Below are positions 1 to 64,000 of a stretch of DNA of 64,000 bases, piece by piece. This DNA is from Pseudomonadota bacterium (lineage in GTDB: Bacteria > Pseudomonadota > Gammaproteobacteria > Steroidobacterales > Steroidobacteraceae). The translations under genes and the position numbers were made by a program. Within the stretch, counting starts at the first letter, position 1. Each line of letters opens with the position of its first letter. Under the pieces are notes generated by a model that searched no databases, was not told where the DNA came from, and saw only the letters and a program-made list of their open reading frames with translations. The stretch covers positions 4,547,716 to 4,611,715 of the forward strand of contig JBBCGI010000001.1 of the NCBI GenBank assembly GCA_037200975.1, read 5' to 3'.

Positions 1-137
1 TCCGGCCCGACCCGGTAGAACGAGCCGGCGAGCCCAGCGGGGATCGTTCCTTCGACTTCACAGTCCGCGATGTCGATCTCGGCGCGCAACGGCGCGAACG
101 GCCCCCGAAACATCGGATCGAGAAAACGCGGCGCCAC
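1..137 (-). CDS. Carotenoid oxygenase family protein, N-terminal part (cut by window edge)
   Basis: This is the 5' end of a gene running off the left edge; about 45 codons are visible. The reading from a GTG at 137 gives MAPRFLDPMFRGPFAPL, and later GTIPAGLAGSFYRVGP. That is the classic opening of the carotenoid cleavage dioxygenase / lignostilbene dioxygenase (RPE65) family: an N-P-hydrophobic-x-G-x-F-A-P stretch, then G-x-I/L-P-x-x-L-x-G-x-F/Y-x-R-x-G-P. These non-haem iron enzymes oxidatively cleave C=C bonds of carotenoids, stilbenes or related phenolics; the four iron histidines lie beyond the window. An ATG at 113 is an alternative start. The gene begins 3 nt after the stop of the MFS gene upstream, so the two are probably cotranscribed. 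The substrate cannot be told from this fragment. Confidence 0.75.
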   Translation of the reverse strand, partial: MAPRFLDPMFRGPFAPLRAEIDIADCEVEGTIPAGLAGSFYRVGP

Positions 138-140
138 GGC

Positions 141-1520
141 TCAGCCATGCCAGGCGCGTGCGCGTTCGAACGCCTGCGCGTACGGTTTGAGGCCCTTCCA
201 GAAAATGAACACCGCGAGCGGTCCGAACACCGCGTGTGTCAGCGCGAGCGAGTAACGCACCGCGCCGGGATCCGCAAACACGCTGTCGTTGAGCCAGCCG
301 ATGAACGGCGGGCCGATGGCGGCGCCCACCGTGAACACGAACAGGAACGATGCGGTGATCTGGCCGCGCATCTCGTTCGGCACGATGGACTGGAAAGCCG
401 CGTTCAGCGGCCCCGTGCCGATGCTGATGAGCGAGGTGCTCAGCACCGACATCACCAGTGCCAGATATGGATTGGGCACCAGCGCGAACCCGATCGCGAA
501 GGGCAGGTGCAGCAGCGAGCCGTAGAACACCACGCGCAGATTCGCGTCCGGCACGCCGCGTTTCGCCAGCCGTTCGGCGAGCCACCCGCCGAACAACAGG
601 CCCGCGGGCGCGAGAATCACCGTCAGGATGCCCTGGATGATTCCGTACTGCTGCGGCGACCAGCCGAAGGTGCGTGAGTAGAAAGGCGCCATCCAGAAGG
701 CCGCGCCCATCGCGATGCAATTGCACAGCAGTCCGAGGTACAGCGGGCCGAACGCGCTGCGGTTCTTCCAGAAGTAGCCGGTCACCTCGCGCAGCGGCAT
801 CAGCGCAATCTTCTGCGTGGTGGTGGCGGCGGCATTGCGCAGGCCGCGGCGCACCGGCTCGGTCACCGTCGCGAGCATCAGGAATGCCAGCGCAAGGTCG
901 GGGATGGCGAGCACGAGGAACACGAATTGCCATGGCCGCAGCGTCCCCACCAGCGGCAGCGTGATGTCGGGCACGCTCGAGAGCGCGCCGATCAGCGTCG
1001 CGCCCAACAACATGGCGGCGCCGAGCCCGAACATGAAGCCGATGTTCATGACCGACACGGCCTTCGCCAGTTTCGACGCAGGGAACATGTCGCCGAGCAT
1101 GGAGTAGGTAGCCGGGCCGTTACCCGCGCCGCCGACGCCGCTGGCGAGTCGCGCCAGCAACAGCATGGCTGCGGTGGCCGCGAGGCCGCTCCAGACGCTG
1201 GTGACGCCGAGCACCAGCAGCCCGAGGCCGATGATGAGCTTGCGGCTGAACCGGTCCACCAGGTATCGGCCGATGGGCAGGCTGACCAGGGCGTTGATGA
1301 ACCCGGCCGCGGTGCCGACGATCAGCGCCACCTGCAGATCCGACAGCGCCAGATCGCGCTTGATGGGTTCGATCAGCAGGCTCACGACGAATTGATTGCC
1401 GAACAGCGTCATCACGGTGAGGCCGAAGATCGTGACGCCGTACCAGGAACGCGCCGCGCTCGGCCACGGCTCGCTCGAAGCGGGCGTGATGAAAGGCTGC
1501 GGAAGGGCGTGCGTTTCCAT
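141..1520 (-). CDS. MFS transporter
   Basis: This is a major facilitator superfamily permease of about 459 residues with roughly twelve hydrophobic segments. The start at 1520 (METHALPQP) puts a short cytoplasmic tail before the first membrane helix; an ATG at 1538 is equally possible. The loop after helix 2 reads GRYLVDRFSRK, which matches the MFS motif A (G-x-x-x-D-R-x-x-R-R/K). The next gene, a carotenoid/lignostilbene-type oxygenase, starts 3 nt after its stop, so the pair may take up and cleave the same compound. That link is inferred from spacing only. The frame is open well upstream of the chosen start, but that extension is arginine/serine-rich and overlaps the divergent MetF-like gene, so it was not used. 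Confidence 0.85.
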   Translation of the reverse strand: METHALPQPFITPASSEPWPSAARSWYGVTIFGLTVMTLFGNQFVVSLLIEPIKRDLALSDLQVALIVGTAAGFINALVSLPIGRYLVDRFSRKLIIGLGLLVLGVTSVWSGLAATAAMLLLARLASGVGGAGNGPATYSMLGDMFPASKLAKAVSVMNIGFMFGLGAAMLLGATLIGALSSVPDITLPLVGTLRPWQFVFLVLAIPDLALAFLMLATVTEPVRRGLRNAAATTTQKIALMPLREVTGYFWKNRSAFGPLYLGLLCNCIAMGAAFWMAPFYSRTFGWSPQQYGIIQGILTVILAPAGLLFGGWLAERLAKRGVPDANLRVVFYGSLLHLPFAIGFALVPNPYLALVMSVLSTSLISIGTGPLNAAFQSIVPNEMRGQITASFLFVFTVGAAIGPPFIGWLNDSVFADPGAVRYSLALTHAVFGPLAVFIFWKGLKPYAQAFERARAWHG

Positions 1521-1674
1521 CGTGGTGTCCACCGGCATCGTACCGACAACGCGGGCCACGGCGTTTGCGCTGTGCATCGAGTTTTCGTTCGCGGCGGATG
1601 CGACGCGAAAACCGATGGCTCTCATCCGCACAAGCAATTTCATCGCACGCGCACGCGCACGTACCGTGCGCCGC

Positions 1675-2610
1675 ATGAATGCACACATGCAGCCGTCGCA
1701 GACCGATACCCACGCCCTCAAGCAACGCCTGCGCGAGTTCGTCGCGGCGGGTTCGACCGAGGTCACGCCGCATGACGAGGCGCGGCTTGACGAATTTGCA
1801 CGCCTGATCCCGCCCAGCATGTGTGTGTATGTGGCGCACACGCCGAAGGCCAGCCTCGAGGACGTGGTGCGCGTGGCGCTGCGGCTGCGCGCGCACGGCC
1901 TCAGTGTTTCACCACATATCGTGGCGCGGCGCGTGGACGATCTCGACGGGCTGCGTGGCGCGCTGCGGAAACTCGTGTCGGCCGGCGTCGAGCAGATCCT
2001 GCTCATCGCCGGTGATCGCGCGGCTTCGCAGGGCTGCTTCACGAGCACGCTCGAATTGCTCGAGTCGCGCGTCACGCTCGATGCCGGTATCCACCGGATC
2101 GGAGTGGCCGGTCATCCGGAGGGCCACCCGGTCGTGCCGGAGGCCACGCTGTGGGAGGCACTCGCGCAAAAGCAGGCTTTCGCCGCGGCCAGTGGTACCC
2201 GGATGCACATCGCCACGCAGTTCGGCTTCGACGCGCGGGCGCTTGGAGTCTGGGAACGAGGCCTCGCCGCGCGGGGCATCACCCTGCCTATCCACGCGGG
2301 TGTCGCCGGACCCACGCCGCTGACGCGCCTGCTCAAGTACGCGATGCAATGCGGTGTCGGTGCCTCGCTCCAGGCAGTGACGGGAAATTCCTTAACTATC
2401 GGGCGCTTACCCCACCTCGTAACGCGGGTCGATGAAATGCTGCTGGGCGTTTATGCGGCCAAGCAAGCAACCCCTGATTCGCGTATCTTTGCGCCCCATT
2501 TCTTCGCGTTCGGCGGCGTTCTGGAGACGGCGCGCTGGCTGCGGGCGGTGACCGACGGGTCGTTCGAGCTCAATGAGTCCGGAACGGGGTTCGCCGATAT
2601 CGACACATAA
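1675..2610 (+). CDS. Methylenetetrahydrofolate reductase-like protein (first copy)
   Basis: A protein of about 311 residues with the single TIM-barrel/FAD domain of the MetF family. Visible family-like segments are the strand-end GVEQILLIAGDR, then GHPEGHPVV, then IATQFGFDA and GITLPIHAGVAGP. They correspond to the MetF 'GD', 'YPEgHP', 'Q..FD' and 'PI..G..P' positions. MetF enzymes interconvert 5-methyl- and 5,10-methylene-tetrahydrofolate. The start at 1675 (MNAHMQPSQ) was chosen because the open frame upstream overlaps the promoter and coding region of the divergent MFS gene. A PfkB kinase follows after 20 nt and metK after that, so it opens a one-carbon/SAM operon. A second, different MetF-like gene lies at 13329. 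This copy is more divergent and could work in the oxidative direction during demethylation; that is inference. Confidence 0.75.
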   Translation: MNAHMQPSQTDTHALKQRLREFVAAGSTEVTPHDEARLDEFARLIPPSMCVYVAHTPKASLEDVVRVALRLRAHGLSVSPHIVARRVDDLDGLRGALRKLVSAGVEQILLIAGDRAASQGCFTSTLELLESRVTLDAGIHRIGVAGHPEGHPVVPEATLWEALAQKQAFAAASGTRMHIATQFGFDARALGVWERGLAARGITLPIHAGVAGPTPLTRLLKYAMQCGVGASLQAVTGNSLTIGRLPHLVTRVDEMLLGVYAAKQATPDSRIFAPHFFAFGGVLETARWLRAVTDGSFELNESGTGFADIDT

Positions 2611-2630
2611 AGGATTGGCCTGGATTCGGC

Positions 2631-3590
2631 ATGGCGGCAATAGACAAGAGCGCTCTCATCTGCGGATCGGTTGCCTACGACACCATCATGGTGTTCCCGG
2701 ACCGCTTTCAGAAACACATCCTCGCCGACAAGCTGCACATGCTGAACGTCGCCTTCCTGGTGCCGCAGATGCGGCGCGAGTTCGGCGGCTGCGCGGGCAA
2801 CATCGCCTACAACCTCAAGTTGCTCGGCGACACGGGCTACCCCATGGGCGGTATCGGCTCGGATTTCGCGCCGTACCGGGAGTGGATGCAGAAGGTCGGG
2901 ATGTCCGGGAAGTATCTCGTGACCATCCCCGAGGAACATTGCGCCCAGGCGTTCATCACCACCGACCTCGATTCCAACCAGATCACCGCCTTCCATCCCG
3001 GCGCCATGAACCATTCGCATCGCATCAAGGTGCCGGCGAATGACGGTATATCGATCGGTGTTATCGCCCCGGACAGCCGCGAAGGCATGCTGCAGCACGC
3101 CGAGCAGTTCAAGGCCGCCAACATCCCGTTCATCTTCGATCCGGGCCAGGCGATGCCGCTGTTCGCCGGCGACGATTTCAAGCGCTTCATCTCGATTGCG
3201 GATTGGCTGGCGGTCAACGATTACGAATGGGCCCTGTTGCAGGAACGCACCGGCTGGAACGAAGCCGACGTGTGCAAACACGTCAAGGCGCTGATCATCA
3301 CGCGCGGCGGCGAGGGCTCGGTGATCCACGCCAATGGCAAGGTCCATCACATCCCGTGTGCGCCGGCGCGCGAAGTCGTCGATCCGACCGGTTGCGGCGA
3401 CGCCTACCGCGCGGGCCTGATTCACGGCATCCTTCGCGGACTCGACTGGGACACCACGGGGCGTATCGCTTCGCTCATGGGCGCCATCAAGATCGCCGTT
3501 CGCGGCACGCAGAACCATACATTCACGGCGGCGGGGTTCGCGCAAATGTACGCGGCCGCTTTCGGCGCACCGTTGCGCGCCGCCAGTTAG
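2631..3590 (+). CDS. PfkB-family sugar kinase, probable adenosine kinase
   Basis: A ribokinase/PfkB-fold kinase of 319 residues. The substrate-side motif FGGCAGN is at residues 51-57. The PfkB C-terminal signature DPTGCGD is at about residues 251-257, with the last Asp as the catalytic base and the glycines forming the anion hole. It sits between a MetF-like gene (20 nt upstream) and metK (22 nt downstream), in the same transcription unit as ahcY. SAH hydrolase releases adenosine and homocysteine, so an adenosine kinase that removes adenosine and pulls the reaction forward is the most sensible role. The motifs alone only prove the PfkB family. Confidence 0.8.
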   Translation: MAAIDKSALICGSVAYDTIMVFPDRFQKHILADKLHMLNVAFLVPQMRREFGGCAGNIAYNLKLLGDTGYPMGGIGSDFAPYREWMQKVGMSGKYLVTIPEEHCAQAFITTDLDSNQITAFHPGAMNHSHRIKVPANDGISIGVIAPDSREGMLQHAEQFKAANIPFIFDPGQAMPLFAGDDFKRFISIADWLAVNDYEWALLQERTGWNEADVCKHVKALIITRGGEGSVIHANGKVHHIPCAPAREVVDPTGCGDAYRAGLIHGILRGLDWDTTGRIASLMGAIKIAVRGTQNHTFTAAGFAQMYAAAFGAPLRAAS

Positions 3591-3612
3591 GACATCAGGC
3601 AAGAGGTAGGCA

Positions 3613-4788
3613 ATGAGCAGTTTTCTGTTTACGTCGGAGTCGGTTTCTGAAGGCCACCCGGACAAGGTCGCGGACCAGATTTCGGACGCGGTGCTCGATG
3701 CGTTGCTGACGCAGGACAAGTTCTCGCGCGTCGGCGCCGAGACGCTCTGCAATACCGGTCTGGTCGTGCTCGCCGGTGAGATCACCACGAAGGCCGTGGT
3801 CGATTTCCACGCCATCACGCGCGACACCATCAAGGACATCGGTTACGACAACTCCGACTACGGCATCGACTACAAGGGTTGCGCCGTGCTCGTGGCCTAC
3901 GACAAGCAGTCCCCGGACATCGCCCAGGGCGTGGATGAAGGCAAGGGCCTGAACCTCGAACAGGGCGCCGGCGACCAGGGCATGATGTTCGGCTACGCGT
4001 GCACCGAGACCGAGAGCCTCATGCCGCTGCCTATCTACCTCTCGCACCGGCTGGTGGAGAAGCAGGCGCAGCTGCGCAAGAACGGCAAGCTCAAGTGGCT
4101 GCGCCCGGATGCGAAGTCGCAGGTCACGGTGAAGTATGTCGACGGCAAGCCGTCGGAGATCGACACCATCGTGTTGTCGACCCAGCATCATCCGGAAGTC
4201 GAGCACAAACACATCGAGCAGGCCGTGATCGAGGAGATCATCAAGCCGGTGCTGGCCGGGCAGACGCTGTCGAAGAACATCAAGTACCTGGTCAATCCGA
4301 CCGGGCGCTTCGTGATCGGCGGGCCGCAGGGCGACTGCGGGCTCACGGGCCGCAAGATCATCGTCGACACGTATGGCGGCGCCGCGCCGCATGGCGGCGG
4401 CGCGTTCTCGGGCAAGGATCCTTCGAAGGTCGATCGCTCGGCGGCCTATGCGGCACGCTATGTGGCGAAGAACATCGTCGCCGCCGGTCTCGCCAGCAAG
4501 GCGCAGGTGCAGATTTCGTACGCGATCGGCGTGGCCCAGCCCACCAGCGTCATGGTCACCACCTTCGGCACCGGCAAGGTCTCGGACGAGAAGCTCGAAG
4601 CGCTGGTCCGCCAGCATTTCGATCTGCGCCCGAAGGGTATCGTGCAGATGCTCGACCTGCTGCGTCCCATCTACAAGAAGACCGCCGCGTACGGCCACTT
4701 CGGCCGCAACGAGCCGGAATTCACCTGGGAAAAGACCGACAAGGCCGCGGCTCTCGCCGCGGATGCCGGAATTCGCAAGACCGCGTAA
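3613..4788 (+). CDS. metK: S-adenosylmethionine synthetase
   Basis: Makes SAM from methionine and ATP in the cytoplasm. The 391 residues match the usual bacterial length. Diagnostic motifs are present: SEGHPDK near residue 15 (ATP/phosphate), [12 protein letters not shown] from about residue 118 (MetK signature 1), and [16 protein letters not shown] from about residue 261 (signature 2, the P-loop-like stretch). The start at 3613 has an AGAGG ribosome-binding site just upstream. It lies in a plus-strand block with the putative adenosine kinase before it and the SAH-riboswitch-controlled ahcY after it, so the SAM cycle enzymes are encoded together. Confidence 0.97.
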
Positions 4789-4808
4789 CGTTTCCAAAGG
4801 CGGTTCTA

Positions 4809-4874
4809 CCGAGGAGCGCTGCAGCGTCATGGACGCGAGGCTCGGAGGATCGCCGATCGATTCCAACGGCGCTC
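4809..4874 (+). promoter_or_regulatory. S-adenosylhomocysteine (SAH) riboswitch
   Basis: This lies in the 117-nt gap between metK and ahcY. The conserved core CCGAGGAGCGCTGC is at 4809-4822. Helix P1 is CCGAG 4809-4813 paired with CTCGG 4841-4845. Helix P2 is GCGTC 4824-4828 paired with GACGC 4832-4836. The pseudoknot GAGCGC 4814-4819 pairs perfectly with GCGCTC 4869-4874. This layout is the published SAH riboswitch consensus, which is typically found in front of ahcY and turns expression on when SAH is high. There is no U-rich terminator before the ATG at 4906, so control is probably through access to the ribosome-binding site (GAGAGG, 4896-4901). Confidence 0.94.
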
Positions 4875-4905
4875 TCTAACTTTAGAAACTAGATAGAGAG
4901 GTTTT

Positions 4906-6324
<1,419 letters not shown>

Positions 6325-6340
6325 GCAAACAAGGGAAACT

Positions 6341-7216
6341 GTGACGGCCAGGATTCTCGACGGAAAAGCCGTCGCAGCAAGTGAAAGAGTGAAGTCGGCG
6401 GCGCGAGCCGCCGACTTCGTTTCGAAGTACGGCCGCGCGCCGGGCCTGGCGGTGGTGAAGGTGGGCGAAGACCCGGCCTCCGCGGTTTATGTGCGTAACA
6501 AGCGCAAGGCCTGCGAGGAGTGCGGCATCGCCTCGTTCGCGCACGATCTGCCCGTGACGACCACGCGCGCCGAACTGCTCGCGCTCATCAAGGCATTGAA
6601 TGCCGATGACCGCGTCGACGGCATCCTGCTGCAGCTGCCGTTGCCGAAGGGTCTCGACAGCACCGAGATCATGGACACCATCGACCCGGCGAAGGATGTC
6701 GACGGTTTTCATCCCACCAATACCGGGTTGTTAGCCCAGAAGCGTCCGGGCCTGCGGCCGTGCACGCCGTGGGGGGTCATTCGCCTGGCCCATCATTACC
6801 AGCTCGACCTCACCGGTCTGCGCGCCGTGGTGGTGGGTGCTTCGAACATCGTCGGGCGGCCGATGGCGCTCGAGCTGCTGCTCGCGCGTTCGACGGTCAC
6901 GGTCTGTCACACGGGAACGCGCGATCTGCGCGGGGAAGTGGAGCGGGCGGATCTCGTAGTGGCCGCGGTGGGCAAGGCTGCGTACATCCCTGGTATATGG
7001 ATTCGTGATGGCGCCATCGTCATGGACGTGGGCATCAATCGTGGCGCGGACGGCAAACTCTGTGGCGACGTTGAGTACGCGGCGGCGGCCGAGCGCGCGG
7101 CGTGGATCACCCCCGTCCCGGGCGGCGTGGGACCGATGACGATCGCCATGCTTCTGTCCAATACGGTCGATGCGGCACTGGCGCGCAAGGGTGCGAAGGC
7201 CGTCTCGGGTTCGTGA
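6341..7216 (+). CDS. folD: Bifunctional methylene-THF dehydrogenase / methenyl-THF cyclohydrolase
   Basis: Converts 5,10-methylene-THF to 10-formyl-THF with NADP. The start is taken as the GTG at 6341 (VTARILDGK), which has AAGGGA 5-10 nt upstream; the product is 291 residues, normal for FolD. Motifs include the catalytic-lysine segment [14 protein letters not shown], the loop QLPLPKG, the Rossmann loop [12 protein letters not shown] and the family ending [14 protein letters not shown]. It lies in the same block as MetF-like genes and formate dehydrogenase, so a folate C1 oxidation route is nearly complete here. No formyl-THF hydrolase (purU) or formyl-THF ligase is in the window. Confidence 0.94.
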
Positions 7217-7242
7217 CCGCTGTGCGGGTGTAAGATGCCCGC

Positions 7243-8103
7243 ATGAAAAGCCCGGCTCATCGGGACATGCAAATCGATGCGTTGCGGGACGCAGGCAACG
7301 TGCGCCGCGCGGACGCCATCGCGGTCGAAGAACCTCTCGAAATCCGCCTGATGAGGGACGGCCTGCCCGAGGCCGACGACAACGGCGGCACCGGGCGCTC
7401 CATCTCGATCACCATGCGCACTCCCGGCCACGACGCGGAGCTCGCTGTCGGATTCCTGTACGGCGAAGGGCTGCTGCGCGAAGCGCGCGACATCGTCGAT
7501 GTCGGCTTCTGCGGCCCCACCGGCAATGTGATTCGTATCCGGGCGCGCGCCGATCTGCCACTCGACCTGGCACGACTCGCGCGCAATTTCTACACCACCT
7601 CGAGCTGCGGCGTGTGCGGCAAGGCGTCCATCGAAGCGGTCAGCGCCAATGCCGGCCCGCGGCGCATCGACAGCGACCTGGTAGTTAGGGAGTCCGTATT
7701 ACGCGGGCTGCCGGATGCCTTGCGCGCCTCCCAGACCGGTTTCGCGGAAACCGGCGGCATGCATGCGGTCGGCCTGTTCAGCGCGGAAGGTGAGTTGCTC
7801 GCCAGCCGCGAAGACGTCGGCCGTCACAATGCGATGGACAAACTGGTCGGTGCCGCTTTGCGCGACGGGCAGCTGCCGTGGAAAGACCGCGTCGTGTTGC
7901 TGTCGGGACGCGCGAGTTTCGAGTTGCTGCAGAAGGCGATGATGGCGGGCGCCCCGGTGGTTGCCGCCATCGGCGCGCCGTCCACACTCGCAGTCGAGTT
8001 GGCTGAATCGGCAGGCATCACACTGGTCGCCTTTCTGCGCGATGCGGGGTGCAATGTGTATTGCCACCCCATCCGCGTGCGTGCGGGCCGGGGCGAGTCG
8101 TGA
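7243..8103 (+). CDS. fdhD: Formate dehydrogenase accessory sulfurtransferase FdhD
   Basis: FdhD passes sulfur from a cysteine desulfurase to the bis-MGD molybdenum cofactor, which formate dehydrogenases need for activity. The 286-residue product has the family features: an N-terminal EPLEIR strand, TPGHDAELAVGFLYGEGLL, the persulfide-carrying SSCGVCGK motif (two cysteines), and the C-terminal EDVGRHNAMDKLVG and GRASFELLQK segments. The next gene, fdsG, starts inside its stop codon, so it is translationally coupled to the formate dehydrogenase subunits it matures. Confidence 0.94.
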   Translation: MKSPAHRDMQIDALRDAGNVRRADAIAVEEPLEIRLMRDGLPEADDNGGTGRSISITMRTPGHDAELAVGFLYGEGLLREARDIVDVGFCGPTGNVIRIRARADLPLDLARLARNFYTTSSCGVCGKASIEAVSANAGPRRIDSDLVVRESVLRGLPDALRASQTGFAETGGMHAVGLFSAEGELLASREDVGRHNAMDKLVGAALRDGQLPWKDRVVLLSGRASFELLQKAMMAGAPVVAAIGAPSTLAVELAESAGITLVAFLRDAGCNVYCHPIRVRAGRGES

Positions 8104-8579
8104 GTGAGCCGGATGACAAGGTGAGGCGAGTGGTGGCGGGCGCGGTTCAGCGCCACGCGGGCGAGAACGGACCGCTGCTCGAAATCCTGCATGCGGTGCA
8201 GAACGAGCTGGGCTGCGTGCCGGGCGAGGCGATCGCGCCGCTGGCCGATGCGCTGAATCTCTCGCGCGCCGAAGTGCACGGCGTGGTGAGTTTCTATCAT
8301 CACTTCCGCGCGGCGGCGCCTGGGCGCTACGTGGTGCAGTTGTGCCGCGCCGAAGCCTGCCAGTCGATGAATGCGCAGGCCACCGAAACTCGCGCCAGGG
8401 AATTGCTGGGCGTGGACATGGGTTCGACCACCGCGGATGGCCGCGTCACGCTCGAGGCCGTGTACTGCCTGGGCAACTGCGCCTGCGCGCCGTCGATCAT
8501 GGTGAACGGCGAATTGCACGGCCGCGTGACTCCGGAACGGTTCGCCGAGCTCGCCGCGGAGTGGGGGCAGCGTTCATGA
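8100..8579 (+). CDS. fdsG: NAD-dependent formate dehydrogenase gamma subunit (NuoE-like)
   Basis: A 159-residue protein of the 24-kDa NADH dehydrogenase (NuoE/HoxE) family. It carries one 2Fe-2S cluster in the diaphorase part of the soluble FdsGBA formate dehydrogenase. The thioredoxin-like cluster ligands are visible as LCRAEAC and, 36 residues later, CLGNCAC. The GTG start at 8100 overlaps the fdhD stop (GTGA). The downstream ATG of fdsB overlaps its own stop (ATGA). These overlaps argue for strict co-translation of fdhD-fdsG-fdsB. Confidence 0.91.
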   Translation: MSEPDDKVRRVVAGAVQRHAGENGPLLEILHAVQNELGCVPGEAIAPLADALNLSRAEVHGVVSFYHHFRAAAPGRYVVQLCRAEACQSMNAQATETRARELLGVDMGSTTADGRVTLEAVYCLGNCACAPSIMVNGELHGRVTPERFAELAAEWGQRS

Positions 8580-10120
8580 ACGCTCCCGTCACCGTGTACG
8601 TGCCGGCGGATGCCGGTGCCCTGTCGCTGGGCGCGGATCGCGTGGCGTCTGCCATCGTCGCGGGCGCGAGCGCGCGTGGTCAGAATGTGAACCTGGTGCG
8701 CAACGGTTCGCGCGGCCTGTACTGGCTCGAGCCGCTCGTTGAAGTGGTCACGCCCGCGGGGCGCGTGGCCTACGGTCCGGTGAATGCCGGCGACGTGACC
8801 GCGCTGCTCGAAGCCGGGCTGCTCGAAGGAGCGCCGCATGCGCTGCGACGGGGTGACATCGAATCACTCGACTGGCTCAAGAGCCAGCAGCGGCTGACGG
8901 GCGCGCGGCTGGGCATCGTGAATCCGGCCGACATCGACGACTACATTGCGCATGGCGGTTACATCGGCCTATCTACCGCGTTGACGCTGGCGCCGGCCGC
9001 GATCGTCAAGATGATCACGGATTCCGGATTGCGGGGACGGGGTGGGGCCGCGTTTCCCACCGGCATCAAGTGGCAGACGGTGCTCGATCAGCCCGTGGCG
9101 CAGAAATACATCGCCTGCAATGCCGACGAGGGCGATTCGGGCACGTTCTCCGATCGCATGCTGATGGAAGGCGATCCGTTCGCCTTGATCGAAGGCATGA
9201 CCATCGCGGCGCGCGCCGTGGGCGCCAATCGCGGCTACATCTACCTGCGCGTCGAATATCCGCACGCCGCGCGGGCGCTGGCGAAGGCGCTGAGCGCGGC
9301 GCGAGCGCGCGGTTACCTCGGCGAAAACATCCGCGAGAGCGGCTTCAGTTTCGACATCTCCATACGGCTCGGCGCCGGCGCTTACATCTGCGGCGAAGAG
9401 ACTTCGATGCTCGAGAGTCTCGAAGGCCGGCGCGGGGAGGTGCGGGTGCGGCCGCCACTGCCGGCGATCAAGGGATTGTTCGGCCAGCCCACGGTGGTGA
9501 ACAACGTCGTGACGCTCGCGACCGTGCCCGTGGTGCTGGCGAAAGGCGCGCAGTTCTACCAGGATTTCGGCGTGGGCCGCTCGCGCGGCACGATCCCGCT
9601 GCAGCTGGCCGGCAACGTGAAACGTGGCGGCCTGGTCGAGCGTGCGTTCGGCCTCACCGTCAATCAGCTGGTGTACGACTACGGCGGCGGCAGCGCGAGC
9701 GGCCGGCCGGTGCGCGCCGTGCAGATCGGTGGCCCGCTCGGGGCCTATCTACCGGAGTCGCAGTTCGATACGCCGCTCGAATACGAAGCCTTGTCGGCGA
9801 GGAGCGCGCTGCTCGGCCACGGCGGCGTCGTGGTGTTCGACGACAGCGTCGACATGGCGAAGATGGCGCGTTATGCGCTCGAGTTCTGCGCGGTGGAATC
9901 CTGCGGCAAGTGCACGCCGTGCCGCATCGGCTCGACGCGCGGGGTCGAACTGGTGGACCGCATCGTGGCCGGAGCCAACGGCTCGCGCGCGGCGGACCTG
10001 GCGCTGCTCGATGAGCTCTGCGACACGATGTTCAACGGATCCCTGTGCGGCCTGGGCGGCATGACGCCGTTCCCCGTGCGCAGCGCCCTCAAACATTTCC
10101 GCAACGACTTCATGAAGTAA
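8576..10120 (+). CDS. fdsB: NAD-dependent formate dehydrogenase beta subunit (NuoF-like)
   Basis: The FMN- and NAD-binding diaphorase subunit, 514 residues from the ATG at 8576. NuoF-family motifs are all present: GLRGRGGAAFPTGIKW (NADH/FMN glycine-rich loop), CNADEGDSGTFSDR (FMN), GAGAYICGEETSML, and the C-terminal 4Fe-4S site ESCGKCTPCRIG plus a later cysteine in GSLCGLGG. It takes electrons from the FdsA iron-sulfur chain and reduces NAD. The stop codon at 10118-10120 lies inside the left arm of a long perfect palindrome that separates it from fdsA. Confidence 0.93.
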   Translation: MNAPVTVYVPADAGALSLGADRVASAIVAGASARGQNVNLVRNGSRGLYWLEPLVEVVTPAGRVAYGPVNAGDVTALLEAGLLEGAPHALRRGDIESLDWLKSQQRLTGARLGIVNPADIDDYIAHGGYIGLSTALTLAPAAIVKMITDSGLRGRGGAAFPTGIKWQTVLDQPVAQKYIACNADEGDSGTFSDRMLMEGDPFALIEGMTIAARAVGANRGYIYLRVEYPHAARALAKALSAARARGYLGENIRESGFSFDISIRLGAGAYICGEETSMLESLEGRRGEVRVRPPLPAIKGLFGQPTVVNNVVTLATVPVVLAKGAQFYQDFGVGRSRGTIPLQLAGNVKRGGLVERAFGLTVNQLVYDYGGGSASGRPVRAVQIGGPLGAYLPESQFDTPLEYEALSARSALLGHGGVVVFDDSVDMAKMARYALEFCAVESCGKCTPCRIGSTRGVELVDRIVAGANGSRAADLALLDELCDTMFNGSLCGLGGMTPFPVRSALKHFRNDFMK

Positions 10121-10198
10121 AAGGGGACATGCCTATTTATTGAAGGTGCCGCGTGACACCAGGTTACGTCGCCAATAAATAGGCATGTCCCCTTTTAC
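10117..10198. repeat. Long perfect inverted repeat between fdsB and fdsA
   Basis: Two 26-nt arms, 10117-10142 and 10173-10198, are exact reverse complements; the left arm opens GTAAAAGGGGACATGCC. They are separated by a 30-nt spacer that contains a smaller GGTG...CACC stem. The left arm includes the fdsB TAA stop. The right arm ends 11 nt before the fdsA ATG, just upstream of its GGAGG. In RNA this would be a very stable hairpin in the middle of the operon. It is not a classical terminator because no T-run follows the right arm. The arm sequence differs from the RAYT-linked REP family elsewhere in the window, though the spacer shares GGTG-type bases with it. Confidence 0.92.
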
Positions 10199-10209
10199 GG
10201 AGGACTGAT

Positions 10210-13035
10210 ATGTACGCGAAGGGTTATCACGATTTGGGGACGCCGGGCAGCACCGGCGGCGCGGTCACGCTCGAAGTGGATGGCGCCACGGTCACGGTGC
10301 CGGCTGGCACGTCGATCATGCGCGCCGCGGCGCTCGCGGGCGGCGACATTCCCAAGCTGTGCGCCACGGATACGCTGAAAGCATTCGGTTCTTGCCGCGT
10401 CTGCCTGGTCGAGATCGAAGGCCGCAAGGGCTTTCCGGCGTCCTGCACCACCGAAGTGGCGGCGGGCATGAAGGTGCGTACTCACAGCGAAGCGCTCGCC
10501 AAATTGCGCCGCGGTGTGCTCGAGCTCTACGTCTCCGAACATCCAATGGGTAGCTGCCCCGACAGCAGCCGCTGCGACCTCGAGCATCTCGCGCGCGAAC
10601 ACGGCATCGGTGAATCGCGATTCGCAGGGCCGGCGACCGCGCGCGACCTGCACACGCACGAGCCGGTGGATGCCAGCAACCCGTATTTCCGTTTCGACAA
10701 CGATCTGTGCATCGTCTGCTCGCGCTGCGTGCGCGCCTGCGAGGAAACGCAGGGCACATTCGCACTGACGATCGAAGGCCGCGGCATCGAATCGCATGTC
10801 GCCGCCTCCGCTGCGCAACCCTTCCTGGAATCCGAATGCGTTTCCTGCGGCGCCTGCGTGGAGGCGTGCCCGACCGGCGCGTTGATGGAAAAATCCGTCA
10901 TCACCGCCGGCCTGCCACAACAAGCCGTGACGACCACCTGCGCGTATTGCGGCGTCGGTTGCTCGCTGATCGCGGAGGTCACGGACGGCGCGGTCTCGCG
11001 CATGGTGCCCAACCGCAACGGCCGCGCCAACCAAGGCCATGCCTGCGTCAAGGGCCGCTTCGCGTACGGCTATGCCACCCACACAGACCGTGTCACGAAG
11101 CCGATGATCCGCAAACGCATCACCGACGAATGGCGCGAAGTGAGCTGGGACGAGGCGTTCAGCTACGCGGCGTCCGAGTTCCGGCGCATCCAGGCCGCGC
11201 ACGGCCGCGATTCCGTCGGTGGCATCACCTCGTCGCGTTGCACGAACGAGGAGACCTTCCTCGTGCAGAAACTGGTGCGCGCCGCGTTCGGCACGAACAA
11301 TGTCGACACCTGCGCGCGCGTCTGCCATTCACCCACTGGCTACGGCCTAAAACACACATTGGGTGAATCCGCGGGTACCCAGGAATTCGTGTCGGTGCAG
11401 CACGCGGACGTGATCATGGTGATCGGCGCGAGCCCGACGGAAGCGCATCCGGTGTTCGCCTCGCAGATGAAACGCCGCCTGCGTGCCGGCGCGAAGCTCA
11501 TCGTGATCGATCCGCGCGGCATCCCGCTGGTCAAGTCGCCGCACATCGAGGCCGACTTCCATCTGCGGCTCATGCCCGGCACGAACGTCGCGGTGATCAA
11601 CGCACTCGCACACGTCGTCGTCACCGAGGGCCTCGCGAAGGAGCAGTACATCGCCGATCGCTGCGAGAAGGCGTCGTACGAAACCTGGAAGAAATTCGTC
11701 GCGGATCCTGTCAACTCGCCCGAAGCGATGGAGAAGATCAGCGGCGTGCCGGCCGAGACGATTCGCGGCGCGGCGCGGCTGTATGCGGCCGGCCCGAACA
11801 GCGCTATCTACTACGGCCTCGGAGTCACCGAGCACAGCCAGGGCACCACCATGGTGATGGGCATCGCCAATCTCGCGATGGCCACGGGAAATCTCGGTCG
11901 CGAAGGCGTGGGCGTGAGCCCGTTGCGCGGCCAGAACAACGTGCAGGGCTCGTGCGACATGGGTTCGTTCCCGCACGAGTTCTCCGGTTATCGCCACGTG
12001 TCGGATGACGCCACCCGTTCGCTGTTCGAATCCATGTGGAAGGTCCAGCTGGGTTCGGAGCCCGGGCTGCGCATTCCGAACATGTTCGAGGCCGCGCTCG
12101 ATGGTTCTTTCCGCGGCATGTACATCCAGGGCGAAGACCTGGCGCAGTCCGATCCGAACACCTCGCACGTCACGGCGGCGTTGTCGGCGCTCGAATGCCT
12201 CGTCATTCAAGACATCTTTCACAACGAAACCGCCAGATTCGCCCATGTCTTTTTGCCCGGATCTTCATTCCTGGAGAAAGACGGCACTTTCACGAATGCC
12301 GAACGGCGCATTTCCCGTGTACGCAAAGTGATCGAGCCGCTGGCGGGCCTCGCCGACTGGGAAGTGACAGTGCGGTTGTCGAACGCACTCGGCTATCCCA
12401 TGAACTACACGCATCCATCGCAGATCATGGACGAGATCGCCGCGTTGACGCCGACCTTCACGGGCGTGAGTTACGAGAAGCTGGATCGTCTGGGTTCCAT
12501 CCAGTGGCCCTGCAACGAGAAGACGCCGGAGGGTACGCCCACGATGCATATCGGCAGCTTCGTGCGCGGCAAGGGCAAGTTCTACGTCACGGCTTATGTG
12601 CCCACGAACGAGCGCACTTCGAGCCGCTACCCACTGCTGCTGACCACCGGGCGCGTGCTCACGCAGTACAACGTCGGCGCGCAGACGCGCCGCACGGCGA
12701 ACATGGCCTGGCACAGCGAAGACCGTCTCGAACTGCATCCACACGACGCGGAAGCGCGCGGCATCGAACACGGCGACTGGGTGGGTGTCACCAGCCGTGC
12801 GGGCGACACCGTGTTGCGCGTGGAGATCACCGACAAGGTCGCGCCCGGAGTCGTGTACACCACGTTCCACTTCCCCGAATCCGGCGCGAACCTGATCACC
12901 ACCGACAACTCCGACTGGGCCACCAATTGCCCCGAATACAAGGTGACCGCGGTGCAGGTGGTGAAGGTCGCGCAGCCGTCGGCCTGGCAGCAGCGCCGCC
13001 AGGCGAAGATCCCGGCCGAACCTGCCAGCAGCTGA
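10210..13035 (+). CDS. fdsA: NAD-dependent formate dehydrogenase alpha (catalytic Mo) subunit
   Basis: The formate-oxidising subunit, 941 residues, with a GGAGG site upstream of the ATG at 10210. Order of domains: an N-terminal NuoG-like 2Fe-2S ferredoxin domain (cysteines around FGSCRVC), a second cluster region with CPDSSRC, a double 4Fe-4S ferredoxin (CIVCSRCVRAC and CVSCGACVEACPTG), then the molybdopterin oxidoreductase domain opening with CAYCGVGC (4Fe-4S). The active-site Cys is at about residue 372 in RVCHSPTGYG, with the usual His directly after it, and a C-terminal MGD-binding domain follows. The catalytic ligand is Cys, not selenocysteine. This composition matches the oxygen-tolerant soluble FDS type. 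Confidence 0.96.
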   Translation: MYAKGYHDLGTPGSTGGAVTLEVDGATVTVPAGTSIMRAAALAGGDIPKLCATDTLKAFGSCRVCLVEIEGRKGFPASCTTEVAAGMKVRTHSEALAKLRRGVLELYVSEHPMGSCPDSSRCDLEHLAREHGIGESRFAGPATARDLHTHEPVDASNPYFRFDNDLCIVCSRCVRACEETQGTFALTIEGRGIESHVAASAAQPFLESECVSCGACVEACPTGALMEKSVITAGLPQQAVTTTCAYCGVGCSLIAEVTDGAVSRMVPNRNGRANQGHACVKGRFAYGYATHTDRVTKPMIRKRITDEWREVSWDEAFSYAASEFRRIQAAHGRDSVGGITSSRCTNEETFLVQKLVRAAFGTNNVDTCARVCHSPTGYGLKHTLGESAGTQEFVSVQHADVIMVIGASPTEAHPVFASQMKRRLRAGAKLIVIDPRGIPLVKSPHIEADFHLRLMPGTNVAVINALAHVVVTEGLAKEQYIADRCEKASYETWKKFVADPVNSPEAMEKISGVPAETIRGAARLYAAGPNSAIYYGLGVTEHSQGTTMVMGIANLAMATGNLGREGVGVSPLRGQNNVQGSCDMGSFPHEFSGYRHVSDDATRSLFESMWKVQLGSEPGLRIPNMFEAALDGSFRGMYIQGEDLAQSDPNTSHVTAALSALECLVIQDIFHNETARFAHVFLPGSSFLEKDGTFTNAERRISRVRKVIEPLAGLADWEVTVRLSNALGYPMNYTHPSQIMDEIAALTPTFTGVSYEKLDRLGSIQWPCNEKTPEGTPTMHIGSFVRGKGKFYVTAYVPTNERTSSRYPLLLTTGRVLTQYNVGAQTRRTANMAWHSEDRLELHPHDAEARGIEHGDWVGVTSRAGDTVLRVEITDKVAPGVVYTTFHFPESGANLITTDNSDWATNCPEYKVTAVQVVKVAQPSAWQQRRQAKIPAEPASS

Positions 13036-13039
13036 TCGA

Positions 13040-13273
13040 ATGAACATCGAGCGACTGGTCGCCATGGCGAACGATATCGCCGCGTTCTTCGATGCCGAGC
13101 CCGACAAGGCGGTGGCGGCCGAAGGCGTGCGATTTCACATTGCGCGTTTCTGGGATCCGCGCATGCGGCGCGAAATCATCGCGCACGTCCAGGCGGGCGC
13201 TGAAGGGATGAGCGCAACTGCGGTCACAGCCATCAAAGCGCTGTCCCCGCCGCCTAATAGCTCAAATCAATGA
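13040..13273 (+). CDS. fdsD: Formate dehydrogenase delta subunit FdsD
   Basis: A 77-residue protein starting 5 nt after the fdsA stop. FdsD subunits are small helical proteins that associate with the FdsGBA complex and help insert or protect the cofactor. The segments MANDIAAFFDAEPDKA and HIARFWDPRMRREI match the conserved family core (ANdIgaFF, H..kFWdPrMR). Presence of this gene supports the FDS-type assignment of the whole cluster. Confidence 0.88.
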   Translation: MNIERLVAMANDIAAFFDAEPDKAVAAEGVRFHIARFWDPRMRREIIAHVQAGAEGMSATAVTAIKALSPPPNSSNQ

Positions 13274-13328
13274 ATTTGATGACGGCCGCGCGCACGGCCG
13301 GCGGAACGCCGTGCCAGAATCGCGCCCC

Positions 13329-14216
13329 ATGAATTCAAGCCTCGCGGTCAAAGTGGCCGCCCGCCAGTTCGTCGTCACCGGTGAACTGACTCCACCAAAG
13401 GGAATCGATCTCTCGAAGTTGTTTGCAACGGCGGAGCTGCTGCGCGGCTCGGTCGACGCGCTCAACATCACCGAATCGCCGCGCGCGCGCATGGCGATGG
13501 ATCCGCGCGCAGTCGGCAAACTGCTGCTCGATCGCGGCATCGAAACCGTGGTGCAGGTGACGAGCCGGGACCGCAACCGCATCGCCATCCAGTCCGACCT
13601 CCTCGGCGCCGCGGCGCTCGGCCTCAGGAATTTCGTGTTCATGGGCGGAGATTCCCCCGCCGGCGGGGATCATCCCGACGCGAAGCCGGTGTTCGACCTG
13701 ACGGCCTCCGGGTTGTTAGCCGCGGCGCAGGCGCTGCGCGGCGGCCACGACTTCGCGGGCCACGCGCTCTCCGGTACACCGGAGCTGTTCCTCGGCGCTA
13801 CCTGCAATCCAGGCGCGACCAACTTCACCGCCGAAGTCGAGAACACGCGCCGCAAGATCGACGCAGGCGCGAAGATGCTGCAGACGCAGGCCGTCTATCA
13901 CGGCGACGTGATCAAGCGATTCATGGATGCGGTCAAGCCCGACGGGGTCGCAATCCTGGCCGGCGTGATTCCGCTCAAGTCCGAAAAGAGCGCACCGTGG
14001 CTGATGGCCAACCTTCCGGGCGTCGTCGTCCCGCCAGACATCGTCGCGGCGATGGATCAGGCCGCGAAGGATGGCGTGGCGCGCGAACGCGGGCTCGAGC
14101 TCACCGCGCGCGTGGTGCGCGAGCTGGCGGGAATCTGCCAGGGTGTTCACGTGATGGCCATCGGCTGGGAAGCCGAAGTGCCGCACATTCTCGCGGCGGC
14201 CGGCGTCCGCGGCTAG
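13329..14216 (+). CDS. metF: Methylenetetrahydrofolate reductase (second copy)
   Basis: About 295 residues from the ATG at 13329; a GTG 18 nt upstream is an alternative. The single MTHFR barrel is easy to follow: VTGELTPPKGID (strand 1 with the catalytic Glu position), the core VDALNITE, then FVFMGGDSP (the family's GD at strand 4), FLGATCNPGA, and the Lys/Gln face KMLQTQAVYHGD. It probably reduces methylene-THF or, in a demethylation setting, oxidises methyl-THF. It closes the one-carbon block 55 nt after fdsD. It is distinct from the MetF-like gene at 1675; the two are too different to be a recent duplication. Confidence 0.85.
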   Translation: MNSSLAVKVAARQFVVTGELTPPKGIDLSKLFATAELLRGSVDALNITESPRARMAMDPRAVGKLLLDRGIETVVQVTSRDRNRIAIQSDLLGAAALGLRNFVFMGGDSPAGGDHPDAKPVFDLTASGLLAAAQALRGGHDFAGHALSGTPELFLGATCNPGATNFTAEVENTRRKIDAGAKMLQTQAVYHGDVIKRFMDAVKPDGVAILAGVIPLKSEKSAPWLMANLPGVVVPPDIVAAMDQAAKDGVARERGLELTARVVRELAGICQGVHVMAIGWEAEVPHILAAAGVRG

Positions 14217-14229
14217 GCAGCGCGGGCCG

Positions 14230-14556
14230 TCAGAGGATGTCGTCCTCGCCCGTCACGCCGCCTTCATCCTCCCAGCGATTCACTTCCCAGACTTCCTCGC
14301 GGCTGAACTTGAGCCGTGCGCCGGCGCCGCCGCCGTTCTCGGCGATGAACACCACGCCGGCCGCTTCGAGCGTCGCGCGCAGGCGGCGGCGCGTGGTCTC
14401 GTCGGGCCGGCGAAAGCGCTTCTCGAAGTCGGCGATGGTCTGGATGTCGATCGACGCGGATTGCGAGAGCTGCGCCTGCGACCATTCGATGAGCGCGCGT
14501 GCGGCACGGCATTGCGCGGAGGTGAGGGCGGTGGGCGTGACGACGGCGGTGTTCAT
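14230..14556 (-). CDS. Small XRE-type helix-turn-helix regulator
   Basis: About 108 residues from an ATG at 14556, convergent with the metF gene (13 nt between stops). The middle reads SAQCRAARALIEWSQAQLSQ followed by IADFEKRFRRPDETTRRRL. This is the pattern of short Cro/C1-type HTH proteins that recur in proteobacteria (R.AR..l.WSQ..LA....v....i...E.g...P......L). The tail GVVFIAENGGGAGARLKF is also typical of that group. No partner toxin or target can be named. It lies downstream, in the same orientation, of the flagellinolysin gene. Confidence 0.7.
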   Translation of the reverse strand: MNTAVVTPTALTSAQCRAARALIEWSQAQLSQSASIDIQTIADFEKRFRRPDETTRRRLRATLEAAGVVFIAENGGGAGARLKFSREEVWEVNRWEDEGGVTGEDDIL

Positions 14557-14620
14557 ACGCGCGAGCGTACTCCGCGTCCGTCTCGCTGTCATGACGGAGG
14601 CAACCCGCGGTCGGCGCCGG

Positions 14621-16390
14621 CTAGAACTGCAGCAGCTGCAAAGTGTTTATCGGCAGCGCATTCGCCTGCGCGGCGATGGCCGTCCCGGCCTCACGCAGGA
14701 TCTGCGCGCGCGTGAGCTCGGCGGTCTCGGTGGCGAAATCCGCGTCCACGATGCGCGAGCGGCTGGCGCTGATGTTCTCGTTCATGACGGCCAGCGTATT
14801 GACCGTCATCTCCATGCGGTTCTGGGCCGCCCCGAGCCGCGCCCGCTCGCTGGCCACCGCATCGATCGCCGCGTCGAAGATGCTGATGGAGTACTGCGGG
14901 TTGCCTTCGATGTTCACGGCCTGAAGGTTCAACGTCGACGCCTGCACGGCGCGCATCTCGATGGTGATCGTCTGGTTGGCGTTCGCGCCCACCTGGAAAT
15001 TGAGCATGCCGATGGTCGAGAGCGTGAGCGTCGCATGGCTCGTCGTGTCGACCGCCGCGAACGAGGCGTCTAGGTGATGCAGCGGATGTTCGGAGAACGA
15101 TGCGAAGTCGGGCACGACGCCATCGTTGCTCGTGATGCGCGTGCCCCCCGGCGTGGAATCAGCGCCGCCGATGGCGCCGGTGTCGGCGTTCTGCAGGCTG
15201 CCGTCGTCGAACAGGCCGGCGATGTAGTCATTGCCGGCTTGACCGCTCGCGAACAGGGCGGTCATTGACGCCACGCTGTTGAAATCCATGCCCGGATGCG
15301 CGCTTGCGGCGGCCGCCAGCGCGTCGTCGAGCGTCGAAAGCGGATGCGCGGATAGATAGGCGAAGACTTCACGGATGCCGCTGCCGCCGTTGGCGAGGAT
15401 TTCGCTGTGGATGTACCGCGCGGCGGCGTAACCGGCCGAATACAACTGCTCGCTGCCATTGGCCGTAAGGTAGGTGCTCATCAACGTGGCGACCTTCGCT
15501 GCCGTGCTGCCGCCCGCCGTGTTGCTCAGGTCGTTGAACAGCCGCGTATCGGCGCCGTGGATGAACTCGGCCGTGCCTTCGATGAACCACAGCGGCAGGT
15601 CGTGCATGTCCATCGAGCGCGCCATGATGGCGTGCGTCAGTTCGTGCGCGATGATGCGGTCGTTGTTGAGTCCGCTGGCGCCGGCGCCGTTGGGCCAGTC
15701 CGCCGGGTCGAAATCCGAGAAGTCGACATTGAGCGTCATGCCGGTGAGTTTGCCGGTCGCGGTCTCGTACCCGGTGAAGCTCACGGCCGCAAGATAGGGC
15801 TGTCCCTCGACGAATTGGACTTCGATGGGTGCGCCGTCGCCTTCGATGCCGAAGAACTGTTCGACCAGCGCCTCTCCCTCGCGCAGCCAGGAACGCTTCA
15901 ATGCATCGATGATCGCGAGTTTGTCGGTGGCGGTCGGCTCGGGCCCGCCGGAGACAACGGCAGCGCCACCCAGGCCGCCGCCCAGGATCTTCACGCCGTT
16001 GAAATCCGTTGCGGCGCCGATGCGGTCTATCTCGGCGATCAATTGCGTGACTTCCGCCTGCAAGGCCCTGCGATCGCCCGCGCTGTTGGTGGCGTTGGCC
16101 GCCTGCAATGCGAGTTCGCGGCCGCGCTGCAGAAGATTGGCCATTTCCGCGAGTCCCCCTTCGCCGGTCTGCAGCAGGGACACCGCGTCCATGGCATTGC
16201 GCGACGCCTGCGTGAAGCCGCGGATCTGCGCCGTCATGCGTTCGGAAATGGCGAGGCCAGCCGCGTCATCGCGCGCGGAATTGATCCGCAAGCCCGAAGA
16301 CAGCCTTTGCAGACTGCGCGCCACTCCCTCGTCCGCACGCGTGAGCATGCGCTGCGAGTTCAGCGCCGGAATGTTGGTGTTTATCTGCAC
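14621..16390 (-). CDS. Flagellin with internal HExxH metallopeptidase domain (flagellinolysin type)
   Basis: A 589-residue flagellin fused around a protease. The N-terminal ~145 residues are a normal flagellin D0/D1 ([40 protein letters not shown]). The last ~90 residues are the normal C-terminal D1/D0 ([36 protein letters not shown], ending NTLQLLQF). Between them lies a ~350-residue segment instead of the usual variable D2/D3. It carries HELTH at residues 249-253 and, 17-21 residues on, WFIEGTAEF (E271 or E275 as third zinc ligand), a gluzincin signature. This is the architecture of the flagellinolysin family, whose members make proteolytically active flagella. The start is the GTG at 16390, with GGACAGG upstream. 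No other flagellar gene is in the window, so it is a stray flagellin locus. Confidence 0.93.
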
Positions 16391-16694
16391 CTGTGGGACC
16401 TGTCCATTCGACAGATTAACGGCGTCGTTTTGCCGCCCTGAATCGGGGGAATCCCGCAACGCGCGCGGTGGCCACGGGCATCGCGACGCATTCGGTAGTT
16501 CGGACTAAAGTCCATCCAGCCGCGGCCGCTAACTACGGCAGGGCAGATACCGATCGCGGGATTTCAGGATCCCCGGCGTTCGAGCAGCGGTCCGCAATGG
16601 TCCGGCGCCCGCGACCCGTCCCCAATTCCGCGGCAAGCGTGTCCCAGTTCGCCCACGGTCGAATCGCGGGGTAAGTCACGCGGAGAATCCGCGC
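16391..16694. other. Intergenic region between flagellinolysin and DUF3237 genes
   Basis: A 304-nt region upstream of both divergent genes. On the minus strand GCCGTTAA (complement of 16416-16423) is one base off the sigma-28 flagellar -10 element GCCGATAA and lies 26 nt before the flagellin start, but no good matching -35 TAAA is seen. No convincing gene, repeat or terminator was found in the rest. Confidence 0.4.
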
Positions 16695-17174
16695 ATGACG
16701 GACAGCATTCCCGCAGCGCCGCGACTGGAATTCGCGATGACCATCGCGATCAACCTCGGCAAGGTCTACTGGGTCAAGCCCACCCAATACGGCTCGGAGC
16801 GCGCGGCGGTCTACCTGCTCGACGGCACGGTAACCGGGCCGCACATCCACGGCATCGTCATTCCCGGCAGCGGCGGAGACTTTCCCTGGCTGCGCCCCGA
16901 CGGCGTCATCGATTTCGACGCGCGCTACATGCTGCAGACCGACGACGGCGCGAACATCTACTTCCAGAACCGCGGCTATCGCTGGGGCACACCCGAGGCC
17001 ATGGCGAAGATGGCGCGGCGCGAACCGGTCGACGACGACTCTTATTACATGCGCGTGGCGCCCAAGTTCGAGGCGCCGGCCGGCAAGTACGACTGGCTCA
17101 ACCGGCACGTGTTCGTAGGCCGCGCGGAAAAGACGCCCGAGGGCAATCGCATCCACTACTTCAAGGTGCTGTGA
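16695..17174 (+). CDS. DUF3237 family protein (first copy)
   Basis: A 159-residue protein of the DUF3237 family. The recognisable core is a small beta barrel: an opening strand FAMTIAINLG, then GPHIHGIVIPGSGGDFPWLR, then DGVIDFDARYMLQTDDGANI followed by FQNRGYR, and a C-terminal YDWLNRHVFVG. The biochemical role of this family is not established; members often sit beside GMC oxidoreductases and dehydrogenases in catabolic operons. Here it opens an operon and its stop overlaps the start of the aldehyde dehydrogenase. A second DUF3237 lies at 20298 between two GMC oxidases. No signal peptide is visible, so it is probably cytoplasmic. Confidence 0.85.
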   Translation: MTDSIPAAPRLEFAMTIAINLGKVYWVKPTQYGSERAAVYLLDGTVTGPHIHGIVIPGSGGDFPWLRPDGVIDFDARYMLQTDDGANIYFQNRGYRWGTPEAMAKMARREPVDDDSYYMRVAPKFEAPAGKYDWLNRHVFVGRAEKTPEGNRIHYFKVL

Positions 17175-18679
17175 TGAATGCCCCGGCACCCATGATCTCC
17201 CAGGTGGCCAGGACGCGTGCGGCCGGTTTCACCGCGCAGCCACGCGAGTTGTTCATCGGCGGCCAATGGCGCGCGGCACAGAGCGGCGAGACTTTCGAAG
17301 TCGTCGATCCCGCCAGTGCGACGGTGTTCGCGCGCGCGGCGGCCGGTGATGCCGCGGATATCGACGCCGCCGTCCGTTCGGCGCGCCGCGCATTCGAATC
17401 GCCGCCGTGGAGCGCGATGACGCCGGCGCAACGTGCCCGCCTGCTGCTCAAGCTCGCGGACCTCATCGAAGCGAATGCGGACGAGATCGCACTGCTCGAA
17501 ACGCTCGACAACGGCATGCCATTCCGCATGGCGAAGTTCGGCGGCGTGTTCGGAGCTGCCGAGAGCCTGCGGTATCACGCGGGCTGGGCGACGAAGCTGC
17601 ATGGCAGCACCGTGAACCTGAGCACGCCTGGCGAGTGGCATGCGTTCACGTTGCGCGAGCCGGTCGGAGTCGTCGGTCAGATCGTGCCGTGGAATTTTCC
17701 GTTCGTGATGGGCGTCGCGAAGATTGCGCCGGCTCTCGCGGTGGGCTGCACGGTGGTGCTGAAGCCGGCCGAACAGACGCCGCTCACTACCCTGCGGCTG
17801 GGCGAGCTGATTGCGGAGGCGGGCTTCCCGGCGGGCGTGGTCAACATCGTGACCGGATTCGGTGAGAAGGCCGGGCGTGCGCTGGTGGCGCATCCGGACG
17901 TGAACAAGATCGCGTTCACTGGTTCGACCAGCGTGGGCAAGGAGATCCTCAAGGCCTGCGCCGGCAATCTCAAACGTGTCACGCTCGAGCTCGGTGGCAA
18001 ATCCCCGGTCATCGTGTTTCCCGATGCTGCCATCGAGCCGGCCACCGAAACCGCGGCGCGCGGCATCTTCTTGAACTCCGGCCAGGTGTGCGCTGCCGGG
18101 TCGCGGCTGTTCGTCCACGAGAAGGTTTTCGACCAGGTGGTCGAAGGCGTGGTGGCGCGCGCGAAAAAGCTGACGCTGGGAGCGGGCACCGAGCCTGCCA
18201 CCGATCTCGGCCCCGTGGTTTCCGACGAACAACGCCGGCGCGTGCTCGGCTACATAGAGTCCGGCCGTGCTGACGGTGCGCGCGTGTTGACCGGCGGAGG
18301 CGCGGTATCCCGCCCGGGATATTTCGTGGAGCCTACCGTGCTGGCCGACACGACGCGCGAAATGAAAGTCGTGCGCGAGGAAATATTCGGTCCGGTGCTG
18401 TGCGCGATGAAGTTCAGCGACATCGACCTCAACGCCATCGCGCGCCTGGCCAACGACACCGAGTACGGCCTGGCCGCGAGTATCTGGACGCGCGACATCT
18501 CCACCGCGCACAAACTGGCGAAGAAAATCCGCGCGGGCTCCGTGCGCATCAACACGGCCGGTACGGTCGATCCGGCGATGCCGCTCGGCGGCTTCAAACA
18601 ATCGGGCTGGGGCCGCGAAAACGGCCGCGAAGGAACCGAGATCTACACCGAAGTGAAGTCGGTGACCGTGGGCCTGTGA
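17174..18679 (+). CDS. Aldehyde dehydrogenase
   Basis: An NAD(P)-dependent aldehyde dehydrogenase of about 501 residues that oxidises an aldehyde to the acid. The ATG at 17174 overlaps the preceding stop (TGATG); a GTG one codon earlier is also possible. Motifs: PWNFPFVMG (cofactor cleft), LKPAEQTPL, FTGSTSVGKE (NAD-binding glycine motif), LELGGKSP (general-base Glu) and NSGQVCAAGSR (catalytic Cys). The C-terminal FKQSGWGRENG segment is typical of the class 1/2 betaine/aliphatic group. The adjacent GMC oxidases are the likely source of the aldehyde. Confidence 0.93.
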   Translation: MNAPAPMISQVARTRAAGFTAQPRELFIGGQWRAAQSGETFEVVDPASATVFARAAAGDAADIDAAVRSARRAFESPPWSAMTPAQRARLLLKLADLIEANADEIALLETLDNGMPFRMAKFGGVFGAAESLRYHAGWATKLHGSTVNLSTPGEWHAFTLREPVGVVGQIVPWNFPFVMGVAKIAPALAVGCTVVLKPAEQTPLTTLRLGELIAEAGFPAGVVNIVTGFGEKAGRALVAHPDVNKIAFTGSTSVGKEILKACAGNLKRVTLELGGKSPVIVFPDAAIEPATETAARGIFLNSGQVCAAGSRLFVHEKVFDQVVEGVVARAKKLTLGAGTEPATDLGPVVSDEQRRRVLGYIESGRADGARVLTGGGAVSRPGYFVEPTVLADTTREMKVVREEIFGPVLCAMKFSDIDLNAIARLANDTEYGLAASIWTRDISTAHKLAKKIRAGSVRINTAGTVDPAMPLGGFKQSGWGRENGREGTEIYTEVKSVTVGL

Positions 18680-20301
18680 ATTACGACTACGTCATCGTCG
18701 GCGCGGGTGCTGCCGGCTGCGTGTTGGCGAATCGGCTGAGCGAAGACCCGCAGGCGCGTGTGTTGCTGATCGAAGCCGGCGGCAGCGACGATCGCTTTCT
18801 CATTCGTATGCCGCTCGGGTTCCTGCGCGCGTTCCGCGATCCTTCGATCACCTGGGGCTACAGCAGCGAGCCCGAACCACACCTCGACGGCCGGCAACTG
18901 GCAGTTCCGCGCGGCCGCGTGCTCGGCGGGTCGTCGTCGATCAACGGCATGTTTTTCATGCGCGGCCATTCGCGCGACTTCGATGGCTGGCGGGATCTCG
19001 GTTGTACCGGTTGGGGTTACGCGGACGTGTTGCCGTACTTCAAGAAGCTCGAATCGAGCTGGCGCGGCGCGGTGCCTTACCACGGAGCGCACGGCCCCAT
19101 GCCCATCGCGCCGATCGACACCGCGCGGCTGCTGCACGAGCCGCTGATGCAGGCGGCGAGCGCGGCCGGTTTCTTCACCAACGACGACATACACGGACGG
19201 CTCGAAGAGGGCTTCGCGCGCGGCGAGATCACCATCGATTCGCGCGGGCGGCGGGCCAATGCGTCGCGCGCCTATCTACACCCGGTCCGGCATCGCGCCA
19301 ATCTGGAAATCATGCAGGGTGCGTTGACGACGCGTGTGTTGTTCGACCGCCGTCGCGCGGTGGGCGTCGAGCTGCGGCGCGGCGCCGAAATCCGCCAGGT
19401 ATTCGCGCAACGCGAGGTGATCCTGTGCGGCGGCACGTTCAACTCGGCCCAGTTGTTGATGTTGTCGGGAGTGGGGCCGGCCACGGAGCTGCGTGGGCTT
19501 GGCATCAAGCCGATCGTCGACCTGCCGGGCGTCGGTGGCAATCTGTCCGAACATCTGCGCGCCGGATTGCAGTACACCACGCGGGAGCCGGTGTCGTTCC
19601 TGCGCGAGCTGCGCGCCGATCGCGCCGCCTGGTCTCTCGCCCGCTGGTTTGTATTCGGCCGCGGCGCGTTCGCCACGCAGATCAACAGTTGCAATGTCGT
19701 GTTGCGTACCGATCCGTCGCTGCCGCAGCCGGACATCCAGCTCATGTGCAACCCGGTGCGGATGGATGCCAGGATCTGGTTTCCGCTGTTGAGCCGCCGG
19801 CAGCAACACCTGCTGACGGTGGATGCCGTGCTGCTGCATCCGGAATCGCGGGGCCGCGTGAGCCTGCGGTCGGCGGATCCGGCCGCCAAACCGCGCATCG
19901 AGTTCAATTGCCTGTCCACGCCCGGCGACCTCGCGACATTGCGCCGCGGTCTGCGCAGTGCGCGGCATATCTACGCGACTGCACCGCAGTCGGAGCTCAT
20001 TGACGAGGAGGTCGTGCCGGGCCACGGGACAGCCAGCGACGACGCGCTCGATCGGCACATCCGCGCCACGGCGGGAGTTACACAGCATCCGGTCGGCACC
20101 TGCTCGATGGCCGCAGGTGCGGGACAGGTTGTCGATCATGAACTACGCGTGCTCGGCGTCGACGGCCTGCGCGTCGCCGATGCGTCGATCATGCCGACCG
20201 TGCCGGGCGGCAACACCTACGGCGCAGTGCTGATGATCGCCGAACGCGCCGCCGATCTGATTCGCGGGCGCTCGTTGCCGCCCGCGCTGGAGCGTCCATG
20301 A
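18676..20301 (+). CDS. GMC family FAD-dependent oxidoreductase (first copy)
   Basis: A glucose-methanol-choline type flavoprotein alcohol oxidase/dehydrogenase, 541 residues. The GTG at 18676 overlaps the aldehyde dehydrogenase stop (GTGA). The N-terminal ADP-binding loop VGAGAAGCVLANRL, the second GMC signature GRVLGGSSSINGM and the C-terminal HPVGTCSMA (active-site His) plus GLRVADASIMP are all intact. Bacterial members of this size usually oxidise primary alcohols to aldehydes with a membrane or quinone acceptor. Spacing to the following DUF3237 gene is an ATGA overlap, so this GMC and the DUF3237 protein are made together. Confidence 0.93.
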   Translation: MNYDYVIVGAGAAGCVLANRLSEDPQARVLLIEAGGSDDRFLIRMPLGFLRAFRDPSITWGYSSEPEPHLDGRQLAVPRGRVLGGSSSINGMFFMRGHSRDFDGWRDLGCTGWGYADVLPYFKKLESSWRGAVPYHGAHGPMPIAPIDTARLLHEPLMQAASAAGFFTNDDIHGRLEEGFARGEITIDSRGRRANASRAYLHPVRHRANLEIMQGALTTRVLFDRRRAVGVELRRGAEIRQVFAQREVILCGGTFNSAQLLMLSGVGPATELRGLGIKPIVDLPGVGGNLSEHLRAGLQYTTREPVSFLRELRADRAAWSLARWFVFGRGAFATQINSCNVVLRTDPSLPQPDIQLMCNPVRMDARIWFPLLSRRQQHLLTVDAVLLHPESRGRVSLRSADPAAKPRIEFNCLSTPGDLATLRRGLRSARHIYATAPQSELIDEEVVPGHGTASDDALDRHIRATAGVTQHPVGTCSMAAGAGQVVDHELRVLGVDGLRVADASIMPTVPGGNTYGAVLMIAERAADLIRGRSLPPALERP

Positions 20302-20768
20302 CTGGCGCGAACGAAATGCCCGCCAGCGAGCTTGCGATCAGGCTGGTACACGCCTTCGACATCCGCATCGACTTCGCCAGCCGTCTGATCTTCGGTCCGG
20401 TGTCGGGTGGTGCCAAACAGGGTTATGTGCCGCTGAGCAGCGGCATCATCCGCGGCCCGCGCCTCAATGGCCGCGTGATGGAGCACAGCGGGGCAGATTG
20501 GGCCACGGTCCGCACGGACGGCGTGGTGGAGACCAATGCGCACTACATGCTCGAGGCCGACGACGGCACGCCTATCTACATACAGAACCGCGGCTACATC
20601 TACAACACCCGGCCCGATGCACCGGGGCCGGCATATTTCCGCTGCACGCCGTACTTTCGTGCGCCGGTGGGCGTCCACGACTGGCTCAATCGCACCGTGA
20701 TCGTGGGCGGTGGCGAGCGGCACCAGCACCCGGATTACACGCTGTTCCGCTATTTCTCCGTCGAATGA
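20298..20768 (+). CDS. DUF3237 family protein (second copy)
   Basis: A 156-residue DUF3237 protein, start ATG 20298 overlapping the preceding GMC stop. It shares the family core with the copy at 16695: GPRLNGRVMEHSGADW, then RTDGVVETNAHYMLEADDG, YIQNRGYIYNTRP, and HDWLNRTVIVGGG near the end. It differs clearly in the loops, so it is a paralogue rather than a recent duplicate. Function is unknown. The alternation DUF3237-ALDH-GMC-DUF3237-GMC suggests that each DUF3237 partners an oxidase, for example as a product isomerase/hydrolase or chaperone; that is speculation. Confidence 0.85.
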   Translation: MTGANEMPASELAIRLVHAFDIRIDFASRLIFGPVSGGAKQGYVPLSSGIIRGPRLNGRVMEHSGADWATVRTDGVVETNAHYMLEADDGTPIYIQNRGYIYNTRPDAPGPAYFRCTPYFRAPVGVHDWLNRTVIVGGGERHQHPDYTLFRYFSVE

Positions 20769-20793
20769 TCCGGCCCGGAACGATCCGCCCGGC

Positions 20794-22401
20794 ATGAAAC
20801 GCTTCGACTATATCGTCGTTGGTGGCGGGTCTGCCGGCTGCGTGCTCGCGGCACGGCTCAGCGAGGATCCGTCGATCCAGGTCGTGTTGCTCGAAGCCGG
20901 CGACGATGAGCGCAAATACTTTCGCATCCCGATGCCGCTGGCCTGGCGCGACGCGTTCAAGGATCCGGACCTGTCGTGGGGTTTCACCACCGAGGCCGAA
21001 CCGTTCGCCGACGGCCGCTGCATTCCCGCGCCGCGCGGCAAGGTGCTGGGCGGCTCGAACTCCGTCAACGGCATGATGTACATGCGCGGTCACCGGCGCG
21101 ATTACGATGACTGGGAAGCGCGCGGGCTGCCGGGGTGGGGGTACGAAGGCGTGTTGCCTTACTACCGGCGGGCCGAGACGAACTGGCGCGGCGCGTCGCG
21201 TTTTCACGGCGCACACGGGCCGCTGACGACTTCGCACCACATGCCGGATGACTTCATCTATCCGCGCATCATCGATACCGCCGAAACGCTGGGCTTCCGG
21301 CATCTCGACGATTTTCACGGCGAGGAGGGCGAAGGATTCTCGACGCCCGATTTCAACATCCATGCCGGCACGCGGGGCAGCACCGTTGCGCGGTATCTGC
21401 GGCCGGCGATGTCGCGGCCCAATCTGGACGTGCGCGTGAATACGCGGGTCCACCGGCTGGTGCTCGTCAACGGCCGCTGTGTGGGTGTCGATGCCGAGTC
21501 GTCGGGATCGGTCGACAGGCTGACCGCCGACCGCGAAGTGATCCTGGCGGCCGGCGCTTTCAATTCGCCGCAGCTGCTGCAGTTGTCGGGCATCGGAGCG
21601 CCTGCCGATCTCGAACCACACGGCATCAAGGTGCTCCATGCGCTGCCGGGAGTGGGCGCGAACCTGCAGGATCATCAATCCACCGCGGTCGTGTTCGGCG
21701 CGAGCGGCGATTTCTGCTTCGATCCGAAACTGCGGCTCGACCGGCTGGCGCTGTCGGTTCTCGAATGGAAGTTGTTTCGCACCGGGACGATCGGCAAGGC
21801 GCCGGTGTCGGCGCAGGGCCTGGTACGCACGCGGCCCGGGCTCGACCGTCCCGACCTGCAGATGCTGATTTCGCCGGTGTCCATCTTCGCGCGGCCGTGG
21901 TTTCCGGGCTGGCGCAAGGGTGAGGGCCATCGCCTCTCGATGGCCTGCGTGCTGCTGCATCCGGACAGCCGCGGCAAGGTCAGCCTGCGTTCGGCGGATC
22001 CCACGGCGCCGCCGCGCATCCTGCTGAATCTGCTGCAGGCCGAGAGCGACCGCCAGGCGCTGCGCGGGATCGTACGATTCGTGCGCCGTTTCTTTGCCAC
22101 CGCGCCGGCTTCGGAGCTGGTCGCTGCCGAGCAATTTCCGGGACCCGGGATCGAATCGGATGCGCAGATCGATGCGCACCTGCGCAAGACGCTGGGGACC
22201 GCCATGCATCCGACCAGCTCCTGCGCCATGGGTGTGGACTCCATGGCCGTCGTCGACGGTCAGCTGCGAGTGCACGGATTGTCGGGACTGCGCATCGCCG
22301 ATGCGTCCATCATGCCGGCCATCGTCGGCGGCAATACGAATGCGCCGGTGATCATGATCGCGGAAAAAGCGGTCGACCTGATTCTGGGTCGCCGGGTTTA
22401 G
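20794..22401 (+). CDS. GMC family FAD-dependent oxidoreductase (second copy)
   Basis: A second GMC flavoprotein, 535 residues from the ATG at 20794, 25 nt after the second DUF3237 gene. The FAD loop VGGGSAGCVLAARL, GKVLGGSNSVNGM and the C-terminal HPTSSCAMG with GLRIADASIMP are present. Compared with the copy at 18676 the active-site neighbourhood differs (HPTSSCAMG versus HPVGTCSMA), so substrate preference may differ. It likely oxidises an alcohol in the same pathway. Confidence 0.93.
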   Translation: MKRFDYIVVGGGSAGCVLAARLSEDPSIQVVLLEAGDDERKYFRIPMPLAWRDAFKDPDLSWGFTTEAEPFADGRCIPAPRGKVLGGSNSVNGMMYMRGHRRDYDDWEARGLPGWGYEGVLPYYRRAETNWRGASRFHGAHGPLTTSHHMPDDFIYPRIIDTAETLGFRHLDDFHGEEGEGFSTPDFNIHAGTRGSTVARYLRPAMSRPNLDVRVNTRVHRLVLVNGRCVGVDAESSGSVDRLTADREVILAAGAFNSPQLLQLSGIGAPADLEPHGIKVLHALPGVGANLQDHQSTAVVFGASGDFCFDPKLRLDRLALSVLEWKLFRTGTIGKAPVSAQGLVRTRPGLDRPDLQMLISPVSIFARPWFPGWRKGEGHRLSMACVLLHPDSRGKVSLRSADPTAPPRILLNLLQAESDRQALRGIVRFVRRFFATAPASELVAAEQFPGPGIESDAQIDAHLRKTLGTAMHPTSSCAMGVDSMAVVDGQLRVHGLSGLRIADASIMPAIVGGNTNAPVIMIAEKAVDLILGRRV

Positions 22402-22411
22402 GGGGAGACGA

Positions 22412-23668
22412 GTGGCGAAGCCCGTTTATTACGGCTGGATATTGTTAGGCGTCCTGTGGCTGGTGTTCGCCTTCAACCTGGGGTTCCCCGCGTATGGCGG
22501 GCCGGTCATCAATTCGGCGATGGCGCGCGAGCTCGGCTTCAGCCGCGAGACGCTCGGACTGATGACGTCGTTCTACATCATCATGTCGGGATTGCCGGGG
22601 CCGCTGGTCGCGATGTCGGTGAACCGCTTCGGCGTGCGGCGTACCTTGCTCGCGGGCAGCGCCATGAATGTCGCCGGCGCCGCGTTCATGGCCACGGTGG
22701 CGAACTCGGGGCTCGCCGCGTATTTCGGTTTCGGCCTGCTGATCGGCGGCGGTGTCTGCACCGGTGCCGCCATCGCGAGCCAGACCGGCCTGTCGCGCTG
22801 GTTCGTGCGGCGGCGCGCGATGGCGATGTCCATCCTGTATTCGGCTGGCGCCATCGGCGGCTACATCGCCACCAAACACGTATTGCCGGGCGTCATCGCA
22901 GCCACTGGCAATTGGCGCAATGCCTGGTGGGTCATCGTCGGACTGTCCGCGCTCGCGGGCGTGCTTGCGCTGCTGTTCGTGAAGGAACGTCCCGAAGACA
23001 TGGGGCTGGTCGCCGACGGCGAGAATCTGGCCGCGCCCGATGCGCCACCCAAACCCCGGCCGGCATTCGTCACGACGACGCCCTGGGAGTTCCGCGACGC
23101 GGTGCGCGCGCCCAGCTACTGGCTGATCCTCGGCTCCTTGTTAGGTGGCAGCGGCGGGTTCACGCTGTTCCTCGCGCACGGCATCGTGCATCTGCAGGAT
23201 CTCGGCCACGCGGCGACGGTGGGCGCGGGCGCGATCGCCACCATGACGGTGACCGGCCTGCTCGCCAAGGTGATCATCGTTTTATTCGGCGACCGGATCG
23301 ATCCGCGTTACCTGTGGGCGGTGTTCATGTTGTTCTTCGGTGCGGGGCTCGTGATCATCGTCAACGCGCGCACGCAACTGCAGGTCGACCTGTTCGCGAC
23401 CTGTCTCGGAATCGGCTTCGGTGGAGGGATCGTCTGCTTGATGACAGTGCTCGGCAACTACTACGGACTCAAGGCGTTCGCCTTGTTGTCGGGAATCGCG
23501 ATCGCCATCAACACCACGTTGTCGGCGCTGGCCCCGTTCATCGCGGGGTTCCTGTTCGATCACGGATACGGCTATGCCGGCACGTGTTACTTCCTCGCCG
23601 CCTGGTGTTTCGCCGGCGCGGTGGTGCTGTTCGTCCTGCGCCGGCCGGTGCTGAAGGCGGTGGCATGA
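22412..23668 (+). CDS. MFS transporter (OFA/monocarboxylate-like)
   Basis: A 12-helix MFS permease, 418 residues, start GTG 22412 with GGGGGAGA upstream. The opening YYGWILLGVLWLVFAFNLG with a following SRETLGLMTSFYIIMSG resembles the oxalate/formate-antiporter and monocarboxylate transporter branch, whose members move small carboxylates. The central loop RPEDMGLVADGE is also typical of this branch. Its stop overlaps the ATG of the acyl-CoA synthetase, which suggests import of an acid or polyol substrate and activation in one unit. Confidence 0.88.
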   Translation: MAKPVYYGWILLGVLWLVFAFNLGFPAYGGPVINSAMARELGFSRETLGLMTSFYIIMSGLPGPLVAMSVNRFGVRRTLLAGSAMNVAGAAFMATVANSGLAAYFGFGLLIGGGVCTGAAIASQTGLSRWFVRRRAMAMSILYSAGAIGGYIATKHVLPGVIAATGNWRNAWWVIVGLSALAGVLALLFVKERPEDMGLVADGENLAAPDAPPKPRPAFVTTTPWEFRDAVRAPSYWLILGSLLGGSGGFTLFLAHGIVHLQDLGHAATVGAGAIATMTVTGLLAKVIIVLFGDRIDPRYLWAVFMLFFGAGLVIIVNARTQLQVDLFATCLGIGFGGGIVCLMTVLGNYYGLKAFALLSGIAIAINTTLSALAPFIAGFLFDHGYGYAGTCYFLAAWCFAGAVVLFVLRRPVLKAVA

Positions 23669-25680
23669 AACAAATCGACGAGGGTCAATTGTTGTGGAAG
23701 CCCGGCGCGCGACGCCTCGCGCGTTCCCACCTGACCCGGTACCTGAACTGGCTCGATCAGCGTGGCCGGAAGTTCGATGACTACCAGGCATTGTGGCAAT
23801 GGTCGGTCGACGATCTCGAAGGGTTCTGGGGCTCGATCGTCGAATTTTGCGGCGTGAAATTTTCGCGCCCCGCGAGCCGCGTGCTCGGCAAACGCGAGAT
23901 GCCCGGGGCAGAGTGGTTCCCGGGCGCGACGCTCAACTATGCGGAACACGCGCTGCGCCATGAGCGGCCGGGCGTCGACGCGCTCATTCATCTGTCAGAG
24001 CGCGCCGCGCTCCAGACGATGCAGTGGCCGGAGCTCGCGCGGCAGGTGCGAGTTCTCGCCACGCGCCTGCGTGCACTGGGTGTCGCGCCCGGCGACCGTG
24101 TGGTGGCCTATCTGCCGAACACGCCGGAGGCGGTTATCGCGATGCTGGCCACGGCCAGCATCGGCGCGGTGTGGTCGAGCTGCGGGCCGGATTTCGGCGC
24201 GCGTGGCGTGCTCGATCGGTATGCACAGCTCGCGCCGAAGCTCATTTTCTGCGTCGACGGTTACAGCTACGGCGGCAAGCTGTTCGACAAACGCGCCGAG
24301 ATCCGCGACATCATCGCGGGGCTGCCGTCGCTCTCGCAGGTCATCCACCTGCCGTACCTCGACCGTACCGATCTGACTCCGCTCACCGAACGCTCGCTGT
24401 TCTGGGCGGACGTGCTCAGCGGCGCCGACCCGGGGCGCGAAGCGTTCCAGTTCGAACAGGTGCCGTTCGCGCATCCGCTGTGGATTCTGTTCTCGTCCGG
24501 CACCACCGGTCTGCCCAAGGCGATTGTCCACTGCCACGGGGGCATCACGCTCGAGCAGTTCAAGCTGTTCCACTTCCACATGGATCTGCACGCGCGGCAG
24601 CGCATGTTCTTCTTCACCAGCACCGGCTGGATGATGTGGAATTTTCTTGCGAGCTCCCTGCTGATGGATGCCGTGCCCGTGCTCTACGACGGCAACCCGG
24701 CCTGGCCCACCCCCGACCTGCTGTGGAAAATGGCCGACGACACCGGCGCGCATCTGTTCGGCGCCAGCCCTACCTACCAGGCCATCCTCGAGAAGGCCGG
24801 TATCGTGCCGAAGGACCGCTTCGAGCTGGCCGAGCTCGAGACCATCGTGCTGGCCGGCTCTCCGGTGACGGCCGAGTGCCATGCGTGGTTCTACGACAAC
24901 GTGAAGGCGGACCTCTGGGCGCACTCGGGCAGCGGCGGCACCGACATCTGCTCCGGACTCGTTGGCGGCGTGGTGAACCTGCCTATCTACGCGGGCGAGA
25001 TCCAGGCGCGGCAGCTGGGCGTTGCCGCGTATGCTTTCGACGAGCAGGGCAGGCGGCTGGTCGACCAGGTCGGCGAACTCGTGTTGACCGAACCCATGCC
25101 GTCGATGCCGGTGCGCTTCTGGGGCGACGAGGACGGCAGCCGTTATCGCGATTCGTATTTCGACCATTACCCGGGCATCTGGCGGCACGGCGATTTCTTC
25201 CGCATCAATGCGCGTGGCGGTTGTTTCGTGCTCGGACGTTCGGATGCGACGCTGAACCGTCACGGCGTGCGCATCGGCACGGCCGAGATCTACCGGTCGC
25301 TGGCGGGTGTTCCCGAGATCGAAGACGCGTTGATCGTCAATCTCGATCTGCCGGGTGGAAAGTTCTTCATGCCGCTGTTCGTCAAACTCAAGGAAGGGCG
25401 GCGGCTCGATGCCGCGCTCACTGAGCGCATCCGGGCGCATATCCGCCAGGAATATTCGCCGCGCCACGTGCCGGACCGGATCCTCGAAGTGGGCGCGATT
25501 CCGTACACGCTGACCGGCAAAAAGATGGAGGTCCCGGTGCGTCGCATCCTCATGGGCATGCCGGTTGCGCAGGCGGCCAACCGCGCCGCCATGGCGAATG
25601 TCGAATCGCTCGACTTCTTCACCGACTACGCCGCCAAACAGACGGACTTCTCCATAACCTCAGGAAAATCCACGAGCTAA
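23665..25680 (+). CDS. Acetoacetyl-CoA synthetase-like acyl-CoA ligase
   Basis: An adenylate-forming ligase of 671 residues that activates a carboxylic acid with ATP and CoA. Length, the N-terminal cap (LWKPGARRLARSHLTRYLNW) and motifs LFSSGTTGLPKAIVH (A3, phosphate loop), HSGSGGTDICSG, GRSDATLNRHGVRIG (A8 hinge) and TGKKMEVPVRR (catalytic Lys) fit the acetoacetate-CoA ligase (AACS) group. The start ATG overlaps the MFS stop. It ends the operon that begins at 16695 and would feed the final acid into beta-oxidation. The true acid could be a different 3-oxo or ether acid. Confidence 0.9.
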   Translation: MKQIDEGQLLWKPGARRLARSHLTRYLNWLDQRGRKFDDYQALWQWSVDDLEGFWGSIVEFCGVKFSRPASRVLGKREMPGAEWFPGATLNYAEHALRHERPGVDALIHLSERAALQTMQWPELARQVRVLATRLRALGVAPGDRVVAYLPNTPEAVIAMLATASIGAVWSSCGPDFGARGVLDRYAQLAPKLIFCVDGYSYGGKLFDKRAEIRDIIAGLPSLSQVIHLPYLDRTDLTPLTERSLFWADVLSGADPGREAFQFEQVPFAHPLWILFSSGTTGLPKAIVHCHGGITLEQFKLFHFHMDLHARQRMFFFTSTGWMMWNFLASSLLMDAVPVLYDGNPAWPTPDLLWKMADDTGAHLFGASPTYQAILEKAGIVPKDRFELAELETIVLAGSPVTAECHAWFYDNVKADLWAHSGSGGTDICSGLVGGVVNLPIYAGEIQARQLGVAAYAFDEQGRRLVDQVGELVLTEPMPSMPVRFWGDEDGSRYRDSYFDHYPGIWRHGDFFRINARGGCFVLGRSDATLNRHGVRIGTAEIYRSLAGVPEIEDALIVNLDLPGGKFFMPLFVKLKEGRRLDAALTERIRAHIRQEYSPRHVPDRILEVGAIPYTLTGKKMEVPVRRILMGMPVAQAANRAAMANVESLDFFTDYAAKQTDFSITSGKSTS

Positions 25681-25687
25681 CTCCCTG

Positions 25688-25710
25688 AAAACGTGACGAG
25701 CGCACGTTTT
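25688..25710. terminator. Hairpin terminator after the GMC/ALDH operon
   Basis: AAAACGTG at 25688-25695 pairs perfectly with CACGTTTT at 25703-25710 across a 7-nt loop, 8 nt after the acyl-CoA ligase stop. A-run and T-run flanks make it a plausible bidirectional intrinsic terminator. Confidence 0.6.
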
Positions 25711-25766
25711 GCCGGCCCGGTTCATGGGCTATGCTTTTACTTATGTCAACCAGGAGGAATGTCGAC

Positions 25767-26450
25767 ATGCGTAAGGCAATGGTTCTCGGAGTTTTGACGC
25801 TTGCGGGAACGCTTGCATCGCCCGCGTTCGCGGACGAATTTTCCGGCTTCCGGCTGGGCATGACGTTCAATTCCGACAAGCTCCAGGGCGACTTCAACTT
25901 CGCGCCACTGGCTGAAACCACGCGGGTCAATACCACCCGATTCGGTTACGGCTTGTTTGGTGGTTGGGGTCTCAATCGTTATATCGCCTTCGAAGGCGGC
26001 TTCCAGAGCGGCAACGATTTCAACCAGGCGGTGTTCCCGGAATATGCCGCGCTGTTCGATTTCCCGACGCCGGAAGATTGCACGTGCACGGATCGTGCGC
26101 CGGCCTTCAACGTGCACAACGACATCAAGTCGCTGCAGGCGTCAGTGGTCGGATCCTTGTGGATCGGGAAAAAGTTTTCGGTGTTCGGCCGCGCGGGCGG
26201 CATGTACTGGAAGGCCGAAACCGTCATCGGCGTCGGCGATCCGGATGGTCCGCCGAAGGTCACCGAGGCGGCAAACGACACGGGCTTTGCGCCGCTGCTC
26301 GGCGTCGGTATACAGACCACGCTCGATGGCGCGTTGCTGCGTCTCGAGTATCAGTACTCCGATCTCGGCGACCTCACCGACAGCTTCAACTTTTCGCAGA
26401 CCGACAACGAGTATTCGGCGCTCTCGCTGAGCATCGTCTGGATGCTCTGA
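25767..26450 (+). CDS. Outer-membrane beta-barrel protein (OmpA/OmpW-like fold)
   Basis: A 227-residue exported protein. The start at 25767 has AGGAGG 9-15 nt upstream. A signal peptide is clear: MRKAMVLGVLTLAGTLASP with a cut after AFA at about residue 22. The rest alternates hydrophobic residues in strands (FSGFRLGMTF, RFGYGLFGGWGLNRY, SLWIGKKFSVFGRAGGMYW, GALLRLEYQYSDLGDL) and ends LSLSIVWML, the usual small porin-like barrel topology with a hydrophobic C-terminus. One periplasmic or surface loop has a Cys pair (CTC). Specific function is unknown. It is isolated, flanked by hairpins on both sides, so probably monocistronic. Confidence 0.82.
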   Translation: MRKAMVLGVLTLAGTLASPAFADEFSGFRLGMTFNSDKLQGDFNFAPLAETTRVNTTRFGYGLFGGWGLNRYIAFEGGFQSGNDFNQAVFPEYAALFDFPTPEDCTCTDRAPAFNVHNDIKSLQASVVGSLWIGKKFSVFGRAGGMYWKAETVIGVGDPDGPPKVTEAANDTGFAPLLGVGIQTTLDGALLRLEYQYSDLGDLTDSFNFSQTDNEYSALSLSIVWML

Positions 26451-26470
26451 TTTCCTGATTCTCTCCGGCG

Positions 26471-26501
26471 GCGCGTGAGGCACTTACGGTGCCTCACGCG
26501 C
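26471..26501. terminator. GC-rich hairpin after the outer-membrane protein gene
   Basis: GCGCGTGAGGCAC 26471-26483 pairs perfectly with 26489-26501 over a 5-nt loop. It lies 20 nt after the stop. There is no T-run, so it may act as a weak terminator or as an mRNA 3'-end stabiliser. Confidence 0.5.
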
Positions 26502-26551
26502 TCGCGCATACTCCGCCAGGCCTTTCAGGCCAATCCACGGGGAGTAGCTCA

Positions 26552-27592
26552 ATGCGTTACCGGAAACTCGGCAATACCGGTCTGATCGTCTCCGAGATGT
26601 GCCTCGGTGCGATGACCTTCGGCAGTGGCGAGGGCATGTGGGCGACGGTGGCCGGTGTCAGCCAGGACAACGTCAGCGAGATCATCAAGTCCGCGTTCGA
26701 CCGCGGCATCAACTTCATCGACACCGCGGATTTTTATTCCAACGGCCGTTCGGAAGTGGTGACCGGGAATGCCTTGAAGATGCTCGGGCTGCCGCGCGAT
26801 TCGTACGTGCTCGCGACCAAGGTGCTGCTGCGCATGGGTGCCGGGCACAACCAGATCGGTCTGTCGCGTTACCACATCATGGAAGGTGTCAACGCCAGCC
26901 TCAAACGCCTGCAGGTCGACCACATCGACCTCTATCAGATCCACGGCCGCGACCCGTTCACGCCGCTCGAGGAAACTCTCGACGCGTTGGACGACTGCGT
27001 GCGCGCCGGCAAGGTGCGCTACCTCGGGCTGTGCAATCTTTCCGCCTGGGAGATCACCAAGTCGCTGTGGATCTCCGACAAGAAGAATCTCGCGCGATTC
27101 GAGAGCCTGCAGATGTACTACTCGGTGGCCGGACGCGACATCGAACGCGAAATCGTGCCGCTCGCGAAGGACCAGAACCTCGCCATCATGCCATGGAGTC
27201 CGCTGGCCGGCGGTTTGCTGTCGGGCAAGTTCTCCCGCGAGAACCAAAAACCCGAGGGCGCGCGCCGCGCGACGCTCGATTTCCCGCCAGTCGATCGCGA
27301 ACGCGCGTTCCACGTGATCGACGTCATGCGGCCGATCGCGGCGGACAACCTCGTGTCGGTCGCGCAGGTGGCGCTCGCCTGGTTGTTAGCCCAGCCGCAC
27401 GTCACCTCGGTGATCATCGGCGCCAAGAACCAGGAACAGCTGCTCGACAACATCTCCGCCACCGAGCTCAGGCTTTCACCCGAGCAGATCGGGGCCATCG
27501 ACGAAGCCTCGAAACTGCCGGGCGAATATCCGCAGTGGATGCTCACGCGGCAGTCGGGGGACCGGTTGGGGCAGGTGAGCGGCGCCGACTGA
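26552..27592 (+). CDS. Aldo/keto reductase
   Basis: An NADPH-dependent aldo/keto reductase of 346 residues. The start at 26552 has GGGGAG upstream. The barrel's catalytic tetrad can be placed: Asp and Tyr in NFIDTADFYSNGRSE, Lys in VLATKVLL, His in DLYQIHGRDP. The cofactor end reads IIGAKNQEQLLDN, as in the AKR groups related to YajO/voltage-channel beta subunits. It is a stand-alone gene; the physiological aldehyde cannot be inferred. Confidence 0.92.
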   Translation: MRYRKLGNTGLIVSEMCLGAMTFGSGEGMWATVAGVSQDNVSEIIKSAFDRGINFIDTADFYSNGRSEVVTGNALKMLGLPRDSYVLATKVLLRMGAGHNQIGLSRYHIMEGVNASLKRLQVDHIDLYQIHGRDPFTPLEETLDALDDCVRAGKVRYLGLCNLSAWEITKSLWISDKKNLARFESLQMYYSVAGRDIEREIVPLAKDQNLAIMPWSPLAGGLLSGKFSRENQKPEGARRATLDFPPVDRERAFHVIDVMRPIAADNLVSVAQVALAWLLAQPHVTSVIIGAKNQEQLLDNISATELRLSPEQIGAIDEASKLPGEYPQWMLTRQSGDRLGQVSGAD

Positions 27593-27640
27593 GGCGTTGT
27601 CCGACAAACTAGTCGGAGCGCACGAGCTCCCGGCCGATAG

Positions 27641-27664
27641 ACGCGCTTCGCAGCGCGTGTTTAT
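27641..27664. terminator. Hairpin after the aldo/keto reductase gene
   Basis: ACGCGC 27641-27646 pairs with GCGCGT 27653-27658, followed by GTTTAT. A smaller stem CCGAC/GTCGG sits just before it at 27601-27616. Possible terminator, weak T-run. Confidence 0.45.
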
Positions 27665-27676
27665 GCTCTCCGTCAA

Positions 27677-29152
27677 TTGACGAATCAACGCGTGCGCCGC
27701 CTCGTCCTCATTCTCCCGTTACTCGCGGTCTGCCTCGGGGCGGCGGGAACCTGGTACGTCTACCGGTCGCCGTACTTTCCGGCCAGACATTTCGACCCGG
27801 CTTCCGAAGCGGTGATCGCGCGCTTCACGAAGCAGGTCGCGCCGACGCGCGCCGACTACGAAAGCATCGTGGGCTATGTGCTCGAAGGTTTCCTGGCGTA
27901 CTCGACGCCGCGCCATGCGCGCGCGCGTTATCCGGGGCTGCCCGCGGGCGGCGCGTCGCAGGCCGAACAGGAAATGGAAGGCTTCAGCCGCATCGCCCCC
28001 TTGCTCGCGGTGTGGCTCAAATCGAGCGGCACCGACAGCTTGAAACTTCCCAATGGGCGCGAGGTGGACGTCGCCGGCATCCTGCGTGGCGCAGTGCTCG
28101 CCGGAACGGATCCGCGCGACAGCGAATACTGGGGCGAGATCCAGGATCGCGACCAGCGGATCGCGGAGGCGGCCGATGTCGCGCTGGCGCTGTGGCTCGC
28201 GCGCGAGGACGTCTGGGAAAAGTTCGACTTGCCGCAGCGGCAACGGATTTCCGGCTGGTTGCGCCAGGTCAACGGCAAGGTGATCGCGGACAACAACTGG
28301 CACCTGTTCGTGGCGCAGGTAAACGTGGCATTGCAGGCGCTCGGCGCGGCGTACGACGCCAGGTCGATCGATGCGAATCTGAAACGTGCGCTCGAGTTCT
28401 ATCGCGGCGACGGCTGGTTCAATGACGGGCCCGATGGGCCGGTCGATTACTACAACGCGTGGGGGTTCTACTACCACATCGCCTGGATCCATCGCATGAA
28501 TCCGGAGTTGCTCGGCGACGTAGTCCGGAACGGCCTGCCGGTCTTCGCCGCCGACCTGTTGCACTTGTTAGGCCCGCACGCCATGCCGATCATGGGGCGC
28601 AGCGTTTGTTATCGCCTGGCCGTGACGGCGCCGCTCACGTTCGGGAGCCAGCTGGAGCCGCATTCGATTCCCGGCGCGCAGGCGCGGCGGGCGCTCGACG
28701 TGACCTGGCAGTTCTTCCTGTCGCACGGTGCGATGAAGGAGGGTCGTGTCACGCAGGGTTATTGCGGCGATGACGCGGCCGTCCTCGACAATTATTCGGG
28801 CGCCGCGAGCTGCCAGTGGTCGCTGCGCTCGCTGGTCGTCTCGCTCGACATCCCGCCTGACGCTGCATTCTGGACGGCACCCGCGGCGCCGCTGCCAGTG
28901 GAGATCGCCGACTTCGACCGCCGCATCGCCGGTGGCGCGTACCTCGCCCGGGGCCGGGTCGCCAATCTCGACGTGACGCTGCTCAACGCCCGGCCGCTGC
29001 CGCAGGAGCGCACCGGCCTTGCGGCCTTTTCTTTCCAGGATCGCGTCCTGAGCATCATCCGCGGGGGGTCGCGCCGCCCGGCCAATCTTGATGCCAAGTA
29101 CGGCCGCGCGACATATGACTCCCGGGAGCCTTTCTGCGGCTGCCCGCAATGA
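27677..29152 (+). CDS. DUF2264 domain protein
   Basis: A protein of about 491 residues starting at a TTG (27677) or a GTG at 27692. An N-terminal hydrophobic segment (LVLILPLLAVCLGAAG) looks like a signal anchor or uncleaved signal peptide. The body matches the DUF2264 family: EGFSRIAPLLAVWLKSSG near residue 100, ADNNWHLFVAQVN, FNDGPDGPVDYYNAWGFYYH and, further on, GRSVCYRLAVTAPL. The predicted fold is an all-helical alpha/alpha barrel as in polysaccharide lyases and hydrolases, and members often occur in polysaccharide-use loci. Here it precedes the xylose genes. Activity is unproven. Confidence 0.78.
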   Translation: MTNQRVRRLVLILPLLAVCLGAAGTWYVYRSPYFPARHFDPASEAVIARFTKQVAPTRADYESIVGYVLEGFLAYSTPRHARARYPGLPAGGASQAEQEMEGFSRIAPLLAVWLKSSGTDSLKLPNGREVDVAGILRGAVLAGTDPRDSEYWGEIQDRDQRIAEAADVALALWLAREDVWEKFDLPQRQRISGWLRQVNGKVIADNNWHLFVAQVNVALQALGAAYDARSIDANLKRALEFYRGDGWFNDGPDGPVDYYNAWGFYYHIAWIHRMNPELLGDVVRNGLPVFAADLLHLLGPHAMPIMGRSVCYRLAVTAPLTFGSQLEPHSIPGAQARRALDVTWQFFLSHGAMKEGRVTQGYCGDDAAVLDNYSGAASCQWSLRSLVVSLDIPPDAAFWTAPAAPLPVEIADFDRRIAGGAYLARGRVANLDVTLLNARPLPQERTGLAAFSFQDRVLSIIRGGSRRPANLDAKYGRATYDSREPFCGCPQ

Positions 29153-29184
29153 GCCGCCGTTCGATTACCTTCATCTGCCTTTTC

Positions 29185-29198
29185 TGGTAGCGTTACCG
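29185..29198. promoter_or_regulatory. xyl-box-like operator upstream of xylB
   Basis: TGGTAGCGTTACCG lies 137 nt before the xylB start. It agrees at 11 of 14 positions with the xyl box TGGTAGCGCTAACA described for xylose/xylan regulons in Xanthomonas and Caulobacter, which are controlled by LacI-type XylR. No xylR gene is in the window. Confidence 0.5.
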
Positions 29199-29334
29199 GC
29201 GCAATTTTTGCGGGTCTTCCCTGGTAAAGGCGGGGCCCGCTCTGGATGCTCGAGGGGGCCACTCAAGCGTCGAAAAATCGCACCGCCGGACCTGAATTCC
29301 GGTGGCTGTTTCATACAGACGCAAGCGAGGGTGG

Positions 29335-30789
29335 ATGTATTTAGGCATCGATATCGGCACGTCCAGTGTCAAAGCCGTGCTCGTGGACGACAAGGACACG
29401 GTGGTCGAACAGGCCTCCGCGCCGCTCCAGGTATCCCGTCCGCACGCCGGATGGTCCGAACAGAATCCCGCCGATTGGTGGAGCGCGACGAATGCCGCCG
29501 TGAAGGCGTTGCCCGCGGCGGAGCGCCGGGCCGCGAAGGCGGTCGGTCTCTCCGGCCAGATGCATGGCGCGACTCTGCTGGGTGCCGACGACAAAGTCCT
29601 GCGCCCCGCGATCCTCTGGAACGATGGCCGCAGCGAGCAGCAGTGCGCCACACTCGAGAAGGCCGAGCCACGCAGCCGCGAGATCACCGGCAACATTGCG
29701 ATGCCCGGATTCACCGCGCCGAAGCTGGTGTGGGTGCGGGAAAACGAGCCCGCCGTGTTCAAGGACACGCGCTGTGTCCTGCTGCCAAAAGACTACGTCC
29801 GCCTGTTGATGACGGGTGAGAAGGCGAGTGACTGCTCCGACGCCGCGGGCACGTTGTGGGTGGACGTGGCAAAGCGCCGCTGGTCGCCCGAAATGCTGGC
29901 CGCGACGGGCCTCTCCGAATCGCACATGCCCAAGCTCGTCGAGGGTTCGGATGTCACAGGGTCGCTGCGCAAGGAAGTTGCCGCGGATTGGGGCATGGAT
30001 GCAGTGCCGGTGGCCGGCGGCGGCGGCGACAATGCCGCGGGCGCGGCGGGCATCGGCGTCATCAAGCCGGGCGACGCGTTCCTGTCGCTCGGCACCTCCG
30101 GTGTGTTGTTCCTCGTCACTCCGAAATTCCTGCCGAATTCCGCCAAGGCCGTGCACGCGTTCTGCCACTGCCTGCCGGGTGTCTGGCACCAGATGAGCGT
30201 GATGCTCTCGGCCGCGTCGTGCGTCGACTGGGCGGTGAAGCTCACCGGCTCGAAGGACGCCGCGGAATTGCTTTCCAAAGTCGAGAAGCGCGCCGCGCTC
30301 GATGGTCCGGAGATCTTCCTTCCCTATCTGTCGGGTGAGCGCACGCCGCACAACGACCCGCAGGCGCGTGGCGTCCTGTTCGGCCTCAATCACGATTCGG
30401 ATTCCGCCGCGATCGGCCAGGCGGTGCTCGAGGGTGTGGCCTTCGCATTCGCCGACGGTCTCGACGTGCTGATCGAGGCGGGCGCCACGATCGACAAGAT
30501 TTCGGTGATCGGCGGTGGCGCGCGCTCGATGTGGTGGGGCGGGGTGCTGGCCGCAGCGCTCAAACGCCCGCTGGTTTATCGCGACGCGTCAGAAGTCGGG
30601 CCCGCGCTCGGCGCCGCGCGGCTTGCCCGGCTGGCGAAAACGCGCGAGCGGGCGGAGGATGTCTGCCGTCCGCCGCCGGTCCGTGTCGTCATCGAACCCA
30701 ACACCCGCGACATCGAGCAATTGGCTCCGAAACGCGCGATGTTTTCCAAGATTTATCAAGACCTTCGACCAAGATTCCGAGGAGTTTGA
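29335..30789 (+). CDS. xylB: Xylulokinase
   Basis: Phosphorylates D-xylulose to xylulose 5-phosphate. It has 484 residues from the ATG at 29335, with GCGAGGG upstream. FGGY-kinase features are clear: the N-terminal phosphate loop [23 protein letters not shown], the catalytic Asp in [21 protein letters not shown], and the C-terminal [11 protein letters not shown] and [10 protein letters not shown]. The 2-nt gap to xylA shows one transcription unit. Induction through the upstream xyl-box-like site is likely. Confidence 0.96.
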
Positions 30790-30791
30790 TC

Positions 30792-32132
30792 ATGTCGCGA
30801 CCAGCATACGTAGTGAAGCCCACGTCCTATTTCGGCGGCGTCCAGCCCATCAAGTTCGAGGGTCTTAAATCGGACAATCCGCTGGCCTTCCGTTACTACA
30901 ACAAGGACCAGATCGTCCTCGGCAAACGCATGGAAGACCTGCTGCGTCCGGCGGTCTGCTACTGGCACTCGTTCGCCTGGAACGGCCACGACATCTTCGG
31001 CCAGGGCACCTTCGACCGTCCGTGGAATGCGGGCGTCATGGACCAGGCCGCGGCCTGGGCCAAGATGGATGCGGCGTTCGATTTCTTCTCGACGCTCGGC
31101 ACCCCGTTTTATTGCTTCCACGATTTCGACGCGATGCCGACGGCGTCGAACATCAAGGAGCACGTCGCCAATCTCGCCGCGACCATCGATCGGCTCGAGA
31201 AGAAGCAGGCCGAGACTGGTGTGAAACTGCTGTGGGGTACGGCCAACCTGTTCTCGCACCCGCGCTACATGGGCGGAGCCTCGACGAACCCGGATCCGGA
31301 TGTCTGGGCGTTTGCCGCGACGCAGGTGCGCCATTGCATGGACGCCACCAAACGTCTCGGTGGCTCTAACTACGTGCTGTGGGGCGGCCGTGAAGGCTAC
31401 GACACGCTGCTCAACACCAGCTTGAAACACGAGCTCGCGAACTTCGGCCGCTTCCTGCAGCTGGTGGTCGAGCACAAACACAAGATCGGCTTCAAAGGCA
31501 CGATCCTGATCGAGCCCAAGCCGCACGAACCGACCAAGCACCAGTACGACTTCGACACCGCGACCGTGTACGGCTTCCTCAAGAAAAACGGCCTCGAGAA
31601 CGAAGTGAAGGTGAACATCGAAGCCAACCACGCGACGCTCGCGGGCCACAGCTTCGACCACGAAATCGCCATGGCCGATGCGCTCGGCATCTTCGGCTCG
31701 ATCGACATCAACCGCGGCGATCCGCAGAACGGCTGGGACACCGACCAGTTCCACAACGATCCGCTCGACATGACGCTGGCGATGTATCGCATCCTGAAGG
31801 CCGGCGGGTTCACCACCGGCGGCTTCAACTTCGACGCCAAGGTGCGCCGCCAGTCCATCGATCCGGCCGACATGTTCTACGGCCACGTGGGCGGGCTCGA
31901 CCTGCTGGCGCGCACGCTGCTGTCGGCCGCGGCGCTCATCGAGAACGGCGCCGTCGACAAGTTCGTCGAGCAGCGTTACGCCAAGTGGGTGGGCGAGGCT
32001 GGGCAGAAGATTCATGCCAAGGGTGCATCGCTCGAATCGATTTCTGACGCGGCAGTTGCCGCGAACATCGATCCGAAGCCGCAGTCGGGCCGGCAGGAAT
32101 ATCTGGAGAACCTGGTCAATCGATTCGTGTGA
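30792..32132 (+). CDS. xylA: Xylose isomerase
   Basis: Interconverts D-xylose and D-xylulose. It has 446 residues from the ATG at 30792, preceded by GGAG. The family active-site pieces are all visible: [24 protein letters not shown] (catalytic His and Asp), [30 protein letters not shown] (metal Glu and Lys), [12 protein letters not shown] and the metal-binding [15 protein letters not shown]. It is the long class II type found in most proteobacteria. With xylB it completes the isomerase route for xylose; a xylose transporter is not in the immediate operon. Confidence 0.97.
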
Positions 32133-32151
32133 CCTGAGCGGACCTGCGCGC

Positions 32152-32165
32152 CGCATACGTATGCA
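32152..32165. promoter_or_regulatory. ATACGTAT palindrome (LacI-type operator) before the first GH13 gene
   Basis: CGCATACGTATGCA, with a 12-nt perfect palindrome GCATACGTATGC, lies 64 nt before the GH13 start at 32229. It shares ATACGTATGCA with three other sites at 39846, 40043 and 41521, all in front of alpha-glucan genes. Odd-centre CpG palindromes of this size are typical LacI-family operators. Confidence 0.75.
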
Positions 32166-32228
32166 GCGCGCATGTGTGCACGCGCCTGAAGTACAGTCCG
32201 GCCACTTCAGGGTGCGAGTGGGGGAGCG

Positions 32229-34070
32229 ATGCGACGAATCATCTCGTGCCTGGGCCTGTGTGCCCTCGCATCCGTGGCGCTCGCGACCCCTGACTTTCGC
32301 GAGCGGCTGCCCGAAGACGAAATCGTCTACTTCGTGTTGCCGGACCGGTTCGAAAACGGCGATGCGTCGAACGATCGCGGCGGGCTGAGCGGCGACCGCC
32401 TAACCATCGGGTTCGATCCGGCGCACAAGGGGTTCTATCACGGCGGGGACCTCAAGGGCCTCACCGCGCGCCTCGACTACATCCAGGGGCTCGGGACCAC
32501 GGCCATCTGGCTGGGCCCTGTATATAAGAACAAACCCGTCCAGGGGCCGGCCGGCGACGAGAGCGCCGGATACCACGGCTACTGGATCACGGATTTCACG
32601 CGCGTCGATCCGCACTTCGGCAATGGCGGCGACATGCGCGATTTCGTGCGGGCTGCCCACGCGCGCGGGATGAAGGTCTACCTCGACATCATCACCAACC
32701 ACACCGCCGACGTGATCCAGTATCGCGAATGCATGAATGCGCCATGTCCGTATCGATCGCGCGCGGATTATCCCTACACGCGCAAGGGTGGCGTGACAGG
32801 TCAGTCCATCAACGGCGGTTTCGCCGGAGATGCGGTGCGGACACCGGTCAATTTTGCGCGTCTCACCGACGGCGGTTACGCCTACACGCCATTCGTGCCG
32901 CCGGCCGAGGCGGCGGTCAAGGTGCCCGCCTGGCTCAACGCGCCTATCTACTATCACAACCGCGGCAACTCCGATTTCTGGGGTGAGAGCTCGGTGATGG
33001 GCGATTTCTTCGGTCTCGACGACCTGATGACGGAAAACCCGCGCGTCGTACAGGGTTTCATCGACATCTATGGCGACTGGATCGAGCGTTACGGCATCGA
33101 CGGTTTCCGCATCGATACCGCGCGCCACGTGAATCCGGAGTTCTGGCAGGTATTCGTGCCGGCCATGCTCAGGCGCGCGCGGGCGCAGGGTGCGCCGAAC
33201 TTCCATATCTTTGGCGAGGTTGCCGCCGAGGGCACGGATGTGGCCCAGCTCGCACGGCACACGCGCGTCGACAAACTACCGTCGGTGCTGGACTTCGGTT
33301 TCGCCGGTACGGTGGAGCAGGTGCTGGCGGGCAAGGCGGGGACGTCCGCGCTCGGGCGGCTCTACCAGGACGATGGGCTGTATGAAGGCGGCATCCCGGC
33401 CGCACTGCGCCTGCCGACCTTTACCGGCAATCACGATTTCGGACGGCTCGCATGGAAGATACGCACCGCGCGCCCCGCCGCGAGCGACGAGGAGATATTG
33501 CAACGCGTGATGTTGTCGAACGCGATGTTGTTCCTGCTGCGCGGCGTTCCGGTGGTGTACTCCGGCGACGAACAGGGCTTCATCGGTCACGGCGTCGACC
33601 AGGCCGCGCGCCAGGACATGTTCGCGAGCCAGGTGGCGAGCTACAACGATCAGCCGCTGCTGGGATCGACGGCGACCACCGCCACCGCGAATTTCAATGC
33701 GCAGCATCCGTTGTACCGGCAGATCGCGGAGCTCGCGGCGCTGCGCAAGCAATATCCCGCGTTCCGCCGCGGCCGTCAGGTCACGCGCGCGCAATCGCTC
33801 GAGCCGGGCTTGTTCGCGGTATCGCGCATCGGCAACGACGGCCGGGAGATTTTCATCGCCTTCAACACGTCCTCGCAGCCGATCGTGGCGCAGGTGGAGA
33901 TCGACGCGGCCACCCGGGGTTTCACGTCATTGCACGGAACGTGCGCGGCTCCGGCCGCACCCGGTAGTTTGAAGGTGGAGCTGGGGCCATTCGCCTACCT
34001 GGCTTGCGCGGCGGAGCGCCCGCCACCGAAACCCGCCAACGAGGCCAAATCCGAATTCGACGTGGAGTGA
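32229..34070 (+). CDS. Secreted GH13 alpha-amylase-like glycosidase
   Basis: A 613-residue GH13 enzyme acting on alpha-glucans. The signal peptide is MRRIISCLGLCALASVALA (cut near residue 20), so it is periplasmic or secreted. The (beta/alpha)8 catalytic residues can be placed: nucleophile D296 in GFRIDTARHV, acid/base E330 in HIFGEVAAEG, transition-state D403 in FTGNHDFGR; the earlier conserved DIITNHTAD is also intact. A C-terminal beta domain ends in ERPPPKPANEAKSE, a proline-rich tail. An ATACGTAT operator precedes it and a sugar MFS follows, so it probably releases maltose or oligomers that the transporter imports. Confidence 0.93.
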   Translation: MRRIISCLGLCALASVALATPDFRERLPEDEIVYFVLPDRFENGDASNDRGGLSGDRLTIGFDPAHKGFYHGGDLKGLTARLDYIQGLGTTAIWLGPVYKNKPVQGPAGDESAGYHGYWITDFTRVDPHFGNGGDMRDFVRAAHARGMKVYLDIITNHTADVIQYRECMNAPCPYRSRADYPYTRKGGVTGQSINGGFAGDAVRTPVNFARLTDGGYAYTPFVPPAEAAVKVPAWLNAPIYYHNRGNSDFWGESSVMGDFFGLDDLMTENPRVVQGFIDIYGDWIERYGIDGFRIDTARHVNPEFWQVFVPAMLRRARAQGAPNFHIFGEVAAEGTDVAQLARHTRVDKLPSVLDFGFAGTVEQVLAGKAGTSALGRLYQDDGLYEGGIPAALRLPTFTGNHDFGRLAWKIRTARPAASDEEILQRVMLSNAMLFLLRGVPVVYSGDEQGFIGHGVDQAARQDMFASQVASYNDQPLLGSTATTATANFNAQHPLYRQIAELAALRKQYPAFRRGRQVTRAQSLEPGLFAVSRIGNDGREIFIAFNTSSQPIVAQVEIDAATRGFTSLHGTCAAPAAPGSLKVELGPFAYLACAAERPPPKPANEAKSEFDVE

Positions 34071-34072
34071 CT

Positions 34073-35551
34073 GTGAGCGCCATACCTGCAAACGCCAAAC
34101 CAACTCTCTCGTTTTGGCAGATCTGGAACATGTGTTTCGGATTTCTCGGAATCCAGTTCGCCTTCGGGCTGCAGAATGCGAACGCGAGCCGCATCTTCCA
34201 GACGCTGGGCGCCAACATCGACGAGATCGCGGGGTTGTGGGTCGCCGCGCCGCTTACCGGGCTGCTGGTGCAGCCGATCATCGGCTACATGTCGGACCGC
34301 ACGTGGAATGGGCTCGGACGCCGTCGCCCCTATTTTCTTGCGGGCGCGGTACTTGCCTCGCTGGCGCTGATCGCGATGCCGCATTCGCCGGCCTTGTGGA
34401 TGGCGGCGGGAATGTTGTGGATCCTCGATGCCAGCATCAACGTAGCCATGGAGCCATTTCGCGCTTTCGTGGCCGACCAGTTGCCGCCTTCGCAACGGGC
34501 AGCGGGTTATTCGATGCAGAGCTTCTTCATCGGTGTTGGCGCCGTCGTCGCGAGCATGTTGCCGTGGATTCTCGCGAAGGCGGGCGTCAGCAACGTCGGC
34601 AGCGGCGAAAACGCAGTGCCGGATACGGTGCGCTACGCGTTCCACATCGGCGCCGCAGTTCTCGTCTTCGCGATGTTGTGGACGATTCTCTCGACGCGCG
34701 AGTACCCGCCGGCCGAGCTCCACGCTTTCAGCGATGCCACGCCAATGTCTGGAGGTGTCGAGCCCGGTTCCGGCCGCAACGCCGCGTTGCGCGGCTTCGC
34801 GTGGACATCGGCCGGTGCCGTCGGCGCGGCCTTGGTGTGGTACTCCGGTTGGGATCGCATGTTGTACGTGCTGACCATCGGCATCGCAGCGTGGGGTGTG
34901 TTGCTGATGATCAACAGCGCGCTGCGCGGCGGCAGCGCGTTCTCGAACCTGATTCATGACATCGACAACATGCCGCCGCGTATGCGGCAGCTCGTGCCGG
35001 TCCAGTTCTTTTCGTGGTTCGCGTTGTTCTCGATGTGGCTGTACACGATTCCGGCGGTGACGCGGATACACTTCGGCGCCACCGACGCGGCTGGCACCGC
35101 CTACAACGAAGGCGCCAACTGGGTGGGCGTGTTGTTCGCCGGTTACAACGGTTTCGCCGCGCTCGCGGCCATCGTCATTCCATCGATGGTGCGTAGCCTC
35201 GGTCTGACCCGAAGCCACATGGTCAATTTGTTTCTGGGCGGTGCAGGGTTGATCTCATTCATGTTGATACGCGACCCCGACTGGCTGTTGCTTTCGATGG
35301 CAGGCGTCGGCTTCGCCTGGGCGTCGATCGTCTCGCTGCCGTACGCCTTGCTTTCCGACTGCGTGCCCTCGCGCCAGATGGGTGTGTACATGGGCATCTT
35401 CAACTTCTTCATCGTGATCCCCCAGCTGGTCGCGGCGAGCGTGCTGGGCGTGTTGCTGACGCGGATCTTTGGCGGGCAACCGATCTATGCGCTCGCCATC
35501 GGTGGCGCCAGCTTCGTGATCGCGGGAGTGCTGTCGCTGCGAGTCCGGTAG
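34073..35551 (+). CDS. MFS sugar transporter (GPH/SUT-like, probable maltose/maltodextrin)
   Basis: A 12-helix permease of about 492 residues. The GTG at 34073 has GGAG 6 nt upstream; a GTG at 34067 overlapping the GH13 stop is an alternative. The first helix region WNMCFGFLGIQFAFGLQNAN and the loop GYMSDRTWNGLGRRRPYFLAG match sucrose/maltose cation symporters, where R-x-x-W-x-x-x-G-R-R-R-P is the group signature. It lies directly behind the amylase, so uptake of its products is the natural role. The conserved NVAMEPFRAFVADQLPPSQR stretch supports the same subgroup. Confidence 0.9.
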   Translation: MSAIPANAKPTLSFWQIWNMCFGFLGIQFAFGLQNANASRIFQTLGANIDEIAGLWVAAPLTGLLVQPIIGYMSDRTWNGLGRRRPYFLAGAVLASLALIAMPHSPALWMAAGMLWILDASINVAMEPFRAFVADQLPPSQRAAGYSMQSFFIGVGAVVASMLPWILAKAGVSNVGSGENAVPDTVRYAFHIGAAVLVFAMLWTILSTREYPPAELHAFSDATPMSGGVEPGSGRNAALRGFAWTSAGAVGAALVWYSGWDRMLYVLTIGIAAWGVLLMINSALRGGSAFSNLIHDIDNMPPRMRQLVPVQFFSWFALFSMWLYTIPAVTRIHFGATDAAGTAYNEGANWVGVLFAGYNGFAALAAIVIPSMVRSLGLTRSHMVNLFLGGAGLISFMLIRDPDWLLLSMAGVGFAWASIVSLPYALLSDCVPSRQMGVYMGIFNFFIVIPQLVAASVLGVLLTRIFGGQPIYALAIGGASFVIAGVLSLRVR

Positions 35552-35563
35552 ACTCGCGGCCGG

Positions 35564-37021
35564 ATGAAACGCGTAACGCGCCGCGATCTGATCGACATCG
35601 CCACCGCGCTCGCCATTGGCGGCGGGTTGTGGTTCGTCGTCAATCTCGATCCTCTCTGGTGGCTGGCGTGGATACTGCCGGGCGTGTTTTTCTGGCTGGC
35701 CCTGAGCACCGCGGGTTGGACCCAGCGGGGCCTCATCGTGCTGGCGGGACTCGTCGGTGCGTGCAGCAACTTCAGCTATCTGCTCAAGGTCATGCCGTTG
35801 CTGCCCGCGATGATCGTGCTGCTGCTGCAGGCGCTGTTGTGGCTGTTGGTGCTGGGTGCGTCGGCACGGGTGGTGAAGCGCTTCAACTCGGCGTGGACCG
35901 TGCTCGCATTGCCGGTGATCGCGGTCGCCGCCGACACGTTGCTTGCGCATCTGACTCCTGACGGCAACTGGGGCAGCCTTGCGTATACGCAATCGGAGAT
36001 GTTGCCCATCGTGCAGATCGCCGCGGTATTCGGCGTCGGCGGAATCCTGTTCCTGCTGATGCTGGTGAATTCCGCGGTTGGCCTGGCATTCACGTACGGT
36101 ACGAAGCTGCGCGGCGCGCTGCCGATGTATCTCGCGACGGTTGCGCTGGTCGCGATCGCAGTGGGATACGGCTTCCAACGCTTGCAGGCGCCGATTGCCG
36201 GCACGCCGGTGAATTTTGGCCTCGCATCACTCGACGATTTCATAGTCGCCACCACGACCGAGAAGTCGCGCGATGTGTGGGCCCAGTACGATGCGCAGGT
36301 CCTGCAACTGGCGGGCAGCGGTGCGAAGATCGTGCTGTTGCCGGAGAAGATCGCGGTCATGTCGCGCGCCGACGCCGATGCGCGCAAGCGACTTCTTGGC
36401 GATCTGGCCCGTGCCCATCGTGTCTGGCTGGTGGCGGGGGTGGGCGTGGACGACGGCAAGCAGCGCCGCAACGAGGCGTGGTGGTATGCACCCGACGGTA
36501 CACTTAAGACCAACTACCTCAAGCATTTCATGGCGCCACCCGAACGTGAGTTCGTCCCGGGTTCCGATTTCCCGGTCAACGAGATCGACGGCGTGCGTTA
36601 CGGCGTCGCGATCTGCAAGGACATGCATTTCGCCAGTCTCGGCCGCGCTTTTGGCGCGCGCGATGCCGCAGTGATGCTGGTGCCGGCCTGGGATTTCTAC
36701 GACGACGCCCGGATGGCGGCCAACATGACGAAGCTGCGCGGAGTGGAGAACGGTTTTGCGGTGATTCGGTCGTCGCGTGACGGATTGCTGTCGGTCTCGG
36801 ACGCCTACGGGCGCATGCTGGCGGTCGAGAAGAGCGCAGACATGCCGGGCACGACGTTGTTCGCCACCGCGATCGTCGGCGCGCGCCTGCAGACTATCTA
36901 CACGCGCATCGGCGATCTGCTCGGCTGGATCTGCGTGGCGGCGGCGGTGGCGCTTGCCGTGGCGACGCGCCGAAAAAGCCCGCCTAGCCGGACTTTCGAA
37001 CTACCAGCTTCGTCTGGATGA
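35564..37021 (+). CDS. Apolipoprotein N-acyltransferase-like membrane nitrilase
   Basis: A 485-residue protein with about six N-terminal membrane segments (through residue ~210), then a nitrilase-fold domain and a last membrane helix. This is the Lnt layout. The catalytic triad can be read: Glu in LLPEKIAV, Lys in NYLKHFMAP, Cys in GVAICKDMHF. Genuine Lnt usually has ICYE around the cysteine, so this is a divergent paralogue and may acylate or deacylate something other than lipoproteins. It follows the sugar transporter after 12 nt and its 3' end overlaps the convergent lacI by 38 nt. A link to the glucan locus is positional only. Confidence 0.75.
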   Translation: MKRVTRRDLIDIATALAIGGGLWFVVNLDPLWWLAWILPGVFFWLALSTAGWTQRGLIVLAGLVGACSNFSYLLKVMPLLPAMIVLLLQALLWLLVLGASARVVKRFNSAWTVLALPVIAVAADTLLAHLTPDGNWGSLAYTQSEMLPIVQIAAVFGVGGILFLLMLVNSAVGLAFTYGTKLRGALPMYLATVALVAIAVGYGFQRLQAPIAGTPVNFGLASLDDFIVATTTEKSRDVWAQYDAQVLQLAGSGAKIVLLPEKIAVMSRADADARKRLLGDLARAHRVWLVAGVGVDDGKQRRNEAWWYAPDGTLKTNYLKHFMAPPEREFVPGSDFPVNEIDGVRYGVAICKDMHFASLGRAFGARDAAVMLVPAWDFYDDARMAANMTKLRGVENGFAVIRSSRDGLLSVSDAYGRMLAVEKSADMPGTTLFATAIVGARLQTIYTRIGDLLGWICVAAAVALAVATRRKSPPSRTFELPASSG

Positions 37022-38000
37022 CGCTGTTCGCCGCGCTCTCGCCGGCGATCTGCCGCAGCAGCGTCTCGACCAGCAATTCACCCGCGCGGCGCGTGTCCTG
37101 CATCACTGTTGTCAGCGGCGGATTAGTGACGCTGGCGGCTGGAATATCGTCGAAACCCACCACCGCGACCTGGCGCGGTACGTCGACTCCCGCCTCCTGC
37201 AGCGCGCGCAGCGCACCGATCGCAATCAGGTCGCTGGCGGCGACGATGGCGTCGAATTCCACGCCGCGCGAACGCAATTCGCAGGCGGCCTGGAAGCCGG
37301 ATTCCTCCGTGGTGATCGCGTCGACCTGCAAGGCGCCCGAGATCGTGGCGCGCGCTTCCAGCAGCGCGCGTTCGTGGCCGCGGTAGCGGTCGAAGAACTC
37401 CGGATAGTGGTTGGTGGAAGTGCCGAGGAACGCGATCTTGCGGCGTCCGGTAGATAGCAGGTGCCGCGTCACGTCGTAGCCGCCCTGTAGATTGTCGCAG
37501 CCGACAGAAATGCCGGGCTGGCCATCCGTGACCGGACCCCAGCGGACGAAGTGCGTGCCCTGTTTGACCAGGTGCTCGAGGCGTGGACGGTATTCTTCGT
37601 AGTCGCCGTAGCCAAGCAGGATGATGCCGTCGGCCTTGCGGCTGTCTTCGTAGTCCTGCTGCCAGTCGTTCGAGAGCTGTTGAAACGAGATCAGCAAGTC
37701 GAATCCCTGGCGGGCCGAGGCGCGTGTGATCGAACCCAGCATGGAAAGGAAAAACGGATTGATCTGCGAGTCGTCGGGAGTCGGATCTTCGAACAGCAGC
37801 AGTGCCAGCGTGTTCGAGTGTTGCGAGCGTAGATTCGAGGCGTTCTTGTCGACGCGGTAGTTGAGTTGGCGCGCGATCTCCTCGATCCGCCGGCGGGTTT
37901 CCAGGCTAACTACCGAGCTGCCGCGCAAGGCGCGCGACACTGTCGGTTGCGAGACACCGGCGAGAAACGCGATGTCGAACGATGTGGGCTTTTCGTGCAT
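36984..38000 (-). CDS. LacI-family transcriptional regulator of the alpha-glucan locus
   Basis: A 338-residue LacI/GalR repressor. The N-terminal HTH is DIAFLAGVSQPTVSRALRGS with the hinge helix region NYRVDKNASNLRS up to residue ~60. A periplasmic-binding-protein-like sensor domain follows (TNPPLTTVMQ near the end is the usual closing motif). It lies 3' of the minus-strand GH13 gene and is convergent with the Lnt-like gene. The four ATACGTAT palindromes in front of neighbouring GH13 and TonB-receptor genes are its likely operators; none of that exact type precedes lacI itself. The inducer is probably maltose or a maltodextrin (inference from neighbours). Confidence 0.92.
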   Translation of the reverse strand: MHEKPTSFDIAFLAGVSQPTVSRALRGSSVVSLETRRRIEEIARQLNYRVDKNASNLRSQHSNTLALLLFEDPTPDDSQINPFFLSMLGSITRASARQGFDLLISFQQLSNDWQQDYEDSRKADGIILLGYGDYEEYRPRLEHLVKQGTHFVRWGPVTDGQPGISVGCDNLQGGYDVTRHLLSTGRRKIAFLGTSTNHYPEFFDRYRGHERALLEARATISGALQVDAITTEESGFQAACELRSRGVEFDAIVAASDLIAIGALRALQEAGVDVPRQVAVVGFDDIPAASVTNPPLTTVMQDTRRAGELLVETLLRQIAGESAANSVIQTKLVVRKSG

Positions 38001-38033
38001 TTACCGCGGCACGAAATCCGCGCCGTCCCCTCT

Positions 38034-38045
38034 ACTGCCGGCAGT
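38034..38045. promoter_or_regulatory. 12-nt palindrome upstream of lacI
   Basis: ACTGCCGGCAGT lies 34 nt before the lacI start in the 111-nt gap to the GH13 gene. A CpG-centred palindrome here could be an autoregulatory operator, but it does not match the ATACGTAT sites, so the call is tentative. Confidence 0.3.
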
Positions 38046-38111
38046 GATGATGCACGGGGGCGTGCGGGAAAAGCTACTGCACCGCGCAAAAACACGAGGG
38101 CTTTAAAGAAA

Positions 38112-39776
38112 TCAAGGCGCTGCGAGTTGAAAAAACGCAACGCCGTGTCCCGGCAGACTCAAGGTAGCGCTAGCAATCGCGCCTTCGGGAAGACCGTGGC
38201 CGCCGAGTGCAGCTCCGATGTCGAGGCCAGGCAGGGGAATGCTGGCCGGTGCCGGCGACAGATTGAACGCGACCAGGATGGCATCCGCCTTGTCGTAGCG
38301 GCGGAACGCCAGGATCGAGTCGCTGGCGGCGAGGAATTCGATGTTGCCGTTGATCAGCAACGGATGCCGGCGGCGCCATGCAAGCAGGCGCCGGAATCCG
38401 TGCAGCGCCGAAGTCGGTTCGCACTCCTGGGCGACAACTGACAGCCCCAGGTGTTGCACGGGTACCGGCAGCCACGGTTCGACGGTCGAGAAACCCGCCA
38501 GTGGAGTGGCGTCCCAGGGCATCGGGGTACGGCAGCCGTCGCGGCCCTTGAATGCCGGCCAGAAAGCGATGCCGTAGGGATCGCGCAGCGACTCGAAGGG
38601 CAGGTCGGCCTCGTCCAGGCCGAGCTCCTCTCCCTGAAACACGCACACCGAGCCGCGCAGCGCGCATACCAATGCCGTCAGCTGGGTGGCGAAGTGAGGC
38701 ACCTGGGGCACGCTTCGACCCCATCGACTAACGACCCGCTCGACGTCGTGGTTGGAGATCGTCCAGCACGGCCAGCTTTCGGGCGCGCGGCGGATGAGGT
38801 TCTCCACGGTGGCGCGGATGTGCCGCGGTGAGCTCTCGTTGCTGAGTAGCTCGAACGAATACGCCATGTGGAGGCGGCCGGCCTGCGTGTACTCGGCGAC
38901 GGTCGCGGTGGAGTCGTCCGAGGAGATTTCGCCAAGCGCCACCACATCCGGAAATTCATCGAGCATTTGTCGCAGCCGTTCGAGGAACGGCAGCATCTGC
39001 GGCTGTGTGTTGTTGAAGCGGTGCCATTGATAGCCGTACGGATTGTCGTTCTTGAACCCGGTGGCCTTGCGTTCCTGCGGCGGGCGCGGTGGATTGTCGC
39101 GCAGCTGCGCATCGTGAAAACAGAAGTTGATCGCGTCGAGGCGCAGTCCGTCGACGCCGCGCTCGAGCCAGAAGCGCACGGCGTCCAGTGCGGCGCGCTG
39201 CACGTCCGGATTGTGGAAATTCAGATCGGGCTGCTGGGCGAGGAAATTATGCAGGTAGTACTGGCCGCGGCGCGGCTCCCACCGCCAGGCGACACCGCCG
39301 AAGATCGACAACCAGTTGTTGGGCGGCGTGCCGTCGGAGCGCGCGTCGGCCCACACGTACCAGTCCGCCTTCGGATTGTCGCGGTTCTGCCGGCTCTCCT
39401 GAAACCAGGCGTGCTGGTCGGAGGTGTGGCTCAGCACCTGGTCGATCATGACCTTGAGACCCGCAGCGTGCGCCTTGGCCACGACGCGGTCGAAATCCCC
39501 AAGTGTGCCGAAAATGGGATCGACGGCGCAGTAGTCGGCGATGTCGTAGCCGAAATCCGCCATCGGCGACTTGAAGAACGGCGAAATCCAGATCGCGTCG
39601 ACGCCGAGCGAAGCGACGTAGTCGAGCTTCGCCAGGATGCCGGGCAGGTCGCCGATGCCGTCGGCGTTGGTGTCGTAGAAGCTGCGCAGATATATCTGGT
39701 AGATAGCCGCTCCGCGCCACCACGGATTCGCGGGCGCCACGGAGGGCGAGGTCAGGGGACGAGCGGCGATGGTCAT
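38112..39776 (-). CDS. GH13 alpha-glucosidase
   Basis: A 554-residue GH13 enzyme of the oligo-1,6-/alpha-glucosidase type. It opens WWRGAAIYQIYLRSFYDTN and has no signal peptide, so it is cytoplasmic. Catalytic residues: nucleophile D214 in DGLRLDAINF, acid/base E283 in VALGEISSDD, D344 in TISNHDVER. The insertion WYVWADARSDG and GYDIADYCAVDPIFGT are typical of alpha-glucosidases that hydrolyse maltose or isomaltose from the non-reducing end. The start at 39776 (MTIAARPL) is 70 nt from an ATACGTAT operator. lacI follows in the same direction after 111 nt and could be partly cotranscribed. Confidence 0.93.
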   Translation of the reverse strand: MTIAARPLTSPSVAPANPWWRGAAIYQIYLRSFYDTNADGIGDLPGILAKLDYVASLGVDAIWISPFFKSPMADFGYDIADYCAVDPIFGTLGDFDRVVAKAHAAGLKVMIDQVLSHTSDQHAWFQESRQNRDNPKADWYVWADARSDGTPPNNWLSIFGGVAWRWEPRRGQYYLHNFLAQQPDLNFHNPDVQRAALDAVRFWLERGVDGLRLDAINFCFHDAQLRDNPPRPPQERKATGFKNDNPYGYQWHRFNNTQPQMLPFLERLRQMLDEFPDVVALGEISSDDSTATVAEYTQAGRLHMAYSFELLSNESSPRHIRATVENLIRRAPESWPCWTISNHDVERVVSRWGRSVPQVPHFATQLTALVCALRGSVCVFQGEELGLDEADLPFESLRDPYGIAFWPAFKGRDGCRTPMPWDATPLAGFSTVEPWLPVPVQHLGLSVVAQECEPTSALHGFRRLLAWRRRHPLLINGNIEFLAASDSILAFRRYDKADAILVAFNLSPAPASIPLPGLDIGAALGGHGLPEGAIASATLSLPGHGVAFFQLAAP

Positions 39777-39845
39777 GAAGTGCTCGCGAGGCGGAAGTTC
39801 GATGCGGAGTGCGATTCTGTCTGATCGCGGCGGGCGATTTCCGCC

Positions 39846-39859
39846 TGAATACGTATGCA
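39846..39859. promoter_or_regulatory. ATACGTAT operator upstream of minus-strand GH13
   Basis: TGAATACGTATGCA, 70 nt before the alpha-glucosidase start at 39776. It is identical to the sites at 40043 (inverted) and 41521. It also lies 5 nt upstream of a possible plus-strand promoter for a small RNA. Confidence 0.8.
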
Positions 39860-39900
39860 CCACGTTGCGACGCCACGAAGGCGTTTCCTAACATTCGTCG

Positions 39901-39981
39901 CACTCGACGTTGAACGGCCGGCATGCCGGCTTTCGTCACGCCTCGCCGGCCGACCCCCTCGGTCGGCGGGGTTTTCTTTTT
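39901..39981 (+). ncRNA. Candidate small RNA between divergent GH13 genes
   Basis: On the plus strand TTGCGA (39865-39870) and TAACAT (39889-39894), 18 nt apart, look like a sigma-70 promoter. About 80 nt later there is a strong intrinsic terminator. The would-be transcript holds a perfect 14-nt palindrome GCCGGCATGCCGGC (39917-39930) and the terminator stem. It contains no plausible ORF. It lies between two LacI-type operators, so it could be coregulated with the glucan genes. No known RNA family was recognised; an upstream transcript that simply ends here is the alternative. Confidence 0.35.
39949..39981 (+). terminator. Intrinsic terminator inside a divergent intergenic region
   Basis: GCCGACC 39949-39955 pairs with GGTCGGC 39961-39967, followed by GGGG and the T-rich run TTTTCTTTTT to 39981. 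Its direction is plus strand, yet both flanking genes start away from here, so it must end some other transcript, for example the candidate RNA just upstream. Confidence 0.85.
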
Positions 39982-40042
39982 GTGGGGCGCGGGGAATCAC
40001 CGGCCGAAGCTTAGCGCGCATTCTCCGCGCGGGGTGGCAACG

Positions 40043-40056
40043 TGCATACGTATTCA
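40043..40056. promoter_or_regulatory. ATACGTAT operator upstream of plus-strand GH13
   Basis: TGCATACGTATTCA, the exact reverse complement of the 39846 site, ends 67 nt before the GH13 start at 40123. The two copies face each other across the divergent gap of 346 nt. Confidence 0.8.
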
Positions 40057-40122
40057 AAACGTGCGCCGGAAGTGCGCTGCTATCTTCGCGCGACGCTCGG
40101 AGTTCAACGTGAGGGAGGGTGG

Positions 40123-41523
40123 ATGGGTTTGAATGCGTTTCGCTGCCGCGCGCTTGCCTGCGTGTCATGCGCCCTCCTGCTGTGGATGGCGCTGGCCGGT
40201 ACCGCGCCGTCGCGTGCGGCGGACAACGGCAGCGGCATCCCGGCGCGTCACAGTCCCGATTGGCTGCGCAATGCCGTGGTTTACGAAATATTCCCGCGCG
40301 TGTTCTCCCGCGACGGCGACTTCAAGGGCGTCACTGCCCAACTGGATCGTCTCGAGAAGCTCGGCGTCAGTGTGTTGTGGATGATGCCCATCCACCCGAT
40401 GGGCAGGGAAAAGGCCAAGGGCACGCTCGGCAGCCCTTACGCGGTTCGCGACTACGACGCGATCAATCCCGACTACGGTTCGCCCGAAGATCTGAAGCGC
40501 CTCGTCAAGGCCGCGCACGAACGCGGCATGAAGGTGTTCATCGACATCGTTGCGAACCACACGTCATGGGACGCGACACTCATCTCGCAGCACCCTGACT
40601 GGTACCGACACGATACTGCTGGCCGCATCGTGGCACCGAATCCGGACTGGGTCGACGTGGCACAGCTCGATTATTCGAATCCCGCGTTGCGAACGTACAT
40701 GACCGGCATGCTGGCGCGCTGGCTGCGCGACTATCAACTCGACGGCTTCCGCTGCGACTACGCGAGCGGAGTGCCGACGGATTTCTGGGAGGCGCTGCGG
40801 ACCGAGCTCGATCTGGTTCGCCCGGGATTGGCGTTGCTCGCCGAGGCTGACGATCCGGCGCTGCTACGCAAGGCTTTCGACATCGACTACGCCTGGGATT
40901 TCTACCACGCGGTCAACGATGCACTCACGGGCAAGGGGCCCGCATCGCAGGTGCGCGCCACCTGGGAGCGCGCCGAGGCTCGCTATCCGCGTGGCGCCTT
41001 GCGGCTGCGCTTCTCGGACAACCACGACCAGTTGCGCACCACCGGACAGGCGGGATTGAAGGCGGCGCTGGCCGCATCGGCGCTGATGTTCACGCTCGAT
41101 GGCGTACCGCTGCTCTACAACGGCATGGAGGTGGGTGACACCACCGAATCTGCCGCGCCGGCGTTGTTCGAGCGCACGCCAATCCAGTGGGAGATGCTCG
41201 AGCGGCGACCCGACGTCACGCCTTTCTACCAGGCGCTCGCGGCGCTACGCCGCGCCCACCCGGCGCTGACGCGCGGCACGGTGCGCTGGCTGCGCAACGA
41301 CGACGAGCAGCGCGTGCTGAGTTTCGAGCGGGTTACGGCCGGCGAAACGCTGATCGTCGTGATCAACCTGTCGTCGCTGAGTTATGCGGGTACGGTAGAG
41401 AGCGACGCGGGCGAGTACCGCGAGATCACGCCCGCCGGCGGAAATGGTCAACGCGCGGCGGCGCTGCCGGCGGTGTTCCTCGCGCCCTGGGAGTTCAGTG
41501 TTTTCCGGCGGGGCGCGCCGTGA
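40123..41523 (+). CDS. Exported GH13 alpha-amylase-type enzyme
   Basis: A 466-residue GH13 enzyme with an N-terminal signal peptide (LACVSCALLLWMALAGTAP, cut near SRA at about residue 33). The start at 40123 has GGAGGGTGG upstream. Catalytic residues: D212 in DGFRCDYASG, E241 in LLAEADDP, D302 in FSDNHDQ; the preceding DIVANHTSWD is also conserved. It has a small B domain and a compact C-terminal beta sandwich, like short alpha-amylases that degrade maltodextrins in the periplasm. Its TGA stop is the first three bases of the operator at 41521, and the TonB receptor follows 131 nt later. Confidence 0.93.
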   Translation: MGLNAFRCRALACVSCALLLWMALAGTAPSRAADNGSGIPARHSPDWLRNAVVYEIFPRVFSRDGDFKGVTAQLDRLEKLGVSVLWMMPIHPMGREKAKGTLGSPYAVRDYDAINPDYGSPEDLKRLVKAAHERGMKVFIDIVANHTSWDATLISQHPDWYRHDTAGRIVAPNPDWVDVAQLDYSNPALRTYMTGMLARWLRDYQLDGFRCDYASGVPTDFWEALRTELDLVRPGLALLAEADDPALLRKAFDIDYAWDFYHAVNDALTGKGPASQVRATWERAEARYPRGALRLRFSDNHDQLRTTGQAGLKAALAASALMFTLDGVPLLYNGMEVGDTTESAAPALFERTPIQWEMLERRPDVTPFYQALAALRRAHPALTRGTVRWLRNDDEQRVLSFERVTAGETLIVVINLSSLSYAGTVESDAGEYREITPAGGNGQRAAALPAVFLAPWEFSVFRRGAP

Positions 41524-41534
41524 ATACGTATGCA
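41521..41534. promoter_or_regulatory. ATACGTAT operator upstream of the TonB receptor
   Basis: TGAATACGTATGCA overlaps the stop of the GH13 gene and ends 121 nt before the receptor start. A possible promoter CTGACA (41557) and TATGCT (41583), with a rather long spacer, lies just downstream. Confidence 0.75.
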
Positions 41535-41654
41535 TGCGATTGCCAAGCGGCCGCCGCTGACAACATCCTTGCCGACAAGAATTATGCTCCACCGTTTTCT
41601 TTGCGGGATCGCGCCCACGCGCGGATCGACAACAAATAGTTAGGAGGGGACAGA

Positions 41655-44513
41655 GTGAACACTTTCAGACCGAAGGGTAATCGCAGCGCGCCGATGCAGC
41701 GCCGCCGCAAAGGGGACATGGCTTCCGCCGCGGCGGGTTGTGCCATCTTCCTGGTCGGCGGTGCCGGCACCGCGCTCGCGCAGCAGCAGGTGGCCGACTC
41801 CGAGGAGATCGGAGAAGTCGTGGTCACCGGGTTGCGCAAGAGCATCCAGGACGCCATCAGCGTCAAGAAGAGTTCATCTTCCATCGTCGAATCGATCTCG
41901 GCCGAGGACATCGGCAAACTACCCGACAGTTCCATCGCCGAATCCATCGCGCGGCTGCCGGGCATCGCGGCCCAGCGCACCAACGGCCGCGCCCAGACGT
42001 TGTCGATCCGCGGACTGGGCCCCGATTTCACCGTCACGACCTTCAACGGCCGCGAGCAGGCCACTACGAACGACAATCGCACGGTCGAATTCGACCAGTA
42101 CCCGTCCGAACTCGTCACGCAGGTCAACATCTACAAGACGCCTGATGCGGGCATGGCCTATCAGGGCATCGCCGGCACCACCGACGTGCAGACCGTGCAT
42201 CCGCTCGCCTACGACAGCCGCAGAACGGTGGTCAGCTATCGCCGCGAGCAGAACGCGCAGGACGCCAACATTCCCGGCCTCGAAGACGCCGGCAATCGCG
42301 CGAACCTCACCTACATCGATCAGTTCCGCGACCACACGCTGGGCGTCGCCTTCGGTGTCGCCTACAACAAGAGCCCGTACCAGGCGCAGACGCGCGAGCC
42401 CTGGGGTTACGCGGATTCTCCGACCGGCCCCGGTGAGAAGATCATCGGCGGCGACAAGGACGGCGTGCAGTCGTCGTTCTACGAACGCATGGGCTACATG
42501 GGTGTGGTGGAGTTCGCGCCGAACGACCAGCTGCACATGCTGCTCGACGTCTACCACTCCGATTTCAAGGAGCTGCAGACCATCCAGCGTATCGAGTACG
42601 GCACGATCTGGGCGGGAGCGACGCTCACCAACCCGGGTCCGCTCGTCAAAGACCGCATTCAATCGGGCACTTTCACCAACGTGCCGTTCGTGGTCATCGA
42701 GAACTACAACAACGACCGCCGGGCGAACATCGACTCGATCGGCTTGAACACCGACTACGCGCTGACCGACAACTGGAACCTGAACGCAGATCTGAGCTAC
42801 TCGAAGGTCGAGCGCGACGATCTGCGCGTGGAATCCACCGCGGGGCTCGGCACCAACAACGATCCGGAGCTGTTGCCGCCGGCCGAGACGGTTTCATTCA
42901 CGACCGATCCCGACGGCATTTCGCACCTGTCGCCCACGCTCAACTACAGCGACTACGGCAGCGTGTTTCTCACGGACCCGGGCGCCTGGGGCGGTGGACC
43001 GCGCCGTTCCGGCTTCGTCGGCCACCCCGAGATCAACGACGAGATCAAGGCGATCCGGCTCTCGGCCGAGCGCAAGATCGGCACGTTCCTCGAGAACGTG
43101 AAGTTCGGTGTCAACTACGCCGAGCGCGTGAAGTCGAAAGAGAATTTCCAGAGCGTGCTGTACCTGCCAGGAGACATCTCGCATGCCGTGGTGCCGGAGG
43201 AATTCCGCACCGGCATTGCCAACACGTCGTTCTTCGGCAGCCCGTACGGCATGATCGGTTACGACGCCATCGGCCTGTACAACAGCGGCTTCTGGCAGCC
43301 GATCGATGCGTATGACGATCCAAACCCGGCGGTCGGCTCCGGCGATCGCCAGAGTTCGGTCACCAACGACTGGCGCGTGACCGAGAAGCTCACCACCGCA
43401 TTCGTGAAGTTCGGCATCGATACGCACATCGGCAAACTGCCGCTGCGAGGCAACATCGGCGTGCAGAGCATCACGGCCGACCAGTCGTCCGATCTCAACC
43501 TCTATTCGCCGGCCTGCCCCGAGCCGACCTGCGTGCCGGCGCTGGAGCAGAGCGCCTCGATGGTGACCCAGGGCACCAAATACACCGACATCCTGCCGAG
43601 CATGAACCTCGCGCTGGAACTGCCGCATGACATGAAGCTGCGTTTTGGCGCGGCCATCACGCAGGCACGTCCTCGCATGGATGAGCTGGCTGGTGGCGCC
43701 GGATACACCGTGGTGCCAGATTCGGCGACCCCGCCCAACGTCGACGGACAGTTCCTGTACTGGTCACGTAACGGCGGCGGCAATCCCAACCTCAAACCGT
43801 GGAAGGCGACCACCTTCGACCTGTCGTTCGAGAAATACTTCGCCGAACAGGGTTACGTTTCGCTCGCCGTTTACAACAAGAACCTGACTACCTACATCGC
43901 CACCCGCTCGGTCATCACGAGCTTCGAAGGTGTATTGCTTCCGGATCAGCAGTTGCCGACGGATCCCACGATATACACCGAGGCGGATGCCAATCGAAAC
44001 GGCGTCTCGTCGGTGAAGGTGAACGGCAGTGGCGGCTACATCCGGGGCGTTGAGCTGACCGTGTCGCTGCCGTTCTCGCTGTTCACGCCGGTGCTCGACG
44101 GCTTCGGCCTGGTCGCGAGCGCCGCCAAGAACGAGTCGGAGATCCTGATCAACGACATTCCGACGGACGTCCCCGGCCTTTCCACCAAGGTGTTCAACAC
44201 GACGCTGTACTTCGAGAAGGCCGGCTTCTCGGCACGCGTGAGCAATCGCTTCCGCGGGGACTTCCTCGGCGAGGTGCCCGACTACTCGTCGAATCTCACC
44301 TTCAACAACGTGAAGTCCGAGTCCATCCTCGACGCGCAGGTCGGCTATGAGTTCAGGCAGGGCACGCTCGAAGGACTCAGCGTGAGTCTCCAGGGCACGA
44401 ACCTGACCGACGAGCCGTTCGTGCTCAGCGCGGTCGGTGAAGGTCCGTACAACCTGGTCAAGTACCAGAAATATGGTGCGGTCTACTCGCTCGCGCTGAC
44501 ATATAAGTTCTAG
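41655..44513 (+). CDS. TonB-dependent receptor (Xanthomonas/Caulobacter type), probable maltodextrin receptor
   Basis: A 952-residue outer-membrane receptor; GTG start with a strong AGGAGGGG site. The signal sequence ends at about AQQQ (residue 43). The TonB box region EIGEVVVTGLRKSIQDAI is followed by the plug domain (SAEDIGKLPDSSIAESIARL, RGLGPDFTVTTFNGRE). The sequence TIAESI.RLPGI and YKTPDAGMAYQGIAGTTD are hallmarks of the Xanthomonas/Caulobacter TBDT group that imports plant-derived glycans. The C-terminus YSLALTYKF is a typical closing barrel strand. A LacI-type operator in front and amylases next door point to maltodextrin uptake. A terminator follows. Confidence 0.95.
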   Translation: MNTFRPKGNRSAPMQRRRKGDMASAAAGCAIFLVGGAGTALAQQQVADSEEIGEVVVTGLRKSIQDAISVKKSSSSIVESISAEDIGKLPDSSIAESIARLPGIAAQRTNGRAQTLSIRGLGPDFTVTTFNGREQATTNDNRTVEFDQYPSELVTQVNIYKTPDAGMAYQGIAGTTDVQTVHPLAYDSRRTVVSYRREQNAQDANIPGLEDAGNRANLTYIDQFRDHTLGVAFGVAYNKSPYQAQTREPWGYADSPTGPGEKIIGGDKDGVQSSFYERMGYMGVVEFAPNDQLHMLLDVYHSDFKELQTIQRIEYGTIWAGATLTNPGPLVKDRIQSGTFTNVPFVVIENYNNDRRANIDSIGLNTDYALTDNWNLNADLSYSKVERDDLRVESTAGLGTNNDPELLPPAETVSFTTDPDGISHLSPTLNYSDYGSVFLTDPGAWGGGPRRSGFVGHPEINDEIKAIRLSAERKIGTFLENVKFGVNYAERVKSKENFQSVLYLPGDISHAVVPEEFRTGIANTSFFGSPYGMIGYDAIGLYNSGFWQPIDAYDDPNPAVGSGDRQSSVTNDWRVTEKLTTAFVKFGIDTHIGKLPLRGNIGVQSITADQSSDLNLYSPACPEPTCVPALEQSASMVTQGTKYTDILPSMNLALELPHDMKLRFGAAITQARPRMDELAGGAGYTVVPDSATPPNVDGQFLYWSRNGGGNPNLKPWKATTFDLSFEKYFAEQGYVSLAVYNKNLTTYIATRSVITSFEGVLLPDQQLPTDPTIYTEADANRNGVSSVKVNGSGGYIRGVELTVSLPFSLFTPVLDGFGLVASAAKNESEILINDIPTDVPGLSTKVFNTTLYFEKAGFSARVSNRFRGDFLGEVPDYSSNLTFNNVKSESILDAQVGYEFRQGTLEGLSVSLQGTNLTDEPFVLSAVGEGPYNLVKYQKYGAVYSLALTYKF

Positions 44514-44527
44514 GGGTTACGCGATCG

Positions 44528-44563
44528 ACACCCGCCGGCAACAGCGCCGGCGGGTGTGTTTCT
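44528..44563 (+). terminator. Intrinsic terminator after the TonB receptor
   Basis: ACACCCGCCGGC 44528-44539 pairs perfectly with 44546-44557 over a 6-nt loop and is followed by GTTTCTTT. It should limit read-through from the receptor into the halogenase-like gene. Confidence 0.85.
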
Positions 44564-44594
44564 TTCCGCCCGATTTTCCTGAGATGCTGGCGCG

Positions 44595-46112
44595 ATGGTG
44601 AATCCGGAAATCAGATCGGTCGTCATCGCCGGCGGCGGCACCGCGGGCTGGATGACCGCGGCGGCGCTCGCGCGCGTGCTGGGGCCGCGCCTTTCGATCA
44701 CGCTGGTGGAATCGTCCGAGATCGGCATCGTCGGCGTGGGGGAAGCGACCATTCCGGCGATCGCGCAGTTCAACCGGCTGCTGAAGATCGACGAAGACGA
44801 GTTCCTGCGTCACACCCAGGGCACGTTCAAGCTCGGCATCGAGTTCGTCGACTGGTTCGAAAAAGGCCAGTCGTACATGCACGCCTTCGGCCCGGTGGGC
44901 CGCGACCTCGCTTATGTACCGTTTCATCAATATTTCCTGCGCGACCAGGCGGCGGGCACCGCGGGCTCGTTATGGGACTACAGCCTGAACTGGCTGGCGG
45001 CGAAGCAGTCGCGCTTCGCGCGCCTCGAACGTATACCCGAAACGCCGCTCGCGGGCCTCATGTGGGCGTTCCATTTCGACGCCTCACTGTACGCCGCCTA
45101 TCTATCCCGGTTCGCGCAGGCGCTGGGCGTGCGGCGCATCGACGCGAAGATCGCCGGCGCGTTGCAAACCGCCGACGGCGACGTGCGCGCGCTCAAGCTC
45201 GAAGACGGGCGCGAGCTCGCGGCGGATTTCTTCATCGACTGCACGGGTTTCCGCGGGCTGCTGATCGAGCAGACGCTCAAGACCGGCTACGACGACTGGA
45301 CGGCATGGCTGCCCTGCGATCGCGCGCAGGCGGTGCCCTCGTCGAGCACGACTCCGTTGACTCCATACACACGCGCCACGGCGCTCGAAGCCGGCTGGCA
45401 ATGGCGTATCCCGCTGCAGCACCGCACCGGCAATGGCCATGTCTATTCGTCAGCCTTCACGAGCGACGCGCGAGCGAGCGAGTTGCTGCTCGCGAATCTC
45501 GATGCGCCAGCGCTCGCCGAACCACGCCTCATCAAATTCACCACCGGGCGCCGCAAGCAGCTCTGGAACCGCAACGTGGTCTGCATGGGGCTCGCGAGCG
45601 GGTTCCTCGAGCCGCTCGAGTCCACCTCGATCCACCTGATCCAGGTGACGATCCAGCGGCTGATCCTGCTTTTCCCGCACGCCGGCAACGTCGAGGAGCG
45701 GCGCCGCGAGTTCAACCGCGCCGCCTCGGCGGAATACGACTACATCCGCGACTTCATCATCCTGCACTACCACGCCAACAATCGCGTCGGCGAGCCGTTC
45801 TGGGATGCCTGCCGGAACATGTCGATCCCCGACTCGCTGCGGCATCGCATCGAGTTGTTCCGCGAGTCCGGCGGCATCCACTGTGCGAGCGACGATCTGT
45901 TCCAGCTCACCAGCTGGCTGCAGGTGTTATGGGGGCAGGGCGTAAAGCCGCAGGCCACGCATCCGTTCGTCGAGGCAGTCGCGGCGAAGGATCGCGCCGG
46001 GTACCTCGAGGATCTGCGACGGATCATCGGCCATGCGGCGGGCACGCTGCCTGGCCATGCGGACTTCATCGCCAGGCATTGCGCGGCCGCGAAGACCGGC
46101 AACGTCATCTGA
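44595..46112 (+). CDS. Flavin-dependent tryptophan-halogenase family protein
   Basis: A 505-residue flavoprotein of the PrnA/RebH superfamily. The FAD loop GGGTAGWMTAAAL is at the N-terminus. The halogenation lysine falls at K79 (TFKLGIEF), exactly the PrnA numbering, and the partner Glu at about E342 (FLEPLESTSIHL). The W-x-W-x-I-P signature appears as WQWRIP from residue 268. All catalytic positions are therefore kept. Members beside Xanthomonas/Caulobacter TBDTs in glycan loci are common but their substrate is unknown; the tryptophan name is only a family label. It lies 81 nt after the receptor, behind a terminator, in the same orientation. Confidence 0.92.
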   Translation: MVNPEIRSVVIAGGGTAGWMTAAALARVLGPRLSITLVESSEIGIVGVGEATIPAIAQFNRLLKIDEDEFLRHTQGTFKLGIEFVDWFEKGQSYMHAFGPVGRDLAYVPFHQYFLRDQAAGTAGSLWDYSLNWLAAKQSRFARLERIPETPLAGLMWAFHFDASLYAAYLSRFAQALGVRRIDAKIAGALQTADGDVRALKLEDGRELAADFFIDCTGFRGLLIEQTLKTGYDDWTAWLPCDRAQAVPSSSTTPLTPYTRATALEAGWQWRIPLQHRTGNGHVYSSAFTSDARASELLLANLDAPALAEPRLIKFTTGRRKQLWNRNVVCMGLASGFLEPLESTSIHLIQVTIQRLILLFPHAGNVEERRREFNRAASAEYDYIRDFIILHYHANNRVGEPFWDACRNMSIPDSLRHRIELFRESGGIHCASDDLFQLTSWLQVLWGQGVKPQATHPFVEAVAAKDRAGYLEDLRRIIGHAAGTLPGHADFIARHCAAAKTGNVI

Positions 46113-46330
46113 ACGCGCGCGGTCGATAGCGCCGAAGAGGCCGCACCCCGCGGTTCCGTCACTTCGAGTTTGCGCGAGTCCCACGGTCTGAAACGGATAC
46201 CCGTACCTGGCGCCTTCGCTGCCAATCGATATGCGGGTCGTCGATAGTCGAGCCCCACCGGCGAGTCGGGTGAGCAATATGGACGAGCGGGAATCGATTG
46301 CCCGGCGTCGGGCGACTAACGGGGGGATGC

Positions 46331-48496
46331 ATGAGACTTCATCAGGGCGCGTTGGCGGCAGCGCTGCTATTGCTGTTGAGTTGCGATGACCGGCCCGCCG
46401 CCGCGCCGCCGCCGAAACCCACCGCGCTGGTCGACGCCGCACGCATCGTCAACGCCGATCCGCGCGAATGGCTGTCTTACGGCCGTACCTACGACGAACA
46501 GCGTTTCAGCCCGCTCGACAAGGTCGATTCCGGCAACGTGTCGCAGCTCGGACTAGCCTGGGCTTTCGATCTCGACAGCGTGCATCGCGCGCAGGAGTCG
46601 ACGCCGCTGGTCATCGACGGCGTGATGTACGTGACTTCCGCCTGGAGCAAGTTGTTTGCCCTCGACGCGAAGACCGGCCGACAGAAATGGGTGTTCGACC
46701 CGAAGGTGCCGGGCGAATCGGGCGTGAACGCCTGCTGCGACGTCGTGAATCGCGGCGTCGCCGCGTGGAACGGCAAGTTGTACCTGGGCACGCTCGATGG
46801 CCGGCTGGTCGCCGTCGATGCAGCAACCGGCAAACAAGTGTGGGACGTGAAGACCGTGCCCGACAACACGCGTTACACCATCACCGGCGCGCCGCGCGTG
46901 TTCGGCGGCCGCGTACTGATCGGCAACGGCGGCGCCGAGCTCGGCGTGCGCGGCTTCGTCACCGCGTACGACGCCGAGACGGGCAAGCAGTTGTGGCGCT
47001 TCTACACGGTGCCCGGCGATCCGTCGCTGCCGTTCGAGAGCACGGCGCTGGAGAAGGCCGCGAAGACGTGGAATGGCGAGTACTGGCGGCTCGGCGGCGG
47101 CGGCACGGTGTGGGATTCCATCGTCTTCGATCCGAAGCTCGACCTCATTTATATAGGCGTTGGCAACGGCAGCCCCTGGAATCAGAAGCTGCGCAGCCCG
47201 AAGGGCGGCGACAACCTCTATCTATCGTCGATCGTCGCGTTGCAGGCGGCGAGCGGCGAATACGTCTGGCACTTCCAGACGACGCCGGGCGAAACCTGGG
47301 ACTACACCGCGACCCAGCCCATGATGCTCGCGGACCTGACCATCGCCGGCAAACCGCGGCAGGTCATCATGCAGGCGCCGAAGAACGGCTTCTTCTACGT
47401 GCTCGATCGTGCGACGGGTGAGTTCATCTCGGGCGCGGCGTACGCGCCGATGAACTGGGCCACGGGTCTCGACGCGAAGACCGGCCGGCCGAAGGAGACC
47501 CGGGAGGCGCGTTACGACCGTACCGGCAAGCCTGCGATGGTCGTCCCGGGGGCCGGCGGCGCGCACTCCTGGCAGCCGATGAGTTTCTCGCCGGTGACGG
47601 GCCTGGTGTATTTCCCGGTGATGGAAAGTGGATTTCCGTTCGTTCCCGCGGCGAGCGCCGTGGGCAGCAAACTACATTGGGCGACGGGCGTCGACTTCAA
47701 CGCGGGTAGTTTGCCCGCCATTGCCGAGGTGCGCGCGGGCGCGAAGGCAGGCCTCAAGGGCCACTTGGTGGCGTGGGACCCTGTGGCGCAGAAAGAAGTG
47801 TGGCGCGCGCAGTTCGAACATCCGTGGAATGGCGGCACGCTGGCCACCGCCGGCAATCTGGTGTTCCAGGGGAATTCGCAGGGCGAGTTCACGGCCTATC
47901 GCGCCACCAACGGTCAGAAACTCTGGTCCGCGCCCACCCAAGCCGGCGTGTTGGCCGCGCCAATCGCCTATGAAGTGGACGGCGAACAATACGTGGCGAT
48001 CGAGGTGGGCTGGGGCGGCGCGTTCGGCCTGGCCGCGGGAGAGCTGGCGCGCGACGCGCATCTGGCTTCGAACATTCCGCGCGTGCTGGCATTCAAGCTC
48101 GGCGGCGAAGCCAGGTTGCCCGACGTGCCCAAGGCTGAAGCAGTCACACTCGATCCGCCGCCCGAGATCGGCGACGCGCAGACGTGGACGGCGGGAAAAG
48201 CCGTGTTTCATACATATTGCAGCGTCTGCCACGGCGATTCGGCGGTGAGCGGCGGCGTGTTGCCCGATCTGCGTTTGTCAATGATCAATCGCGATCCAAA
48301 GGCGTGGGAGAGCGTCGTGCGGGGCGGAGAACGCGTGTCGCGCGGCATGGTGTCGTTCGCGGCCGAGGTGAGCACCGAGGACAGTGAAAATGTGCGGGCG
48401 TATGTGATACACCGTGCGCATGAAGACCAGGCCATCGATGCCGCCGCGGCCGCCGCGCCGGCCAGCAAGTCCGCCAGTATCGTGCCGAAGAACTGA
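46331..48496 (+). CDS. PQQ-dependent quinohaemoprotein alcohol dehydrogenase, putative lipoprotein
   Basis: A 721-residue periplasmic type II alcohol dehydrogenase. The eight-bladed PQQ propeller occupies most of the protein. The vicinal cysteines C135-C136 (NACCDVV) form the disulfide ring over PQQ; tryptophan-docking repeats (LAVDAATGKQVW type) recur; the catalytic Asp is in PGETWDYTA. A C-terminal cytochrome c domain has CSVCH at residues 630-634. The N-terminus MRLHQGALAAALLLLLSC fits a lipobox (LLSC), so it may be membrane-anchored. The Pro/Ala-rich stretch after it is a linker. The ATG at 46331 follows a G-run. It stands alone; the alcohol is unknown. Confidence 0.93.
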   Translation: MRLHQGALAAALLLLLSCDDRPAAAPPPKPTALVDAARIVNADPREWLSYGRTYDEQRFSPLDKVDSGNVSQLGLAWAFDLDSVHRAQESTPLVIDGVMYVTSAWSKLFALDAKTGRQKWVFDPKVPGESGVNACCDVVNRGVAAWNGKLYLGTLDGRLVAVDAATGKQVWDVKTVPDNTRYTITGAPRVFGGRVLIGNGGAELGVRGFVTAYDAETGKQLWRFYTVPGDPSLPFESTALEKAAKTWNGEYWRLGGGGTVWDSIVFDPKLDLIYIGVGNGSPWNQKLRSPKGGDNLYLSSIVALQAASGEYVWHFQTTPGETWDYTATQPMMLADLTIAGKPRQVIMQAPKNGFFYVLDRATGEFISGAAYAPMNWATGLDAKTGRPKETREARYDRTGKPAMVVPGAGGAHSWQPMSFSPVTGLVYFPVMESGFPFVPAASAVGSKLHWATGVDFNAGSLPAIAEVRAGAKAGLKGHLVAWDPVAQKEVWRAQFEHPWNGGTLATAGNLVFQGNSQGEFTAYRATNGQKLWSAPTQAGVLAAPIAYEVDGEQYVAIEVGWGGAFGLAAGELARDAHLASNIPRVLAFKLGGEARLPDVPKAEAVTLDPPPEIGDAQTWTAGKAVFHTYCSVCHGDSAVSGGVLPDLRLSMINRDPKAWESVVRGGERVSRGMVSFAAEVSTEDSENVRAYVIHRAHEDQAIDAAAAAAPASKSASIVPKN

Positions 48497-48528
48497 CCCC
48501 GCCGCCAATGTAGTTAGTGAGCCGCGCC

Positions 48529-49149
48529 ATGCGCCGTAAGACGCGCGCGCGGTTCGCGATTGCCGTGGGTTGCGTATTTCTGGCCTTGAGCGGCTCGGCC
48601 ATGGCGGCCGATTCGAAGCTGCCGATCCTGCTGGCCAAGGTCACCAAGGTGAACGACGGCGATTCGATCGAAGTGCAGCTCGATGCCGGGCCGGCGCGGG
48701 TGCGGTTCTCCGCGGTCGACACGCCCGAATACGACCAGCCTTATGGCATGACGGCATCCGCAGCATTGAAGTCCATGTTGCCGGTGGGATCCGATGTCGA
48801 GCTCGAAATCGTCACGCAGGACCAATTCCGCCGCCTGGTCGCCACGGTGTGGCTGGTCGCGGACGGCAAACGCATCAACATCAATGAAGCCATGCTGCGC
48901 GACGGGCACGCCTGGGCGTACCGGCGCTACATGAAGAACCCGAAGTTCTGCGACCTCGAGCAGGAGGCGCGTTCGAAGAAGCTCGGCCTGTGGGCACAGC
49001 CGATCAGCGACTGGGTCTATCCACCGGAATGGCGGTTTCTCAAGAACGGCGAAATTCGTACCTTGCCGGTGCCGTACGAAGAGACGCGCGAGAAGTGCGT
49101 GGCGGTGCTCGGTCTCGCGGGCGCGGCGACGTACGAACCGCCGAAATAA
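48529..49149 (+). CDS. Secreted thermonuclease (SNase) family protein
   Basis: A 206-residue protein; the ATG at 48529 was chosen, with a GTG at 48517 as alternative. A signal peptide is clear (RFAIAVGCVFLALSGSAMA, cut near residue 26). The staphylococcal-nuclease core follows: KVNDGDSIEV, RVRFSAVDTPEYDQPYG (Arg, Asp and Glu of the active site), then LRDGHAWAYRRYMK and ARSKKLGLW. Members cut DNA or RNA in the periplasm or outside the cell, using calcium. It follows the PQQ gene after 32 nt, but no functional tie is obvious. Confidence 0.9.
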   Translation: MRRKTRARFAIAVGCVFLALSGSAMAADSKLPILLAKVTKVNDGDSIEVQLDAGPARVRFSAVDTPEYDQPYGMTASAALKSMLPVGSDVELEIVTQDQFRRLVATVWLVADGKRININEAMLRDGHAWAYRRYMKNPKFCDLEQEARSKKLGLWAQPISDWVYPPEWRFLKNGEIRTLPVPYEETREKCVAVLGLAGAATYEPPK

Positions 49150-49182
49150 GAATGCCGGAAATCGACGCCCGGCAGAGCGCTC

Positions 49183-49854
49183 TCACGCCAGCATCTTGCG
49201 GCCCGACTCCACGGTTTGTTTGTCCTTGTCGCCCACGTCCGCGGCTGGCGGCACCGCGCGGCCCTTGATCACCGCCGGGCGCGCGCCGATGAGATCGAGC
49301 CAGCGTTTCAAATGCGGCAGGCCGTCGATATCGACGCCCGACCAGGCAAAACCAGCCACCCAGCTCCATAACGCGATATCCGCGATCGAGTAGTCGCCGC
49401 CCGCGATGTACTGGTGGTTGGCAAGCTGACGTTCCATCACTTCGAACAGCCGCCGCACCTCGCGTTGATACCGATCGATCGCGTACGGGATCTTCTCCGG
49501 CGCGTACCGGAAGAACACATTGGCCTGGCCCATCATGGGTCCGATGCCGCCCATCTGGAACATCAGCCACTGCAGCACGGTCGAGCGCGCCTTGGCATCC
49601 GCAGGCAGCAGCTTGCCGGTCTTCTCGGCGAGATAAATGAGAATGGCGCCGGACTCGAACACCGCGAAATCGCCGTTGCCGTGATCGACGATCGCGGGGA
49701 TGCGCCCGTTCGGATTGATCTTCAGAAACCATTCTTCTTTCTGTTCGAGCTTCGACAGCGCGATCTGCCGGACGGTATACGGCAGCCCGAGCTCCTCCAA
49801 CGCGATGGATATTTTCCAGCCATTGGGCGTCGCGGCCGTGAACAGCTCGATCAT
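49183..49854 (-). CDS. Glutathione S-transferase (Nu-class/YfcG-like)
   Basis: A 223-residue GST. The start at 49854 gives [21 protein letters not shown], the TPNGxK motif that marks the Nu/YghU-YfcG group, whose members act as disulfide-bond reductases and use Thr/Asn rather than Tyr/Ser. [11 protein letters not shown] and [13 protein letters not shown] supply the glutathione gamma-glutamyl site. The all-helical C-terminal domain is complete. It is divergent from the AEC transporter, with a perfect 18-nt palindrome in the shared promoter region. Confidence 0.92.
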
Positions 49855-49929
49855 GGTTCGTCCTCCGGGTGCCTGGCGCGAGTACACGCCGCGGCGCGTC
49901 GCCAAGTCAACGCGCCACTCATGACTTTT

Positions 49930-49947
49930 CACTCTGGTACCAGAGTG
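49930..49947. promoter_or_regulatory. Perfect 18-nt palindrome between GST and AEC genes
   Basis: CACTCTGGTACCAGAGTG reads the same on both strands. It sits 76 nt before the GST start and 20 nt before the AEC start, in a 112-nt divergent promoter region. This is the shape of a TetR/MarR/GntR operator. No regulator gene adjoins it. Confidence 0.75.
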
Positions 49948-49966
49948 ATTGCGCTAGATTGCGCCC

Positions 49967-50872
49967 GTGGAATTTCTCAGCACGCACTGGCGGCTCGCGG
50001 CGGTCGCGGGCCTGTTCTTCATCGGCGTCGCCGCGCGACGCACGGGGTGGGCGGGCGCGCGCGAAGGGCGCTGGCTGCTGACGTTCGTCTTCAACATCGG
50101 CTTGCCGATCCTGATCTTCGGCGCGCTGACCGACATACCGCTGGTGCGCGAACAGGCGCTGCTGCCGGTGGCGGCGATCTGCACGTCGCTCGCCGGCTGG
50201 GGCGCGGCGGTGATCGCGGCACGCCGTTTCGGTCTGCCGAAAACGGGGGAGGGCGCGCTCGCAATGTGCGCCATGTCCATCAACAATTCGATGGTGTATC
50301 CCTTCGCGGCGTTGAGCCTCGGAACGGCGGCCTTTTCGCAGCTGGTGATGTTCGACATGGGCCACGCGTTGCTGGTGTGGACGGTGACCACCGTGGTCGC
50401 CTGCAAGTACGGCGGGCATGGCGATGACATCCCGGTGCTGTTGCGGCGGACGCTGCTGGCCCCGCCATTGTGGGTATTGTTCATCGCCCTGGGGCTGAAC
50501 GTCGGCGGCGCGCCGGTGCCGCACGACTTCCTGCACGCGGCGTTGCTGCTCGGGCAGATGTTGATCCTGCTGGTGCCGCTCGCGATGGGTCTGCTCGTGA
50601 GCGCACGGGGCATCCGGCGCCCGGAGGTGATCGTCGCCGTGGTGCTGAGGACGGGCTTCGGCGCCCTGGTCGGTTTGACGCTGGTCTGGTTGTTTGGACT
50701 CGAAGGCAGCGCGGCACAGATCGCGGTCATCGGCGCTGCCGCGCCCATAGGGTTCACCGCGGTCGTGCTGTCCGCGCGGGAAGGGCTGGACCTCGATCTC
50801 GCCACCGGCGCCGCGGCGATTTCAGTATTCCTGGGTTCGATCTGGATACCGCTGGTGCTGATGTTCGTCTAG
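49967..50872 (+). CDS. AEC-family transporter (auxin efflux carrier type)
   Basis: A permease of 301 residues with about ten hydrophobic helices and a GTG start at 49967. The pattern of an N-terminal five-helix half ending in MSINNSMVYPFAALSLG, a central loop with few charges (KYGGHGDD), and a second half is the AEC (membrane transport protein / auxin efflux carrier) layout. Bacterial members move small organic acids such as malate. It is divergent from a GST gene and may share its palindromic operator. Confidence 0.85.
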   Translation: MEFLSTHWRLAAVAGLFFIGVAARRTGWAGAREGRWLLTFVFNIGLPILIFGALTDIPLVREQALLPVAAICTSLAGWGAAVIAARRFGLPKTGEGALAMCAMSINNSMVYPFAALSLGTAAFSQLVMFDMGHALLVWTVTTVVACKYGGHGDDIPVLLRRTLLAPPLWVLFIALGLNVGGAPVPHDFLHAALLLGQMLILLVPLAMGLLVSARGIRRPEVIVAVVLRTGFGALVGLTLVWLFGLEGSAAQIAVIGAAAPIGFTAVVLSAREGLDLDLATGAAAISVFLGSIWIPLVLMFV

Positions 50873-50933
50873 CGTCGAATCGGGTTTCCGCCGCGGTCGA
50901 GTGAGCGGGCCGCGAGCGCCGAGAGTGGGGCGG

Positions 50934-52646
50934 ATGTACACCACGAGCTCCGCGATCCTGGAAGCGCTGGCCGAGGCCGGCGTCGAATTCATCTTTGCCA
51001 ATTTCGGCAGCGATCATCCGGGCCTGATCGAGGCCATCGCGCAGGCGCGGGTGGCGGGCAGGCCCTGTCCGCGGGTCGTCACGTGCCCGGCGGAAATGGT
51101 TGCGATGTCCGCGGCGCATGGCTACGCCCAAACTACCGGCCGCGCGCAGGCGGTGCTGGTGCACGTCGACTGCGGGACGCAGGCGCTGGGTGGCGCCGTG
51201 CACAATGCGGCCAAGGGCCGCGTGCCGGTTTTCATCCTTGCGGGGCTTTCCCCGGCGACGCAGGAAGGCGAAGCGCGCGGCAGCCGCAATGAATTCATCC
51301 AGTGGATCCAGGACGTGCCCGATCAACGCGGGCTGGTGCGCGGATATGTGCGCCACGAGAACGAAATCCGCCACGGCGCCAACGCCAGGCAGATCGTGCA
51401 CCGCGCGCTGCAGTTCGCACACAGCGCGCCGCGCGGGCCGGTGTACGTGACGGCGGCGAGAGAGACGCTCGAGCAGGAGGTAGCGCGGGTGTCGATCGAC
51501 GTGGCCCGTTGGAAGCCGGTGGCGCCGGCGGCGCTGAGCGCGGAGAGCGTGGTGCAGATTTCGCAGGCACTCGTCGACGCCGACTGCCCGCTGATCGTCA
51601 CCTCGTATGCCGGCCGCTCGCCAGCGGCGGTGGCGGAGCTGTCGGCGCTCGCGAGCGAGCTGGGCGTGGGGGTCGTCGAGTCGGTGCCCAGTTACATGAA
51701 TTTTCCGGCCACGCACCCGAATTATCTGGGCGTGCAGTGGAACGAACGGCGGCAGAACGCGGCGCTGGCACAGGCGGACGTGGTGCTGGTGGTCGACAGT
51801 GACGTGCCGTGGATCGGCGCGGTCAGTCATCCGCGCGTGGGCGCGCGGATATTTCACATCGATACGGATCCTCTCAAGGTGCAGATGCCGCTGTGGTACA
51901 TCGGTGCCACGACGCAATGCGCCGCGGAGGCGGCGGTCGCGTTGCGGCAGATCCGGTCGGCGGCGCGCGGACAGCTGCCGGAGGCGAAGCTGGCGCAACG
52001 GCGGTCGCGCCTCACGGCGGCGCACGAGTTGTGGGAGAGCGAGATCGAGCGTCATGAGCAGGTACCGGCGCAGGGATTGAGTGCCGAATACCTGGTTGCG
52101 CGCATCCGGGAGGCGATCGGCGAAGATGCGATCGTCGTGAGCGAGGCGGTCACCAATTTCCACGTGGTGTCGCAGCATCTGCGGCGGACGAAGGCCGGTA
52201 CCTTGTTCTCGAGCGGCGGGGGTTCGCTGGGCTACAACGGCGGTGCGGCGCTCGGCGTGAAGCTTGCCCGTCCCGATGCGCTGGTGGTTTCGATCTGCGG
52301 CGACGGCTCCTATCTATTCTGCCAGCCGTCGGTCGTACACTGGATGGCACGGCGCTACGACGCGCCGTTCCTGCACGTGGTGCTCAACAATGGCGGCTGG
52401 CGTGCGCCGCGCCAGGCCGTGGTCAGCGTGCATCCCGATGGAATCGCCGCCCGGGCGCCGAACATCGACATCGATTTCCCGCAACCGCCGGACTATGGCG
52501 GCATCGCCGCCGCCGCGGGCGGCGCGCACGTCGAGGTCGTGAAGATCGCAGCGCAGGTGGACGGCGCGCTGACCCGCGCCTTGCGCGCGATCCGCGACGA
52601 ACGCCGCGCAGCTGTGATCGACGCGTTGGTGTCAGGTGGGACTTAG
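50934..52646 (+). CDS. Thiamine-diphosphate-dependent enzyme (acetolactate synthase-like)
   Basis: A 570-residue ThDP enzyme. The ATG at 50934, with GAGAGTGGGG upstream, was preferred to a GTG at 50901. The N-terminal Pyr domain carries the ThDP Glu in CPAEMVAMSAAHGYAQ. The C-terminal domain has the ThDP/Mg motif CGDGSYLF followed about 25 residues later by VLNNGG. It resembles the ALS / benzoylformate decarboxylase / oxalyl-CoA decarboxylase group; which 2-oxo acid it uses is unknown. The last codons (ALVSGGT) and the stop come from a REP palindrome. The convergent amidohydrolase ends in the same six residues from the other strand. Confidence 0.85.
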   Translation: MYTTSSAILEALAEAGVEFIFANFGSDHPGLIEAIAQARVAGRPCPRVVTCPAEMVAMSAAHGYAQTTGRAQAVLVHVDCGTQALGGAVHNAAKGRVPVFILAGLSPATQEGEARGSRNEFIQWIQDVPDQRGLVRGYVRHENEIRHGANARQIVHRALQFAHSAPRGPVYVTAARETLEQEVARVSIDVARWKPVAPAALSAESVVQISQALVDADCPLIVTSYAGRSPAAVAELSALASELGVGVVESVPSYMNFPATHPNYLGVQWNERRQNAALAQADVVLVVDSDVPWIGAVSHPRVGARIFHIDTDPLKVQMPLWYIGATTQCAAEAAVALRQIRSAARGQLPEAKLAQRRSRLTAAHELWESEIERHEQVPAQGLSAEYLVARIREAIGEDAIVVSEAVTNFHVVSQHLRRTKAGTLFSSGGGSLGYNGGAALGVKLARPDALVVSICGDGSYLFCQPSVVHWMARRYDAPFLHVVLNNGGWRAPRQAVVSVHPDGIAARAPNIDIDFPQPPDYGGIAAAAGGAHVEVVKIAAQVDGALTRALRAIRDERRAAVIDALVSGGT

Positions 52647-52695
52647 AGGAACTAGCGCATCGCGCTAGTTCCCCTAAGTCCCACCTGACACCAAC
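52625..52695. repeat. REP-like palindrome joining two convergent genes
   Basis: Two 34-nt arms (52625-52658 and 52662-52695) are inverted copies with one mismatch, loop of 3 nt. Each arm holds GGTGTCAGGTGGGACTTAG (52628-52646 plus; 52674-52692 minus), where the last TAG is the stop codon of the gene on that strand. This resembles the RAYT-linked REP GGTGCCGGGTCGGACTTAG at 16 of 19 positions, and the tail AGAG...CTAGCGC is also shared with the copy at 59876. It can form a strong hairpin terminating both transcripts. Confidence 0.9.
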
Positions 52696-53714
52696 TTGAA
52701 CAACCGTTCCGCGTTCGTCTGGAAGTACTTCTTCTTGTCGGCGTCCGGCATCGGCAGCTCGTCGGACACCGTCACTTCCGACGGCAGATACTGGTAGGGA
52801 TAGTCCATCGCGTACAACGTGTGATCCGCACCCATCACCTGGTGGCACAACATGATGGCCGGCGCCCAGGCGACGCCGCTGTTGGTCACGTACACGTTGT
52901 CGCGCAGGTATTCGCCCGGTGTGCGCTTCAGCTTGCGCAACTGCGGATACCGATTCGCCGCGAGCTGCGCGCGATGCATGTAGTCGATGCGATATACCCA
53001 GAACGGCAACGCCTCGCCGCAATGGCCGACGATCATCTTGAGTTTCGGGAATCGGTCGAACACGCCGGCCACGATGATGCGCAACAGGTGCAGGCCGGTC
53101 TCCGCCTGGAAGCCGAACACCGCGCCGTCCAGCCCCGCTTCGAGATACGGCGCGATCATGTCGCGCGGCGGCGCGTTCGGATGCAGGTAGATAGGAACAT
53201 CGAGCGCCTCGGCCGCCGCGAAGATGTCCCAGAACTTCGGGTCGTCGAGGCGTTCGCCCTGCGTGTGCGAATTGATGATGACGCCGCGCAGGCCGAGCCG
53301 GGTCACGCCGCGTTCGATCTCGCGCGCGGCGGCCTGCGGATCCTGCGGTGCGCAGGCCGCGAGCCCGGCATAACGGGCCGGATACCGTGCGATCGCCGCG
53401 GCCAGTTCGTCGTTGCTCGAAACCGCCAGCGCATTCGCCGTGGCCGCGTCGAACACCTGCACGCCGGGAGAGGTCAGCGACAACACCTGCATGTCGATGC
53501 CGCTCGCATCCATGTCGGCGATGCGTGCCGGCCCGAGATCCTGCAGCCGATCGATGATGAAACGCGCGCGTTCACATTGGCTGCCCAGATAGAAGCCCCA
53601 CAGGCTCTTGAAACCGGGATCGTCGTACCCGTTCGCGAGCAGGCGGCGAAAGCCGTCGAGCTGTTCGCGCGTGGCGAAGGCTTCTTCCGTGGCAATGCGT
53701 TTGTAAGCTGGCAT
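52674..53714 (-). CDS. Amidohydrolase_2 family protein (decarboxylase-like)
   Basis: A 346-residue member of the ACMSD / gamma-resorcylate decarboxylase branch of metal-dependent amidohydrolases, which mostly decarboxylate aromatic acids. The opening YKRIATEEAFA replaces the usual IALEEHF. HPNAPPRDMI carries the metal His seen as HP in this family, KMIVGHCGEALPFW the next His, and YAMDYPYQY the catalytic Asp. The start at 53714 gives MPAYKRIATEE. The final KLVSGGT and stop derive from a REP palindrome. It is divergent from an aldehyde dehydrogenase gene 121 nt away. Confidence 0.85.
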   Translation of the reverse strand: MPAYKRIATEEAFATREQLDGFRRLLANGYDDPGFKSLWGFYLGSQCERARFIIDRLQDLGPARIADMDASGIDMQVLSLTSPGVQVFDAATANALAVSSNDELAAAIARYPARYAGLAACAPQDPQAAAREIERGVTRLGLRGVIINSHTQGERLDDPKFWDIFAAAEALDVPIYLHPNAPPRDMIAPYLEAGLDGAVFGFQAETGLHLLRIIVAGVFDRFPKLKMIVGHCGEALPFWVYRIDYMHRAQLAANRYPQLRKLKRTPGEYLRDNVYVTNSGVAWAPAIMLCHQVMGADHTLYAMDYPYQYLPSEVTVSDELPMPDADKKKYFQTNAERLFKLVSGGT

Positions 53715-53835
53715 CGTGCTGCGCCTGGTGAATGGCGCAAAGCATCGCACGGGCCGAGCCGGCGCCGATTGCACGCCGCAGCTACTTTCGCTTCACGAAG
53801 AATCGAGTCGACGCAGGCGTGCTGACGGCTTGATC

Positions 53836-55284
53836 ATGACCATCATGAACACACCCGCCTTTCCGCCACTTTCCCTGTTCATCGATGGCGAGTGGTTGGG
53901 CGCCGGCGGGCGCAGGACACAGGCGCTGATCAACCCCGCGACCGAAGAAGCGTTAGCGCAGTTGCCGCACGCCACCGCACAGGACCTCGATCGTGCACTC
54001 CTCGCCGCGCAACGTGCCTGGAGTGAATGGCGTACGTTGCTGCCAGTGGCGCGCGGCAAGATCCTGCGCAAGGCGGCGGATCTGATGCGCGCGCGTGCGG
54101 AAGAGATTGCGCGTATCGCCACTCTCGAGATGGGCAAGAGCATCCACGAGACTCGCATCGAAGTGCAGATGGCGGCCGATATTTTCGACTGGTATGCGGA
54201 GGAAGGCCGGCGTGCGTATGGACGCGTGTTGCCGCAGCGTCTGCCGGGGCAGCGCATGACTGTCGTAAAGGAGCCGGTCGGCCCGGTGGCGGCCTTTGCG
54301 CCATGGAATTTCCCAGTGGGCAATCCAGCCCGCAAGATAGGCGCGGCGCTCGCGGCCGGTTGCACCTGCATCCTCAAACCCGCGGAGGAATCCGCGGGCA
54401 GCGCGTTGGCAGTCGCGCACGCCTTGCAAGACGCGGGACTGCCCAAGGGCGTATTGGCCATCGTATTCGGCGTGCCCCACGAGGTCTCGAGCCATCTCAT
54501 TGCCTCGCCGGTCATCCGCAAGGTGTCGTTCACCGGCTCAATCCCGGTCGGCAAGCAACTGGTGAAACTTGCGGCCGATGGCATGAAGCGGACCACGATG
54601 GAGCTCGGTGGTCACGCACCCGTGATCGTGTTCGACGACATCGACGTGGAGAAGGTGCTCGACGCCTGCGTGACTGCGAAGTACCGCAACGCCGGGCAGG
54701 TATGCGTGTCACCGACACGCTTCTACGTGCACGAGTCCATCTACCCGCGTTTCGCCGAAGGTTTCGCGGCGCGCGCACATGCACTGCCGGTAGGCGACGG
54801 CCTCGACGAGGCCAACCGCATGGGGCCGCTCGCCCACGCGCGCCGGTTGCCGGCGGTGCAGGGGATCATCGAGGAATCGCTGGGGCACGGCGCGCGGTTG
54901 CTGGCCGGTGGCAGGCGCATGGCCCGCAAAGGCTACTTCTTCGAGCCGACGGTGCTCGCCGATGTGCCGAACAGCGCCCGCATCATGAACGACGAGCCAT
55001 TCGGGCCCGTCGCCATCTTGAACCCGTTCCGCGATTTCGACGCGGTGCTGGCCGAGGCGAACCGGTTGCCGTATGGCCTGGCCGCATTTGGCTTCACTAA
55101 CAATGCCCAACGCGTGCAGTTGCTGGGCGAGCGCATCGAAGCCGGCATGATCGGCCTCAATAGTTTCCAGATCTCGGTGCCGGAATCGCCGTTCGGCGGC
55201 GTGAAGGAAAGCGGCCACGGCAGCGAGGAGGGCATCGAAGGGCTCGAAGCCTGTCTCGTGACGAAGTTCATCAGCGCGAGCTGA
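53836..55284 (+). CDS. Aldehyde dehydrogenase (succinate-semialdehyde DH-like)
   Basis: A 482-residue NAD(P)-dependent ALDH, start ATG 53836 (53845 is an alternative). PWNFPVGNPARKIG, LKPAEESAGSAL, FTGSIPVGKQL, MELGGHAPVIVF (Glu) and NAGQVCVSPTRF (catalytic Cys) place it in the succinate/glutarate semialdehyde group, where GGHAP and the Cys-Val-Ser stretch are usual. The C-terminal ESPFGGVKESGHGSEEG is complete. It lies between the amidohydrolase and an AraC regulator; it is different from the ALDH at 17174. Confidence 0.92.
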   Translation: MTIMNTPAFPPLSLFIDGEWLGAGGRRTQALINPATEEALAQLPHATAQDLDRALLAAQRAWSEWRTLLPVARGKILRKAADLMRARAEEIARIATLEMGKSIHETRIEVQMAADIFDWYAEEGRRAYGRVLPQRLPGQRMTVVKEPVGPVAAFAPWNFPVGNPARKIGAALAAGCTCILKPAEESAGSALAVAHALQDAGLPKGVLAIVFGVPHEVSSHLIASPVIRKVSFTGSIPVGKQLVKLAADGMKRTTMELGGHAPVIVFDDIDVEKVLDACVTAKYRNAGQVCVSPTRFYVHESIYPRFAEGFAARAHALPVGDGLDEANRMGPLAHARRLPAVQGIIEESLGHGARLLAGGRRMARKGYFFEPTVLADVPNSARIMNDEPFGPVAILNPFRDFDAVLAEANRLPYGLAAFGFTNNAQRVQLLGERIEAGMIGLNSFQISVPESPFGGVKESGHGSEEGIEGLEACLVTKFISAS

Positions 55285-55335
55285 CGAACCCGCGCGACGT
55301 TACGCGAATCCCCGGTTTCCCCACCCGGCACCCGC

Positions 55336-56301
55336 TCAGGCCGCCGCGGCTTGCTCCCGGCGATATTCACGCGGGGTCGCGCCGTACTTGGCGCGGAACA
55401 CGCGCCCGAAATGCGTCGGGCTGTTGAAGCCGTAGTCGAAGGCGATTGCGGTGACCGTGCGGCCGCGCTGCGAAGGCGACAGCAGCGCGCGCGAACACGC
55501 CTCGAGCCGGCGGCGCAGGATGTAGCGCGCTACGGTCTCGTCCTGATCGCTGAACAGGTGATGCAGGTAACGCGTGGTCATCTTGCAGGCATCGGCGATG
55601 CGGGTCGGCGTGAGCTCCGGATCGTTGAGATGCGCTTCGATGAAATTGATGATGCGGATGCGATGCGCGGTGGCCAGCGAGGAACGATCCGAGCGCGACT
55701 GCGGGAGATCGGCATAGGCCGCGGCCACGAGGTCGAGGATGGCATTGTTGACGCGTGCCGCGGTCGGCATGTCGAGGTTCTTCTGGTATTCGAACCAGAA
55801 ATTGCGCAGGAAGCGCGACAGCAGGGCGCACACGCCGCCGGCCGCGGGCATCGGGATCGCCACCAGGCATTCGGGGCAGGCGATGTGGCGACGCAGGATG
55901 GCGTCCGGGATGCCGAGCACCAGCATGCGATTGGCGCCACCGAAGGCGATTTCGTAGTGGCGCGTGCTGTCGCAGAGCGTGAAATCCCCGGCCCGCAGGG
56001 TGGCCTCGCGGCCGTCTTGGCGGCTGATGCTTTCGCCTTCCATCTGCAGGTGCAGGAAGAACAGCGAGCTCCTGGTGCGAGCGACGTGGGCACGCGAGTG
56101 CCGCACGATCTGCGCGTCGGAGTACACCTCGGCGAGCGTCAGCTCCCCGATGGCCGCGCGCGAGATGCTGCCGTTGAAAGTGCGGATGTCGACCGGATCG
56201 GATACCAGCGGCGAGAAGCTCTCGCAGGCCCGTTCGTTCCAGTACGTGAGTTTGCGACGCGGATCCAGCCCGAACGTCGAAAATGATTCCACTGCTGCCA
56301 T
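55336..56301 (-). CDS. AraC-family transcriptional activator
   Basis: A 321-residue AraC/XylS protein, start at 56301. The N-terminal two-thirds is a cupin-type AraC-binding-like domain (ARTRSSLFFLHLQMEGES, RAGDFTLCDSTRHYEI) as in FeaR/NphR regulators of aromatic catabolism. The C-terminal double HTH runs RIADACKMTTRYLHHLF and TAIAFDYGFNSPTHFGRVF plus YGATPREYRRE. It is divergent from the MarR gene across a 120-nt AT-richer gap that holds ATAGCTAT (56351) and a GATAGCT/AGCTATC pair (56350, 56389). It probably activates one of the neighbouring catabolic genes. Confidence 0.93.
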   Translation of the reverse strand: MAAVESFSTFGLDPRRKLTYWNERACESFSPLVSDPVDIRTFNGSISRAAIGELTLAEVYSDAQIVRHSRAHVARTRSSLFFLHLQMEGESISRQDGREATLRAGDFTLCDSTRHYEIAFGGANRMLVLGIPDAILRRHIACPECLVAIPMPAAGGVCALLSRFLRNFWFEYQKNLDMPTAARVNNAILDLVAAAYADLPQSRSDRSSLATAHRIRIINFIEAHLNDPELTPTRIADACKMTTRYLHHLFSDQDETVARYILRRRLEACSRALLSPSQRGRTVTAIAFDYGFNSPTHFGRVFRAKYGATPREYRREQAAAA

Positions 56302-56421
56302 GACTCCCTCCCCCGAGGCGCCCGACTTTGGACGGCGATAGTTATACGGGATAGCTATTTGCAGTAACCAATTCGTAGTTCTGATACGAGCTATCGATAA
56401 ATCCTTTCCCTCCGGGTTGAG

Positions 56422-56901
56422 ATGAAAGCGGGCGCCCGGATGCAGCATGGCTCTGCAGAGGAGGGGGACGCGGTGGTTCGAACGGCGCCGTTGAGGGAAT
56501 TGATCGGCTACGCACTGCGCCGCGCGCAGGGCGCCGTCTATTCCAACCTGAGTGACGCGCTGGCCCCGCTCGAGCTTCGGCCGGTGCAGCTGACGCTGCT
56601 GCTCATGGTCGAGGAGAACCCGGGCGCGAGCCAGTCCGGCGTCTGCGAGGCCCTGGGTATCCAGAAGACCAACACGGTCGCGACGATGGGGGACCTCGAA
56701 CGGCGCGGCTTCATCGTGCGCAAGAAGTCCTCGAGCGATGCCCGCAGCTACCAGCTGTATCTGACCGCGAAGGGCAAACGCCTCATGCAACGCGCCGGCG
56801 AAGTCCACGCCACCCACGAGCAACGGCTCATCGATCGCATCGGCCTCGACGGCCGCGATCAACTGCTGCGACTTTTGAGTAAGCTGACCGACATCAAATG
56901 A
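56422..56901 (+). CDS. MarR-family transcriptional regulator
   Basis: A 159-residue winged-HTH regulator. The MarR core is visible: RPVQLTLLLMVEENPGASQS, the recognition helix region ALGIQKTNTVATMGDLERRG and the wing SSDARSYQLYLTAKGKRLM. The start at 56422 lies 120 nt from the divergent AraC gene. Its stop overlaps the start of the beta-oxidation fusion gene, so it is cotranscribed with the genes it likely controls. Such MarR proteins often sense aryl-CoA thioesters. Confidence 0.92.
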   Translation: MKAGARMQHGSAEEGDAVVRTAPLRELIGYALRRAQGAVYSNLSDALAPLELRPVQLTLLLMVEENPGASQSGVCEALGIQKTNTVATMGDLERRGFIVRKKSSSDARSYQLYLTAKGKRLMQRAGEVHATHEQRLIDRIGLDGRDQLLRLLSKLTDIK

Positions 56902-59018
56902 CCCGACCCATCGTTGAGCTGCAACGCCACGGCGAAATTCTCGTCCTCGTGGTGGATAACCCGCCTGTCAATACGATTACCGCCGCCGCGCGCGCCGGGA
57001 TGTCGGAGGCGCTCGATCACGCCATCGCGGACCACACCGCCCGCGCGCTCATCCTGCGTTGCGAAGGCAACAACTTCTTCACGGGCGCGGACATCAACGA
57101 GTTTTCCGGGCCGCCGAAGGAGGCCGAATATCGCGCGCTGTGGGCGAAGTTCGAGGGCATGAAGATTCCCGTGATTGCCGCGATGCACGGTTCGGCCATT
57201 GGCGGTGGACTCGAGATCGCGTTGGCCTGCCACTATCGCATCGCAACACCGACGGCGAAATTCATGCTGCCCGAGGTCACGCTGGGCATCATTCCGGGCG
57301 CGGGCGGCACACAGCGGCTGCCGCGCCTGTTAGGGCTGGACAACGCGCTGCGCATGATCTTTGACGCCAAGCCGGTCGATGCGCTGGCGGCGAAGAAGCT
57401 CGGCCTCATCGACGCGATCATCGAAGGTGATTTCGTCGCGGGTGCGCTCGCGTATGCGCAGCAGCTGATAACGCTGAGCCGCGGGCCGCGCCGCACGTCC
57501 GAGCGCACCGTCGATCCCGGTAGTTTGACGCTGGAGCTGATGGCGAAATGGCAGGCAGAAGCGGCACGGATGTATCCGAACCGCAGCGCCGCGCTGACCG
57601 CCATCGAATCCGTGGCGGCCAGCGCGCGTCTGCCGTTCGACGAAGGCCTGTTGTTCGAAGAGAAACTCGCGAACCAGACCAAGACCACGGTCGAGGCAAG
57701 GGGCGCGATCCACGTGTTCTTCGCCGAACGCGAGAGCCGCAAAGTCGACGGTTTGCCGCCGGGCGAGGCGCGCAAGATCAAGAGCGCGGGTGTGATCGGC
57801 GCGGGCACGATGGGCGGCGGCATCTCGATTGCATTCGCCAATGCCGGCGTGCCGGTGACGCTGCTCGATGCGAACCAGGCCGGGCTCGACAAGGGCCTGG
57901 CGACGATCGATGCAACCTTCGAAAGCATGGTGAAACGCGGCCGCATCGATGCCGCCGAGAAGGCGCGACGCCTGGCGTTCATCACGCCGGCGCTGCGGTA
58001 TGAGGACCTCGCGGGCTGCGATGTCGTCATCGAGGCCGTGTTCGAGGACATGAGTCTCAAGAAGCAGGTGTTCGCGCAGCTCGAGCAGGTTGCCAAGCCC
58101 GGTGCGCTGCTCGCGTCCAACACCTCGACGCTCGATGTGGATGAACTGGCGGCTTCGACCCTGCGTCCACAGGACGTCATCGGGCTGCATTTTTTCTCGC
58201 CCGCCAACGTGATGCCGCTGCTGGAGGTCGTGCGGCCCGCGGCCACATCGCCGACCGCGATCCGCACGGCGATGGACCTCGCCAAACTGCTGCGCAAGAC
58301 GCCGGTGCTGGCACGGGTGTGTTACGGCTTCATCGGCAATCGCATGATGGAAGGGTATGCGCGCGAGGCGCAGCGCCTCACGCTCGAGGGCGCGACGCCG
58401 CGCCGCGTCGATACCGTGCTCGAAGGTTTCGGCATGGCCATGGGCATCCTTGCCGTGTTCGACATGGCGGGCGTGGACGTCGGCGTGAACGTGCATCGCG
58501 TGAATGCCGCGCGGTATCCGCCGGACCCGAGTTATTACCAGGCCGACATCGCGCTGCACTCGGCGGGGCGGTTGGGTCAGAAGACCGGCAAGGGTTACTA
58601 CCGGTACGAGAAGGGCGATCGCACGCGCCACGATGACCCGGAGGCGCTGGCGCTGATCGCGGCGAAGGCTGCGGAGCTCGGCGTGTTGCCGCGTGCACAT
58701 ACCGATGCGGAGATCCTCGAGCGCTGCCTCTATCCGCTGCTGAACGAGGGGCTGCGCATTCTCGACGAGGGCATCGCGCAGCGCGCCGGCGACGTGGACG
58801 TGGTGTGGTGTGCGGGATATGGCTTCCCGCGTTATCGCGGCGGACCGATGTTCTACGCCGATACGCTCGGCCTGCCGGTGTTGCTGGCGGGCATGGAGAA
58901 ATACCGCGCGTTGTTCGGACCGATGCACTGGGAGCCGGCGCCTTTGCTCGTGCGCCTGGTGCGCGAAGGCCGTACTCTTGCCGCCTGGGACAAAGAGCGC
59001 CGCGGAGCTGCATCTTGA
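56898..59018 (+). CDS. Fused enoyl-CoA hydratase / 3-hydroxyacyl-CoA dehydrogenase (FadB/FadJ-like)
   Basis: A 706-residue bifunctional beta-oxidation enzyme. The N-terminal ~190 residues are a crotonase domain (ADINEFSG, GSAIGGGLEIALACHYRI, LPEVTLGIIPGAGGTQRLPR, with the catalytic Glu in PEVTLG). A 3-hydroxyacyl-CoA dehydrogenase domain follows (VIGAGTMGGGISIAFANAG, ASNTSTLDVDEL, GLHFFSPANVM with the catalytic His, then a C-terminal FIGNRMMEGY). It converts trans-enoyl-CoA to 3-oxoacyl-CoA. The start at 56898 overlaps the MarR stop and the downstream amidohydrolase start overlaps its own stop (TTGA). Confidence 0.94.
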   Translation: MTRPIVELQRHGEILVLVVDNPPVNTITAAARAGMSEALDHAIADHTARALILRCEGNNFFTGADINEFSGPPKEAEYRALWAKFEGMKIPVIAAMHGSAIGGGLEIALACHYRIATPTAKFMLPEVTLGIIPGAGGTQRLPRLLGLDNALRMIFDAKPVDALAAKKLGLIDAIIEGDFVAGALAYAQQLITLSRGPRRTSERTVDPGSLTLELMAKWQAEAARMYPNRSAALTAIESVAASARLPFDEGLLFEEKLANQTKTTVEARGAIHVFFAERESRKVDGLPPGEARKIKSAGVIGAGTMGGGISIAFANAGVPVTLLDANQAGLDKGLATIDATFESMVKRGRIDAAEKARRLAFITPALRYEDLAGCDVVIEAVFEDMSLKKQVFAQLEQVAKPGALLASNTSTLDVDELAASTLRPQDVIGLHFFSPANVMPLLEVVRPAATSPTAIRTAMDLAKLLRKTPVLARVCYGFIGNRMMEGYAREAQRLTLEGATPRRVDTVLEGFGMAMGILAVFDMAGVDVGVNVHRVNAARYPPDPSYYQADIALHSAGRLGQKTGKGYYRYEKGDRTRHDDPEALALIAAKAAELGVLPRAHTDAEILERCLYPLLNEGLRILDEGIAQRAGDVDVVWCAGYGFPRYRGGPMFYADTLGLPVLLAGMEKYRALFGPMHWEPAPLLVRLVREGRTLAAWDKERRGAAS

Positions 59019-59878
59019 ATGTAAAAGATCTGATTGCGATCGACGTGCATACACACGCCGAGGTGTCCTGCCGGCAGGAGCCGGATGAGGCGCAGCAGCC
59101 CTACGACGACGCCGCGGCCAAATATTTCAAGGCCGACAAGCGCAAGACCATTCCCGAAACCATCGCCTACTATCGCGAGCGCAAGATCGGGTTCGTGATG
59201 TTCACGGTCGATTCGGAATTCGAGATGGGCGTGCGGCGCATTCCGAACCAGGAAGTGATCGACGCGGCGCGCGAGAACTCCGACATCATGCTGGCGTTCG
59301 CCAGCATCGATCCGCACAAGGGCAAGATGGGCGCGCGCGAGGCGCGGCGCCTGATCGAAGAGGGCGGCGTACGCGGGTTCAAGTTTCATCCCACCTGCCA
59401 GGGATTTTTTCCGAACGATCGCATGGCGTACAAGCTGTATGAGGTGATTGCGGAGGCAAAACTGCCGGCGATCTTCCACAGCGGGCATTCCGGGATCGGC
59501 ACCGGCATGCCGGGCGGCGGCGGGTTGAAGCTCAAGTTCTCGAACCCGATGCACGTCGATGACGTGGCGGCGGATTTTCCGGATATGACGGTGATCATCG
59601 CGCACCCGTCGTGGCCCTGGCAGGACGAGGCGCTGTCGGTGTGCCTGCACAAGCCGAACGTGTACATCGATCTGTCGGGCTGGTCGCCGAAGTATTTTTC
59701 ACCCGAGCTGATCCGCTACGCGAACTCGCAGCTCAAGCACAAGATGTTGTTCGGCTCGGATTTCCCGCTGATCACACCCGACCGCTGGATGAAGGATTTC
59801 GCCGACGCCGGCTTCAAGCCCGAAGTGCAGCCCCTGATCTTGAAAGAGAACGCGATCCGCGCGCTGAAGCTGGGGTAA
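59015..59878 (+). CDS. Amidohydrolase_2 family protein
   Basis: A 287-residue metal-dependent amidohydrolase. It starts at a TTG (59015) inside the stop of the fadB-like gene, giving M/L-NVKDLIAIDVHTHAEVS. The D-x-H-T-H metal motif is at once recognisable. Later ligands are GFKFHPTCQGF, AIFHSGHSG, VIIAHPSWPW and the catalytic Asp in LFGSDFPL. It belongs to the same broad ACMSD-like branch as the gene at 52674 but is much shorter and diverged. Its TAA stop is the first three bases of a REP unit. Confidence 0.88.
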   Translation: MNVKDLIAIDVHTHAEVSCRQEPDEAQQPYDDAAAKYFKADKRKTIPETIAYYRERKIGFVMFTVDSEFEMGVRRIPNQEVIDAARENSDIMLAFASIDPHKGKMGAREARRLIEEGGVRGFKFHPTCQGFFPNDRMAYKLYEVIAEAKLPAIFHSGHSGIGTGMPGGGGLKLKFSNPMHVDDVAADFPDMTVIIAHPSWPWQDEALSVCLHKPNVYIDLSGWSPKYFSPELIRYANSQLKHKMLFGSDFPLITPDRWMKDFADAGFKPEVQPLILKENAIRALKLG

Positions 59879-59900
59879 GTCGGTGCCGGGTCGGACTTAG
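59876..59900 (+). repeat. REP unit, left of RAYT
   Basis: The 25-nt unit starts TAAGTCGGTGCCGGGTCG and ends GACTTAG. TAAGTC and GACTTA pair as a 6-bp stem around a 12-nt loop. TAA is the stop of the amidohydrolase. The same unit occurs exactly at 63538 and, inverted, at 63616. Confidence 0.9.
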
Positions 59901-59906
59901 AGACTT

Positions 59907-60782
59907 CTAGCGCTCAGCACGCAGACGAAGTGCCCTGGCTATCGTTTTCGGATCGCAATTCATGGCGCGAGCGATGCCAGTCAAAGTCGCAAGGCCTCGC
60001 GTTATTGCCTCACTCGCGATCCAGGCCCTGACTTGCGCAACGCGCGCATTGCGTCGACCGGACTCAACCTCTTCACGACGCATCCCATGGCGCTTGCATC
60101 CTTCGGCTATCAGCAAATCCAGAGTGTTGTTCGTCGCAGATTTCTGCATTTGCTGCGTCATGCGCGCCGTGAAGCCTTCACCGCCGAGAATGTGAGGGCA
60201 ATCCGCTTGAATCGCATCGAACGGCGAGGGAACAGCATCCGCATCGCAATCGACAAAATCACGATACGCCTTGATCGCCTTCGCGCGATCCGCGGAGAAC
60301 ATCTGCAAGGCGAAATCCGTGGCCACCCATCGATCGACATTCAATCCGCGATAGGCGTGATGGCTCGACCAACGATAGAGCGACACCTCGGGTACGAGCT
60401 TGGCGCGGACCGGATTCAGATGGATGTACCGGATCAGTTCGAGAAGATAAGTGTCTGTGTCGACCAGCACGGCGTGATACCGTTTTTCGAACAGGTGTCC
60501 CGTGGTGTCACGGTTGGCCTGAAAGGTACGAGCGTAGCCCGAAGCGATGCGGCGGATCAGGTTCGCGAGCGGGTCCGCGCCGATCTGGACGAGCATGTGC
60601 AGATGGTTCGTCATCCAGCAATAGGCGTGGATTCGCGCGCCATGAGTCGCCAAGGCGAGCTCCACGATGGTATTCAGCAGCAGCCGATCTGACTCGACGA
60701 CGAAAATGGCCTCGCGATGATTGCCGCGCAGCGTGATGTGATAGAACCCGCCGGGAACATGGATTCTGGGAGCCCGTGGCAT
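59907..60782 (-). CDS. REP-associated tyrosine transposase (RAYT, Y1/IS200-like)
   Basis: A 291-residue single-strand DNA transposase of the HUH family. The opening VPGGFYHITLRGN is the RAYT hallmark. The HUH metal motif is H60-L-H62 in WMTNHLHMLV, the catalytic Tyr is probably Y83 in IASGYARTFQ, and HLFEKRYHAVLV plus RYIHLNPVRAKLV complete the Y1_Tnp fold. A C-terminal HTH-like extension (LTGIARAMNCDPKTIARALR) may bind the REP hairpins. The frame is intact. Its own stop, TAG at 59909-59907, lies in the tail of the left REP. Confidence 0.94.
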   Translation of the reverse strand: MPRAPRIHVPGGFYHITLRGNHREAIFVVESDRLLLNTIVELALATHGARIHAYCWMTNHLHMLVQIGADPLANLIRRIASGYARTFQANRDTTGHLFEKRYHAVLVDTDTYLLELIRYIHLNPVRAKLVPEVSLYRWSSHHAYRGLNVDRWVATDFALQMFSADRAKAIKAYRDFVDCDADAVPSPFDAIQADCPHILGGEGFTARMTQQMQKSATNNTLDLLIAEGCKRHGMRREEVESGRRNARVAQVRAWIASEAITRGLATLTGIARAMNCDPKTIARALRLRAER

Positions 60783-60870
60783 TCGCTTCTCTCATGGCCT
60801 GAGCGGCAGCATGGGAGGCGCGGGTGATCACTGGAATGTTCGAATCCGGCGATTTGCCTGCGAAAGTCAG

Positions 60871-60895
60871 CTAAGTCTCACCCGGCACCGACTTA
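60871..60895 (-). repeat. REP unit, right of RAYT (inverted)
   Basis: Reverse complement of the left REP with two changes in the loop end (GA for CG). Read on the minus strand it begins with TAA, which is the stop codon of the MFS gene at 60893, and ends with TAG. Confidence 0.9.
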
Positions 60896-62218
60896 CGACA
60901 CCGACCTGGCCTCCGACGTGCTCTCGAACTTCACGAAGAGCAGAGCGATCGCACCGATCAACGACCCGCAACCCATCACGATCGAGACCGTCTGCAGCGA
61001 CATCCCCTGGCCAAATAGATAGCCGGCGAGGATCGGCGCCAGCGCCGCGCCACCGCGTCCGGCGCCGATCACCACGCCGGTTCCAGTGGCGCGTAGATGG
61101 GTCGGATACGCCAGCGCCAGCAACGTGTACAACCCGACGATGCCGGCATTCGTGAAGAACCCGCACACCGCGACGATCGCCTTGAGCTCCGCGAGATTGC
61201 TCTGGCCCGCGCCGAAGATCGACACCGATATCATCCCCAGCACCAGCACGCCGCTCGTGAGCCAGATGAGATTCATGCGCAGCGAAAGCAGGCCGAGCAC
61301 CGCGCCGCCACTCGCCCCGCCCACACTCGCCCAGAACAGGACGTCCGCGATCGAGGAAGGCGAATAACCGAGCTGCGTGACGATCGGCGCCACCCACTTG
61401 AGCAGGTAGTAGAACGTCGTGATGTGCGCGAAATACGCGAACACGAGCAGCAGCGTCAGCAATAGATAGGGCTGCCTGAATACGCTCGCGAGTGGCGCCT
61501 TCGGCGGCGCGGCGCCCAACGGCGGCAGTGCATCGATGGCGCGGCGTCCCATGCGGCGCAGCGACGCATTGATGCGCGCCAGCGCATTCGCCGGCTGCTT
61601 GCGGCACAACCACGACACCGACTCCGGCATGCAGAACCAGACGACCGGAATCATCGCCGCGGTGGCTCCCGCGCCGAGCTCGAATACGACACGCCAGCTG
61701 TGCGTCTTCAACAGCGGCGAGATGATGAATGCGGCCAGGATGTTTCCCAGCGGGTAACCGATGGTCATCAGCGCGATCCAGAATTTGCGCATGCGGTCAT
61801 TGGAGAACTCCGCGGCGGTGGCGTTGATCGCGGCCAGCATTCCGCCGATCCCCAGGCCCGTGAAGAAGCGCCACATCGCAAGGTGCTCGCGGCTGTCGGC
61901 CAGCGAACAGAAATACATGCCCACCGACATGGCGACCAGGAACGTCAGGATGGCGCGGCGGCGGCCGATGTAGTCCGCCACGCCGCCGAGCAGGAACGAG
62001 CCCGCGGCCATGCCGAGCAGATCCATCGCCAGCACGACACCGAGTTCCTTCGAGGCCTTGAGGCCGAATTCCGCCATGATGCCCGGCGTTGCGAAACTGA
62101 TCGCGAGCAGGTCGAACCCGTCCAGCGCGTTCAGGAACACCGTGATGGTGCACACGATGATCTGCAGCGCGCTCATCGGTGAAGTGGCGAGTGCGCTGCG
62201 CGGATCGTTGTTCGTCAT
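60893..62218 (-). CDS. MFS transporter, aromatic-acid:H+ symporter type
   Basis: A 441-residue permease starting at 62218 (MTNNDPRSALA). The first helix has NALDGFDLLAISFATPGI, with the D-G-x-D signature of the AAHS family (PcaK, BenK), whose acidic residues take part in proton-coupled uptake. Loop 2-3 reads GGVADYIGRRRAIL (motif A). Substrates of this family are benzoate-like acids. It lies on the far side of the RAYT element, opposite to the amidohydrolase and fadB-like genes, and suits an aromatic-acid catabolic cluster. Its TAA stop is part of the right REP. Confidence 0.88.
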   Translation of the reverse strand: MTNNDPRSALATSPMSALQIIVCTITVFLNALDGFDLLAISFATPGIMAEFGLKASKELGVVLAMDLLGMAAGSFLLGGVADYIGRRRAILTFLVAMSVGMYFCSLADSREHLAMWRFFTGLGIGGMLAAINATAAEFSNDRMRKFWIALMTIGYPLGNILAAFIISPLLKTHSWRVVFELGAGATAAMIPVVWFCMPESVSWLCRKQPANALARINASLRRMGRRAIDALPPLGAAPPKAPLASVFRQPYLLLTLLLVFAYFAHITTFYYLLKWVAPIVTQLGYSPSSIADVLFWASVGGASGGAVLGLLSLRMNLIWLTSGVLVLGMISVSIFGAGQSNLAELKAIVAVCGFFTNAGIVGLYTLLALAYPTHLRATGTGVVIGAGRGGAALAPILAGYLFGQGMSLQTVSIVMGCGSLIGAIALLFVKFESTSEARSVS

Positions 62219-62439
62219 GAGGCTGGCATCCCCCGATACCGAAATGGCGCGGCGAGAATAGCATCGTGTTATGCGGTGGTTGGGCGTGGATGTTCGGGTT
62301 CGCTGTGGCGCGAATTGCATTGCGGTTGAAGTGGAGTCGTGTCGGCGCCGAGGGCCAAGAGTTGCTGGCCCGCGTCTTCCGAACTGCGCGAGGCATCGCT
62401 TGAGCAGTACCTCGTAAGTAACTGATTATCGGAGAGTGA

Positions 62440-63540
62440 ATGACTTCGTTTTTACCCTCGCGCGCCGATCACGTCGGCAGCTTCCTGCGTCCTGAATATC
62501 TGCTCGCCGCGCGCGAACAATTTCAGCGCAAGCAGATCGACGCGGCGAAGTTGCGCGCGGTCGAGGACCAGGCGATCGCCGAGGTCGTTCGCATGCAGGA
62601 AGACGTCGGCCTGCATGCGATCACCGACGGCGAATTCCGCCGCACGTATTTTCACATCGACTTCCTCAAACAACTCGACGGCGTGCAGTCGGACGATCCG
62701 AAAATCGTGATCAAGGCGGATGGTAGTGAGGAGCTCGCGCCGCCGGTAATGCGGGTCACCGCGAAGGTGCGTCATGCACGCGACATCCAGCGAGCGGATT
62801 TCGAGTTCCTCAAGCGACACACGCAGCGGACGCCGAAGGTGACGATTCCGTCGCCCACGATGCTGCATTTCCGCGGCGGTCGCGCCGGTATCAGCAAGGA
62901 GCATTATCCGGATCTCGAGCAGTTTTACGCCGACGTGGCGCAGGCGTATGGCGATGAGCTGCGTTCGCTCGCCAAGGCCGGCTGCACCTACGTGCAGATG
63001 GACGACACCAATCTCGCCTATCTATGCGACCCGAAGATGCGCGAGGCGGCGCGCGCACGCGGCGACGATCCGAACGAGCTGCCGCATCGCTACGCGACGT
63101 TCATCAATCGCGTGGTGGCGCAGAAGCCCGTGGGCATGATACTCGCGGTGCATCTATGCCGCGGCAATTTCAAGAGCACGCATGCGGCCGAGGGCGGGTA
63201 CGAGCCGGTCGCCGAGGCGCTGTTGTCGGAGATGAACGTGGATGCGTATTTCCTCGAATACGACGATGAGCGCAGTGGGGATTTCCGGCCCTTGCGATTC
63301 CTGCCGAAGGGGAAGGTCGTCGTGCTGGGTTTGATCACGACCAAGCTCGGCGCGCTCGAATCCAGGGACGACATCAAGCGTCGCATCGACGAGGCGGCGA
63401 AGTATGCGCCGCTCGAGCAGCTGGCCTTGTCACCGCAGTGCGGCTTCTCCAGCAGCTTTCACGGCAACGACATCCAGATGAGCCAGCAGACGGAGAAGCT
63501 CAAGCTGGTGGTGGATATCGCCCGCGAGGTGTGGGGATAA
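62440..63540 (+). CDS. MetE C-terminal-like zinc methyltransferase
   Basis: A 366-residue protein of the cobalamin-independent methionine synthase (C-terminal barrel) superfamily. SRADHVGSFLRP opens as in these proteins. Zinc ligands are placeable: H238 and C240 (HLCRGNF), E273 (FLEYDDE) and C334 (SPQCGFSS). Short MetE-like proteins transfer methyl or alkyl groups to thiols, but not always to homocysteine; some act on other carbon skeletons. The N-terminal folate-binding half of true MetE is missing. The start at 62440 follows GGAGAG. The last codon and TAA enter a long palindrome. Confidence 0.85.
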   Translation: MTSFLPSRADHVGSFLRPEYLLAAREQFQRKQIDAAKLRAVEDQAIAEVVRMQEDVGLHAITDGEFRRTYFHIDFLKQLDGVQSDDPKIVIKADGSEELAPPVMRVTAKVRHARDIQRADFEFLKRHTQRTPKVTIPSPTMLHFRGGRAGISKEHYPDLEQFYADVAQAYGDELRSLAKAGCTYVQMDDTNLAYLCDPKMREAARARGDDPNELPHRYATFINRVVAQKPVGMILAVHLCRGNFKSTHAAEGGYEPVAEALLSEMNVDAYFLEYDDERSGDFRPLRFLPKGKVVVLGLITTKLGALESRDDIKRRIDEAAKYAPLEQLALSPQCGFSSSFHGNDIQMSQQTEKLKLVVDIAREVWG

Positions 63541-63644
63541 GTCGGTGCCGGGTCGGACTTAGGAAAATTGGCGCATGAGCCCTCGTTTCGGCTAACGTGC
63601 CTCCGGCCAATTTTCCTAAGTCCGACCCGGCACCGACTTATCCC
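63534..63644. repeat. Long perfect REP palindrome between MetE-like and VOC genes
   Basis: Two 38-nt arms (63534-63571 and 63607-63644) are exact inverse copies around a 35-nt spacer. Each arm contains the full 25-nt REP (63538-63562 plus, 63616-63640 minus), identical to the one left of the RAYT. The TAA stop of the MetE-like gene starts the first REP. The ATG of the VOC gene immediately follows the second arm, so no Shine-Dalgarno sequence lies outside the palindrome. Confidence 0.93.
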
Positions 63645-64000
63645 ATGCCCATCACCCACATGCAGCACTACATGGTGCTGTCGAAAGATCTCGAGAAGAC
63701 CCGTGCCTTTTACTGCGATGTGCTGGGGCTGCGCACGGGGCCGCGGCCGCCGTTCAAGTTCGATGGGTTGTGGATATATGTCGGGGACGTCGCGGCCATC
63801 CACGTCGCGGGACGCACGAGTTACGACGACACCTCCCGCACGGCGCTCAATCCGGCGGATCCGGTCAAACACGGCAGCGGCAGCGTCGATCACATCGCCT
63901 TCGCGGCCACGAATTACGAGGAGCTCACGGCGAGCTTCGAGCGCCATGGCGTGAAGTACCGCGGCACCCAGGTGCCGGGCAGCGATCTGCGTCAGTTGTT
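63645..64000 (+). CDS. VOC (glyoxalase/bleomycin-resistance) family protein, truncated by window end
   Basis: The first ~118 residues of a VOC-fold protein starting at the ATG 63645 (another ATG at 63660). HYMVLSKDLEKTRAFYCDVLGL is the canonical opening strand and helix (first metal His at HY). The second module begins SVDHIAFAATNYEEL (second metal His). Members are small metal enzymes such as ring-cleavage dioxygenases, glyoxalases and epimerases. In this region an extradiol-type or isomerase role in aromatic catabolism is possible. The C-terminal half and the remaining metal ligands are outside the window. Confidence 0.82.
   Translation, partial: MPITHMQHYMVLSKDLEKTRAFYCDVLGLRTGPRPPFKFDGLWIYVGDVAAIHVAGRTSYDDTSRTALNPADPVKHGSGSVDHIAFAATNYEELTASFERHGVKYRGTQVPGSDLRQL

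Follow-up and report, generated by a model that had tools for sequence, protein, structure and literature searches.

A flagellinolysin gene away from the flagellar cluster of a Steroidobacteraceae genome, and sigma-28-type sites upstream of its relatives

Protease-bearing flagella have been published but are little studied. The flagellinolysin family, whose flagella are able to digest proteins, was described in 2017 (PMC5595980). Two members are characterised in PMC5595980 and PMC7643111, with proteolytic activity published for both and surface display for one; in these papers, the natural substrate is not settled. FliA(H) of Clostridium haemolyticum is found in filaments together with ordinary flagellin, and its gene lies in the flagellar cluster of a Gram-positive pathogen (PMC5595980). 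In HgrFlaMP of Hylemonella gracilis, a Gram-negative host, a gluzincin with HExxH at residues 249-253 is inserted into a Flagellin N/C frame, and the gene is located away from flagellar genes (PMC7643111).

Here we describe a gene from a 64,000-nucleotide stretch of a bacterial genome of the family Steroidobacteraceae; this whole stretch is called the window below. The window protein resembles FliA(H) in architecture and catalytic motif, but differs in the location of its gene and in its host. It shares the features of HgrFlaMP (L119) named above, the gluzincin insert being a prediction, yet HgrFlaMP takes a different place in both trees described below and has other neighbours, and its activity is proven, whereas the window protein is known from its sequence. 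As a member from Steroidobacteraceae and from a divergent clade with the motif HELTH, it adds a sister for comparison.

The window protein and its predicted active site

The gene and the features of its product are as follows.

14621..16390 (-): flagellinolysin gene, 589 aa, GTG start at 16390, stop at 14621-14623
15977..16390 (-): flagellin N-terminal D0/D1 region, residues 1-138 (PF00669, 136.9 bits)
15185..15919 (-): metallopeptidase domain as modelled, residues 158-402 (NF033876; pLDDT 82.6; VIA-align Z 12.1 to a collagenase)
15632..15646 (-): HELTH, residues 249-253; by analogy, the two histidines would bind zinc and Glu250 would act as general base
15569..15580 (-): E271-G-T-A274; comparison with E262/A265 of FliA(H) suggests the third zinc ligand and the hydrophobic basement Ala (PMC5595980)
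14624..14890 (-): flagellin C-terminal D1/D0 region, residues 501-589 (PF00700, 79.9 bits)

The frame is uninterrupted over its 589 codons and keeps all zinc-site residues. An alternative start further upstream, a TTG at 16459, would yield a protein of 612 aa. We favour the GTG at 16390 because the Pfam flagellin profile begins at residue 3 when the protein is read from this GTG and because the nearest relative, L046, has a TTG at the matching codon. In the Pfam search, Flagellin_N (PF00669) covered residues 3-138 with 136.9 bits and Flagellin_C (PF00700) residues 503-587 with 79.9 bits. Since both exceeded their cut-offs, the D0/D1 frame is complete, and the first-pass annotation, which had described such a frame around HELTH and WFIEGTAEF (residues 268-276), is confirmed on this point.

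That annotation had also read the protein as flagellinolysin-type and had proposed a profile search. The NCBIfam flagellinolysin equivalog NF033876 scored 340.3 bits against a cut-off of 205 (1.9e-101), with the whole profile covered by residues 110-519. Because a curated flagellinolysin model covers these residues at 1.9e-101, the protease motif is not a chance occurrence. The Peptidase M9 collagenase model of Pfam (PF01752) reached 25.5 bits over residues 249-328, just below its gathering cut-off of 26, as would be expected for a domain akin to clostridial collagenases yet separate from them (PMC5595980). By sequence, the window gene is thus confirmed as a flagellinolysin, a newly found member of a published and biochemically proven family (PMC5595980, PMC7643111).

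A whole-family profile search gave 10 full-length relatives, one of which (L041) is below the NF033876 cut-off. The window protein and all 10 agree at H249, E250, H253, E271, A274 and E275; loss of the two histidines or the glutamate in close homologues, earlier named as a sign of an inactive domain, was thus not seen in these relatives. All 13 loci over or near the cut-off have an ORF with HExxH, the ORF having been picked by script for holding this motif. Named genomes were scanned as well; the whole protein returned no relatives, and the protease-domain alignment gave 117, of which 80 (L046-L125) were kept. HExxH is present in 79 of these 80 loci and the EGxAE stretch in all of them, a conservation that is partly selected for, since both EGxAE and the first two residues of HExxH are part of the search patterns. 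The exception is L080, from a Nitrosomonas metagenome-assembled genome, with HEMVP and a disrupted C-terminus. The distance from the second histidine to the third-ligand glutamate is 18 in the window protein, compared to 25 in FliA(H) (H237-E262; PMC5595980). A spacing of 18 is also the commonest among the loci having both motifs (35 of 79), the remainder ranging from 19 to 26. D223 in NVDFSDF was picked by eye as a candidate calcium-site residue by comparison with Asp206 of FliA(H), a protein outside the alignment.

A structural model, likewise proposed earlier, gave a divided result. The protease domain modelled alone had a mean pLDDT of 82.6 and a pTM of 0.83, while the pTM of the full-length protein was only 0.50. 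VIA-align placed collagenases at the top and among the other best matches of the domain (Grimontia collagenase, Z 12.1, rmsd 3.5, 190 residues aligned; ColH peptidase domain, Z 11.2), amid many M1 aminopeptidases; the domain is largely helical, and such Z values can be unspecific. A Foldseek search of the domain against the PDB, however, gave no match at E <= 0.001 (best E 0.14). The modelled matches are compatible with a possible gluzincin fold, and the HExxH gluzincin-type site is shared with the M9 collagenase peptidase domain. Together with the profile score and the zinc-site residues of the 10 relatives, they support the flagellinolysin-type reading.

Genomic setting and origin of the gene

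The host genome is a single contig of 4.65 Mb, in which the gene occupies positions 4,562,336-4,564,105, about 234 kb from the flagellar cluster. The ordinary FliC (612 aa, 4,326,911-4,328,749) has FliD, FliF, FlhA, FlhB, an FliR-type export protein and rod and rod-binding proteins nearby, and FlgL-like and FliS-like genes of the cluster were named by eye. Flagellin_N matched at three places in the genome, the flagellinolysin gene included. A tblastn search of the 64-kb window with the ORFs of the host flagellar cluster found no other flagellar genes beyond two short weak pieces near 63.5 kb (63462-63639, 8e-6, 12-50 aa), which are probably low complexity. With these pieces set aside, the earlier statement that the locus is free of other flagellar genes was borne out, and the suggestion of an extra flagellin beside the main one is confirmed by the ordinary FliC and flagellar cluster elsewhere in the genome.

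Comparison with two congeners, G1090 and G1091, showed that the gene belongs to a block of 11-12 kb that is absent at this site in both.

14587..25678 (.): block of ~11 kb absent here in two congeners, with flagellinolysin, two DUF3237, aldehyde dehydrogenase, two GMC oxidoreductases, MFS transporter, acyl-CoA-synthetase-like

The second GMC oxidoreductase and the synthetase-like gene were named by eye, the second DUF3237 by its 42% identity to the first. G1090 follows the window DNA to 14535 and resumes at 26526 after about 135 bases; in G1091, window positions 14586 and 25679 are separated by about 0.9 kb. The search elsewhere in the congeners covered, of the block genes, flagellinolysin and DUF3237. 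The difference may be either a gain in the host or a loss in the congeners. The G+C content of the block is similar to that of its surroundings. A mobile element carrying the block was considered and rejected: inspection by eye found no integrase or transposase among the ORFs, and no direct repeat of more than 10 bases is common to both ends. At the left edge of the variable block, downstream of the flagellinolysin gene, a 120-aa protein without a Pfam match is encoded (14230-14592, minus strand); it is 84-86% conserved in two of three congeners.

A tie to the adjoining catabolic genes, put forward in the first-pass annotation, was not supported by the homologues, since no neighbour family occurs in more than 15 of the 80 loci. 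No partner gene common to them was found; the largest neighbour cluster (15 of 80) is made up of Pseudomonas and its near relatives, followed by two with 9 loci each. Smaller clusters combine distant hosts but look like common families. What does speak for a tie is that flagellinolysin and the alcohol/aldehyde-oxidation genes are jointly missing at the site in two congeners, and they may thus have come or gone together. In Pseudomonas alcaligenes, the flagellinolysin gene adjoins genes for 2-isopropylmalate synthase and an M23-type peptidase (by eye).

Flagellinolysins are sparsely distributed. Counting the host, the NF033876 cut-off was exceeded in 2 of 217 genomes of Steroidobacteraceae (the other being G215), in 2 of 296 genomes of the order sample and in 7 of 369 of the class sample; the phylum sample gave 6 of 398. 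The gene was not found in three congeners (67, 87 and 93% complete) and thus looks dispensable. Among 197 plasmid records, none covered 80% of the query; there were partial matches only, and those among the matches listed resembled ordinary flagellins.

Two quick trees, without bootstrap, were calculated. The protease tree contains 77 of 81 possible rows; L080, L092, L112 and L114 were left out for want of a detected flagellin N or C part. It pairs the window protein with L046 (support 89) within a four-member clade that includes L047 and L048 (support 99), with a program warning of long branches meeting nearby. The flagellin-frame tree contains 74 of 107 rows, as 33 near-duplicates, mostly from Pseudomonas, Nitrosomonas, Acidovorax and Methyloversatilis, had been dropped beforehand. 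Window and L046 are again joined (SH-aLRT 96), also together with L047 and L048 (89), and the host FliC stands apart. The split of flagellinolysins from ordinary flagellins, all 30 of the latter being from the host's order, has a support of only 75. All four clade members have HELTH. Since the flagellin and protease parts give the same tree neighbours, the gene probably arrived whole, that is, it came into the host as a ready-made unit. A new insertion of the protease into the host's own FliC was rejected, as the flagellin-frame tree groups the window protein with flagellinolysins and not with that FliC.

L046, from the uncultured gammaproteobacterium Biocath_Gamma_008, shares 64% protease-domain identity and HELTH with the window protein and has no detected flagellar gene in its flanks of 2.2 and 5.4 kb. 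The flagellinolysin of Povalibacter uvarum (L006/L091) comes from the same family, Steroidobacteraceae, and has the same architecture, but only 113 of 275 middle-region positions are identical. Because it is placed away from the window gene in both trees, the two Steroidobacteraceae copies were probably acquired separately.

Sigma-28-type sites upstream of flagellinolysin genes

Upstream of the window gene, we found the following candidate.

16416..16442 (-): degenerate sigma-28-type candidate TTCAG-N14-GCCGTTAA, whose first base lies 52 bases before the start codon (P = 0.053, 300 shuffles)

The host fliC has TTAAG-N14-ACCGATAC upstream (P = 0.010), and L046 differs from the window in having a strict TTAAG-N14-GCCGA. 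By the sigma-28 consensus, we take the pattern T[CAT]AAG-N14-GCCGA to be sigma-28-type. Within 220 bases upstream, this strict pattern occurs in 28 of 78 loci compared to 10 of 6720 same-size flank windows, where the pattern was set after inspecting the same upstream regions and the control windows consist largely of coding DNA. L047 and L114, the remaining two of the 80 loci, had no usable upstream region. The 28 sites lie 56-162 bases upstream of the flagellin match. Pseudomonas or Ectopseudomonas account for 13 of the positive loci; Vogesella, Psychromonas, Chitinibacter, Formivibrio, Andreprevotia, Povalibacter, Hylemonella and Neiella are also represented. The other 50 of the 78 loci, including 15 from Nitrosomonas and 7 from Acidovorax, have no strict site. 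In a matrix test on the 59 loci with a recognised start, 23 were used to build the matrix and L047 was too short; 15 of the 35 others gave P <= 0.05. The region between the divergent flagellinolysin and DUF3237 genes also holds GGACTAAAGTCC (16502-16513), a 12-bp perfect palindrome. It was considered as a possible conserved regulatory element and dropped; it occurs once in the genome.

In 73 of the 80 relatives, tblastn with the host flagellar-cluster ORFs detected no flagellar gene in the flanks, which mostly measure 5-6 kb per side and are shorter at contig ends; because the queries come from one gammaproteobacterium, flagellar neighbours in other groups may be missed. There were matches in 7 loci, and L048, L092, L110 and L117 were counted as having real flagellar neighbours. 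The matches in L094 and L096 are to a regulator or another ORF, and that in L080 is seemingly to the distal portion of its own disrupted gene. As L048 belongs to the window's own clade, this clade is not uniformly unlinked from flagellar genes. Among the 28 loci with a strict site, 26 had no tblastn match to flagellar ORFs. Judged by title and abstract, none of the papers listed in a literature search reports sigma-28-type promoters at flagellinolysins, and the word "promoter" is absent from the main texts of PMC5595980 and PMC7643111. Such sites at flagellinolysins without detected flagellar neighbours may be a new observation, and we regard this as the part most worth following.

We tentatively suggest, as an idea with somewhat less than an even chance of being right, that flagellinolysins are self-contained, transferable single-gene modules, usually away from flagellar clusters and often with their own sigma-28-type promoter. 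Such a gene could plug into the flagellar regulon of a new host, and a single transfer would then make an ordinary filament proteolytic; within its genus, the window gene would be a recent case of this. With few detected flagellar neighbours and many sigma-28-type sites, the spread and expression of flagellinolysins become directly testable.

Proposed function and unusual relatives

We consider it highly probable that the window protein is a secondary flagellin which co-polymerises with FliC and displays a collagenase-like zinc endopeptidase on the filament surface. It would be exported by the flagellar export apparatus of the host and, by analogy with the characterised members, join ordinary FliC as a minor subunit through the conserved D0/D1 helices, so that the predicted endopeptidase site (H249, E250, H253, E271) would carry out proteolysis on the flagellum. 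Both catalytic activity and filament incorporation are what we infer from this analogy, which also suggests Ca2+ dependence and broad cleavage before large hydrophobic residues (P1'). Likely uses would be general peptide foraging, or attack on surface proteins and flagellins of other cells.

Three alternatives, whose likelihoods are not all mutually exclusive, were weighed against this reading. The protein might be exported through the flagellum and act mainly as a released protease instead of a filament subunit, a possibility raised in the discussion of PMC7643111 and paralleled by C. jejuni FlaC, a flagellin described as being secreted through the flagellum without a structural role. However, neither polymerisation region is damaged, and at 88 of 137 positions the N-terminal region is identical to that of the host FliC, to which it is as close as to the second-best of the 10 relatives. 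The C. haemolyticum protein, moreover, sits in the filament, with which most of the activity sediments (PMC5595980), and we thus hold mainly released action to be very unlikely. It is unlikely as well that the gene is a silent or decaying acquisition, not expressed in the host, which would be compatible with family membership. Its 589-codon frame is intact with every zinc-site residue kept, and although the GTG start, the degenerate sigma-28-type site and the patchy presence point in that direction, L046, its nearest relative, combines a TTG start at this codon with a strict site. A catalytically dead, purely structural outer domain is hardly credible given that the zinc-site residues do not vary among the 10 full-length relatives and that 13 of 13 script-picked ORFs have HExxH; in its favour is L080, with HEMVP and a disrupted C-terminus.

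Three further sequences are of note. In L044:1204-2454 (G928:C16; wider stretch L137), a frame of 417 aa that has no flagellin domains encodes a flagellinolysin-type protease domain over the NF033876 cut-off (237.8 bits); Pfam gives only a weak Peptidase_MA_2 match, and tblastn found no flagellar gene in the surrounding 14 kb. It is perhaps a stand-alone relative bearing on the origin of the protease domain. L041:520-3795 encodes a giant flagellin of 1092 aa, in which Flagellin_IN repeats accompany the same protease domain (here at 180 bits and under the cut-off). L045:1405-3215 is a flagellinolysin fragment beside an IS3-type transposase ORF and is, judged by eye, apparently interrupted.
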